From positions 1 to 34,644 of the IMG/VR virus record IMGVR_UViG_3300036770_004386: a stretch of 34,644 nucleotides of DNA; one strand, written 5' to 3'. This DNA comes from a virus. The position numbers and the translations under genes were made by a program. The notes beneath the pieces were generated by a model that saw nothing but the letters and a program-made list of their open reading frames with translations, had not been told where the DNA came from and searched no databases. Of the stretch, positions 1 through 34,644 are shown in pieces. Positions within the stretch are counted from its first letter, which is position 1; each line of letters begins with the position of its first letter.

Positions 1-159
1 GGGCAACCAAACGTCGCCCTAACCGCCCTAACCGGGCGCAAGAGATTATGGCGGTGGCGAAGACTTTAGGTCAGCCGTTGATGCCGTGGCAGCAGCAGAT
101 CGCGGAGATCGCCACCGAATACGACCCAAAAATCGGTGTGCCGTATTACCGTGAGGTGG
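1..159. repeat. Terminal direct repeat, left copy (contig circularity)
   Basis: Identical to 34486-34644 except for one base (A at 128, G at 34613). The repeat covers the end of the small terminase gene and the start of the large terminase gene. Its copies sit exactly at the two window ends, which is what an assembly overlap of a circular or circularly permuted genome gives. The unit genome would then be about 34,485 bp. A true short terminal repeat cannot be excluded from sequence alone. Confidence 0.93.
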
Positions 160-1364
160 TGGTGACTGTTCCTCGCCAATCGGGGAAAACCACGTTGGTG
201 TTGGCGTGGGAGTTGCATCGCGCGCTGTGGTGGAAAACTTCGCAGAAGATCGCGTATACTGCGCAGACTGGTTGGGATGCGCGTCGCAAGTTGATTGATG
301 ATCAGGCTCCGTTGTTGATGGCTAGCCCTTTGAAGGCAGCAGTTGAGAAGGTGATACGAGGTGCAGGGAATGAGGCGATCATCTTTAAGAATGGCAGTCG
401 TGTTGATGTGCTCGCTAGCACTGAATCTGCTGGCCATGGTCGTAGTATTGATCTCGCGGTTCTCGATGAGGCGTTCAGTGATACGGATGATCGACGGGAG
501 CAGGCGTTGCTACCGGCTATGGCGACCCGTTCGGACGCGCAGTTGTTCGTCGTCTCAACTATGGGTACCGAAGCGTCCACCTACTTGAATCGTAAGATTG
601 AGACTGGTCGTGCGGCGATCGGTAATGGGGATGACAGTGGGATTGCGTATTTTGAGTGGTCAGCCGATTTAGATGCGGATATTGATGATCCTGCTACTTG
701 GTGGTCTTGTATGCCAGCGTTGGGCCATACGATATCGGAGGCTGTGGTACGGCACGCTAGGCAAACGATGTCGGAAGGTGATTTCCGCCGGTCGATGTTA
801 AATCAGAAGACGATTTCAGATGAACGTGTGATCTCGCAGTTGGTGTGGCAGCAGGCTTGTAGTGATGAGGTGGCTCCGCGTGGCAGATTGCAGTTTGCGG
901 TGGATGTGAATCCAGAGCGTGGTGCTGCGGCGATCGCGGTTGCGGACGATCAAGGTTGTGGGGAGATTGTGGAGTTCCGTCCTGGTGTGGGTTGGGTGGT
1001 GGATCGTTTGGTTGAACTTGCAGAGCGTTGGGGTGCGCCGGTTGCGGTGGATGTGTATGGGCCTGCCGGGTCGATGGTAGACGAGTTAGAGTCTCGTCGT
1101 GTGAAGGTTATACGTTATGGGACTCGTGAGATGGCCCATGCGTGCGGTTCGTTTTTCGATCGTCTGGTTGATGGTAAAGTGCGGATACGTCGTCACAGTG
1201 CGTTGGATGAGGCGGCTGCTGGTGCGCGTCGTCGTTCTACTGGTGACAGTTGGTTGTGGTCACGTAAGGACACGGATACGGATGTGTCTCCGTTGGTGGC
1301 GTTGACGTTGGCATTTGATATGCAGAAGGAACCTGAGGTGGAGTTGTGGGCAACATGGGAGTGA
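3..1364 (+). CDS. terL: Terminase large subunit (5' end continues at right end of window)
   Basis: ATPase-nuclease motor that packages DNA into proheads. Visible motifs are Walker A (VPRQSGKT), Walker B (IDLAVLDEA), the coupling motif VVSTM, and the nuclease aspartates in FAVDVNPERG, VAVDVYGPAG and the C-terminal DVSPL. The first in-window ATG is at 48, but the frame is open to the window edge. Across the circular join the frame continues back to an ATG at 34431, giving about 472 residues. That N-terminal extension ends in a QEIM...MPWQQQ stretch typical of terminase N-termini, so I regard 34431 as the better start. It overlaps the small terminase gene upstream and the membrane protein gene at 1355 downstream. 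The family assignment is very secure; only the start is inferred. Confidence 0.95.
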   Translation, partial: ATKRRPNRPNRAQEIMAVAKTLGQPLMPWQQQIAEIATEYDPKIGVPYYREVVVTVPRQSGKTTLVLAWELHRALWWKTSQKIAYTAQTGWDARRKLIDDQAPLLMASPLKAAVEKVIRGAGNEAIIFKNGSRVDVLASTESAGHGRSIDLAVLDEAFSDTDDRREQALLPAMATRSDAQLFVVSTMGTEASTYLNRKIETGRAAIGNGDDSGIAYFEWSADLDADIDDPATWWSCMPALGHTISEAVVRHARQTMSEGDFRRSMLNQKTISDERVISQLVWQQACSDEVAPRGRLQFAVDVNPERGAAAIAVADDQGCGEIVEFRPGVGWVVDRLVELAERWGAPVAVDVYGPAGSMVDELESRRVKVIRYGTREMAHACGSFFDRLVDGKVRIRRHSALDEAAAGARRRSTGDSWLWSRKDTDTDVSPLVALTLAFDMQKEPEVELWATWE

Positions 1365-2179
1365 GGATCGGTCCTGACGCAGCCAGATATCTGTTGGCTG
1401 GTCGTGGGATGCCAGTGGCGAAACCGTTTCACCTGCGGTGGTTGTGGCCTTTCATCTGTGAGGATGATCTGCGTAAGTGGCGGTTTGTATGGTTGGTTTC
1501 GTGGCCTTGTCTGGCTGGTTTGATGTTTCTATATGGTTGGGAGCGTACCGCTAGTTGGCAGGTGAGTTTGGCGGCTGTCGGTATTCTTCTTGGGTTGCCT
1601 GGTGTGTGGGGACCGGCTGTTGTCAGACCGGTTGGTGTGGATCTACCTTCGATGGTTGTTGGTTTGGCGGCGATCGTGGCGTGGGATTACGATCTACAGT
1701 GGTTGTCGATGGTGTTGTTGGTGTTCGCTGCTTTAGGTAAGGAGTCGATGCCGGTTTGGGTAGCGTTGTGGGCTTGGCATCCAATTTTCCTACTTGGGTT
1801 GGTTGTACCGGTAGTTCGTGGTTTATTGGTGAAACCGTATTTGGATGAGGTGACTGCGAACCCTAATTTGCGTGAGGTGCATGATCATCCGGTACGTTCT
1901 GCGTTGGTGGCGCATCGTGCGCAGTGGCGTGATGGTTGGGTTATGGTGTTTCCGTGGGGTTTGGGTGTGTTGGCGTTGGTTGATGTTCGTGTGTCTGTGG
2001 TATGCTGTCTGGTGTTCGCATATTTACAGTTGTTGGTGGCTACTGACACTGTACGTTTGTTACATACTGCGGCTGGTGTACCGGTGGCGTTGGCGGCGGC
2101 GCAGGCTATCCCTGTCGAGTGGCTGTGGTTGGCGGTGGCGGTACATATAGTGTGGTGGCGTAAACCGGTTTTGATCTGA
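1355..2179 (+). CDS. Multi-pass membrane protein, unknown function
   Basis: About 274 residues from the ATG at 1355, which overlaps the end of the terminase gene (stop 1362-1364); a GTG at 1346 is an in-frame alternative. Several long hydrophobic stretches rich in Trp, Val and Leu suggest six or more transmembrane helices, separated by a central polar segment (around DEVTANPNLREVHDHP). I recognise no family. It sits between terminase and the fibre genes and is translationally coupled to terminase. It could act at the host membrane late in infection, for example in lysis timing or virion maturation, but nothing in the sequence proves a role. Confidence 0.75.
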   Translation: MGVRIGPDAARYLLAGRGMPVAKPFHLRWLWPFICEDDLRKWRFVWLVSWPCLAGLMFLYGWERTASWQVSLAAVGILLGLPGVWGPAVVRPVGVDLPSMVVGLAAIVAWDYDLQWLSMVLLVFAALGKESMPVWVALWAWHPIFLLGLVVPVVRGLLVKPYLDEVTANPNLREVHDHPVRSALVAHRAQWRDGWVMVFPWGLGVLALVDVRVSVVCCLVFAYLQLLVATDTVRLLHTAAGVPVALAAAQAIPVEWLWLAVAVHIVWWRKPVLI

Positions 2180-2185
2180 GGTGCT

Positions 2186-2329
2186 GTGAAACAGAAAATC
2201 GCAACTGCAATCCAGGTGGTAGGCGCAGTGATAGCGGCGGTTTCTGTTGGTTTGGTCTATATCCCTGCAGGTGGGTTGGTGTTGGCTACTGGTATGATCA
2301 TTTTCGGTTTGGCGATGGAGAGATCATAA
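2186..2329 (+). CDS. Small two-helix membrane protein (47 aa)
   Basis: Starts at GTG 2186, seven bases after the previous stop, and ends TAATG, overlapping the ATG of the next gene at 2329. The product is a basic start (VKQK) followed by two hydrophobic segments (VVGAVIAAVSVGLVYI and GLVLATGMIIFGLAM). Tight packing between genes and uninterrupted hydrophobicity support real coding. Tiny double-TM proteins of this kind are common in actinophage structural operons; function unknown. Confidence 0.7.
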   Translation: MKQKIATAIQVVGAVIAAVSVGLVYIPAGGLVLATGMIIFGLAMERS

Positions 2330-2682
2330 TGGCTGGTTTGGCAGGGATTTACAATATTCTCGCGGATCAAGGTGCTACTTTTGGTCGTACGATCACGTGG
2401 AAAGACGCTGATGGCGATCCGGTTAATGTTGCTGGATATACGGCACGTATGCAGGTCCGATCTACTGCGGCTGATGCTACGGTTGTTTTAGAACTGTCTA
2501 CTACTGATGGTAGGATCACTTTGGGTGGTGTGTTGGGGACGATCACTTTAACTGTTCCTGCTACTGCGATGGCGGCAGTTGAGGCTGGTGCATATGCTTA
2601 CGATTTGGAGATGGTCAACGGGTCAGATGTGACTCGTCTGTTGATGGGTTCGTTCACTGTTCGTGCTGAGGTGACCAGGTGA
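2329..2682 (+). CDS. Tail/fibre-associated Ig-like protein
   Basis: 117 residues, mostly alternating beta strands: [19 protein letters not shown], then [10 protein letters not shown], then RITLGG...[10 protein letters not shown], then YAYDLEMV...[11 protein letters not shown]. This resembles the small BppU-like or Ig-like proteins that precede fibre genes in many environmental phages and probably help build or anchor the fibre. Its stop overlaps the GTG start of the collagen-like fibre gene, so the two are coupled. The family resemblance is from memory. Confidence 0.7.
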
Positions 2683-5072
2683 GTTTCCAGGTGAACGATC
2701 AGCCACCGAAGGTTACGGTAACTGAACAGAACGTATCTGCTGAGATTTCGTTGTCTGGTCAGGGTCCGCAGGGTCCGCAGGGTCCGCAAGGTGTGCAGGG
2801 TCCAGTTGGTCCGCAGGGCGCGACAGGTCCGCAAGGTGCTACTGGTACGCAAGGTTCGCAGGGTCCGCAAGGTGCTACTGGTGCGCAAGGTGTGCAAGGA
2901 CCGGAAGGTATTCAAGGTGCTACTGGTCCGCAAGGTGCGCAAGGTGCGCAAGGTGCGACTGGTGCGCAAGGTGCGACTGGTCCTCAAGGGTCAACTGGTG
3001 CGCAAGGTCCGCAGGGTCCGCAAGGTGTTACTGGTGCGCAAGGTCCGCAAGGTGCTGAAGGTCCTACCGGTCCGCAGGGTTCGACAGGGCCACAAGGTGC
3101 ACAGGGCGATATTGGTGCACAGGGTCCGCAGGGTCCGCAAGGTGCTACAGGTCCGCAAGGTCCACAGGGCGATGTAGGTCCGCAGGGCGATACTGGTCCA
3201 CAAGGGCCACAGGGCGATACTGGTCCGCAAGGTCCGCAAGGTCCGCAGGGCGATACTGGTCCGCAGGGTGATACCGGTCCGCAAGGTCCGCAAGGTGCGC
3301 AAGGTGCGCAAGGTGCACAGGGTCCGCAAGGTCCGCAGGGCGGTATAGGTCCGCAAGGTGATACTGGTCCGCAAGGCGATATCGGTCCGCAAGGTCCGCA
3401 AGGCGATATCGGTCCGCAAGGTCCGCAAGGCGACACTGGTCCGCAGGGCGACACTGGTCCGCAGGGTCCGCAAGGTGCACAAGGTGCTACTGGTGCGCAA
3501 GGACCACAAGGTGCACAAGGTGCTGAAGGTCAATCAACATCATTTTACGATTATAAGGTCAAAACCAGTATCACATCTGGCGACCCTGGTTCTGGCTATC
3601 TCATCTACAATAACGCCAGTCAGACATCAGCCACGCAAATCAATGTCTCACACATAACGTTTGATAATTTCGATGTTGACATTTTCTTAACGTTGCTTGG
3701 TGTTGGCGATGTGATCGTCATCCAAGATTCCACTGATTCCAATGATTTCCAGAAGTGGGAGATCAGTTCCGCACCTACAAGCCAAACTGGATATGTCGAG
3801 TATCCGGTGACGTTGTTGGACAGCGGCGGCGATGGCACTACCGGTTTCGCCAATGATCTTGAAGTTTTGTTTGCGATCTCAACACAGGGTCCGCAGGGTC
3901 CGCAGGGCGCGCAAGGTGCGACAGGTCCGCAAGGTGATCAAGGTCCACAAGGTCCGCAAGGTCCGCAGGGCGATACCGGTCCGCAGGGTGCGCAGGGCGC
4001 GACTGGTGCGCAAGGTCCGCAAGGTGATATCGGTCCGCAGGGTCCGCAAGGTGACACTGGTCCGCAGGGCGCACAGGGCGCGACTGGTGCGCAAGGTCCG
4101 CAAGGTGATATCGGTCCGCAGGGTCCGCAAGGTGATACCGGTCCGCAAGGTGCGACAGGTCCGCAAGGCGCGACAGGTCCGCAAGGTCCGCAAGGCGATA
4201 CCGGTCCGCAAGGTCCGCAAGGCGATATTGGTCCGCAAGGTCCACAAGGTGATACAGGTCCGCAAGGTCCGCAAGGCGATACTGGTGCGCAAGGTCCGCA
4301 AGGTGCAACTGGTCCGCAAGGTGCTACTGGTCCTACCGGTCCGCAAGGTGACACCGGTCCGCAAGGTGCTGAAGGACCACAAGGTCCGCAAGGTGCTACT
4401 GGTGCGCAAGGTGCTACTGGTCCGCAGGGCGCGACAGGTCCACAGGGTCCGCAAGGTCCGCAAGGTGCAATTGGCCCGCAAGGTGCGGAAGGTCCGCAAG
4501 GTGCGACTGGCGCGCAAGGCGCACAAGGTCCGCAAGGTGCTACAGGTGCGCAAGGTGCACAAGGCCCGCAGGGATCTGCTGATTCTGGCACGCTAACCAC
4601 TAAGGGCGATTTGTTGACTCGCACTTCTAGCGCGTTAACTCGTCTTGCTGTTGGTGGCACGAACAACCACGTGCTTGTGGTTGATTCTGGTGCATCAGAA
4701 GGCATCAAATGGCAAGGCGAACAAGAAACGATCATTGTCGCTATCTCAGATGAAAGCACAACTATCACGACAGGCAACGCTAAGGTGACGTTCCGTATGC
4801 CGTTCGCTATGACGTTGACAGCGGTTCGAGCCTCGCTCACTACAGCATCAACGTCTGGTACACCAACATTTGACATCAACGAATCCGGTTCAACGATCTT
4901 GTCAACCAAGATCACAATCGATGCCAATGAATTGACTTCAACTACCGCTGCCACACCGCCCGTGATTTCGGATTCAGCGTTGGCCGATGATGCTGAGATC
5001 ACGATTGATGTTGATACTGCTGGTACTGGTGCGAAAGGTGCGAAAATCTATTTGATCGGGCGGCGTGCCTGA
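2679..5072 (+). CDS. Collagen-like tail fibre protein
   Basis: 797 residues beginning at GTG 2679. An N-terminal beta-rich anchor (residues 1-28, [14 protein letters not shown]) is followed by two Gly-X-Y blocks at about 29-284 and 403-633, dominated by [12 protein letters not shown] and GAT triplets. A globular insert lies at about 285-402 and a C-terminal domain at about 634-797. The C-terminal domain starts with a KGDLL...GGTNNHVL motif that recurs in the protein at 18295. Collagen-like repeats in phage fibres trimerise into rods, so this is probably the long receptor-binding fibre. The underlying DNA is a highly repetitive tract, prone to recombination length changes and assembly error. 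Long reading frames on the opposite strand here are shadows of the repeats. Confidence 0.9.
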
Positions 5073-5944
5073 TGGGTACCACTTATATCGATTCTTATCG
5101 TTTTGCTGGTGGTTTGACGATTACTGGTGGAACGGTAACTACTGTGGGTTCCTACACAATTCACACTTTTACGTCATCTAGTTCTTTAGAGGTTTCTGGT
5201 TCTGGTTCTAAGAGTGTTGATATTTTGTGTGTTGCTGGTGGCGGCGGGGGAGGCAATAGAGCGAATGCCGGTACTGCTGGTGCCGGTGGTGGTGCTGGAG
5301 GGATGGAAACACTAACCACATCGATTACTGCTGGAAGTTATACGGTCACTGTTGGTGGTGGTGGTGCATCTGCCACTTCTGGTGAAACATCATCGATCGG
5401 TTCTTTGGTTTCTTGCTCAGGTGGCGGTCGTGGTGGTGCGATAGGTACGACCTATATTGGTGCCTCGGGTGGTTCTGGTGGTGGTGGTGCTGGTTCTGCA
5501 TCAACGACTAGTTATGGTGGTGGTTCGGGAACTAGTGGTGAAGGCAGCGGTGGCGGCGCAGGCGGAAAAGGTGAGGAGGGGAAACTTGGCACTGTTTCCG
5601 GTGGTGGTGGCGGTGGAGGCGGTAAAAATGCCAGCGGTTCAAATGGAGCAAATCAAAATGGAACTAGTGGTGGTGCGGGTGGCAACGGGGGAGCAGGTTT
5701 GTCAAATGATTACTCTGGTTCAAGCGTGAATTATGCGGGTGGCGGTGGCGGTGCTGGTGGTTTTAGTAATGTAAGTGGTGGCGGTCAAGGTGCAAACGGT
5801 ACTGGTGGAACTGGTGGTGGCGGCAACGGGAACCGTGGTGGCACTGGTGGCACTGGCGGTACTAATACGGGCGGTGGTGGCGGTGGCGGCGATACCGGCG
5901 GTGCTGGTGGATCGGGGATTGTCATTGTGAGGTATCTCACCTAA
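5072..5944 (+). CDS. Glycine-rich tail fibre/adhesin protein
   Basis: 290 residues. The first ~60 form a beta-rich head (YTIHTFTSSSSLEVSGSGSK, then VDILCVAGGGGGG), and the rest is dominated by Gly runs spaced by Ser, Thr, Asn and Ala, ending GGSGIVIVRYLT. This is the glycine-rich domain seen in many phage adhesins, where polyglycine sandwich helices display variable loops for receptor contact. The start overlaps the fibre stop (TGATG), and the stop overlaps the next ATG. I infer a tip adhesin working with the collagen-like fibre. Confidence 0.82.
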   Translation: MGTTYIDSYRFAGGLTITGGTVTTVGSYTIHTFTSSSSLEVSGSGSKSVDILCVAGGGGGGNRANAGTAGAGGGAGGMETLTTSITAGSYTVTVGGGGASATSGETSSIGSLVSCSGGGRGGAIGTTYIGASGGSGGGGAGSASTTSYGGGSGTSGEGSGGGAGGKGEEGKLGTVSGGGGGGGGKNASGSNGANQNGTSGGAGGNGGAGLSNDYSGSSVNYAGGGGGAGGFSNVSGGGQGANGTGGTGGGGNGNRGGTGGTGGTNTGGGGGGGDTGGAGGSGIVIVRYLT

Positions 5945-6330
5945 TGGCTCATTTCGCTGAAATCGATAAAAACAATATTGTGATCCGTGTTCTTGTTGTT
6001 CCTGACGAGCAGGAGCATCGAGGCCAGGATTACATGGCAAAGGATTTAGGTTTAGGTGGTCGTTGGATTCAAACCTCATACAACCACAAAATCCGCAAAC
6101 AATATGCTGGTCAGGGTTTCAAATATGACCCAATCAACGATGTGTTCATCAGTCCACAACCGCAACCTTGGTTTGTTCTTGATGAGAACTTTGATTGGTT
6201 TTGCCCACCTGGATTGAATCCGGTCAGCGGTAAACCTTGGTCGGATGATGAGTTGTTGTTGATCGAACTTCGTGATCGATCTATTGATGGCCTTGATTTT
6301 TCTGAGGTTATGGAGGCCATCAATGTTTGA
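5944..6330 (+). CDS. Conserved small tail-associated protein
   Basis: 128 residues beginning MAHFAEIDKNNIVIRVLVV, followed by GGRWIQTSYNHKIRKQYAG and KYDPINDVFISPQPQPWFVLD. This family is abundant in cyanophages and other aquatic phages, next to fibre genes. It is usually annotated as a structural or fibre-associated protein of unknown role. The gene is coupled to both neighbours. Confidence 0.75.
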   Translation: MAHFAEIDKNNIVIRVLVVPDEQEHRGQDYMAKDLGLGGRWIQTSYNHKIRKQYAGQGFKYDPINDVFISPQPQPWFVLDENFDWFCPPGLNPVSGKPWSDDELLLIELRDRSIDGLDFSEVMEAINV

Positions 6331-6676
6331 ACTCAGATTGTGCGACTCACCGTTGATTTATTACCCAACGAATCCGGGTCGCAAAATGCGACGGATTGCC
6401 ATGTTTGATGGTGAAATGGAAATCGCTTTTGTCGATTTATTTGTGGAGTCAGATTGGGCGCATTTCATATATGTGTGGGTCCATCCTGACTATCGAGATG
6501 AAAACACCATTTGGCATTACATAAGTAATGCTTTCAACTTTGATTTAGGCACCAAAAACATCTATTGGTTGAATATTGTTCAACCACTAGTTCATTTTCT
6601 ACATAAAATTGCTGATGAACGACCTGATTTAGTTTTCGCCGCTACTGGTGCAACTGATATTGTTTTGAATGGCTAA
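6323..6676 (+). CDS. Hypothetical protein, weak GNAT-like features
   Basis: 117 residues from the ATG at 6323, overlapping the previous stop at 6328-6330. A central strand-turn (FIYVWVHPDYRDENTIWHYI) loosely resembles the beta4-alpha3 region of GNAT acyltransferases, but no clear pyrophosphate-binding loop is visible. It sits between tail genes and a glycosyltransferase, so a role in modifying a fibre or receptor is possible but unproven. Confidence 0.6.
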   Translation: MFELRLCDSPLIYYPTNPGRKMRRIAMFDGEMEIAFVDLFVESDWAHFIYVWVHPDYRDENTIWHYISNAFNFDLGTKNIYWLNIVQPLVHFLHKIADERPDLVFAATGATDIVLNG

Positions 6677-6679
6677 TTG

Positions 6680-7498
6680 ATGCAACCGCCCAAGTTTTCA
6701 ATCATCACCCCGACCTATAAAACCCCGGCCCATCTGCTAGCGCGCACTTGGGCAAGTCTCAAAGCGCAAACCATGACTGATTGGGAATGGGTCGTGTGGG
6801 ATGATACACCGAACAGTGATCAGGTATGGCGACAGTTGTATGGTTTTGCGGCAGATGAGCGTTATTGTTTGCGTGCATTCCGTGGGCATACGCATTCAGG
6901 GTCTATCGGTGAAGTGAAACGCAACGCTGCGATGCTCGCCAACGGTGAAATCATCATCGAACTAGACCACGACGACGAACTGACACCTGACTGTCTAACA
7001 GAATTGGCGCAAACGTTTGATGATCCAGAGATCGGGTTCGCTTACTCTGACTGGTGCGAAATCCTACCTGATGGTCAATCCGGTAGATATCCTAAAGGTT
7101 GGGCATTTGGATACGGGTCAGACTATTGGTCAGACCAATATGGGTGTTGGGTCATGTCCGCACCAGAGATAAACGCCACCACAATAAGCCATATCGTGTC
7201 CGCACCTAACCACGTACGAGCCTGGCGTACAACTGTCTACCGCGAACTAGACGGACACAACCCTGAACTAGAGATCGCAGACGATTACGAACTGTGCGTA
7301 CGCACGTTCCTACATACGAAAATAGCCCGTATCCCCAAGATGTTGTATAGGCAACATGTCGGTCCGATGACTGCACAGCGGCAGAAAAACGCCCTGATTA
7401 AACAGAATGTTAGGCGTATCTCTGAGTCTTACCGGGATGCGATTTATTTGCGGTGTATCGAATTGGGCATGGATGCGCAGGCTATCCCTATATGGTAG
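6680..7498 (+). CDS. GT2-family glycosyltransferase
   Basis: About 272 residues from ATG 6680; a TTG just upstream is less likely. The N-terminus FSIITPTYKTPAHLLARTW and the metal-binding region IELDHDDELTPDC are the GT-A fold hallmarks of family 2 glycosyltransferases, which transfer a sugar from a nucleotide donor. GEVKRNAAMLANGEII is the typical strand and helix just before the DxD motif. It lies between fibre and portal genes, so the likely acceptor is a virion protein such as a fibre or capsid protein. The acceptor cannot be read from the sequence. Confidence 0.85.
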   Translation: MQPPKFSIITPTYKTPAHLLARTWASLKAQTMTDWEWVVWDDTPNSDQVWRQLYGFAADERYCLRAFRGHTHSGSIGEVKRNAAMLANGEIIIELDHDDELTPDCLTELAQTFDDPEIGFAYSDWCEILPDGQSGRYPKGWAFGYGSDYWSDQYGCWVMSAPEINATTISHIVSAPNHVRAWRTTVYRELDGHNPELEIADDYELCVRTFLHTKIARIPKMLYRQHVGPMTAQRQKNALIKQNVRRISESYRDAIYLRCIELGMDAQAIPIW

Positions 7499-7525
7499 TC
7501 TTTAACAGAGTCGAGGTGTGATGCG

Positions 7526-8797
7526 ATGTTGAACAAACTTATCCAACGTAGGGATGAAGTGCGCGATTCGCAGTTCTCCTGGCCAGATTACCTACGACTG
7601 TGGGAACAGTTCGGATTTAACGGTGTACAATATGTAGTACCATCAGGCAACGTATCACAATTGACTGCCTTGCAAGGCGCACGCAACCCTATCGTCGCAG
7701 CCTGCATCTACGTACGACTGTTGGTTTTCAGCGAAGTGCGATTCGCGTTCCAACGGTGGAGTGCAGGCAGACCAGGAGAACTGTACGGTACACCAGAACT
7801 GCGTATCCTAGAGCGACCTTGGGTCAACGCATCTACCGGTGACCTGCTCGCACGGATGGAAGTAGACGCATCACTCTACGGTAACAGTTATTGGGTGCGA
7901 CGTGACAACGAGTTGATCCGGCTTGATCCCAACCATGTGGTGATCGCCACCGGAGATGTCCTTGATATGGCCAGCGGCAGACCATTCGGACGTAGACTCC
8001 TAGGGTACTCATACGTAGACGACCGTAACAACGAGAATGCATTTTTCACACCGGATGAGGTGTGTCACTATAAGCCGTTGCCTGATCCGATGCATCAATA
8101 CCGTGGCCTGTCGTGGTTGGCCTCGATCATGCCAGACGTAACCGCAGACCAGGAACTGACTGTCTATAAACACGCTTTTCTACGTAACAGTGCTACACCA
8201 CAGTTGGTGGTGAAGTTTGAGCCAGGCGTGAGCCGGGAAGCGTTTGATAAGTTCCGCGAGCAGATGAACACCCAACATCGCGGTGCAGCACAAGGATTTA
8301 AAACTTTGTTCCTAGGGTCAGGTGCAGACGTAAAAACAGTTGGGGCTAATTTTGAACAGTTGGCGTTCAAAGCGGTGCAGGGTGCAGGAGAGACACGTAT
8401 CGCTGCTGCTGCTGGTGTACCAGCGTCAATCTTGGGTATCAGTGAAGGTTTGGCTGGTTCCGCGTTGAACTCTGGCAATTACACTGCTGCTCGTCGTCGA
8501 TTCGCTGATGGGACCATTCGTCCTTTGTGGCGTGCAGCATCAGCCAGCCTGCAGAACATTGTGCTACCGCCGGATGGTGGTAGTAGACTGTGGTATGACG
8601 AACGTGACGTGTCGTTTCTACAGGAAGATGTTTTGGATGCCGCTAATATTAAACAGCGTGATGCCAATACGATGCGTACGTTGATCGATGGTGGTTTCGA
8701 TCCGCAGACAGTTGTTGATGCTGTAACCACCGGAGATATGACCAGACTTGTACATACTGGCCAGTTGTCGGTCCAACTTCAGAAACCAGGAGCCTAG
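7526..8797 (+). CDS. Portal protein (HK97-like)
   Basis: 423 residues. Matches the HK97-type portal pattern: ARNPIVAACIYVRLLVFSEV near the N-terminus, DASLYGNSYWVRRDNE and LIRLDPNHVVI in the clip/wing region, YRGLSWLASIMPDV, and FKAVQGAGETRIAAAAGVPA towards the C-terminus. The portal forms the dodecameric vertex for DNA entry and head-tail joining. It precedes the prohead protease and major capsid genes, the usual head order. The ATG at 7526 follows a purine-rich GTCGAGGTG stretch. Confidence 0.92.
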   Translation: MLNKLIQRRDEVRDSQFSWPDYLRLWEQFGFNGVQYVVPSGNVSQLTALQGARNPIVAACIYVRLLVFSEVRFAFQRWSAGRPGELYGTPELRILERPWVNASTGDLLARMEVDASLYGNSYWVRRDNELIRLDPNHVVIATGDVLDMASGRPFGRRLLGYSYVDDRNNENAFFTPDEVCHYKPLPDPMHQYRGLSWLASIMPDVTADQELTVYKHAFLRNSATPQLVVKFEPGVSREAFDKFREQMNTQHRGAAQGFKTLFLGSGADVKTVGANFEQLAFKAVQGAGETRIAAAAGVPASILGISEGLAGSALNSGNYTAARRRFADGTIRPLWRAASASLQNIVLPPDGGSRLWYDERDVSFLQEDVLDAANIKQRDANTMRTLIDGGFDPQTVVDAVTTGDMTRLVHTGQLSVQLQKPGA

Positions 8798-8798
8798 G

Positions 8799-9671
8799 AT
8801 GCCTTATTACATCACCGATGAAGCCGCAGACTGCAGCGGTTGGGCGGTAATCAAAGACGACGGAGAAGTGATCGGCTGTCACACCACCAAAGACGACGCC
8901 ATCGACCAAATGGTAGCAGTATCCATCTCAGAAGGTATCGAACCTGGCGGTGAACGGTCCAGCGAACTGGACACCACCTACCGGCTTGATGCACCAAAAG
9001 ACGATTTGGTACGTCAGGTGGAGTTCCGCGCAGAACCATCCGGTGATGGACTGACGCTGGAAGGTTACGCGGCGGTTTTCAACGAGTGGACTGATATTGA
9101 TTCGTGGGAAGGCACTTTCCGTGAGCGGATCTCACCAGGCGCATTCAAGAAAACTCTATCTGAACGCACACCGATTTTGCAGTTTGATCATGGCACACAT
9201 CCGTTGATCGGCTCGCTACCGTTGGGTGTGTTCACTTCAATTAAGGAAGACAGCCATGGGCTACGTGTGAAGGCACGTCTTTCTGACAATTGGTTGGTGC
9301 AGCCGGTGCGTGATGCGATCCGCGACGGAGCGATCACCGGGATGAGTTTTCGATTCCGGGTCATCAATGATAATTGGCGTAAAAGCAGGGATAACGTTGC
9401 AGAACGTACGATCAGTGAAGTAGCCTTGTATGAAGCAGGACCGGTCGTTTTCCCTGCTTACGAACAGACAACCGTTGGTGTGCGCAGCCGGGAAATTCTC
9501 ACTGCACTCACCGACCCTGAGATCCGCACCGAGTTGGCGCGAGGTCTTATCATTGGCACTGGTGACGAACCAGCCGCTGAAATCGCCCTAAACGACGAGC
9601 CGCAACTGCACTCGACGAGGACACAAGCACAACGTAGAGCAATCGCTCTCCTCACCTTGAAAAGGAACTGA
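8799..9671 (+). CDS. Prohead maturation protease (S78 / HK97 type)
   Basis: About 290 residues from the ATG at 8799, two bases after the portal stop. The first ~50 residues (YYITDEAADCSGWAVIKDDG ... IDQMVAVSI) are a small domain often attached to actinophage proteases. The protease follows: GYAAVFNEWTDI, RISPGAFKKTL, the catalytic His in LQFDHGTHPLIGSL, and the catalytic Ser in DGAITGMSFRF, with SEVALYEAGPVVFPAY closing the fold. It would cleave the N-terminal scaffold region of the capsid protein during head maturation. Confidence 0.92.
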   Translation: MPYYITDEAADCSGWAVIKDDGEVIGCHTTKDDAIDQMVAVSISEGIEPGGERSSELDTTYRLDAPKDDLVRQVEFRAEPSGDGLTLEGYAAVFNEWTDIDSWEGTFRERISPGAFKKTLSERTPILQFDHGTHPLIGSLPLGVFTSIKEDSHGLRVKARLSDNWLVQPVRDAIRDGAITGMSFRFRVINDNWRKSRDNVAERTISEVALYEAGPVVFPAYEQTTVGVRSREILTALTDPEIRTELARGLIIGTGDEPAAEIALNDEPQLHSTRTQAQRRAIALLTLKRN

Positions 9672-9674
9672 ACC

Positions 9675-11063
9675 ATGAAGATCACAGAATTGCGTGATCA
9701 GGTGGCAGCGTTGCAGGCCGAAATTGAGTCGCTCGCCGCCATTGAAGAGATCACACCTGACCAGGACGCACGTCTCACCGCTGTTCTTGACGAGTTCGAC
9801 GCTCGCAAGTCGGAACTTGACGCGGCAGAAATCCGCGCGGCCCGTGTTGAGGCTGCGAAGGCTGCCATCACCGAGCGTGGCGTTGGATTCGACGCACCGC
9901 AGATCATGAAGCGCACCGAAACCAAGGTTGACATCCGCAGCGCAAGCCGCGGAGAAGTCCGTGATGCGGCGATGAAGATCCTGGAAACCGAGGGTCGCGA
10001 CCTTGCACCTCGCCAGGCTGATCACGTCGATCGTCTGTTGAACACGCGCAACGGCAACACCGATGGTGGTGAGATCGCCAAGCGTATGATCCTCACCGAA
10101 ACCGATGCTTACCGTTCGGCGTTCGTCAAGGGAGTTACGCAGACTGCACCGGCTTACACCGCTGAGGAAGTTTCGGCGTTGAATGAGTTCCGCGCCGCTG
10201 CACTCTCCCCGGATTCGGCTGGTGGTTTTGGTGTTCCGGTGTTGATCGACCCGACGATCATCCTCACCTCTGGTGCGGCTGACGCTCCGATCCTCAACCT
10301 GGCTCGTATCGTGACGATCACCACCGACGCTTGGAAGGGTGTTTCATCCGCTGGTGTCTCGTGGTCGTATGACGCTGAAGCATCGGAAGTGTCGGACGAC
10401 GCTCCCACCTTGGCTCAGCCGTCCATCGACGTTTACACCGCTCGCGGTTTCATCCCCTACTCCATTGAGGTGGGCCAGGATTACCCCGGTTTCGCTGAGG
10501 AGATGCGCCGTCTGCTTGACCAGGGTTACATCGACCTGGTGGCCTCGCAGTCGATGACCGGAACCACACCGGTTGGTATCTTCACCGCTTTGGACGCGAA
10601 CACCAACGTTGAGGTCGTCGTGACGACCGATGGTACGTTCAGCGCGGTGGACCTGCTCAAGGTGTGGAAGTCGCTCCCGGAGCGTTACAAGGCTCGCGCC
10701 ACGTGGATCATGTCCACCGACGTGGAGAACGAGATCCGTTCGTTCTCAGCCAACGACACCGGAGCGTATTACACGGTCAACATTACGCAAGGTGGAATCG
10801 GCAACCTGTTCGGTCGTCCGGTCATCACCAGCGACTACGCACCAGAGTTCACCGGCACAACCGGAGCCGCAAACATCCTCGTGGTTGGTGATTTCTCCAA
10901 CTTCGTGGTGGCTCAGCGTGCAGGTATGACAGTTGAATTGGTTTCGCACCTGTTCGGTACGACCAACAACCGTCCTACCGGTCAGCGCGGTTGGTTCGCC
11001 TACGCTCGTCACGGATTCGACTCCGTGAACGATAACGGATTCCGACTGTTGCAGAACACCTGA
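9675..11063 (+). CDS. Major capsid protein with N-terminal scaffold domain (HK97 fold)
   Basis: 462 residues. Residues 1-65 form a charged coiled coil (ELRDQVAALQAEIESLAAIE), which fits the delta-domain scaffold removed by the protease just upstream. The rest looks like an HK97-fold shell protein: DSAGGFGVPVLIDPTII, SWSYDAEASEVSDDAP, YIDLVASQSMTGTTPVGIF, and a C-terminal GQRGWFAYARHGFDSVN. Codon choice is more GC-rich and regular than in neighbours, as expected for the most highly expressed gene. A strong hairpin follows at 11076. Confidence 0.94.
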   Translation: MKITELRDQVAALQAEIESLAAIEEITPDQDARLTAVLDEFDARKSELDAAEIRAARVEAAKAAITERGVGFDAPQIMKRTETKVDIRSASRGEVRDAAMKILETEGRDLAPRQADHVDRLLNTRNGNTDGGEIAKRMILTETDAYRSAFVKGVTQTAPAYTAEEVSALNEFRAAALSPDSAGGFGVPVLIDPTIILTSGAADAPILNLARIVTITTDAWKGVSSAGVSWSYDAEASEVSDDAPTLAQPSIDVYTARGFIPYSIEVGQDYPGFAEEMRRLLDQGYIDLVASQSMTGTTPVGIFTALDANTNVEVVVTTDGTFSAVDLLKVWKSLPERYKARATWIMSTDVENEIRSFSANDTGAYYTVNITQGGIGNLFGRPVITSDYAPEFTGTTGAANILVVGDFSNFVVAQRAGMTVELVSHLFGTTNNRPTGQRGWFAYARHGFDSVNDNGFRLLQNT

Positions 11064-11075
11064 TAACAGCAAGTC

Positions 11076-11115
11076 ATCCCCACCAGCGATTCTGGGCGGT
11101 TTCGCTGGTGGGGAT
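11076..11115 (+). terminator. 14-bp perfect hairpin after the capsid gene
   Basis: Arms ATCCCCACCAGCGA (11076-11089) and TCGCTGGTGGGGAT (11102-11115) pair perfectly around a 12-base loop. There is no T-run after it. The loop segment GGGCGGTTT can instead pair with downstream AAACCGCCC (11124-11132), so two exclusive folds exist. Likely roles are partial termination or 3'-end stabilisation of the capsid message. Confidence 0.65.
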
Positions 11116-11147
11116 ACCGCCCAAAACCGCCCACGGAGGTAAACGCG

Positions 11148-11387
11148 ATGCGAACACCAATCGTATACGCACAACAGACATGTACAACCACCGACCCGAA
11201 CACAGGGTTGATCGTACGTCTCGTCGAAAACGAACCATGGATCGCCAACGATCCGTTCGTCCTGGCGAAACCAGAACTGTTCGGTGATCAGCCGTTCCGG
11301 TTGCGACGTACCACTCAGGTGGTGTCGGCTCGTCCTGTAGAGACAGCCACGAAAACACCTGGAGAGAAGCGAGCCAAGAATGCCTAG
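11148..11387 (+). CDS. Small head protein, unknown
   Basis: 79 residues with a good GGAGG ribosome site at 11135-11139. It has a short N-terminal strand (RTPIVYAQQTCTTTDPNTG), then VRLVENEPWIANDPFVLAKP, and a basic tail. Proteins of this size and pattern follow the capsid gene in many actinophages and may be minor head or decoration proteins. Its stop overlaps the ATG of the next glycosyltransferase. Confidence 0.7.
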   Translation: MRTPIVYAQQTCTTTDPNTGLIVRLVENEPWIANDPFVLAKPELFGDQPFRLRRTTQVVSARPVETATKTPGEKRAKNA

Positions 11388-12501
11388 CGGCGACGTGCTC
11401 CTAGGCTATCTGCATCCACACGACATCGCAGCATCATTCCATAAAAGTCTCCTAAACCTGGTTGGTTGGGACATGGCACATGATCGCAGACTGTCTGGAT
11501 GGGCCAGCATCAAATGCGCATCAGGTGGTATCCCGGAAGGACGTAACCAACTGGCCAACAATTTCATGTCCAGTGAATGTGACTGGCTGTTCATGGTTGA
11601 CGCAGACATGGGATTTGAATCCCACGCACTAGATCAACTGCTACAGATCGCAGATCCAAAAGATCGTCCTATCGTTGGTGGTTTGGCGTTCGCTCAACGT
11701 GAAGCAGTTGAGGATAACAGCGGCGGATATCGCTGTATCCCACGACCCACAATTTTCGATTGGGTAGAACATACCGATGGTCACCAACGTTTCACCGGTC
11801 GATCGCACTACCCAACCAACAGTTTGGTGAGATGCGCCGCCACTGGCGGTGCGTTCCTGTTGATCCACCGTACAGTGATCGAACAGATCCACCAAGAATA
11901 CGGGCCTACATGGTTTGATCGAGTGCGCGGTAGCGATGGATCATTGATCGGTGAAGACATCTCATTTTTTGCCAGATGTCAAGCCTTAGAAATCCCATGC
12001 CACGTACATACTGGCATCCGGTCCACCCATATGAAACACCTGTGGCTAGGTGAGATCGATTTTTGGCATTCATTCCTCGCACCGCCAGCCACTGAATGTT
12101 TCAATATCTATTTCACAGATAACGGTCAGCCAGACATCCCGTTTTGGAATACGTTGCGCTCTACTACCGGCTGGTACAACAACGTCCATCCTGATATCAA
12201 AACTGCACTTGATGATAACAGCGCAAAGTGGCTGTTGATCACTGCGACTAATGTCCGGTTCCGTAGCAGTTGGTATGATCACGCCATCGATACAGCCAAA
12301 CGTTATGGATGTAAGGTTGTCGGGATGAACGACACTACTACTGTCAGTTCGATGCGTGGCGAGACAGCACGTAGCGTCCTGGTGAACCGTGAATGGCTGG
12401 CTGATCAGAAATGGCATGGTGTAGAATCTCTGGTAGAACTGGCCAAATCACAAAACACGTTCTTGGTGTCTTTGGCGAGTGAGATTGAACAACCAGCGTG
12501 A
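11380..12501 (+). CDS. Glycosyltransferase-like protein in the head module
   Basis: 373 residues. The N-terminal half has a GT-A layout: GIPEGRNQLANNFM, the metal-binding WLFMVDADMGFE, then GGLAFAQRE and CAATGGAFLLIHRTVI, with GEDISFFARCQAL as the acceptor-side acidic motif. After about residue 230 comes a second domain (ITATNVRFRSSWYDHAIDTA, CKVVGMNDTTTVSSMRG) that I do not recognise. Actinophages often carry a glycosyltransferase right after the capsid gene, and some actinophage virion proteins are known to be glycosylated. Capsid or tail glycosylation is therefore the leading idea. Confidence 0.83.
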   Translation: MPSGDVLLGYLHPHDIAASFHKSLLNLVGWDMAHDRRLSGWASIKCASGGIPEGRNQLANNFMSSECDWLFMVDADMGFESHALDQLLQIADPKDRPIVGGLAFAQREAVEDNSGGYRCIPRPTIFDWVEHTDGHQRFTGRSHYPTNSLVRCAATGGAFLLIHRTVIEQIHQEYGPTWFDRVRGSDGSLIGEDISFFARCQALEIPCHVHTGIRSTHMKHLWLGEIDFWHSFLAPPATECFNIYFTDNGQPDIPFWNTLRSTTGWYNNVHPDIKTALDDNSAKWLLITATNVRFRSSWYDHAIDTAKRYGCKVVGMNDTTTVSSMRGETARSVLVNREWLADQKWHGVESLVELAKSQNTFLVSLASEIEQPA

Positions 12502-12513
12502 TAAGGGCTTGAG

Positions 12514-13122
12514 ATGACTCAACAACTGTGCGATATCTCCGATCTGAAACATACTCTAGGTATCACAGATACAGTTGATGATGTGCAACTTGAACTGGCT
12601 ATCGACGCTGCCACATCGATGATCCAACAGTATTGCGGTCGCCAGTTCACTTATGACACCATCGCCACCGCGCGTGTGTTCGTAGCGGACAGTGCTGAGG
12701 TCTGCCGCACAGACGATTTTGGGACTACCAGCGGCTTGATCGTTCAAGTGGACACAGGGTTGAACGGCACTTTTGAACAGGTGTGGTCTACCGCAGATTA
12801 CCAGTTGGAACCGTTGAACGGTAAAACCGATGGTGAGTATTGGCCTTACAATACGATACGTGCGATCGAAAGCCTATGGTTCACCAGAGATTACGGTAGG
12901 GCTTGTGTCCAGGTGACAGCCAGATGGGGATGGGCCACGATCCCCAATGCGGTGAAACAGGCTTGCTTGATCCAAGCGATCACAATTTTCAAATCCCCTG
13001 ATGCACCGTTTGGTGCTACACCATTCGCAGATACCGGTATCCTACGGTTGCGATCTGCACTCCACCCAACAGCAGCCGCTTTGGTACAACCATACCGGCT
13101 TGAACCAGTGATGGTAGGCTGA
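12514..13122 (+). CDS. Head-tail connector (gp6-like adaptor)
   Basis: 202 residues. The N-terminus CDISDLKHTLGITDTVDDVQ, then AIDAATSMIQQYCGRQF, is the helical pattern of HK97 gp6-type connectors that bind under the portal. The middle is beta-rich (YQLEPLNGKTDGEYWPYN), followed by the VTARWGWATIPNAVKQACLI segment typical of the family. The stop overlaps the ATG of the next gene. Confidence 0.85.
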   Translation: MTQQLCDISDLKHTLGITDTVDDVQLELAIDAATSMIQQYCGRQFTYDTIATARVFVADSAEVCRTDDFGTTSGLIVQVDTGLNGTFEQVWSTADYQLEPLNGKTDGEYWPYNTIRAIESLWFTRDYGRACVQVTARWGWATIPNAVKQACLIQAITIFKSPDAPFGATPFADTGILRLRSALHPTAAALVQPYRLEPVMVG

Positions 13123-13529
13123 TGGCGGCAACAGTTACTGAAACCACCGCAGGGTTGAAAGACCGGCTGTCCGCCATCCCTGGACTGCGAACGTTCGATC
13201 ACGTCCCGGATTCGATTCCGGTGCCGATGGCGACAGTAGGTGTAGAAGACATCACTTTCCACCGGTCGTTCAGCGGTGGCGATCCTGTTTACACTTTCAC
13301 TATATCGGTTATTGTGGCACGTGCTGATGAACGGTCCGCTCAACGCGCCCTAGATGGATACGTCTCGTGGGATGGGCAGACATCTGTACGTGCAGCAATT
13401 GAGGCCGATAAAACCTTGAACGGAACTGTCCAAACGTTGATCGTAGAATCAGCGTCCAATATCCGTGTCATTCAGGCGAATGAAGCCACCTACCTGGCGG
13501 TTGATTTCACTGTTGTGGTACATGCCTAG
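13122..13529 (+). CDS. Tail terminator/completion-type minor tail protein
   Basis: 135 residues with the alternating strand-helix pattern of tail terminator proteins: helix LKDRLSAIPGLRTFDHVPD, strand MATVGVEDITFHRSF, strand VYTFTISVIVARADERSAQR, a helix, and the final strand YLAVDFTVVVHA. It follows the connector and precedes the tail tube gene, which is where a tail terminator belongs. Assignment rests on position and fold pattern. Confidence 0.75.
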   Translation: MAATVTETTAGLKDRLSAIPGLRTFDHVPDSIPVPMATVGVEDITFHRSFSGGDPVYTFTISVIVARADERSAQRALDGYVSWDGQTSVRAAIEADKTLNGTVQTLIVESASNIRVIQANEATYLAVDFTVVVHA

Positions 13530-13537
13530 GAGAAACA

Positions 13538-13711
13538 ATGCACAGTTATGCTGTCAAATCGTCGCGGATGTCGCTCCCGGCAGGATCAGTAGTCAGCGAA
13601 GCAGATCTACAAGAGTGTAATATTGAAGCACTTGTGGAAAGCGGCCACCTAGTTTTGGTGGCTAATAAACCAGCCAAAACAGCCACAGTTCAGCAAGAGG
13701 AGAACAACTAA
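13538..13711 (+). CDS. Small conserved protein (57 aa) before the tail tube gene
   Basis: Starts at ATG 13538 after an AGGAGA ribosome site, and its TAA overlaps the ATG of the tail tube gene (TAATG). Residues include VKSSRMSLPAGSVVSEADLQ, a central ALVESGHLVLVA and a polar Lys/Gln/Glu tail. Similar short proteins with a central IEALVESGHL-type helix lie near connector and tail genes in many actinophages. Function unknown; perfect coupling on both sides supports it. Confidence 0.75.
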   Translation: MHSYAVKSSRMSLPAGSVVSEADLQECNIEALVESGHLVLVANKPAKTATVQQEENN

Positions 13712-14118
13712 TGGCACGTCTAGTTTTCACCAACCCTATTATCACGATCAACAGTGTTGATCTGACCGACCGTATCGCACAGGTTAGCCTCGATATGTCG
13801 TTCGCAGAGGTCGCCACCACCGCGTTTGGCGATTCCGCGGTCACTCGCGTTGCAGGGTTGGGCGATCACAGCGTCAGTATCTCGTTCCATCAGGATTTCG
13901 CCGCTGGCGAGGTTGAAGCGACGATCTACCCGCTGTTGGGTACGACCACGACGGTGACTGTCAAGCCGGTGAACACAACCACCAGCACCAGCAACCCTCT
14001 GTACAGTTTCACTGCTTTGGTGAACTCGTGGTCACCGGTCGCTGGTGCAGTTGGCGATCTGTTGACTGCTGACGTGACGTGGCCCATCTCCGGTATGGTC
14101 AATAAGACAACTGCCTGA
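13711..14118 (+). CDS. Major tail (tube) protein
   Basis: 135 residues, almost all beta strand: RLVFTNPIITINSVDLTDRI, VSLDMSFAEVATTAFGDSA, HSVSISFHQDFAAGEVE, and a closing ADVTWPISGMVNKTTA. This is the profile of short actinophage tail tube subunits. It lies directly upstream of the frameshifted tail assembly chaperone pair, the conserved tail order. Confidence 0.87.
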   Translation: MARLVFTNPIITINSVDLTDRIAQVSLDMSFAEVATTAFGDSAVTRVAGLGDHSVSISFHQDFAAGEVEATIYPLLGTTTTVTVKPVNTTTSTSNPLYSFTALVNSWSPVAGAVGDLLTADVTWPISGMVNKTTA

Positions 14119-14134
14119 TAGGAAGGAACCGCCC

Positions 14135-14407
14135 ATGATTGGATATAAAATGCGGATCGTCACAACCGACGAGACGTACGAAGCACCGGTTACACCTAAA
14201 GCAGCGATCAACTTTGAACGCCACCATAAGGTTGGTTTGGTCAAAGCCCTTAGCCAAGACATGAAGATGGAACATCTCTACTGGCTGGCGTGGGAATGTA
14301 CTAGATCAGCAGGTCGAGTGGTCAAACCGTTTGATGGTTGGTTGGATGAGATCCAATCGGTGGAGTTCATCTCACCAACCGCGGAGGCATTCGAGGGAAA
14401 AGAATAG
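14135..14407 (+). CDS. Tail assembly chaperone, short (G-type) form
   Basis: 90 residues. It begins YKMRIVTTDETYEAPVTPKA, followed by a helical middle (ERHHKVGLVKALSQDMKMEH, WLAWECTRSAGRVVKPFDGW). It ends FEGKE-stop just past a GGGAAAA slippery heptamer. Position between tail tube and tape measure fits the G protein of the lambda G/GT pair, which coats the tape measure during tail assembly. The C-terminal extension is supplied by the frameshift product described separately. Confidence 0.9.
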   Translation: MIGYKMRIVTTDETYEAPVTPKAAINFERHHKVGLVKALSQDMKMEHLYWLAWECTRSAGRVVKPFDGWLDEIQSVEFISPTAEAFEGKE

Positions 14408-14562
14408 ACAATACCTATATAGGTCTTGTCGCCGCTGTAGCAGTTGAAACCGGTATCAGTCCAATCGATCTGATGGACACACCACCAGAAGTTTTCAACG
14501 CGATAGTGGGTTACATGCGCAGGCGATCCGCACAACAAACCGAGATGAAACGGAGAACTTGA
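14135..14562 (+). CDS. Tail assembly chaperone, long (GT) form by -1 frameshift
   Basis: Reads 14135-14401, slips back one base, and continues 14401-14562 for about 142 residues in all. The extension contains NTYIGLVAAVAVETGISPID, then LMDTPPEVFNAIVGYMRRRS, which looks like the T domain that recruits tube subunits. The extension has no start codon or ribosome site of its own and would otherwise leave a 155-base gap. The next gene's ATG overlaps its TGA (14560-14562). Confidence 0.88.
14395..14430 (+). promoter_or_regulatory. -1 programmed frameshift site: slippery heptamer plus hairpin
   Basis: G GGA AAA at 14395-14401 is in the correct X XXY YYZ phase for a -1 slip. Five bases later GACAA (14407-14411) pairs with TTGTC (14426-14430). 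After one mismatch, ACCT (14413-14416) pairs with AGGT (14421-14424) around an ATAT loop. Spacing and structure match known stimulatory hairpins. Confidence 0.88.
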
Positions 14563-14939
14563 TGCGTGACGTAACCTTCCGTGTTGATGGTCTGAACAAA
14601 CTGTTACGTGCCTTAGAAAAACTTGATGAGGCTGCTAAACAAGAGTTCCGTGAGGCTGGTAAAGAAGCCGGAAAAATCGTAGCAACCGAAGCGAAAGTGC
14701 AAGTTCCAGTGCTAACTGGCAGGTTGCAGCGCACTATTAAAGCGTCCTCTACCACTCGTGGTGCTAAGGTGATGGCAGGTCGCGCTACGGTTCCCTATGC
14801 TCCGATCATCCATTTCGGTTGGCCTGCTCACAATATCGCGCCCAATCGGTTCCTCTACCGTGCGGTGGACAATAAGGTAAAATCGGTGGTAGATGCATAT
14901 CTAGCCACGATTTACAATATTTGGAATAGGAACGTCTGA
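14562..14939 (+). CDS. HK97 gp10-like head-tail/tail completion protein
   Basis: 125 residues from ATG 14562; an upstream TTG is less likely. The pattern DVTFRVDGLNKLLRALEKLD, EAGKIVATEAKVQVPVLTGR, LQRTIKASST and VPYAPIIHFGWPAHN ... PNRFLYRAVD is diagnostic for the HK97 gp10 family of connector or tail completion proteins. It usually lies upstream of the tail tube gene; here it sits between the chaperones and the tape measure. Confidence 0.85.
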   Translation: MRDVTFRVDGLNKLLRALEKLDEAAKQEFREAGKEAGKIVATEAKVQVPVLTGRLQRTIKASSTTRGAKVMAGRATVPYAPIIHFGWPAHNIAPNRFLYRAVDNKVKSVVDAYLATIYNIWNRNV

Positions 14940-17050
14940 TGGTAGCGAAACGAGCATCACTTGCAGTAAATGTTATCGCTGATGCTACACAGGCTAAAGC
15001 AGCGTTTAAAGAAGCAGAGAAAGCGGCAGGGTCGCTAGGCACTCAGGCCACCAACCTGACTAAGGGTTTGGCTAATGCGTTTGCCACTAAGGTGATCACT
15101 GATTTTGCGAAATCGTCGATCAACGCAGCGTCAGATCTTGGTGAGTCGATCAACGCTGTACAGGTGACGTTTGGTGATGCAGCCGATGGAATCCTAGAGT
15201 TTGGTGAAACCGCATCTAAAACTGTTGGTCTATCAGCGCAGGATTTCAATACTTTCGCGGTGCAGTTTGCTGGTTTCACTAAGCAGATCGCTGGCGCAAA
15301 TGGCGATGTCATCGCAGTTACCGAGGATCTGACGACCCGTATCGCTGACTTCGCGTCAGTGATGAACTTGGATATCCCGCAGGCAGCGCAGGTGTTCCAA
15401 TCATCGTTGGCTGGTGAAACAGAGTCGATCCGTCGTTTCGGTATCGATCTGTCCGCTGCGGCGGTTGCTGCTTTCGCGGTAGAGGAAGGTATCGCAGAGT
15501 CGGCATCTACGATGACTGAAGCGGAGAAGGTGCAGGCGCGTTATGCACTTCTCATGGAAGAAACCGCTAAAACCGCTGGCGATTTCGCCAACACTTCTGA
15601 CAGTTTGGCGAACAGTCAGCGTATTTTGCAGGCTGATTTTAAGAATATGCAGGCGGAGATCGGCCAGGCCTTGCTACCGGTGATGCAAGAGTTGGTGGGT
15701 ATCGCCAAAATTGCGGTTGATGCTTTCACTGCTCTACCTGAGCCGTTGCAGAAAATCATCACGTTTACCGCTGTGCTAGGTGGCGGTTTGGCTACCGCGT
15801 CGCGTTCCTTGCAAGGTTTCGGGTTGGCGGCTAAGACAGCCAATATTGCGGTTGGTGCGCTTGGTGGCGTGATGTTGATCGCTGGTCTTCATGCATCGCA
15901 GGCTGCTGAAGACGCAGCGAAGTTCCAAAAAGAACTTGACGGATTGACTCGCGCTACTGATGACACCATCAAAGCACAATTTGGTGCGACCTATGCTGCG
16001 TCTTTGTTCGCTGGTGAGTTTGGTTCGGCTGAAGAGTTTGTAGCGAAATTGGCGCAAACATCGATAGGCACAACAGAACGTTTGCGAGATCTGGGTCTTA
16101 TCCAGGAACTGCTTGGTTTGACTACTGAGGAAGTCAATGTCATCATTGATGAACAGGTGGCTGGTTTCAAGCAGGCTGAGGCTGACGCAGAGCGTACACA
16201 AAACGCTATTGATGGATTGACTGAGGCGGAAATAGAAGCCGCTGAAGCAACCAGACTGCACAATGAGGAACTGAAGAAACAAGAAGACGCGTTGAATGAT
16301 GTTTTGAACGCGACGTTGGCTCAGTTTAACGCGTCGATCGCCTACGAAAATCAGCAGTTCCGTACCACTGATGCGATCGCAGAGTACGTCACGGCTCATC
16401 TTGAGGCGGCATCTGGTACGCTGTCGGCTGAAGAGGCGACACGTAAGATTGCTGAAGCGCAAAATGCCGCAGCGTCAGAAGCGTTGAATCAGGCTGCTGC
16501 TGTAGCGAGGGTCGCTGAAGAGCAAGCCAAAATGCGTGGTGAGACGCTCACCGCCACTGAATCTGCGGCGTTGCAGATCGCGGAGTTGGAGAAAGTCGCC
16601 AAAACACTTTCACCAACCGATCCGCTCCGTAGGGAGTTGGAAGCGTACATCCGGCAGTTGGGTACGATACCCAAGGATGTTGAAACTGAGTTGAAAGTTA
16701 GTGTCAATGCTTGGTTGAACTCGATGAATGCCGGTGGCGGTGCAGGTGGCGGTCGTGTCACCTTCCGCGCCAAAGGTGGCCCCGTATCCCCAACATTAGG
16801 ACCATACATCGTCGGTGAAGAAGGACCAGAGATTTTCATCCCCGGTCAAACCGGCATGGTTCTACCTAACACTGCATTGATTGATGCGATGGCCACTAAG
16901 CCAAGTTCCGCTGTGGCGGCGAATCAACCTACGGTTATTGTGAATGTGGCTGGTTCGGTGACTAGCGAACGTGATCTTATCGAATCAATCCGACGTGGTT
17001 TGGTGAACTCGCAACGTAATGGATCTCAATTGGTGTACACGAACCTATGA
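14939..17050 (+). CDS. Tape measure protein
   Basis: 703 residues. Ala-rich helices run through most of the protein. A hydrophobic segment lies near residues 275-325 (IITFTAVLGGGLATASRSLQ and GALGGVMLIAGLHASQ). The C-terminus KGGPVSPTLGPYIVGEEGPE, then IFIPGQTGMVLPNT, is typical of tape measure proteins. At about 0.15 nm per residue this predicts a tail near 105 nm, so a siphovirus. The gene is coupled to both neighbours (TGATG at the start, ATGA at the end). Confidence 0.92.
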   Translation: MVAKRASLAVNVIADATQAKAAFKEAEKAAGSLGTQATNLTKGLANAFATKVITDFAKSSINAASDLGESINAVQVTFGDAADGILEFGETASKTVGLSAQDFNTFAVQFAGFTKQIAGANGDVIAVTEDLTTRIADFASVMNLDIPQAAQVFQSSLAGETESIRRFGIDLSAAAVAAFAVEEGIAESASTMTEAEKVQARYALLMEETAKTAGDFANTSDSLANSQRILQADFKNMQAEIGQALLPVMQELVGIAKIAVDAFTALPEPLQKIITFTAVLGGGLATASRSLQGFGLAAKTANIAVGALGGVMLIAGLHASQAAEDAAKFQKELDGLTRATDDTIKAQFGATYAASLFAGEFGSAEEFVAKLAQTSIGTTERLRDLGLIQELLGLTTEEVNVIIDEQVAGFKQAEADAERTQNAIDGLTEAEIEAAEATRLHNEELKKQEDALNDVLNATLAQFNASIAYENQQFRTTDAIAEYVTAHLEAASGTLSAEEATRKIAEAQNAAASEALNQAAAVARVAEEQAKMRGETLTATESAALQIAELEKVAKTLSPTDPLRRELEAYIRQLGTIPKDVETELKVSVNAWLNSMNAGGGAGGGRVTFRAKGGPVSPTLGPYIVGEEGPEIFIPGQTGMVLPNTALIDAMATKPSSAVAANQPTVIVNVAGSVTSERDLIESIRRGLVNSQRNGSQLVYTNL

Positions 17051-18285
17051 GTCTTCCTGCAACCCCTACTGTTAAGATCCGCCTAGGGACTGGTCCATCG
17101 TTTGGTGACCCTTTTATCCTTGGTGATCCCAACAATGGTGTATTGGGTACTAATGTACTGGCTCCTAATGCGATCCAGGAGATCAATATCACTGACCAGG
17201 TGCGTAAGATCTCTACACGTCACGGTCGCGATCGTGCATTTGAAGAATATCTACCTGGTGAAGCGACTATCGAGTTCTACGATTTCACCGGGGATTGGAA
17301 TCCGAACAACACGTCGTCACCTTATTATCCGCAAGTTAAACCAATGCGGCAGGTGCGTGTAACCGCCAACTACCAAGGCAACGATTACAGCATTTTCGCT
17401 GGCTATATCACATCATGGGATTACACTTGGGCAGATCAATCAGTTGATTTCGCCATTGTGACTGTCCGTGCTGTTGACGCATTCAGATTGCTGCAACTTG
17501 CAAATATCGAGACGGTTACTGGTGCAGCAAACAAAGATTTGCCTGGTGAGCGTATCAATCTGATCTTAGATGAGATTGGTTGGCCTGCCGGTCAACGGCT
17601 GATCGACGATGGCGACACCGAATTGGAGAACGACCCTGGCGGTTTTCGATCTGCACTGTCTGCAATCCAGATAATCGAACAATCAGACCTAGGTGCATTC
17701 TATATCGACCATGATGGCAAGGCTGTTTACCTGTCGCGTCAATCGTTGTCACAAAAGGCATCAGGCACTGCATATGAATTTGATGACAACGGTGTAAACA
17801 TCCAATACCAGGATATTGATATTAACTATGATGAGACTGAACTTGCTAATTCTGTGACTCTCACCAGGTTGTCTGGCCAGCCACAAACTGCTAGCGATGC
17901 ATCTTCGATATCTGAGTTTTTTCTACGGTCATTCAACCGTTCAGGGTTGATGATGGAAACCAACAATCTGGCATTGCAACGGGCCAATCAGATTTTGAAC
18001 TACAGGAAACAACCCAGGTTGCGGATTGATCGTTTCACTCTAGATATGTCTTCTGACTCTAATCGTATTACACCTGGTTTGGCGTTGGAAGTTGGCGATC
18101 CGGTGATCATCACCAAAAACATGGCGAACGGATCTGATTTGACGTTACGGTTAACTATCCAGGGTCACACTACTGATATCACACCAGATCGTTGGGTGAA
18201 CACCTATACTACTGCCTACCCACTAAGTACCGCGTTCATCTTAGGTAGTGCGGAGTTTGGTATACTTGGAACCAACACACTTTAG
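17047..18285 (+). CDS. Minor tail / tail hub protein
   Basis: 412 residues following the tape measure. The middle section (EYLPGEATIEFYDFTGDWNP, KPMRQVRVTANYQGNDYSIF, GYITSWDYTW) has the beta-rich look of actinophage minor tail or baseplate hub proteins. A 16-residue motif occurs at residues 23-38 and again as the last 16 residues (FILG....G.LGTN.L). Its place after the tape measure suggests distal tail or hub, where the tip begins. Confidence 0.82.
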   Translation: MSLPATPTVKIRLGTGPSFGDPFILGDPNNGVLGTNVLAPNAIQEINITDQVRKISTRHGRDRAFEEYLPGEATIEFYDFTGDWNPNNTSSPYYPQVKPMRQVRVTANYQGNDYSIFAGYITSWDYTWADQSVDFAIVTVRAVDAFRLLQLANIETVTGAANKDLPGERINLILDEIGWPAGQRLIDDGDTELENDPGGFRSALSAIQIIEQSDLGAFYIDHDGKAVYLSRQSLSQKASGTAYEFDDNGVNIQYQDIDINYDETELANSVTLTRLSGQPQTASDASSISEFFLRSFNRSGLMMETNNLALQRANQILNYRKQPRLRIDRFTLDMSSDSNRITPGLALEVGDPVIITKNMANGSDLTLRLTIQGHTTDITPDRWVNTYTTAYPLSTAFILGSAEFGILGTNTL

Positions 18286-18294
18286 GAGTGTAAC

Positions 18295-18969
18295 ATGACT
18301 TTACCCACAGATTATGTAGATGGCGACGTTCTCACAGCCGCTGATGTCAACGCCATCACGGTGGCTGTCAACAGCAACACAACTGGCAAATTGAGCGTTG
18401 GCACGTTCAATGCTAAGGGTGATCTGCTAGTTGGTTTGACTAACGACAGTGTTGGTGTACTGTCGGTTGGTACGAATGGATATTTGCTTTCGGCTAGTTC
18501 TGGCTCAGCCTCTGGTTTGGCGTGGACAGCGGCAGGTGGAAAACTGATCGGTTTCGGATATGGCACTGATACCACTGAACGGTCTACAACGTCCGCGAGT
18601 GCAGTTGACATCAGCGGTCTGAGTGTCACGTATACGCCAGTTTCAGCATCTAGTACGTTGGTTATTGATATGTTTGTGACTGCTGAAATCTACCGGACTG
18701 GTGGCACTCCACAAGCCAGAACTGGCAAAGTGATTTTGAATGAATCTGGCGTATTTACACAAACAGCAGAATTTGGTGCAACATTGGATGCATCTAGCAG
18801 CAACCCAAATAACCAGTTCAGTCCAGTGCATATTAGAGCGGTTGTGGCATCTACTGGAACTTCTGCTAGAACTTTCAAAGGGCAAATGGCAACTACTACG
18901 ACTGACAACACAGTTTTTATTAAAAACAATATCGCAACTGGCGTTATTAGTGTTATGGAGATTGGCTGA
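18295..18969 (+). CDS. Minor tail / short fibre protein
   Basis: 224 residues with a TAGGAG ribosome site. It opens TLPTDYVDGDVLTAADVNAI, a common phage fibre N-terminus. Next comes AKGDLLVGLTNDSVGVLSVG with GLAWTAAG, a motif also present in the collagen-like fibre. The C-terminal half is a beta-sandwich-like domain (GLSVTYTPVSASSTLVIDMF). Probably a tail-tip fibre or receptor-contact protein. Confidence 0.8.
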   Translation: MTLPTDYVDGDVLTAADVNAITVAVNSNTTGKLSVGTFNAKGDLLVGLTNDSVGVLSVGTNGYLLSASSGSASGLAWTAAGGKLIGFGYGTDTTERSTTSASAVDISGLSVTYTPVSASSTLVIDMFVTAEIYRTGGTPQARTGKVILNESGVFTQTAEFGATLDASSSNPNNQFSPVHIRAVVASTGTSARTFKGQMATTTTDNTVFIKNNIATGVISVMEIG

Positions 18970-19283
18970 TGGGAATCACATACGCTCATGCTTTCGCTCG
19001 ACTTGCACCAGGATGTGCTTGGAAATGCGATGGCGACACATCAGTTTACGAGAATTACACTTGGTTGGATAACAGTTCGATACCCACTAAAACAGCGTGT
19101 GATGCGATCATCGCGGAACTTGAGGCCGAGGTTGCGCTCGATCAGTTGAAGCGTGCACGTCAAGCGGCTTACCAGGTTGAGGCCGATCCGCTGTATTTCG
19201 GCTGGCAGCGCGGGGAGAACACCGAACAGCAGTGGTTGGATAAAGTCGCGGAGATCCGCGCCAGATACCCCTACCCAGCATGA
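18969..19283 (+). CDS. Tail-associated small protein, possible fibre chaperone
   Basis: 104 residues. It begins with a short domain (TYAHAFARLAPGCAWKCDGD, YTWLDNSSIPTKTACDAIIA), followed by an alpha-helical stretch (LEAEVALDQLKRARQAAYQV) and a basic WLDKVAEIRARYPYP tail. Proteins of this layout follow fibre genes in aquatic phages and may assist fibre assembly. Overlaps both neighbours by a few bases. Confidence 0.7.
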   Translation: MGITYAHAFARLAPGCAWKCDGDTSVYENYTWLDNSSIPTKTACDAIIAELEAEVALDQLKRARQAAYQVEADPLYFGWQRGENTEQQWLDKVAEIRARYPYPA

Positions 19284-19858
19284 AATATCCTGTCCTGCCG
19301 GTGATCATGCCTGCTGACCTGCGAGGTCAGGCTAACGGTCAACTAGATCTACGTCTTTTGCGACCGTTGAAAGGCACCAAAGGTATCCTGTATCATCAGG
19401 CTGCCACTGCTTTTAACTGTCTCCAGTTAGAAGCCTACTTCGCAGGGATCGACCTGCAGTCCACTTCCACGGCAGACACCTACCGTACATATAGTCAGCA
19501 GGAACGGACTTTCCTCGCTCGTTATTCGCCTATTCCTACGACCCGTATTCCGGTGGTGACACGCAAATGGGACGGGAAACGGTGGTGGTTGAAGCGTGGT
19601 TCTGCACCTAGTGCTGCACCAGGGACCAGCAACCATGGTTTAGGTTTGGCGATCGATATCGCCAACACATCAGGGAAACGGCTGGCTTGGATGCTAGGTC
19701 CAAATCCGTTGCTGTCACCTGTGTTGAAGTATGGGTTCAGTTGGGAAGTTGAATCTGGACCTAACGCCGAGGCTTGGCACATCCGCTACGTTTGTGGTGA
19801 CACTCCACCGCAGGCGGTGTTAGATGCTGTCGCAGTGTTCCCCGATTTGAAAGCATAG
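19280..19858 (+). CDS. Endolysin, M15-family D-Ala-D-Ala carboxypeptidase-like
   Basis: 192 residues, no signal peptide. The zinc motif SNHGLGLAIDIAN (SxHxxGxAxD) and the later EAWHIRYVCG (ExWH) are the hallmarks of peptidase M15/VanY. TSTADTYRTYSQQERTFLA is the usual substrate-side segment. The enzyme would cut peptide cross-links in the host wall at lysis. It is followed at once by two small membrane proteins, so this is the lysis cassette. Confidence 0.9.
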   Translation: MKYPVLPVIMPADLRGQANGQLDLRLLRPLKGTKGILYHQAATAFNCLQLEAYFAGIDLQSTSTADTYRTYSQQERTFLARYSPIPTTRIPVVTRKWDGKRWWLKRGSAPSAAPGTSNHGLGLAIDIANTSGKRLAWMLGPNPLLSPVLKYGFSWEVESGPNAEAWHIRYVCGDTPPQAVLDAVAVFPDLKA

Positions 19859-19861
19859 GAT

Positions 19862-20059
19862 ATGAAACCGCTAGCGATGAAACTACTGGCCACTTTCACC
19901 TACCATGCCGGTACGATTTTGCCTACCGCGTCGTTGTTGGGTGGTTGGGAGATTTGGAAGGCTGCTCTAACCGCTGGCGTATCCGCTTGCGTACAAGTGT
20001 TGGTAGAGGAATCTAAAGCATATTTGGCTAAGTCGCGAGTTGAGCAGGCCGATGAATGA
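19862..20059 (+). CDS. Holin-like small membrane protein
   Basis: 65 residues. A central moderately hydrophobic stretch (TYHAGTILPTASLLGGWEIW, then AALTAGVSACVQVLV) is followed by a charged tail, a layout like short actinophage holins. It directly follows the endolysin, and its end overlaps the second membrane protein. The holin role rests on position and hydrophobicity. Confidence 0.65.
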   Translation: MKPLAMKLLATFTYHAGTILPTASLLGGWEIWKAALTAGVSACVQVLVEESKAYLAKSRVEQADE

Positions 20060-20240
20060 TTGGGTTTCGGTTCTCGTAGCGGTTGTTGGTGCTGGCGGTC
20101 CTGTCGTCGCGTTGATCATGCGACTGGACCGTAAGAACGACAGCCAGCATGGTGAGAACGCACGCACTTTAAACCGTATCGAGCAGAAGGTTGATAAGGT
20201 AGACGAACGTCTTTACGATCACGTCAAAGATCATTCTTAA
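20052..20240 (+). CDS. Second small membrane protein of the lysis cassette
   Basis: 62 residues from the ATG at 20052. One N-terminal transmembrane segment (WVSVLVAVVGAGGPVVALIM) is followed by a charged coiled-coil tail (LNRIEQKVDKVDERLYDHVK). One TM plus a cytosolic coiled coil fits an actinophage holin, an antiholin or a lysis regulator. Which of the two adjacent proteins is the holin cannot be decided here. Confidence 0.65.
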   Translation: MNDWVSVLVAVVGAGGPVVALIMRLDRKNDSQHGENARTLNRIEQKVDKVDERLYDHVKDHS

Positions 20241-20261
20241 TCCACACGAGCGGAGGGTAAC

Positions 20262-20507
20262 GTGGCTATGAAGAAAAGTTTGTTGCAGGATATCCATGCG
20301 GCCAATATAGGGAAAACAGGTCGATCTTGTACCGTAGGGTTGGTTATCAACACTATTGGTGATGAGGCTGACGAGTTGAAAGCAGCGTTGAAAGACCCTA
20401 CTATTCCTAGTACGGTTATCGCTAAGGTGCTTACGGGTCGTGGATTCCGTGTGTCTGGTGATGTGATGGCGCGCCATCGTCGTGGTGAGTGTCGCTGTGA
20501 GTCTTAA
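20262..20507 (+). CDS. Small HTH-like DNA-binding protein
   Basis: 81 residues from GTG 20262 with a GGAGG ribosome site. The core CTVGLVINTIGDEADELKAA, then STVIAKVLTGRGFRVSGDVM and a final ARHRRGEC, resembles small actinophage proteins with a helix-turn-helix. They often lie directly upstream of a phosphoesterase, as here. Possible transcription or DNA-binding factor; unverified. Confidence 0.65.
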   Translation: MAMKKSLLQDIHAANIGKTGRSCTVGLVINTIGDEADELKAALKDPTIPSTVIAKVLTGRGFRVSGDVMARHRRGECRCES

Positions 20508-21561
20508 CGACGAGATCCGCGAACTTGCAGATCTAGAGGCACGCGGAGAGAACCTGAAACTTCGTCGCGAACGCGATCGTGTCCACCATCTAAATGCACA
20601 GTTGGTAGATAAGATCAATGAACTGCAAACTGCGTTGGAGATCGTAGAACGAGCGGAGTCTGCGACGATCGAACCACCTAAATGGATGCTACCGCGCCCA
20701 TCATCACGTAAGAAACACGCAACATTGGCGTTGCTACTATCAGACTGTCATTTCGATGAAGTGGTAGAACCAACGGAAGTTGGCGATCTGAATAAGTATG
20801 ATCGTCAAATTGCGGAGATCCGTCTGCGTCTTTGGGTGGAGAACAGCGTGAAAATCGCACGTCACCATCTCGCTGGTATGACCTATGATGGTGTGTTGGT
20901 GATGTTGGGTGGCGACACTTTCAGCGGCGACATTCACGATGAACTGTCGCAAACCAATGAAGACACGATGTTAGGGTCACTCCTACATTGGTCTGAGCAG
21001 ATTTCTGCTGCGTTGCACATTTTGGCAGATGAGTTTGGGAAAGTACATGTGGCGGCTGTCCCTGGTAACCACGGTCGTACCAGTCGGAAACCGCGAGCAA
21101 AACTCCGCGCACGCACCAACTTCGATTGGCTGTTAGGTAAGATGGTTGAACGTCATTTCACTGGCGATAACCGGTTCAGTTTTCAGATCTCCGATAACGC
21201 GGATTGTATGATCCAAGTCTATGAGTATGGTCATCTGTTGACTCATGGTGATCAGGTGAATGGCGGTGGCGGTATCGGTGGTATTTGGCCACCTATCATG
21301 CGGATGCGTGCACGTAAAGCGCAACGTGCGATGGAGATAGGACAGCCGTTCCACACCATGTGGTTAGGTCACTGGCATCAATATATCTCAACACCCAATT
21401 TGATCGTGAACGGTTCTACTAAGGGTACGGATGAGTACGCTTGGTTGAACAATTTCGGCCATGAACAGCCACAGCAGGCGTTGGCGATCATCACACCAGA
21501 GCATAACGTGACGATCCAGGCTCCGGTGTTTTGTAGCGACAGGAAGTTGGAGAAATGGTAG
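20497..21561 (+). CDS. Calcineurin-like metallophosphoesterase
   Basis: About 354 residues. I prefer GTG 20497, which has a GGTGAG ribosome-like site; in-frame GTGs at 20482 and 20485 are alternatives. A helical N-terminus (RELADLEARGENLKLRRERD) precedes the phosphoesterase core: SDCHFDE, LGGDTFSGD, VPGNHGR, LTHGDQ and the final LGHWHQ metal-binding motif. This is the SbcD/Mre11-type superfamily; substrates range from DNA ends to nucleotides. It lies at the end of the late arm after the lysis genes, a position seen in other actinophages. Confidence 0.85.
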   Translation: MSLNDEIRELADLEARGENLKLRRERDRVHHLNAQLVDKINELQTALEIVERAESATIEPPKWMLPRPSSRKKHATLALLLSDCHFDEVVEPTEVGDLNKYDRQIAEIRLRLWVENSVKIARHHLAGMTYDGVLVMLGGDTFSGDIHDELSQTNEDTMLGSLLHWSEQISAALHILADEFGKVHVAAVPGNHGRTSRKPRAKLRARTNFDWLLGKMVERHFTGDNRFSFQISDNADCMIQVYEYGHLLTHGDQVNGGGGIGGIWPPIMRMRARKAQRAMEIGQPFHTMWLGHWHQYISTPNLIVNGSTKGTDEYAWLNNFGHEQPQQALAIITPEHNVTIQAPVFCSDRKLEKW

Positions 21562-21824
21562 CCAACCACGTAACTGCACACGATCTCGTGCCACCTTACA
21601 TGTCGGACAATTGGCCTGATTCGATCCCGATGCAAACCATGGTGATCATGGCAGGACTGCGACCTGATGGTGCGCACGGTCTACACGCAGTTCATAACAC
21701 TGATGCACCTATTTGGGTGTTGATGGGGATGTTACGTGCAGTTCTGGCTGATTTGGAACACACGTGGGCTAATGCGTCTTGGATCACCAATGAAGATGAG
21801 GATGATGACGATGACGAGTCGTGA
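21555..21824 (+). CDS. Hypothetical protein with acidic tail
   Basis: 89 residues, coupled to the phosphoesterase (start inside its last codons). The helical body includes WPDSIPMQTMVIMAGLRPDG and WVLMGMLRAVLADLEHTW, and ends in a run of Asp/Glu. No family recognised. The acidic tail could mimic DNA or bind a basic partner; speculative. Confidence 0.65.
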   Translation: MVANHVTAHDLVPPYMSDNWPDSIPMQTMVIMAGLRPDGAHGLHAVHNTDAPIWVLMGMLRAVLADLEHTWANASWITNEDEDDDDDES

Positions 21825-22098
21825 TTTGCAGATGGTGTGTCTTTGGTGGCGTGATGCGCACGCGGTTACCGATACCTGGACTGCGGTAGAAGAACTTGAT
21901 GATGAGCCATGTATCGTCCATTCGATCGGGTTTCTGCTGCGTGATGTGAAACCTGGTCATATTGTGTTGGCTCAGTCGATGATCGATGGTGAAGAGTACG
22001 GGGATGTTGATCACGTGTTGGCTATCCCGTCTGCTATGGTGGTGAGGATCGAATCGTTACACCAGTTGCCGTTGATCCCGGTAGAGCCTCCAGCCTGA
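21811..22098 (+). CDS. Hypothetical protein, last gene of the late arm
   Basis: 95 residues from ATG 21811 with a GAGG site nine bases upstream; several ATGs further up are in frame. The body DLQMVCLWWRDAHAVTDTWT, PCIVHSIGFLLRDVKPGHIV and the closing AIPSAMVVRIESLHQLP resemble small phage proteins found near packaging or lysis genes. Function unknown. Overlaps the previous gene and is followed by the hairpin cluster. Confidence 0.65.
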   Translation: MTSRDLQMVCLWWRDAHAVTDTWTAVEELDDEPCIVHSIGFLLRDVKPGHIVLAQSMIDGEEYGDVDHVLAIPSAMVVRIESLHQLPLIPVEPPA

Positions 22099-22184
22099 CT
22101 GTCCCCTTCTGGTCAGGTTGGTGAGAGGCTATTAGCCTCCGCTTTGAGCACCAGCCAGATCCACCTCCGTCTGGCTGGTGCTCA
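22094..22184 (+). terminator. Tandem hairpins ending the late arm
   Basis: Three stems in a row: CCTGAC/GTCAGG (22094-22117, covering the stop codon), GAGGCT/AGCCTC around ATT (22125-22139), and a perfect 15-bp stem TGAGCACCAGCCAGA / TCTGGCTGGTGCTCA (22145-22184, 10-base loop). The last is strong enough to act as a terminator for one or both directions. Confidence 0.7.
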
Positions 22185-22264
22185 GCGTAGGGTACATACA
22201 TCTGTGCTAGGGTCGGTGTAGGCACACGGCACAGTGCTGGTCACCATGGGTTGCTGCCATGGAT

Positions 22265-22299
22265 GTTTCGCCGCCCTTCTCCCCCAAGGGCGGCGAAAC
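22265..22299 (+). terminator. 14-bp hairpin with T-run (intrinsic terminator)
   Basis: GTTTCGCCGCCCTT (22265-22278) pairs perfectly with AAGGGCGGCGAAAC (22286-22299) around a 7-base loop, and is followed by TGTTTT. It lies between the convergent late and early arms and should end rightward late transcription. The rest of 22185-22397 shows no gene; it holds repeat copy A at 22358. Confidence 0.8.
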
Positions 22300-22357
22300 T
22301 GTTTTCACGGAAGGCTTTCTTTTCTCAGGGTGCTGTGTAAATACCCTCGAGCCTTCA

Positions 22358-22386
22358 GAGGCCAAGGGAAGGCCACGGAGATACCA
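22358..22386 (-). repeat. 29-bp dispersed repeat, copy A
   Basis: The reverse complement matches 34132-34160 at 27 of 29 bases. It lies just beyond the 3' end of the primase gene in otherwise noncoding DNA. A third related copy lies inside the exonuclease gene (25940-25965). Confidence 0.85.
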
Positions 22387-22397
22387 AGGAAAGCCTT

Positions 22398-24281
22398 CTA
22401 GAGCAGATAGTCGTCTAGTGCGGATTCATCTGCGGCGAACCCTGCGTGGCGCGCCCTGATCTTTACAGCCGCTCGCAGCGCAGCGTTACTGGCCTGGACA
22501 CCCATTTCCGTGAGGATCGCTCTAACCTTCCGGCTGGACAGTAGCGGATCGACCTGCAACTCATCCAACTGCGCTACCAGGGCTAGTGCGCCATCGGGGA
22601 GTGGTGCGGCATGGGCGATCTCAAACCGTAGCGGATCTTCACTCATCCGTAATTCCACCTTCTCTGGTACCCAACCCATACGGGCTTTCCTGGTTTTCAA
22701 ACTGTATAGATCGCTACCTGATCGGGTCATCTGCCAAACCACGTCTACATCGTCGTTCTTAGCGGAACTTCCACGCTGTCCACGTTCTAGATCTTTACCG
22801 GCATGGTCTATACGTAGGAACGCGCGACCAGCACGCTTAAGATAGATACCGGTGTTCCTGTAGAACGCACGTACGGTATCGGCCTCGTTTTCTTCACCTT
22901 GCACCGCACGACCGAAAGTGTCGAATACCACCAGTTCCGCATCACACAACTCTGCCAATCTCGCGACCTGCGCGCCGCCAGTTTCACTGTCCAAACTGTC
23001 AATATCCGGTAGCAGTGCATAACGTAGATTGGAAAGGTTGTGTTCTGGCGTATATCCCATCGATTCCAGTCGTTCTGCGAGGTCGTCGGGTGTCATCTCG
23101 TAGTCTAGGTAGAGGACACGTCGCGGTTTCTGCGGATGACCGAAAATTGGTGTGCCGGTGGCGATCGCCGCACACAGCCACAACGCAAGTAGGCTTTTAC
23201 CAGTGCCACCTGGTGCGAAAATCGCATGGGCGCGAGCCTCAGCGATCAACGGTTCCGCCAACCATTCCGCTACCGTATGGTCCTGCTCCCAAAACGTAGG
23301 CCAGTCGATCAACATCCCCAACAGACGTTGGTCGCGATCGTCGCTCGTCGGTTGACCCAACAAGTCATCTAAATCTGGTTGTTCAGTGACGTGTTCTTCA
23401 CGTAGCAGTGATTTGGCTGCGGCACTGCGATCTCCGTTGAAATCGCGACACGCCATATAACCAAACCGGCTGTACGCACCAGCCGGTAGCCATAAGATCG
23501 ACGAGGTGAACACCACCAGCACATCTTGGCCTTTATAACCGACAGTGGCGGATGTGCCTTCACGTGTGGTTTTACCAGGACGTGTCCAATATTGCTCACC
23601 ATCACGATCTGAATGGCTGTAGATCCAACCATCGCGCGACAGCAGATCTTCCCACGTCGTACGAGCGTTATATCTCGCTGCCGGTCCATCACCATCGTTA
23701 GATATTGGTGTAGTAGGTGGTTCAGCCTGCGGATTAGTGATCAAATTGACCAACCATTTGGGCATCGGCGCAGGTTGGATATCTGCCGGTGATCTACCTT
23801 CCACCCAACGGTATGGTGTCCCATTAGGGTGGACCGTTGGCGGTGCGAGAACTTGCCCACCATCACCACGTATATCGATCCCTACACCTAACCGTTTACC
23901 TGCGTCGTTGCGGATCTCCACGGCTGGTGGCGCGAGTAGGTAGAGGTGGCGACCACCGGAGCCGGTAGCCACCTCAACAGTTTCTGGTAGCGCACCGTAA
24001 CGCGATTCCAGTTTGGCGAAACTATCTGATCCTGACTGTTCCAGGTCGTGTTCGTCAATGTCAATGACGATCAGGTTCTGACCGGATGGTTGGGGACCGG
24101 TGGCGACACCAACACCATGGTTGGCGTACATACCGCGATACCAGTTGGAGATCGTCTGCTTATCAACCGTGGCTGCGTGTTGCCAAGCGGTCATGGCAGG
24201 TCGTTTCATCCCTGGTTTGATCGGGAGCACTCGCCAACCTAGATCAGCAAGTTGTAGGGCGGTTTGGAAACTGTCCATCAC
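22398..24281 (-). CDS. Bifunctional primase-polymerase / RepA-like helicase
   Basis: 627 residues. The N-terminal ~190 residues form an archaeo-eukaryotic primase-polymerase (PrimPol) domain: the metal-binding pair in IVIDIDEHD (D74, D76), TGSGGRHLYL with H112, and GVGIDIRGDGGQVLAPPTVH. The C-terminal half is a RecA-fold helicase of the RepA/AAA_25 type: Walker A in IFAPGGTGKSLLA (about 352-364), then RVLYLDYEMTPDDLAERL, the Walker-B-like VVFDTFGRAVQGEEN, and LRIDHAGKDLERGQRGSSAK. It would prime, extend and unwind viral DNA. No other DNA polymerase gene is visible, so this or a host enzyme copies the genome. Cyanophage S-2L, a known Z-genome phage, also uses a PrimPol. The start overlaps the nuclease gene upstream by four bases. 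Confidence 0.92.
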   Translation of the reverse strand: MMDSFQTALQLADLGWRVLPIKPGMKRPAMTAWQHAATVDKQTISNWYRGMYANHGVGVATGPQPSGQNLIVIDIDEHDLEQSGSDSFAKLESRYGALPETVEVATGSGGRHLYLLAPPAVEIRNDAGKRLGVGIDIRGDGGQVLAPPTVHPNGTPYRWVEGRSPADIQPAPMPKWLVNLITNPQAEPPTTPISNDGDGPAARYNARTTWEDLLSRDGWIYSHSDRDGEQYWTRPGKTTREGTSATVGYKGQDVLVVFTSSILWLPAGAYSRFGYMACRDFNGDRSAAAKSLLREEHVTEQPDLDDLLGQPTSDDRDQRLLGMLIDWPTFWEQDHTVAEWLAEPLIAEARAHAIFAPGGTGKSLLALWLCAAIATGTPIFGHPQKPRRVLYLDYEMTPDDLAERLESMGYTPEHNLSNLRYALLPDIDSLDSETGGAQVARLAELCDAELVVFDTFGRAVQGEENEADTVRAFYRNTGIYLKRAGRAFLRIDHAGKDLERGQRGSSAKNDDVDVVWQMTRSGSDLYSLKTRKARMGWVPEKVELRMSEDPLRFEIAHAAPLPDGALALVAQLDELQVDPLLSSRKVRAILTEMGVQASNAALRAAVKIRARHAGFAADESALDDYLL

Positions 24282-24610
24282 AACGATTCTCTATAGAGCG
24301 TGGCCCACTGGTCAAGATCCATAACTGCGATCCAACCGCCGCCACGACGACGGATAAACAAAACACCATGTACAGTGCCAGCGTTCTGCTGCTGGCTACG
24401 CAACCCTGGTAAACCCTCGCGGATCGCACGTGCGATATCTGACCAGTTTTTCACCTGTGCAGTGCAATCCGGCAGTCCTTCCAAATCGCCGGTATCGTCC
24501 TGCCTACCTGCACCAAGTTTGCGACGTACAGTGAACCCCAACAGGTCAGACAGCAGTTTGGCTATCTCACGTTCGCCGCTGTCACCTTTACGTTTGTTTG
24601 GGTTCGCCAC
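24278..24610 (-). CDS. PD-(D/E)XK nuclease, Holliday-resolvase/VRR-like
   Basis: 110 residues from GTG 24610, which has AAGGA about ten bases upstream; the frame extends further but the extension looks non-coding. Conserved features are GDSGEREIAKLLSDLLGF, then TGDLEGLPDCTAQVKNW, where the D, then Q-V-K forms the nuclease metal site, and a final GVLFIRRRGGGWIAVMDLDQ. This matches small PD-(D/E)XK endonucleases that resolve branched DNA in replication or recombination. It lies directly before the primase in the same operon. Confidence 0.8.
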   Translation of the reverse strand: MANPNKRKGDSGEREIAKLLSDLLGFTVRRKLGAGRQDDTGDLEGLPDCTAQVKNWSDIARAIREGLPGLRSQQQNAGTVHGVLFIRRRGGGWIAVMDLDQWATLYRESL

Positions 24611-24639
24611 GTTGGTTGCGTCCTTATATTGAAAATGGA

Positions 24640-24726
24640 TTATTTCAGGTAGTGGTTGTCGGTCGCGAGAACGCCCAAGGTGAAACCCAGGACCACGCCG
24701 AGAACAACGCCGATCAAAATCGCCAT
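24640..24726 (-). CDS. Tiny single-pass membrane protein (28 aa)
   Basis: Begins with an ATG that overlaps the stop of the WhiB-like gene (TAATG). It encodes MAILIGVVLGVVLGFTLGVL followed by a short polar end ATDNHYLK. It is one transmembrane helix with regularly spaced glycines, a typical oligomerisation face. Too short for usual gene callers, but coupling and composition support it. Confidence 0.65.
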   Translation of the reverse strand: MAILIGVVLGVVLGFTLGVLATDNHYLK

Positions 24727-25082
24727 TATCGTTCACCTTTGTTCCGTTTCCTACGAAAATATTGACACCTACGGCAGGTGCAGATCATTGGATCAGCGAT
24801 CAGATCATGTCGATGTTTCTGCCGCTGTCGGCTCGTCATCCCTGCAGCGAAAGCATACGGTAGCGGATCAGGGATACTTTCTAAACACCAACGGTAACAA
24901 CGATCGAACACAGGACAGTTATCACAGTACTGTTTGGCGCGTTTCTGTTCTACCACTGACATTTCGCGGTGCAGCGGCTCAAACATATCTGAATTGAGCC
25001 GCTGCCCCGCGATTTTACAGTTGGCGTATTGCTGCCAATCAAACACCTGTAACGCGAGATCGACGTTCGATTTCTGATTCAT
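24726..25082 (-). CDS. WhiB-like protein (early leftward arm)
   Basis: 118 residues. Four cysteines with WhiB-like spacing: YANCKIAG, then YCDNCPVFDRCYRWC, followed by a turn AAGMTSRQRQ in place of the canonical GxWGG. The C-terminus adds a second pair (CTCRRC) and a basic tail. WhiB proteins bind an iron-sulphur cluster and sigma factor and occur only in actinobacteria and their phages. The weakened turn makes this a divergent member. Confidence 0.75.
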   Translation of the reverse strand: MNQKSNVDLALQVFDWQQYANCKIAGQRLNSDMFEPLHREMSVVEQKRAKQYCDNCPVFDRCYRWCLESIPDPLPYAFAAGMTSRQRQKHRHDLIADPMICTCRRCQYFRRKRNKGER

Positions 25083-25215
25083 ACCGTTTGATCAGCCGGA
25101 AGAGGATGTCTCCATCATCAGGACCGTGCGGTACGATCCTCTGGAGATAGTGAACTGTCACCACGAGCACATCGGTGGTCAGCAGTTGCATATCCACTTG
25201 GTCAGATGAGATCAT
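25039..25215 (-). CDS. Hypothetical small protein (58 aa)
   Basis: Begins at ATG 25215 inside the end of the preceding gene, and ends inside the WhiB-like gene. It contains a hydrophobic helix DMQLLTTDVLVVTVHYLQRI and a charged helix FRLIKRYESEIERRSR. No family recognised. Overlap with both neighbours fits the compact operon. Confidence 0.6.
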   Translation of the reverse strand: MISSDQVDMQLLTTDVLVVTVHYLQRIVPHGPDDGDILFRLIKRYESEIERRSRVTGV

Positions 25216-25597
25216 CAACATCGACCGGAGACTGTGCAACCACCTTAGCCTTGTACAATTTCGGTGCGTTGTAACCCTTCTGCTTGATCTCACCCAAACC
25301 GGTAAACTTCACCGTGAGCCGATTACCAACCAAAGTGGTGACTTTAGCGGCGGATGCGGCCTCGCGGATGGCGGTCACCATCTGACCACGAACCCACAGC
25401 GACTGTTCCTCACCATCGATATCAAGGTTGAACACGTAGACGTGCTTAGGGTCGCCATTGGGCCAGCGGCGGATCTCTCCGTTCAACTCCTTATCTTCCA
25501 TCTTGGAGATCGAGATCACAGTTCCGGTGACCGTATCCCCTATCTCTGCCAGCCGCACGGCTGGTGTTTTACTGCCAGATGACAGGAAATCATCCAT
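25202..25597 (-). CDS. Probable OB-fold protein, possible ssDNA-binding role
   Basis: 131 residues, mostly beta strand: LAEIGDTVTGTVISISKMED, HVYVFNLDIDGEEQSLWVRG, LVGNRLTVKFTGLGEIKQKG and a closing APKLYKAKVV. This family sits beside PD-(D/E)XK exonuclease genes in many actinophages. The pattern and acidic C-terminus (PVDVDDLI) fit a single-strand binding or recombination accessory protein, but that is inference. Confidence 0.65.
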   Translation of the reverse strand: MDDFLSSGSKTPAVRLAEIGDTVTGTVISISKMEDKELNGEIRRWPNGDPKHVYVFNLDIDGEEQSLWVRGQMVTAIREAASAAKVTTLVGNRLTVKFTGLGEIKQKGYNAPKLYKAKVVAQSPVDVDDLI

Positions 25598-26966
25598 TGT
25601 TCTTGTCCTCCATAATTTGATCGCACAGCGTTTTCGCTTGTGAGATGGTTAGTGTTGCGAAAGTCGCACCTATTGACTCTCGCATCTCAGTGTACTTGCT
25701 GAGAATATCGGTAGGGTTGTTGCAGACTGCCAGTTGCACCATGGCTCTGGCAATCTCAAACCTACGTTCAGAAGGGTTCGCGGACAGCGAAATAGACTGA
25801 CCGGCAGTAGAGGCTTCTTTAGCCCATGCTGCCAGGTTGGTGCGCGCCGATTCCGGCAGTGATTTAATATGTTTGCGTATCGCATCAACTGTATCTTTAT
25901 CTAAGGTGCGACCCTCATCCAAGGGTTCTTTCTTGGCCTTCCGTGGCTTTCCCTTGGCCTCAGGAGCCTTCGGTGGTACTTCCACCGCGAAAGGCATCTC
26001 AAACTGTGTTTCGACACGTTCTACCGCACGACGAATCGCCAACAATTGTGCAGAGGTCTGCTCACGGCTGTGCTTAAACGTCGGCACATCCTCAGGCCAA
26101 TAGGCCAGCAGGGTTTTCCCGTGTCCTGCTTCTGCGATCTTGGCGACACGAGCCACCAGCAGATCGATATCGACCGGTGGTGCTGGTTGCACTTTAGAGA
26201 CAGGTTTGGCGGTTTTCTGCGCCGCACGGATCTGCTGCGCCAGTTCACACAACTGCACCGCTTGCTGTAAATCAACCTCATAGAGCGTGCAGGTGTCACC
26301 AACAGCCGGGATGTGCGCGATATAGCCTATTTCTTGATCGATATCACCGATCGGGGAGCGTTCTCCGGTCGCGATGTCATATCGCACGCTGGTGGCGTAC
26401 AACGCCAACTGGACCATATATGCCAACGGTCGGTTGGAGATCGATTTGCCGGTTTTCTTATCTACCGTAACCAGTTTCCCATCTGCCGTACGCAGCAGGA
26501 AGTTGTCGCTAGATCCAGCAGCCTGGAAACGGTCGTTCACCAGCGGGATCTCCACCAGATCAGGAACAACCTGTAAACCATAAACATCTAGACAGTCCAA
26601 CCATGCTTTGGCGTACGGCATGAAAACATCTGGCACTTCTCCAAGTTCGATCTCTCCGATGTCGATCTTGGCGAGTGTCTCGTGGATAGCGGTCCCGGTG
26701 TTCGCAGCCTTAGACGCGCCACCAATATCCAGCAGTTGTTGAGCGAGGTCGTCTAATTTCCGGTCGTTACCGAGGTTGGCGGCAGCCAGATTGACGAGAT
26801 CGGGTCGTTGTCCGATCCCGGAGACAACGGTACGCAGTTTCCAGCGGTTCAATCCGGTTTGGTCTTCTAGGATCTGTCCGTATGATGAGATCCTGGTGTA
26901 GGGGATGGTTTCTCCGTCTAGTTGGATGAGTGGTCGTCCCCAACGGTCGCGGTTGAAATCTGACAT
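25590..26966 (-). CDS. PD-(D/E)XK exonuclease (Cas4/RecB-like)
   Basis: 458 residues. Conserved features are GTAIHETLAKIDIGEIE (the G..xH motif), RFQAAGSSDNFLLRTADGKL with VTVDKKTGKS (D...D-x-K), and YMVQLALYATSVRYDI (QL..Y). These are the catalytic set of RecB-type nucleases. A Lys-rich linker follows at about residues 335-350 (AKGKPRKAKKE), encoded by DNA that contains repeat copy B. The C-terminal helices are unassigned. Likely role is 5'-end resection for recombination or replication, paired with the OB-fold protein next door. Confidence 0.85.
   Translation of the reverse strand: MSDFNRDRWGRPLIQLDGETIPYTRISSYGQILEDQTGLNRWKLRTVVSGIGQRPDLVNLAAANLGNDRKLDDLAQQLLDIGGASKAANTGTAIHETLAKIDIGEIELGEVPDVFMPYAKAWLDCLDVYGLQVVPDLVEIPLVNDRFQAAGSSDNFLLRTADGKLVTVDKKTGKSISNRPLAYMVQLALYATSVRYDIATGERSPIGDIDQEIGYIAHIPAVGDTCTLYEVDLQQAVQLCELAQQIRAAQKTAKPVSKVQPAPPVDIDLLVARVAKIAEAGHGKTLLAYWPEDVPTFKHSREQTSAQLLAIRRAVERVETQFEMPFAVEVPPKAPEAKGKPRKAKKEPLDEGRTLDKDTVDAIRKHIKSLPESARTNLAAWAKEASTAGQSISLSANPSERRFEIARAMVQLAVCNNPTDILSKYTEMRESIGATFATLTISQAKTLCDQIMEDKNNG
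25940..25965 (+). repeat. Dispersed repeat, copy B (inside exonuclease gene)
   Basis: Matches 34139-34164 at 25 of 26 bases. The copy lies within coding sequence for the Lys-rich linker of the exonuclease. Either the linker supplied the sequence for the two noncoding copies, or a functional site was captured in the gene. Confidence 0.8.
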
Positions 26967-26985
26967 GGGCGGTTACCTTCCTGGT

Positions 26986-27525
26986 TTAGATTTTCCACTG
27001 CCACCAACGGTACTCGTAACCGTGGCGATCGATCGAATAGAGATATAGAGCCTTCGCCGCTCGTGCGTTGGTCAACCAGTCGCATAGGTCAGCCACATCA
27101 TCGACGATACCGAGGTTCCCTAGGTATCCTGCTGGGTGTGGGTTCCATCGGTTTGATTTGGCCCACGATGCGTTGATCTGCCATGCACCGAACGAACCGC
27201 CAGACGGATCATCCGCATTGTGTGAACAGCGAGGTGCGCCGGTGGCGGTGACATCGCAGCGCGATTCACGCCAGGCGAGATAGTCAAGATGTTGAAGTTC
27301 GTTTTCGGGAAATCCGGCTGCACGTGCCACCGGGATCAAGTTGGGACAGCGAGGTGCGAAAGATAGCGGCGGCACAGTGGTGGTTGTTGTCGGTGGCACT
27401 GTCGTAGTGGTGGTGGTGGGCATCGTGGTGGTGGTGGTGGTTGTTGTTGTCGGAACCGTCGTAACCGCGGTTTCGACGGTGGTACTACAAGCCGATAACA
27501 GGACTATAGCAAATAGGTGTTTCAT
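26986..27525 (-). CDS. Early lipoprotein with lysozyme/transglycosylase-like domain
   Basis: 179 residues. A short signal peptide ends in a lipobox (LLSAC, Cys13), then a Thr/Pro-rich spacer reaches about residue 53. Next comes a lysozyme-like domain: LDYLAWRESRCDVTATGAPR supplies the catalytic-type Glu, and GGSFGAWQINASWAKSN gives the GxxQI motif. It would be anchored outside the membrane, facing the wall. It is encoded in the early nucleotide/replication operon rather than the lysis cassette. Superinfection exclusion or cell-wall remodelling is more likely than terminal lysis. Confidence 0.82.
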   Translation of the reverse strand: MKHLFAIVLLSACSTTVETAVTTVPTTTTTTTTTMPTTTTTTVPPTTTTTVPPLSFAPRCPNLIPVARAAGFPENELQHLDYLAWRESRCDVTATGAPRCSHNADDPSGGSFGAWQINASWAKSNRWNPHPAGYLGNLGIVDDVADLCDWLTNARAAKALYLYSIDRHGYEYRWWQWKI

Positions 27526-28355
27526 CGTCCTGTGCTCCCAAAACCAGTCGCGCCACGCTCACTGTCGTCCAACGGCAGGTTGGCCCACCGTAGGCCAGCG
27601 GCGGTCAACGGCAACGGGACGATCTGCGCCACGCGATCTCCTGGTTCAATCACCTGTGGCTCTGAACCGATATTCCAACAGCAGGCGTACAATTCACCAC
27701 GATATCCCTGGTCGATCACCGATGGTGCGACGAACAACTTCCGGGAGAAAGTACTGCTACGACCTACGATCAAACCCCAAATATCATCAGGGAATTGCAC
27801 CGCGATCTTAGACCGTACGTTCTGGAACTCTCCCGGCTGGATGGTCAGCGGTTGGTCGTCACAGTAGTAGAGGTCAAATCCGGCATCGCCGGTTTTGCCG
27901 GTTTTCGGCTGTTGACCCTCGCCAAACCAACGCATCACCTGTCGCCGGTCCTGCAAAACCACCTGGTGGCGGAAGTTCCGCAACTGTCGCATCAACAACG
28001 GCAGGTTGTCACCAACGATCACCATCGGTTGCGTACGCAACCACGAGACGATCGCACTTTGATAGCCCTGCGTATCGGTGTAGAACACCACCGGCTTACG
28101 GTTGTTGATCGCAAACTGGATCTCCATCGGGACACCCAACGACTTCTGATCATGCGGCAACGACGCAAACAACAAATCCGACTGTAGCAACGCATACTGG
28201 TTGATCTGCTGAATGTACGGACCATCAATGATCTTAGTTCCGAATGCACGGTACGGTGCATAGACAGTATGTCCATCCTCGATCAACAGCGTGCGCACGG
28301 CATCTGATTCTGATGAGCGACCAAAATCAACGCTGGTCGCGAGATAGATATTCAC
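27522..28355 (-). CDS. Fused nucleoside deoxyribosyltransferase-like / dUTPase protein
   Basis: 277 residues. Residues 1-125 resemble nucleoside 2-deoxyribosyltransferases or deoxynucleotide N-hydrolases: NIYLATSVDFG start, LLQSDLLFASL with D60, and SLGVPMEIQFAINNRKPVVF with E78. Residues 155-277 are a dUTPase with its five motifs: DAGFDLY (157-163), GRSS (198-201), VIDQGYRGE (213-221), GDRVAQIVP (239-247) and RGATGFGSTG (267-276). The dUTPase should keep uracil out of DNA. The first domain could break or remodel deoxynucleotides, perhaps removing dAMP in a Z-genome phage, but substrate is unknown. It is coupled to both neighbours. Confidence 0.88.
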   Translation of the reverse strand: MNIYLATSVDFGRSSESDAVRTLLIEDGHTVYAPYRAFGTKIIDGPYIQQINQYALLQSDLLFASLPHDQKSLGVPMEIQFAINNRKPVVFYTDTQGYQSAIVSWLRTQPMVIVGDNLPLLMRQLRNFRHQVVLQDRRQVMRWFGEGQQPKTGKTGDAGFDLYYCDDQPLTIQPGEFQNVRSKIAVQFPDDIWGLIVGRSSTFSRKLFVAPSVIDQGYRGELYACCWNIGSEPQVIEPGDRVAQIVPLPLTAAGLRWANLPLDDSERGATGFGSTGR

Positions 28356-28546
28356 TGTGTCTCCCCTCTGTACAACTTGAATGCGGATGGGTGTGGATGG
28401 ATCTCGATCACACCATCATCCGTACGGATGTATTCGATCTGACCGGTGGTGTTCGCACGCAACTGTGCGTAGACGCGCAGAGCCTCCAACGGGACGTTAC
28501 GTCGCCCTTCAGTCACCGGTCGCAGGTCATCAATGTTGTCATCCAT
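28352..28546 (-). CDS. Hypothetical small protein (64 aa)
   Basis: Starts at an ATG overlapping the stop of the MazG-like gene (ATGGATGA) and ends overlapping the dUTPase fusion. The sequence DNIDDLRPVTEGRRNVPLEA, LRVYAQLRANTTGQIEYIRT and a C-terminal IEIHPHPSAFKLYRGE suggests a small beta-rich domain. No family recognised. Position inside the nucleotide cluster hints at an accessory role. Confidence 0.65.
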   Translation of the reverse strand: MDDNIDDLRPVTEGRRNVPLEALRVYAQLRANTTGQIEYIRTDDGVIEIHPHPSAFKLYRGETQ

Positions 28547-28868
28547 CCCAACAGCCGCTCCTTTTCGCTTGTACCATCTTCGCGTAGACTGCGATATCAA
28601 ACCACGTGTCATCGCTGGCAGTGTCGCCACGTTGGATGGCGGACACTGCACGTTCCATCTTCCCGATCAGGTAGAACAGACAGCCGATCTCAAACGCCGC
28701 CACCTCGCTGAGCGGCGGACGGTTAGCCAACGCCGCCACCTGCTGACCAACAGCGATCAGATCCTTACTGCCATACTCCTGCATCTTGGCCACGGTCTGT
28801 TCAGACTCGAACATCGCGTGGTCCATCCACCAGTCCTGCAACGGCGATACCGGTTCCGTGTATTTCAT
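28539..28868 (-). CDS. MazG-like nucleotide pyrophosphohydrolase (MazZ candidate)
   Basis: 109 residues, all helical. Acidic residues with MazG-like spacing are E55 and E60 (EVAAFEIGCLFYLIGKMERA), E72, and D86/D87/D91 (SDDTWFDIAVYAKMV), which could bind magnesium. The gene overlaps the PurZ-like gene by four bases (ATGA), so the two are made together. In known Z-genome phages, a MazG-type enzyme (MazZ) makes dGMP from dGTP to feed PurZ. The same pairing here makes that the leading function. Family identification is good; dGTP specificity is inferred. Confidence 0.78.
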   Translation of the reverse strand: MKYTEPVSPLQDWWMDHAMFESEQTVAKMQEYGSKDLIAVGQQVAALANRPPLSEVAAFEIGCLFYLIGKMERAVSAIQRGDTASDDTWFDIAVYAKMVQAKRSGCWDG

Positions 28869-29920
28869 CGCGGCCTCCAGATAATCGTGCTGTTCGATGT
28901 GGTGAACGCTGCGAACTGGACACCCATCGCACGCTCATACCCTTGGATATCAGACCAAGCGACCGAATCGCGCAAACGATCCAGATCAGTTGCACCAGCC
29001 AAAGCAGGGTCAAGATAATCAACAAATGTCAACACCGGGTGGAGACGTGGGTAGTTCCGTCCACCGTTGGCGATGATCGCTTCATCAGCGAGCATATCGT
29101 CCCACTGTGCAACACGACGGATCTTCTTCGTGACTGTCGTCCGCTCCGGCTGGATATAACCGCCAGTTTGCGCCGCCAACGTTTCCCAATCCGTCTCCCC
29201 AAACATCGGACCAGAGTTCCCTGCCACGCGGATGGGGAAGGTGCGGAACACAACCCAATTGTGCGTCAAGTTGTGCGGCTGGATACCGGTCTGCGCCAAG
29301 AAATGGACAGCAGCGCAATCGTTGGACGTACAGTAAGGGTAACGTCCTGCGTGTAGACCAAGCGCATAACCCTGTGTACCTTCGATCAGGATATTGGACC
29401 CATCCTCGTGTTCGGCCTGCAACATGGCGGTGGTGTTCGGGTGGATCAGATCATCCCCAACCACCTGATCCGCCAGCAGTGCCTTACGCATCAAACGGTC
29501 TGCACGTGCCGCACCAATACCCTTAGCGGTGGAGCCGAACTTCTCTTGCAGGCTGGCGGTGGCCTCACCATCAATATGGTCTTGAGTCAACATCGTCGCT
29601 TGACCATCAACATGGAGACGTTTCCGCACTTCAAACCCTGCGTCTTCCAACATGGTGATCTCATGTTCCAACACCGACAGGTCGATCTCGCTACCTGCAG
29701 CGATCACCAATTGACATTCAGGATCGACCACTGCTGCGACGGGGATCGTACGCAACGCCCAAACACGACCTTGGTCGTCCACCGCTGAGTGGCCAGCGTT
29801 CGGACCACCGACCCGTACTGCGTAGCGGATGTCGTGCAAGGTGTGGATCTGTGCGGCGACGTGACCTTTAGCCTCGCTACCGTACTGTCCACCAACAACA
29901 ATGTGAATGTTACCTGCCAT
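28865..29920 (-). CDS. purZ: PurZ-type adenylosuccinate synthetase homologue (2-aminoadenine pathway)
   Basis: 351 residues from ATG 29920, with GGGAA upstream; the longer frame is unlikely. The fold markers of adenylosuccinate synthetases are present: QYGSEAKG (residues 12-19), GGPNAGHS (38-45, H44), GSTAKGIG (129-136) and EGTQGYALGL (180-189). The usual GDEGKG has become GSEAKG: the catalytic Asp (Asp13 of E. coli PurA) is Ser15. That Asp-to-Ser/Gly change marks PurZ, which joins dGMP and aspartate to make the precursor of 2-aminoadenine (Z) nucleotides. The enzyme sits beside a MazG-like gene and a PrimPol, as in Z-genome phages. A plain host-like PurA is unlikely given the lost Asp. Confidence 0.88.
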   Translation of the reverse strand: MAGNIHIVVGGQYGSEAKGHVAAQIHTLHDIRYAVRVGGPNAGHSAVDDQGRVWALRTIPVAAVVDPECQLVIAAGSEIDLSVLEHEITMLEDAGFEVRKRLHVDGQATMLTQDHIDGEATASLQEKFGSTAKGIGAARADRLMRKALLADQVVGDDLIHPNTTAMLQAEHEDGSNILIEGTQGYALGLHAGRYPYCTSNDCAAVHFLAQTGIQPHNLTHNWVVFRTFPIRVAGNSGPMFGETDWETLAAQTGGYIQPERTTVTKKIRRVAQWDDMLADEAIIANGGRNYPRLHPVLTFVDYLDPALAGATDLDRLRDSVAWSDIQGYERAMGVQFAAFTTSNSTIIWRPR

Positions 29921-30092
29921 TTTCTGTGTTCCCTTCTTGGTTGTATTTTTTGATGTAGCGGCGAACTCTGACGTACTGTGCGTGATCGACACGGCAGATT
30001 TCGCAAGTTGGTAGTTTCTTACGGATGCGACGGATGTAACCGCTGTGCGTGCCACATGCATCGTCACCGTATTGACAGTTATTGGCCTCCAT
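29910..30092 (-). CDS. Small Cys-rich basic protein (60 aa)
   Basis: From ATG 30092, overlapping the PurZ-like start by 11 bases. It contains CGTHSGYIRRIRKK, then PTCEICRVDHAQY, then a very basic tail. The GT..GY...C..CR..(H)A pattern is shared with the C-terminus of the WhiB-like protein at 32798. A zinc-binding nucleic-acid protein is likely; exact role unknown. Confidence 0.7.
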   Translation of the reverse strand: MEANNCQYGDDACGTHSGYIRRIRKKLPTCEICRVDHAQYVRVRRYIKKYNQEGNTENGR

Positions 30093-30119
30093 GACCACAC
30101 AGTAGCACAGGTGTGTGTA

Positions 30120-30377
30120 CTACTCGTGTGTCATCCTCACGCGACCACCAGTGTGGCGATTGCACAAGACATCCAACATCGGGACGTACGCCACCAGCCG
30201 GTTGTTGCAACCCTCGCGAGGACACGACCAAACCGTAGTATCACCAGTGGCGGTGGGTTCGTAGCCCAACTTGCGTAGTTTGCAGCGTAGGCTGAAAATC
30301 CGGCTCGCTTTCAAGTTCCCTGCGAGGTCAGAGGTGCGGATCTGTTCAATCTCCGCCAGCAGATCGTCAATCGTCAT
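30120..30377 (-). CDS. Hypothetical protein with C-terminal zinc-ribbon-like motif
   Basis: 85 residues from ATG 30377, overlapping the upstream gene. Helical N-terminus (TIDDLLAEIEQIRTSDLAGN), then a Cys/His cluster (VWSCPREGCNNRL and VLCNRHTGG). Part of a run of four small early proteins. Zinc binding is probable from C..C...C..H; function unknown. Confidence 0.65.
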   Translation of the reverse strand: MTIDDLLAEIEQIRTSDLAGNLKASRIFSLRCKLRKLGYEPTATGDTTVWSCPREGCNNRLVAYVPMLDVLCNRHTGGRVRMTHE

Positions 30378-30600
30378 TGGTAGTGGCCTCCAAGATCTGG
30401 ATGGTGAGAAGTGCGGTTCGCGCGATCGTACGCACCATGGGACGGTCGTAGAACTTGTCTTCCAAAACGAACGTGGACATGCAGTCCACAACCACGTGGT
30501 CGATCAGTTGTGCTGTCTCGTACTCTGGTGCGTTGCGGACGTACCACTGCACCTGAGTGATGATCTCCCAAATATCAGTGTCTGAGATGATGGTGGTCAT
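30367..30600 (-). CDS. Hypothetical early protein (77 aa)
   Basis: Start overlaps the previous stop by four bases (ATGA). Largely helical: ISDTDIWEIITQVQWYVRNA, then YETAQLIDHVVVDCMSTFVL and RTIARTALLTIQILEATTND. No family recognised. Expressed just behind the early promoter, as host-takeover proteins often are. Confidence 0.65.
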   Translation of the reverse strand: MTTIISDTDIWEIITQVQWYVRNAPEYETAQLIDHVVVDCMSTFVLEDKFYDRPMVRTIARTALLTIQILEATTNDD

Positions 30601-30794
30601 GCGCGGCGACCTTTCTTGGTCAAGTTCGCGAAATACTGCTCGTGTCGTTGAGCCTCAACGACAGTGAAAGCATATCCGCGGTAGGTGTGGACGTGTCCAC
30701 AGACCGTGCAGTTGATCCAGTACGCACCGTCTTTCCAAGGTGTCTCCGGTTCGGCTGGCTGAACTGTGGTGGTGTGGATGGTGATTGCTGCCAT
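30597..30794 (-). CDS. First gene of the leftward early operon (65 aa, apparently leaderless)
   Basis: Begins ATGGCAGCAA inside the 27-bp inverted repeat, at the expected transcription start of the leftward promoter, so the message is probably leaderless. The product MAAITIHTTTVQPAEPETPW contains a CTVCGHVHTYRG motif that may bind zinc and a helical end. No family recognised. Confidence 0.68.
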   Translation of the reverse strand: MAAITIHTTTVQPAEPETPWKDGAYWINCTVCGHVHTYRGYAFTVVEAQRHEQYFANLTKKGRRA

Positions 30795-30932
30795 ACATCC
30801 AGTTAAACACACGAAGTATATACCTGTCAAACCGAACTGTTGCCGGCGATGTGACGCAGGTCACGCTCGAGCACCCTTGATAGGGCTTGACCTGTATATA
30901 TCAGATGTGTTTAACTGGATGTATGGCAGCAA
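30785..30932. promoter_or_regulatory. Divergent early promoter pair with perfect 27-bp inverted repeat
   Basis: The outer 27 bases (30785-30811 and 30906-30932) are perfect inverted copies. Leftward: TTGACA (30825-30830) and TTTAAC (30802-30807), spacer 17. Rightward: TTGACC (30887-30892) and TTTAAC (30910-30915), spacer 17. Both spacers contain TATATA. The repeat includes each -10 region, the predicted start point and the first codons ATGGCAGCAA on both sides, which suggests shared operator control of both early arms. Confidence 0.85.
30850..30865. promoter_or_regulatory. CRP-like operator at the promoter dyad centre
   Basis: TGTGACGCAGGTCACG matches TGTGA-N6-TCACa, the Crp/GlxR-type half-site pair of actinobacteria, except for the last base. 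Its dyad centre (30857.5) is within one base of the centre of the promoter inverted repeat (30858.5). A host cAMP-type regulator could act on both early promoters. Confidence 0.5.
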
Positions 30933-30958
30933 ACCAAACCAAGAAGGAGACAACCGCC

Positions 30959-31183
30959 ATGAACACCAAACTGTGGACCACCAACCAAGGTCGCGTCTGT
31001 TGCGAAAAGCACATCGGATACTCAGCCACCGCAGAACTGCAAGCCAACCCCAAAGCACGCACCCTCTACGGTTCATGCGACACCTGGCATCGCATGACCA
31101 AAGCAGAGATCAACGACTGGACCCAATACCTCGCACAGTACAACATGACTGAACCCTGCGAAGACTGTCGCGAAGGATTCTGA
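30959..31183 (+). CDS. First gene of the rightward early operon (74 aa)
   Basis: ATG 30959 has a strong AAGGAG site. An in-frame ATG at 30923, at the predicted transcription start, would give a 12-residue longer leaderless form, so two starts are possible. The sequence NTKLWTTNQGRVCCEKHIGY and a C-terminal EPCEDCREGF suggest a small zinc-binding protein. Function unknown. Confidence 0.7.
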   Translation: MNTKLWTTNQGRVCCEKHIGYSATAELQANPKARTLYGSCDTWHRMTKAEINDWTQYLAQYNMTEPCEDCREGF

Positions 31184-31185
31184 CA

Positions 31186-31368
31186 ATGACCACTTACACC
31201 ATCACCTACACCACTGATCAAAACTGGACCGGTACGATCACCAAATACGACGAACTGGAAGCAGAACTCACCGCCAACGGATTGCTAGGAGTTCTGATCG
31301 CAAAAGGCACGATCGCCAACGTTCGACTCACCGTTGACAACACACTGATCAACGAATGGGAATACTGA
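31186..31368 (+). CDS. Hypothetical small protein (60 aa)
   Basis: Two bases after the previous stop. Beta-strand pattern TTYTITYTTDQNWTGTITKY, then a helix (DELEAELTANGLLG) and strand IANVRLTVDNTLINEW. Compact alpha/beta domain with no recognised family. Sits directly upstream of the methyltransferase. Confidence 0.65.
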   Translation: MTTYTITYTTDQNWTGTITKYDELEAELTANGLLGVLIAKGTIANVRLTVDNTLINEWEY

Positions 31369-31370
31369 CC

Positions 31371-32519
31371 ATGGCAACTTACGGATCACTCTTCAGTGGC
31401 GTAGGCGGATTTGACATGGGCTTTGACCAACAAGGCTACCAATGTGAATGGCAAGTTGAATGGGACCAACACTGCCAACAAGTGCTGCAACACCACTGGC
31501 CAGAAACACCCAAATACCTAGACGTACGAGACGTACGTGGTGACCAAATCACACCAGTAGACGTGATCATCTACGGATCGCCCTGCCAAGACCTGTCCGT
31601 AGCAGGTAGACAACGAGGCTTAGAAGGCGAAAAATCATCGATGTTTTTTGAATCAGTACGTATCTTCAAGGAGATGAGAGATGCAACCAACGGAACCTAC
31701 CCAAGAATCGTTGTTTGGGAAAACGTGCCTGGAGCACTCACCAGCAACAAAGGACGAGATTTCTACACCGTCCTCACACAACTGGAAAACATTGGGTCAC
31801 TATCACAATGGTGGAGTGTGCTGGATGCGCAACACTTTGGAATCCCCCAACGACGTAGACGAGTATTCCTCATCTCTGTCTTTGATCCTGCAATCGTTGA
31901 ACGAACAGGACATGGCGACCTTCTCCCTGTCACCACGGGCCGCACAGGGAGTGCTTCGACGAGCGCAAAAACGCAACAGACCACTACCACCACGACTGCA
32001 GACAGCACTGGAACAACTAGCCCAATCGGATTTTCCCACAACGCAGGACTGAACCACCAAGCATCAGACGAAGTGTTCCCCACACTGCGAGTCAGCCAAG
32101 GTGGACGACTGTCAGTTCTCACAGATCAAGAACCGCTGTTCTTCCACCCACATTTCCACGACGGTGCACGAGTTCAACACGGTACGTTGAACACCATCAC
32201 CGCACGATGGGGAACAGGTGGCAACAACACAGATATGGTGGTACTGCCAGTATCCACCCTAACCGCACACCTGAAACACGGTGTTGACGCGGAATCCGCT
32301 GCAGGTGGCCACCTCATCCCAACTGGCCAAACCACGATCAGACGGTTGACACCAACTGAATGTGAACGGTTGATGGGATGGCCAGATGACCACACCCTAT
32401 TTCGAGCAGATGGTAAAACCAACAGCAACAGCCAACGGTACAAAATGTGCGGAAACGGAGTGGCAACACCAGTCGCCGCATGGATCGCCAAACACCTGAA
32501 ACCACTATTGGAGAACTGA
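31371..32519 (+). CDS. DNA (cytosine-5) methyltransferase
   Basis: 382 residues from ATG 31371. All key C5-methyltransferase motifs are present: I (YGSLFSGVGGFDMGF), IV (IYGSPCQDLSVAGRQRG with the catalytic PC), VI (VVWENVPGAL), VIII (PQRRRRVFLIS) and X (KMCGNGVATPVAAWIAKHL). A Thr-rich low-complexity insert lies before the target-recognition region. No restriction partner is adjacent, so it probably protects phage DNA from host enzymes. Target sequence unknown. Confidence 0.92.
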   Translation: MATYGSLFSGVGGFDMGFDQQGYQCEWQVEWDQHCQQVLQHHWPETPKYLDVRDVRGDQITPVDVIIYGSPCQDLSVAGRQRGLEGEKSSMFFESVRIFKEMRDATNGTYPRIVVWENVPGALTSNKGRDFYTVLTQLENIGSLSQWWSVLDAQHFGIPQRRRRVFLISVFDPAIVERTGHGDLLPVTTGRTGSASTSAKTQQTTTTTTADSTGTTSPIGFSHNAGLNHQASDEVFPTLRVSQGGRLSVLTDQEPLFFHPHFHDGARVQHGTLNTITARWGTGGNNTDMVVLPVSTLTAHLKHGVDAESAAGGHLIPTGQTTIRRLTPTECERLMGWPDDHTLFRADGKTNSNSQRYKMCGNGVATPVAAWIAKHLKPLLEN

Positions 32520-32521
32520 TC

Positions 32522-32794
32522 ATGACACACCTGTGGGACGACATCATCGCCCTATCCATCTACCCAACCGCTGTTTACATCGCCCTACGGATAGCCACAA
32601 GGACACCAAAAATGAACCTCAAAGGACTGCACACCATCACCTGGTACACCGGCAGTAACACACAACAGACCAAAACCTGCTACATCACCACCGACCGGCA
32701 TCGCATCTACCACCGTATGAACCCAAACCAACGGTGGCGACTCCTGTGTTACACCGATCAAGTCATCACCACACACCAACACGGGAAAGGCTGA
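32522..32794 (+). CDS. Hypothetical protein with N-terminal hydrophobic helix (90 aa)
   Basis: Starts at ATG 32522, two bases after the methyltransferase. A hydrophobic N-terminal segment (DDIIALSIYPTAVYIALRIA) is followed by a beta-rich basic domain (HTITWYTGSNTQQTKTCYIT and MNPNQRWRLLCYTD). It could be a membrane-anchored protein. No family recognised. Confidence 0.65.
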   Translation: MTHLWDDIIALSIYPTAVYIALRIATRTPKMNLKGLHTITWYTGSNTQQTKTCYITTDRHRIYHRMNPNQRWRLLCYTDQVITTHQHGKG

Positions 32795-32797
32795 CTA

Positions 32798-33202
32798 GTG
32801 ACACCGACGTTCTACCAACACGCACTCTGTCGTAACACAGACTCGAACTTGTTCGTCCCACCATACCGCGCCAGCCAGATCACAGCCGCACGTAAAATCT
32901 GCAACCAATGTCCAGTACAAACCGAATGTTTGAACTACGCACTAGAAACACAAAAAACCGAACAACTGTTAGGTATCTACGGTGGACTTACCGAAACCCA
33001 ACGCGAGAAAATACTCCATCAACAGACTGACAGACCACGACCACGACGCACGACACGCAAACCAACCCACGGCACGCTGTACTCCTACCGGGTCGCAAAA
33101 TGTCGCTGTGATATGTGCAGAGCCGCACACGCACGTACCGTCTCACGCCAACGGAAAACGCGCCGGAACAGTTCCGGCACATATCAGGCGGAGAACACCT
33201 GA
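32798..33202 (+). CDS. WhiB-family regulator with extra C-terminal zinc motif
   Basis: 134 residues from GTG 32798. WhiB features: C11 (ALCRNTDSNLFVPPY), ICNQCPVQTECLNYAL giving C-x2-C-x5-C, and the GIYGGLTETQR turn. After a basic linker, HGTLYSYRVAKCRCDMCRAA is a second metal-binding motif shared with the protein at 29910. WhiB phage proteins can reprogram host sigma-factor-dependent promoters. Likely an early regulator of host or viral genes. Confidence 0.88.
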   Translation: MTPTFYQHALCRNTDSNLFVPPYRASQITAARKICNQCPVQTECLNYALETQKTEQLLGIYGGLTETQREKILHQQTDRPRPRRTTRKPTHGTLYSYRVAKCRCDMCRAAHARTVSRQRKTRRNSSGTYQAENT

Positions 33203-33329
33203 TGAACAACCACGGCACACTTCCGGCACACTTTCGCTTGTATCACGTTTTTGCGAAAACCGAAGGCTCGAGAATGTGCCGCGGCACATTTCCGGCACAT
33301 TCGGCACATATTGAGCGGAAAATGTGCCG
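33175..33329. repeat. CGGCACA repeat cluster (origin/operator candidate)
   Basis: Six direct copies of CGGCACA start at 33175, 33213, 33224, 33282, 33293 and 33302, and two inverted copies lie at 33275 and 33323. An 18-bp perfect palindrome (AATGTGCCGCGGCACATT, 33273-33290) spans two of them. Several spacings are 9-11 bp, which places copies on one face of the helix. The pattern fits iterons of a replication origin or a multi-site operator. The stretch 33203-33382 has no convincing gene. Confidence 0.7.
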
Positions 33330-33335
33330 TGGCGC

Positions 33336-33357
33336 GCGCCCCACTAAAGTGGGGCGC
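33336..33357 (+). terminator. Short hairpin before the HNH gene
   Basis: GCGCCCCAC (33336-33344) pairs with GTGGGGCGC (33349-33357) around TAAA. No T-run follows. It could end WhiB-region transcripts or form part of the repeat cluster's structure. Confidence 0.45.
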
Positions 33358-33382
33358 ACCCACGAACATAGGTATTCGACCC

Positions 33383-34027
33383 ATGGCTAAAAAACAATAC
33401 GCAGGACCATGGCGAAGGATCAGAAAACAAATCCTCGACCGTGACCAATATCTCTGCCAAATACGCGGCAAAAACTGCACCACCACCGCCACACAAGTCG
33501 ATCACATCACGCCAGTACACACAGGTGGAGCCTGGTACGACCCAAACAACCTGCGCGCAGCCTGCGCCACCTGCAACAACCAACGAACCGCCAACCGCAA
33601 ACCAGAAGGATGGCAAACCGGAAAAACCATCGTCACACTCGTCGGAGGACCACCCAAAGGAGGAAAACTTGCCTACATCCAAAAGAACTCCAAACCCACC
33701 CATATAATCATCGACTACGACACCATCGCCCAATCCCTCGGCCTGCAACCCAACACCAACCACGACGCGATCAACGCCGCACGTAACGCCCTACTACGTA
33801 CCCTACGCCAAGGCAAACTAGACGCACCCTACGCATGGATCACAACAACGAACCCCAAGGGCCACCTATACCTACCGCACCACCACCTGGTTATCATCAA
33901 ACCTGACTGGCCAGAACTCGCCCAACGCTATAAAACCGATGGCACACCGGCTCACCTGATAGAACTTGCACGCCAATGGTACGAACCTAGCGAGCCTCAA
34001 CCCAACAACACGAGCCGCAGTTGGTGA
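33383..34027 (+). CDS. HNH endonuclease fused to a degenerate P-loop domain
   Basis: 214 residues from ATG 33383. The N-terminal HNH motif is clear: QILDRDQYLCQIRGKNC, then QVDHITPVHTGGAWYDP, NNLRAACATCNNQRT. The C-terminal domain resembles a small P-loop kinase (TIVTLVGGPPKGGKLAY, then IIIDYDTIAQSLG), but the usual Ser/Thr after the Walker Lys is Leu, so ATP binding may be weakened. HNH proteins beside terminase genes take part in DNA packaging cleavage in HK97-like phages. This one lies just upstream of the terminase genes. Confidence 0.9.
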   Translation: MAKKQYAGPWRRIRKQILDRDQYLCQIRGKNCTTTATQVDHITPVHTGGAWYDPNNLRAACATCNNQRTANRKPEGWQTGKTIVTLVGGPPKGGKLAYIQKNSKPTHIIIDYDTIAQSLGLQPNTNHDAINAARNALLRTLRQGKLDAPYAWITTTNPKGHLYLPHHHLVIIKPDWPELAQRYKTDGTPAHLIELARQWYEPSEPQPNNTSRSW

Positions 34028-34131
34028 CCTAAGGTAGGAGAAAGGGGTATATCTGTACGGTACTGCAATATGTCGGAGACTCCAGGCCCCTTCTCTCTTT
34101 CCATACTGCCTAAAACAAAACGACCTTTTCC

Positions 34132-34160
34132 TGGTATCTCCGTGGCTTTCCTTTGGCCTC
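34132..34160 (+). repeat. 29-bp dispersed repeat, copy C
   Basis: Matches the reverse complement of 22358-22386 at 27 of 29 bases and extends to 34164 in its match to copy B. It lies about 50 bases upstream of the small terminase gene, in the late-operon leader. Confidence 0.85.
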
Positions 34161-34203
34161 AGGACAGTTCAAACCACTAGAATGGCCCCAATCCTCTGAA
34201 AGG
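34153..34203 (+). promoter_or_regulatory. Candidate late promoter before the terminase genes
   Basis: A TAGAAT box (34178-34183) lies 27 bases upstream of the first terminase GTG, with TTGGCC 19 bases before it inside repeat copy C; the spacing is long for a standard promoter. AAAGG (34199-34203) is a good ribosome site. The rest of 34028-34131 shows no gene. Confidence 0.4.
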
Positions 34204-34210
34204 TTCTCTC

Positions 34211-34507
34211 GTGGCCACAAAAAAGAAAATCGAACAGCCGGTTTACGGCAGGAACCGCACCGCTATCGAGCAGACCATCAACGCACTAGATGTCGCCGGT
34301 AGGTTAGAATTGGTGGATAACGCCCAACTTGCTATCTGCCGTTCGCTCGCTGATGCGGTGGATAGCGACCCGACCAACGCCAGTTTGTGGCGCGAATATC
34401 GCGCCGCAGAGTTGGCTTTGAGAACCGCCAATGCCCAAGACACAGACGAGTTCACGACGCTCCTCGCCAGTTTGTCAGCCGAGGTGGGCAACCAAACGTC
34501 GCCCTAA
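34211..34507 (+). CDS. terS: Terminase small subunit
   Basis: 98 residues from GTG 34211 with AAAGG seven bases upstream. Short, helical and charged: NRTAIEQTINALDVAGRLEL, NAQLAICRSLADAVDSDPTN, LWREYRAAELALRTANAQDT. Size, helical content and position directly before the large terminase match small actinophage terminase subunits that recognise packaging DNA. Its end overlaps the extended start of the large subunit across the circular join. Confidence 0.85.
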   Translation: MATKKKIEQPVYGRNRTAIEQTINALDVAGRLELVDNAQLAICRSLADAVDSDPTNASLWREYRAAELALRTANAQDTDEFTTLLASLSAEVGNQTSP

Positions 34508-34644
34508 CCGCCCTAACCGGGCGCAAGAGATTATGGCGGTGGCGAAGACTTTAGGTCAGCCGTTGATGCCGTGGCAGCAGCAGATCGCGGAGATCGCCAC
34601 CGAATACGACCCGAAAATCGGTGTGCCGTATTACCGTGAGGTGG
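34431..34644 (+). CDS. terL: Terminase large subunit, 5' part (continues at position 160)
   Basis: The frame of the large terminase runs from ATG 34431 through the window end, then continues at position 160 of the left end after the shared 159-bp overlap. It supplies about 34 residues missing from the left-end copy, beginning MPKTQTSSRRS. It overlaps the small subunit gene by 77 bases. A later start at 34533 (equal to 48) is the alternative. Confidence 0.75.
   Translation, partial: MPKTQTSSRRSSPVCQPRWATKRRPNRPNRAQEIMAVAKTLGQPLMPWQQQIAEIATEYDPKIGVPYYREV
34486..34644. repeat. Terminal direct repeat, right copy
   Basis: Duplicate of positions 1-159 with one mismatch (G at 34613 versus A at 128). 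The change is silent in the terminase frame (CCA to CCG, both Pro), consistent with a population variant. Confidence 0.93.

Follow-up and report, generated by a model that had tools for sequence, protein, structure and literature searches.

The window analysed here is the whole 34,644-nucleotide stretch of the IMG/VR record IMGVR_UViG_3300036770_004386, and at 27522-28355 on its minus strand it carries an open reading frame of 277 residues with a GTG start in which two domains are fused. The C-terminal half matches PF00692 (dUTPase) in Pfam over residues 149-276 at E=2.1e-20, and the N-terminal half matches PF05014 (Nuc_deoxyrib_tr) over residues 3-97 at E=6e-5 and 23.6 bits, a score which does not reach the curated cut-off of 28.8. 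Before the fusion on the same strand lie purZ0 (28865..29920; 351 residues from the ATG at 29920, with the frame open to 30100; phrog_1211 at E=3.2e-76), a 109-residue gene which we call G51 after gp51 of Gordonia phage Ghobes (28539..28868) and a small ORF (28352..28546; 64 residues from the ATG at 28546, the listed frame starting at 28651) for which neither Pfam nor PHROGs gave a family match. Overlaps of 4 bp join purZ with G51, the small ORF with the fusion, and the fusion with the lysozyme-like gene downstream of it, therefore the purZ cluster reads as one operon. An earlier sequence-only reading of this DNA had placed a fusion of a deoxyribosyltransferase-like domain and a dUTPase inside the purZ cluster, and both the make-up and the position are confirmed.

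Among solved structures the window PurZ fits best to the PurA-like synthetase 7vf6 (E=1.5e-76), a PurZ0 structure, followed by phiVC8 PurZ (4.1e-31) and S-2L PurZ (3.5e-27). Its GSEAKG motif has Ser where PurA has Asp13, and in a tree of 47 PurZ proteins, from which the Hiyaa protein and loci on short contigs were omitted, it sits on the PurZ0 side, apart from the S-2L and phiVC8 proteins, with an SH-aLRT of 100 for the split, obtained in a quick search with long outgroup branches. The step after PurZ belongs to PurB (adenylosuccinate lyase), which profile and sequence searches did not find in the window, and a host lyase is therefore assumed; Ghobes (L005, 413-1546, minus strand) and Galactica (L006, 20874-22259, plus strand) have PurB of their own.

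The N-terminal domain (residues 1-135; 27951..28355, minus strand) is predicted to be a DmtZ-like dAMP N-hydrolase or deoxyribose-5-phosphate transferase. Taken in isolation it matches PF05014 at E=1.1e-5, as do 26 of the 34 homologues, the best of them at 7.2e-10, and a PDB search with its sequence alone gave a chance match only. An AlphaFold2 model of this domain (pLDDT 89.4, pTM 0.85), built from the window sequence with 33 representatives of the 71 domain-bearing environmental PurZ0 loci, was matched by Foldseek to 2-deoxyribosyltransferases, human DNPH1/Rcl and MilB (E from 6.5e-6, probability 1.00). In VIA-align the model superposes on 6evs with Z 16.2 and rmsd 2.4 and on DNPH1 8rpt with Z 15.4 and rmsd 2.5, over 126 aligned residues each time, so that the structure-based comparison with DNPH1/Rcl and NDT families that the sequence-only reading had called for came out in its favour.

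The columns Y4, D10, P34, N52, G74 and E78 are invariant in the 34-row alignment of homologues and correspond in Ghobes gp53 (DmtZ) to Y6, D12, P57, N77, G99 and E103, all of which except G99 are among the residues mutated in PMC12884076. The predicted catalytic triad is Y4, N52 and E78, by alignment with Ghobes Y6, N77 and E103. D60 and E78 had been singled out from the sequence; both exist and the choice of E78 was sound, but D60 lies eight residues past N52, which takes the catalytic place instead, and varies among the 34 homologues. D10, the Asp for dAMP recognition, and P34, the transferase-type Pro, are retained in 34/34, and the counterpart of D10 is essential in Ghobes DmtZ (PMC12884076). 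The Ghobes lid residue W124 is not cleanly conserved, with Y98 or W105 near its position and a loop of varying length. The fold and the Tyr/Asp-or-Asn/Glu site are thus common to the window domain and to DNPH1/Rcl, MilB N-hydrolases and NDT transferases, while Asn52, the DmtZ-type Asp10/Pro34 pattern and the fusion to a dUTPase set the window domain apart from them.

The C-terminal domain (residues 149-277; 27525..27911, minus strand) is predicted to be a DutZ-like diphosphohydrolase of dATP, dGTP and dUTP. A DutZ profile made from 68 domains, with the window's own clade excluded, scores it at 3.4e-45 and 140 bits, whereas phage 9NA, with an ordinary dUTPase, reaches 47.6 bits. All five dUTPase motifs are legible by eye in the fusion. 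The EL-type pair of motif 3 is followed by an aromatic residue (F in 65, Y in 5) in all 70 domains in which the pattern could be parsed, out of 80 with ten left unparsed, and by G, M or K in the five solved dUTPases shown; that this aromatic residue might determine dATP hydrolysis is our guess. To describe this half as a full dUTPase, as was done at first, is correct with respect to its motifs and too narrow with respect to its likely function, as the same half in characterised relatives converts dATP to dAMP.

The architecture itself was characterised in February 2026 in the DmtZ-DutZ of Arthrobacter phage Wayne (PMC12884076), with DutZ converting dATP, dGTP and dUTP to the monophosphates and DmtZ either splitting dAMP to adenine or transferring its deoxyribose-5-phosphate to Z; of the PurZ0 genomes in that study dutZ is found in 98/98 and dmtZ in 85, fused in 77. 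The dAMP hydrolysis or base exchange suggested from the window sequence is therefore an in vitro activity of the homologous domain, and for the same reason biasing of the dATP pool is no longer novel for the PurZ0 family, so that its description as a previously undescribed route is outdated. The window shares with Wayne (and with Ghobes, where DmtZ and DutZ are separate) the domain order, catalytic residues, operon neighbours and PurZ0 partner, and it differs from Wayne in having G51 in the DUF5664 slot, in the lack of DpoZ and in that its activity is a predicted one. The order purZ - pool gene - small ORF - fusion is common to the window, Wayne and Preamble, a member of the same Arthrobacter PurZ0 phage group. 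Identity to this characterised group is only about a third (33% to the Preamble fusion over residues 2-277, E 3e-31), which counts against the best explanation. A pattern scan of IMG/VR revealed no close relatives of the fusion, and relatives were gathered there via PurZ in its place; most of these loci have DmtZ and DutZ in the purZ0 operon (24 fused and 43 separate, of 80). Taking these comparisons together, we are quite confident that the gene is a DmtZ-DutZ fusion, a distant new member of its family with predicted dATP and dAMP activities. It probably destroys dATP, allowing Z to be built into the phage DNA in place of A.

A different role would be thymidylate and uracil housekeeping, with an ordinary dUTPase joined to a DNPH1-like domain which clears damaged dNMPs (for example hmdUMP), all unrelated to Z. 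The canonical dUTPase motifs are all intact, DNPH1 ranks high among the structural matches of the N-terminal domain and, judged by kcat, the Wayne enzyme still prefers dUTP (PMC12884076, Table 1), as such a role would have it. However, the recurrent location of both domains in the purZ0 operon, the invariance of Asp10 with its essential counterpart in Ghobes and the far better fit of the DutZ profile to the window domain than to an ordinary dUTPase all speak against housekeeping, and we consider it improbable.

The two ends of the window (1..159 and 34486..34644) are copies of each other, identical at 158/159 positions, an imperfection that could explain why the record is listed as linear. When the ends are joined, the genes for the small and large terminase subunits come to lie 25 bp apart, and the gene set includes terminase, portal, protease and capsid. 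Since the window closes on itself, genes missing from it, DatZ and Pol A in particular, are absent from an essentially complete genome. The DatZ family PF12917 has no match in the window, while the same model finds S-2L and phiVC8; a local DatZ profile gives a best E of 0.54, and no HD family appears in a Pfam scan that covered 30 of the window's ORFs, all but some small ones. Local profiles likewise gave no sign of a concealed DatZ or MazZ. Across the 40 environmental PurZ0 records that reach 15 kb, the window among them (41 loci on shorter contigs were excluded), DatZ was found in none, and among seven isolates used as controls it was found in S-2L and phiVC8 only. The remark in the sequence-only reading that no DatZ or HD-domain gene can be seen is borne out within these searches, and its judgement that the fusion occupies the place where a dATP-removing enzyme is needed appears to be right.

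The only DNA polymerase found is a PrimPol with a helicase-type ATPase (22398..24281, minus strand; PF09250 at E=2.7e-46, PF13481 at E=3.8e-28). It has the motifs DID, SGGRH and GIDIRG. In an alignment with ten relatives, the window sequence and all of them retain the acidic pair, the histidine and the aspartate of the third motif, with ExE for DxD in the second of the clades described below. Neither Pfam nor a PurZ0-type Pol A profile, with which the controls score 590-815 bits, found Pol A (DpoZ) in the window. In the same 40 records Pol A is present in 16 and PrimPol in 32, including 18 of the 24 records that lack Pol A; the six with neither may be fragments. Six of the seven isolates have Pol A, the exception being S-2L, as published. 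One environmental Pol A match (G017, locus L043, 6355-7320, minus strand) contains one in-frame TAG.

In the PurZ tree the window falls into a PolA-free clade of six rows (the window and five records, SH-aLRT 99), and a second PolA-free clade of 11 rows (SH-aLRT 100) is nested beside PolA-bearing records (98). PrimPol, DmtZ and DutZ are present in 17/17 records of the two clades, of which only four are closed genomes; many of the environmental records are fragments. Over the whole tree the Pol A label changes at least eight times, part of which possibly comes from fragmentary records. DmtZ was detected in 22/23 PolA-free and 12/16 PolA-bearing records, a tie to Pol A loss which is in the expected direction and not significant (Fisher p=0.14, with rows that are not independent). 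PurZ0 loci with DutZ in which DmtZ was undetected are L017, L066, L084, L086 and L091, four of the five with Pol A. As the sequence is a metagenome contig, a Pol A gene might have been lost in assembly or be located elsewhere, but the end overlap closes the map with the terminase genes adjoining across it, and three further relatives of ten examined (G001, G011 and G019) also close on themselves without Pol A. This reading is mostly refuted and we give it hardly any credence.

According to PMC8342488, every Z-phage except S-2L carries a Z-selective Pol A, and PMC12884076 links PurZ0 to DpoZ-1; the word PrimPol is absent from the main text of the latter. A search of one open-access library returned PurZ together with PrimPol in three papers, which concern S-2L and phiVC8. 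PurZ0 genomes without Pol A/DpoZ and with PrimPol only thus look new, not being in print within that library. The nearest functional parallel is S-2L, whose PrimPol is non-selective (PMC8342488; assays in PMC8065100) and which reaches full replacement with PrimPol as the sole possible polymerase combined with dATP removal (PMC8065100, PMC8342488). The S-2L set of DatZ, MazZ, PurZ and PrimPol is like that of the window in having a PrimPol without Pol A and, as predicted for the window, in dATP removal and dGMP supply. It differs in using an HD phosphohydrolase on dATP, in having PurZ and not PurZ0 and in having MazZ, of which the window contains no homologue. The two PrimPols have no similarity detectable by phmmer and PF09250 does not match that of S-2L, hence they are not close kin.

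G51 is recognised by its own-family profile at E=4.1e-29 and is located directly behind purZ at 79 of the 80 environmental loci of PurZ0 type, the lone miss (L042) being a sequence which stops 52 bases beyond purZ. It is also found in 31 isolate records (18 Microbacterium, 6 Gordonia, 5 Streptomyces, 1 Curtobacterium and 1 Micrococcus), annotated in 31/31 as a hypothetical protein, and for the first three genera the PurZ counts equal the G51 counts. In Arthrobacter phages the slot is filled by DUF5664, an enzyme that hydrolyses dATP, dGTP and dUTP (PMC12884076); the available parts of that paper do not name the G51 family, and this small gene after purZ looks new.

The AlphaFold2 model of G51 has four helices (pLDDT 93.3), and for it Foldseek returns its own family and then viral structures labelled DUF6378 or nucleotide-modification domain, with probability up to 0.92 (up to 0.87 for models with the latter name). 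In hhalign it matches a profile of 12 DUF6378 sequences with a probability of 41.5% (P 2.7e-4), compared to at most 0.3% for seven controls, and its K70-x-x-R73 and D87-x3-D91-x3-Y95 align with invariant DUF6378 columns. G51 resembles the DUF6378 (PF19905) phage proteins in these columns and in a helical fold, at a level below the Pfam threshold; PF19905 itself has no match in 7/7 PurZ0 records. It is probably a distant relative of DUF6378 and a candidate dNTP hydrolase. Being more constant than dmtZ and having no known role, it suggests itself as a candidate for the dGTP to dGMP step. Three of 30 G51 members match phrog_474 and one matches phrog_1167, both of which DUF6378 proteins match strongly; given these matches, the phosphofructokinase label that PHROGs puts on both looks like an annotation error.

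Other assignments of G51 were tried and set aside. Compared with single sequences of Wayne DUF5664, S-2L MazZ and the phiVC8 gene adjoining purZ (MazZ-2), it gave no significant match, with hhalign probabilities of 0.3, 1.0 and 0.2%, respectively. For a MazG fold there was no PDB match at E<=0.001 and VIA-align rows tied with unrelated chains, DCTPP1/RS21-C6 scoring a Z of about 5, level with unrelated helical chains; the DUF6378 profile did not find a PDB chain either. DUF1599, first suggested by eye, was listed by Pfam for 0/30 members.

How would such a phage put Z into its DNA? We suggest that the DutZ half would convert dATP to dAMP, which the DmtZ half would then remove via a deoxyribosyl-5-phosphate ester on E78, released either to water (yielding adenine and deoxyribose-5-phosphate) or to free Z base (yielding dZMP). 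PurZ0 would turn dGMP into the succinyl precursor, from which the host lyase and kinases would make dZTP. The fusion, a compact enzyme of 277 residues for emptying the dATP pool, would thus drain dATP at the same time as dZTP is made by PurZ0 and enzymes of the host, and PrimPol or a host polymerase would copy the genome with the nucleotides that remain. In this scheme control of the pool by DmtZ-DutZ would replace polymerase selectivity, the part that DatZ plays in S-2L, where PrimPol is non-selective. DatZ and a Pol A-type DpoZ are both missing from this closed genome, in which the only polymerase found is a PrimPol, and so it is probably the pool that decides for Z over A.

From this we tentatively propose, as a possibility which we would not yet favour over all others combined, that PurZ0 phages have a second route to Z-DNA that dispenses with a Z-selective polymerase. 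A module of three enzymes (PurZ0, G51 as a DUF6378-like nucleotide hydrolase and DmtZ-DutZ) would lead a blind polymerase, be it PrimPol or that of the host, to use Z, convergently with S-2L, and would have arisen on two or more occasions as DpoZ was lost or replaced. An alternative, to which we give less than even odds, is that dATP removal matters but a host polymerase replicates the phage, with PrimPol a mere primase and the DNA only partly Z. Many small phages rely on host replicases, and PolA-bearing PurZ0 phages carry PrimPol as well, hence PrimPol need not be the replicase. On the other hand, S-2L achieves full replacement with PrimPol and dATP removal, and the whole pool set is kept in two PolA-free clades. 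The absence of Pol A from a closed genome and from two PurZ0 clades opens to direct test whether dATP depletion by itself is enough to swap a DNA letter.

Elsewhere in the window, two WhiB-like regulators (24726-25082, minus strand; 32798-33202, plus strand) point to an actinobacterial host, and a 797-residue protein with long collagen-like GPQ repeats (2679-5072, plus strand) is probably a tail fibre. A C5-cytosine DNA methylase (31356-32519, plus strand) may provide a second DNA modification in a Z-phage.

Follow-up and report, generated by a model that had tools for sequence, protein, structure and literature searches.

The locus raises the question of whether a small virus that encodes a homologue of adenylosuccinate synthetase makes 2-aminoadenine (Z) for its DNA and, if so, with which set of genes. 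The window analysed here is the whole stretch of 34,644 nucleotides of the IMG/VR record IMGVR_UViG_3300036770_004386, and its features are collected in Table 1. We read the locus as a PurZ0-type Z cassette in a complete small actinophage, acting by the mechanism proposed below, and we give this reading a probability of roughly 0.75. An earlier note, made from the letters alone, had drawn attention to the synthetase homologue; the DmtZ-DutZ gene, a conserved gene of 109 residues and the absence of the DpoZ polymerase are additions to it.

Table 1. Position of the features in the window
Feature	Position	Strand	Basis or remark
Direct terminal repeat, left copy	1..159		End comparison
Direct terminal repeat, right copy, 1 mismatch	34486..34644		End comparison
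PrimPol (PF09250) fused to an AAA_25 helicase-type domain	22398..24281	-	Sole polymerase candidate found in the genome
Predicted DmtZ-DutZ fusion, 277 aa: NDT-type dAMP hydrolase/transferase and dUTPase-type dATP/dGTP diphosphohydrolase domains	27522..28355	-	Domains, alignment
Short ORF, 64 aa from an inner ATG, between MZ and DmtZ-DutZ	28352..28546	-	
MZ, 109-aa predicted four-helix protein	28539..28868	-	Directly after purZ; 4-base overlap with the purZ stop
Predicted purZ0, N6-succino-2-amino-2'-deoxyadenylate synthetase, 351 aa	28865..29920	-	NF038379 over cut-off, residues, tree
GSEAKG motif, residues 14-19	29864..29881	-	Ser15 codon at 29876-29878

The open reading frame of the synthetase homologue begins with an ATG at 29920 and ends with its stop at 28865. 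Its translation keeps the PurA scaffold motifs that the earlier note had listed (NAGHS at residues 41-45, GSTAKGIG at 129-136 and EGTQG at 180-184) and, as claimed there, reads GSEAKG where PurA has GDEGKG, so that Ser15, encoded by AGC, replaces the catalytic Asp of PurA. In the alignment this position is Asp in the E. coli PurA and in the archaeal PurA 5k7x, and Ser in all the phage PurZ and PurZ0 proteins compared; the change of the second G of GDEGKG to A is common to the PurZ0 of Ghobes, Wayne and Archimedes. The protein keeps residues found only in PurZ, namely S15 (S23 in S-2L), S130 (Thr in PurA) and T261 (T273 in S-2L, Gly in PurA). The dGMP pocket of S-2L PurZ, residue roles being taken from PMC8342488, is kept at G14, S15, N41, A42, S130, T131, Q183, Y196, C197, T198, R231 and V232. 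Profile searches agree with the PurZ claim of the earlier note: the NCBIfam model NF038379 'PurZ' matches with 314 bits for a cut-off of 300, Pfam PF00709 (PurA/PurZ family) with 137.9 bits and PHROG 1211 with 258.7 bits, and all the PurA equivalog models stay far under their cut-offs. The closest phage proteins, at 40-50% identity, come from Streptomyces, Gordonia, Microbacterium, Arthrobacter and Micrococcus phages and are annotated as PurA-like or as 2-aminoadenylosuccinate synthetases.

The phylogeny places the protein with the phage PurZ0 proteins and away from PurA. In an IQ-TREE analysis of 48 proteins, with the archaeal PurZ-like sequences left out, it groups with the proteins of loci L013, L016, L014 and L024 (support 100/99), its nearest kin being L013 at 61% identity. 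This clade sits inside the PurZ0 group (91/98), among the PurZ0 of Ghobes, Wayne and Archimedes; the group arises once in 97% of 200 bootstrap trees and is separate from the E. coli and archaeal PurA (three PurA-type sequences in all, some on long branches) and from the PurZ of S-2L and phiVC8. The fragment of PurZ0 structure 7vf6 lies at zero distance from the PurZ0 of Gordonia phage Archimedes, and a Flavobacterium phage PurA-like sequence groups, oddly, with the Ochrobactrum PurZ. On the curated model, the residues and the tree, assignment of the protein to PurZ, in the PurZ0 subgroup, is well supported; production of dSMP/dZMP is the best reading of its function, with a predicted preference for dGMP over IMP.

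At the position of Gln308 in S-2L PurZ the window protein has Asp301, and Asp is likewise present in PurA and in every PurZ0 compared. In PurA the Asp at this position reads the guanine of GTP, and GTP would thus be a likely donor for the window enzyme. A sentence in PMC12884076 gives the preference of PurZ0 and of PurZ as 'ATP and GTP, respectively'; this is at odds with the use of ATP by the S-2L and phiVC8 PurZ (PMC8342488), and we therefore do not rely on that sentence.

The genome is complete and small. The first 159 bases of the window recur at its end, from which it follows that the record is complete and terminally redundant, with about 34.5 kb (about 34,485 unique bases), in line with the very small genome of the earlier note; the moderate GC content noted there is about 0.53. 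Two WhiB-like proteins, at 24726-25082 (-) and 32798-33202 (+), indicate an actinobacterial host, and the relatives infect Streptomyces, Gordonia, Microbacterium and Arthrobacter; both support the designation as an actinophage.

On the minus strand of the window the gene order is purZ0, MZ, a small ORF and dmtZ-dutZ. The small ORF was not seen in the nearest relative (L007/L013). The last gene matches the fusion of Wayne type: its residues 149-276 form a dUTPase domain that aligns to the DutZ of Ghobes and Wayne, and Tyr6, Asp12, Pro57, Asn77 and Glu103 of the Ghobes DmtZ are all kept as Y4, D10, P34, N52 and E78, the lid residue W124 being Ala in the window. In PMC12884076, Tyr6, Asp12, Asn77 and Glu103 are critical by mutation, the Wayne fusion hydrolyses dATP, dGTP and dAMP and carries out the transfer to the Z base, and DmtZ-DutZ is reported as the pool-control enzyme of PurZ0 phages, with DutZ in 98 of 98 purZ0 genomes and DmtZ in 85 of 98, fused in 77 of these. 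Hydrolysis of dAMP and transfer to the Z base are predicted for the window protein as well. Searches of the window for DatZ, MazZ, MazZ-2 and DUF5664 gave no match, and no phage PurB was found in it, though many purZ0 relatives encode one. Several purZ0 loci are ordered purZ, MZ, purB, dmtZ-dutZ; a PurB-like lyase lies between MZ and dmtZ-dutZ in L145, L153, L155, L162, L164, L166, L169 and L172-L174.

The gene directly after purZ0 belongs to an undescribed purZ0-linked family that we name MZ. Its matches among named phages number 31 (Microbacterium 18, Gordonia 6, Streptomyces 5, Curtobacterium 1, Micrococcus 1), all of them non-Arthrobacter purZ0 actinophages, and in Microbacterium, Gordonia and Streptomyces the search with purZ gave the same numbers. 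Arthrobacter phages gave zero MZ matches, while 105 Arthrobacter records have purZ; in Wayne and Preamble, which infect this genus, purZ is followed by a gene for a DUF5664-type dATP/dGTP diphosphohydrolase, as Pfam confirmed for Wayne. A scan of IMG/VR with MZ as query found 65 loci and, with the annotated phages included, purZ lies just upstream on the same strand in 72 of 73 loci and a dut gene is present in 72 of 73, the exception in each case being due to a contig end. A search with PurZ0 as query was used to avoid the bias of an MZ query: in the best 80 of its 263 loci, MZ follows purZ in all 77 that have at least 1 kb there, and neither DUF5664 nor DatZ was found among these 80. Among cellular genomes MZ matches a single contig, which was binned with freshwater Verrucomicrobia and is probably of viral origin. 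Two things are new: that MZ goes with purZ0, and that some PurZ0 phages, described below, lack PolA; neither was seen in the available part of the 2026 survey, whose main text contains neither 'PrimPol' nor 'hypothetical', and the 2023 paper that defined PurZ0 may mention them.

AlphaFold2 (36 sequences) predicts four helices for MZ with a pLDDT of 94. Against Pfam and NCBIfam nothing rose over a curated cut-off, nothing close was found among PHROG and PDB sequences, and a Foldseek search of the PDB gave no significant fold, with weak hits to iMazG (probability 0.33, E 3.8), DR2231 and E. coli MazG. In BFVD, the hits outside its own family are DUF6378 and Nmad1 proteins, with probabilities mostly of 0.9-0.99 (0.9-0.98 for DUF6378) but E-values of 0.04-0.5. 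PHROG 474 matches 6 of 36 MZ members (best E 2.7e-4), and the Ochrobactrum gp31, labelled 'phosphofructokinase' under this PHROG, is DUF6378 by Pfam (5e-23). MZ and DUF6378 share co-linear YG...K..R...D(S/T)..D...Y motifs, and an hhalign comparison with a small set of aligned DUF6378 sequences runs co-linear over 73 columns but is weak (P 0.017, probability 2.7%); the Pfam cut-off of DUF6378 (PF19905), 27.1 bits, is not reached, the best score, 12.8, lying inside the MZ gene of the record of L070. MZ may thus be a distant relative of DUF6378. In 289 genomes of the Verrucomicrobia phylum DUF6378 gave no match, and neither did the positive control. Sequence similarity of MZ to DUF5664 of the Wayne type was not found (hhalign P 0.6; no match to the DUF5664 model). 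MazZ (P 0.23), MazZ-2 and an Ochrobactrum-type NTP pyrophosphohydrolase are likewise unsupported by hhalign, in all these cases a weak test with templates mostly of single or few sequences. In Ochrobactrum phage OH, the DUF6378 protein at L085:1475-1975, directly upstream of purZ, carries the PHROG label 'phosphofructokinase', which looks wrong.

The polymerase content of the window is the other departure from the described cassettes. No match to PolA (PF00476)/DpoZ, PolB or PolC was found in the terminally redundant genome, and its PrimPol keeps the AEP residues D76, T106, H112 and D136. A search that had the known records of Ghobes, Archimedes and Goodman as positive controls found PolA in 14 of 32 purZ0-MZ records and not in the other 18; a further 12 records are without it. 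Besides the window, terminal repeats are present in three records without PolA (G001, 126 bp; G020, 123 bp; G026, 99 bp), and these lack PolB and PolC too. In them and in the window the repeats rule out a fragment artefact; such an artefact may lie behind the absence in unclosed contigs. PrimPol is present in the window and in 15 of the 18 PolA-less records, and on the PurZ0 tree the presence and absence of PolA require five changes. Of the known Z phages, S-2L alone is described as lacking PolA, all the others having it according to PMC8342488 (2021); its PrimPol is reported to be unable to tell A from Z, dATP being removed by DatZ (PMC8065100, PMC8342488).

The mechanism that we propose integrates these genes. 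DmtZ would destroy dAMP, or transfer the deoxyribose phosphate from it to the free Z base, and PurZ0 would join dGMP and aspartate to give dSMP. The host PurB and host kinases would complete dZTP; the host lyase is proposed because the window shows no phage PurB. In the nucleotide pool MZ would probably supply dGMP or remove dATP. With dATP scarce and dZTP abundant, Z would enter the DNA through the phage PrimPol or a host polymerase, as in S-2L; with no DpoZ, this incorporation would rest on the depletion of dATP and not on a selective polymerase. The virion DNA of the window phage would then contain Z; this expectation, like the activities of the cassette enzymes and the role of MZ, is a prediction from gene content. 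Four points weigh against the reading: the Ala in place of the DmtZ lid residue W124, the missing phage PurB, a replacement that might be partial with no Z-selective polymerase, and an MZ protein in which neither a fold nor a motif of the known nucleotide hydrolases could be assigned.

Three other readings of the genes and of the DNA have to be weighed against this one. The virion DNA may be only partly substituted, an A/Z mixture giving partial protection from restriction, with a host polymerase or the PrimPol copying either purine. The missing PolA, and with it any Z-selective DpoZ, speaks for this, as does the S-2L PrimPol, which is reported to make no distinction between A and Z (PMC8065100), and full replacement of A is less certain here than in Wayne or Ghobes for want of DpoZ; but S-2L, also without PolA, replaces all its A by dATP depletion (PMC8065100), and in the window DmtZ-DutZ would do the matching job, which leaves a mixture unlikely. 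We consider it very improbable that the DNA is canonical and that the cassette mainly depletes the host dATP or disturbs the host pool: DutZ and DmtZ do remove dATP and dAMP in phages related to this one (PMC12884076), but such depletion needs no dSMP-forming enzyme, Ser15 and Thr261 are kept with purZ0 throughout the family, and the literature treats PurZ0 phages as Z-DNA phages. Hardly credible is a diverged phage PurA still making adenylosuccinate from IMP, for which one could invoke the PF00709 score and Asp301, kept as in PurA. The Asp is common to the PurZ0 relatives and is thus no argument for PurA, and against such an enzyme stand the opposite outcomes with the PurA and PurZ models, Ser15, Thr261 and the placement in PurZ0.

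For MZ the choice lies between an enzyme and a partner. From the gene position we predict a nucleotide-pool enzyme, or a partner, that feeds PurZ0, and action in the pool, probably supplying dGMP or removing dATP, is the most likely role by analogy, because Arthrobacter phages have a dATP/dGTP hydrolase in the same slot. MZ might instead be no enzyme at all and act on PurZ0 as a partner or regulator, whether a complex subunit, a chaperone or an inhibitor of a host pool enzyme. Its strict adjacency to purZ0, its small size with N-terminal extensions that vary in Galactica, Parvaparticeps and Olihed, and the lack of an assigned fold or of a recognised motif of a known nucleotide hydrolase all suit such a protein, which we hold to be the less probable of the two and still a serious candidate. 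The DUF5664 hydrolase of the Arthrobacter phages argues against it, and so do 15 invariant, mostly polar residues (W13, K28, E31, Y32, L37, G41, E60, Y66, G69, K70, R73, S85, D87, D91 and Y95) that resemble an active site.

The cassette can be set beside the known ones. With Ghobes and Wayne the window shares the PurZ0 clade, Ser15, T261 and the presence of DmtZ and DutZ downstream, and the fusion of these two is also that of Wayne; gp51 of Ghobes is a MZ homologue annotated merely as hypothetical. Unlike these phages it has no DpoZ/PolA, it lacks the DUF5664 of Wayne and the annotated PurB of Ghobes, and its 34.5 kb compare with 39-83 kb in the named records. Like S-2L (datZ, mazZ, purZ and PrimPol) it has a PurZ, no PolA and a PrimPol as sole recognised polymerase, and specificity is expected from dATP depletion; it differs by belonging to the PurZ0 clade and not the PurZ clade, by Asp301 for Gln308, and by DmtZ-DutZ and MZ instead of DatZ and MazZ. 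Vibrio phage phiVC8 and the Acinetobacter PurZ phages would take the same committed PurZ step, with a different clade and different pool enzymes (DatZ and MazZ-2 or DUF5664-DUF550, with a PolA-type DpoZ).

In earlier descriptions a PurZ0 cassette consists of PurZ0, DutZ, DmtZ and DUF5664, and a dedicated DpoZ polymerase goes with it. Our data indicate that one more component, missing from these descriptions, is kept beside purZ0 in nearly all phages of this kind, and that there are complete PurZ0 genomes which lack DpoZ. We see an even chance that two things hold jointly: that MZ takes part, so far unrecognised, in PurZ0 Z-DNA synthesis almost everywhere outside the Arthrobacter phages, as a new class of enzyme acting on dGTP/dGMP or dATP and distantly akin to DUF6378; and that a broad set of small viruses resembling actinophages, convergent with S-2L and arisen more than once, makes Z-DNA without a Z-selective polymerase. 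If Z-DNA is made in the PolA-less phages, polymerase selectivity would be dispensable in a second lineage besides S-2L. The genes purZ0, MZ and dmtZ-dutZ form a small natural Z-DNA gene set of about 2.4 kb that is directly testable.

Some further observations concern the polymerases and the remaining genes. In L058 (record G020) the PrimPol seems to be divided between two frames, L058:6206-6997 and L058:7001-8410. The PolA frame at 6355-7320 (-) of G340, the record of L137, holds one in-frame TAG, which could be a reassigned stop codon or an error, and two large purZ0-MZ records, G333 (80,875 bases, L136) and G334 (72,977 bases, L175), gave no match in a search for PolA alone. The window encodes a long collagen-like protein with GPQGPQG repeats at 2679-5072 (+), and, among the structural genes, a glycosyltransferase family 2 gene at 6677-7498 (+) and a second glycosyltransferase-like gene at 11380-12501 (+). 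Its C5 cytosine methyltransferase gene, at 31356-32519 (+), contains an ORF in another frame at 31681-32052 (+); the nearest relative, L007, also has a methyltransferase gene with an inner ORF (L007:15133-16806 with 15638-16039), and the tail of the inner ORF looks conserved in the comparison of the window with L007 (LSPRAAQGVLRRAQKR / LSPKAAEGILRRAERR).
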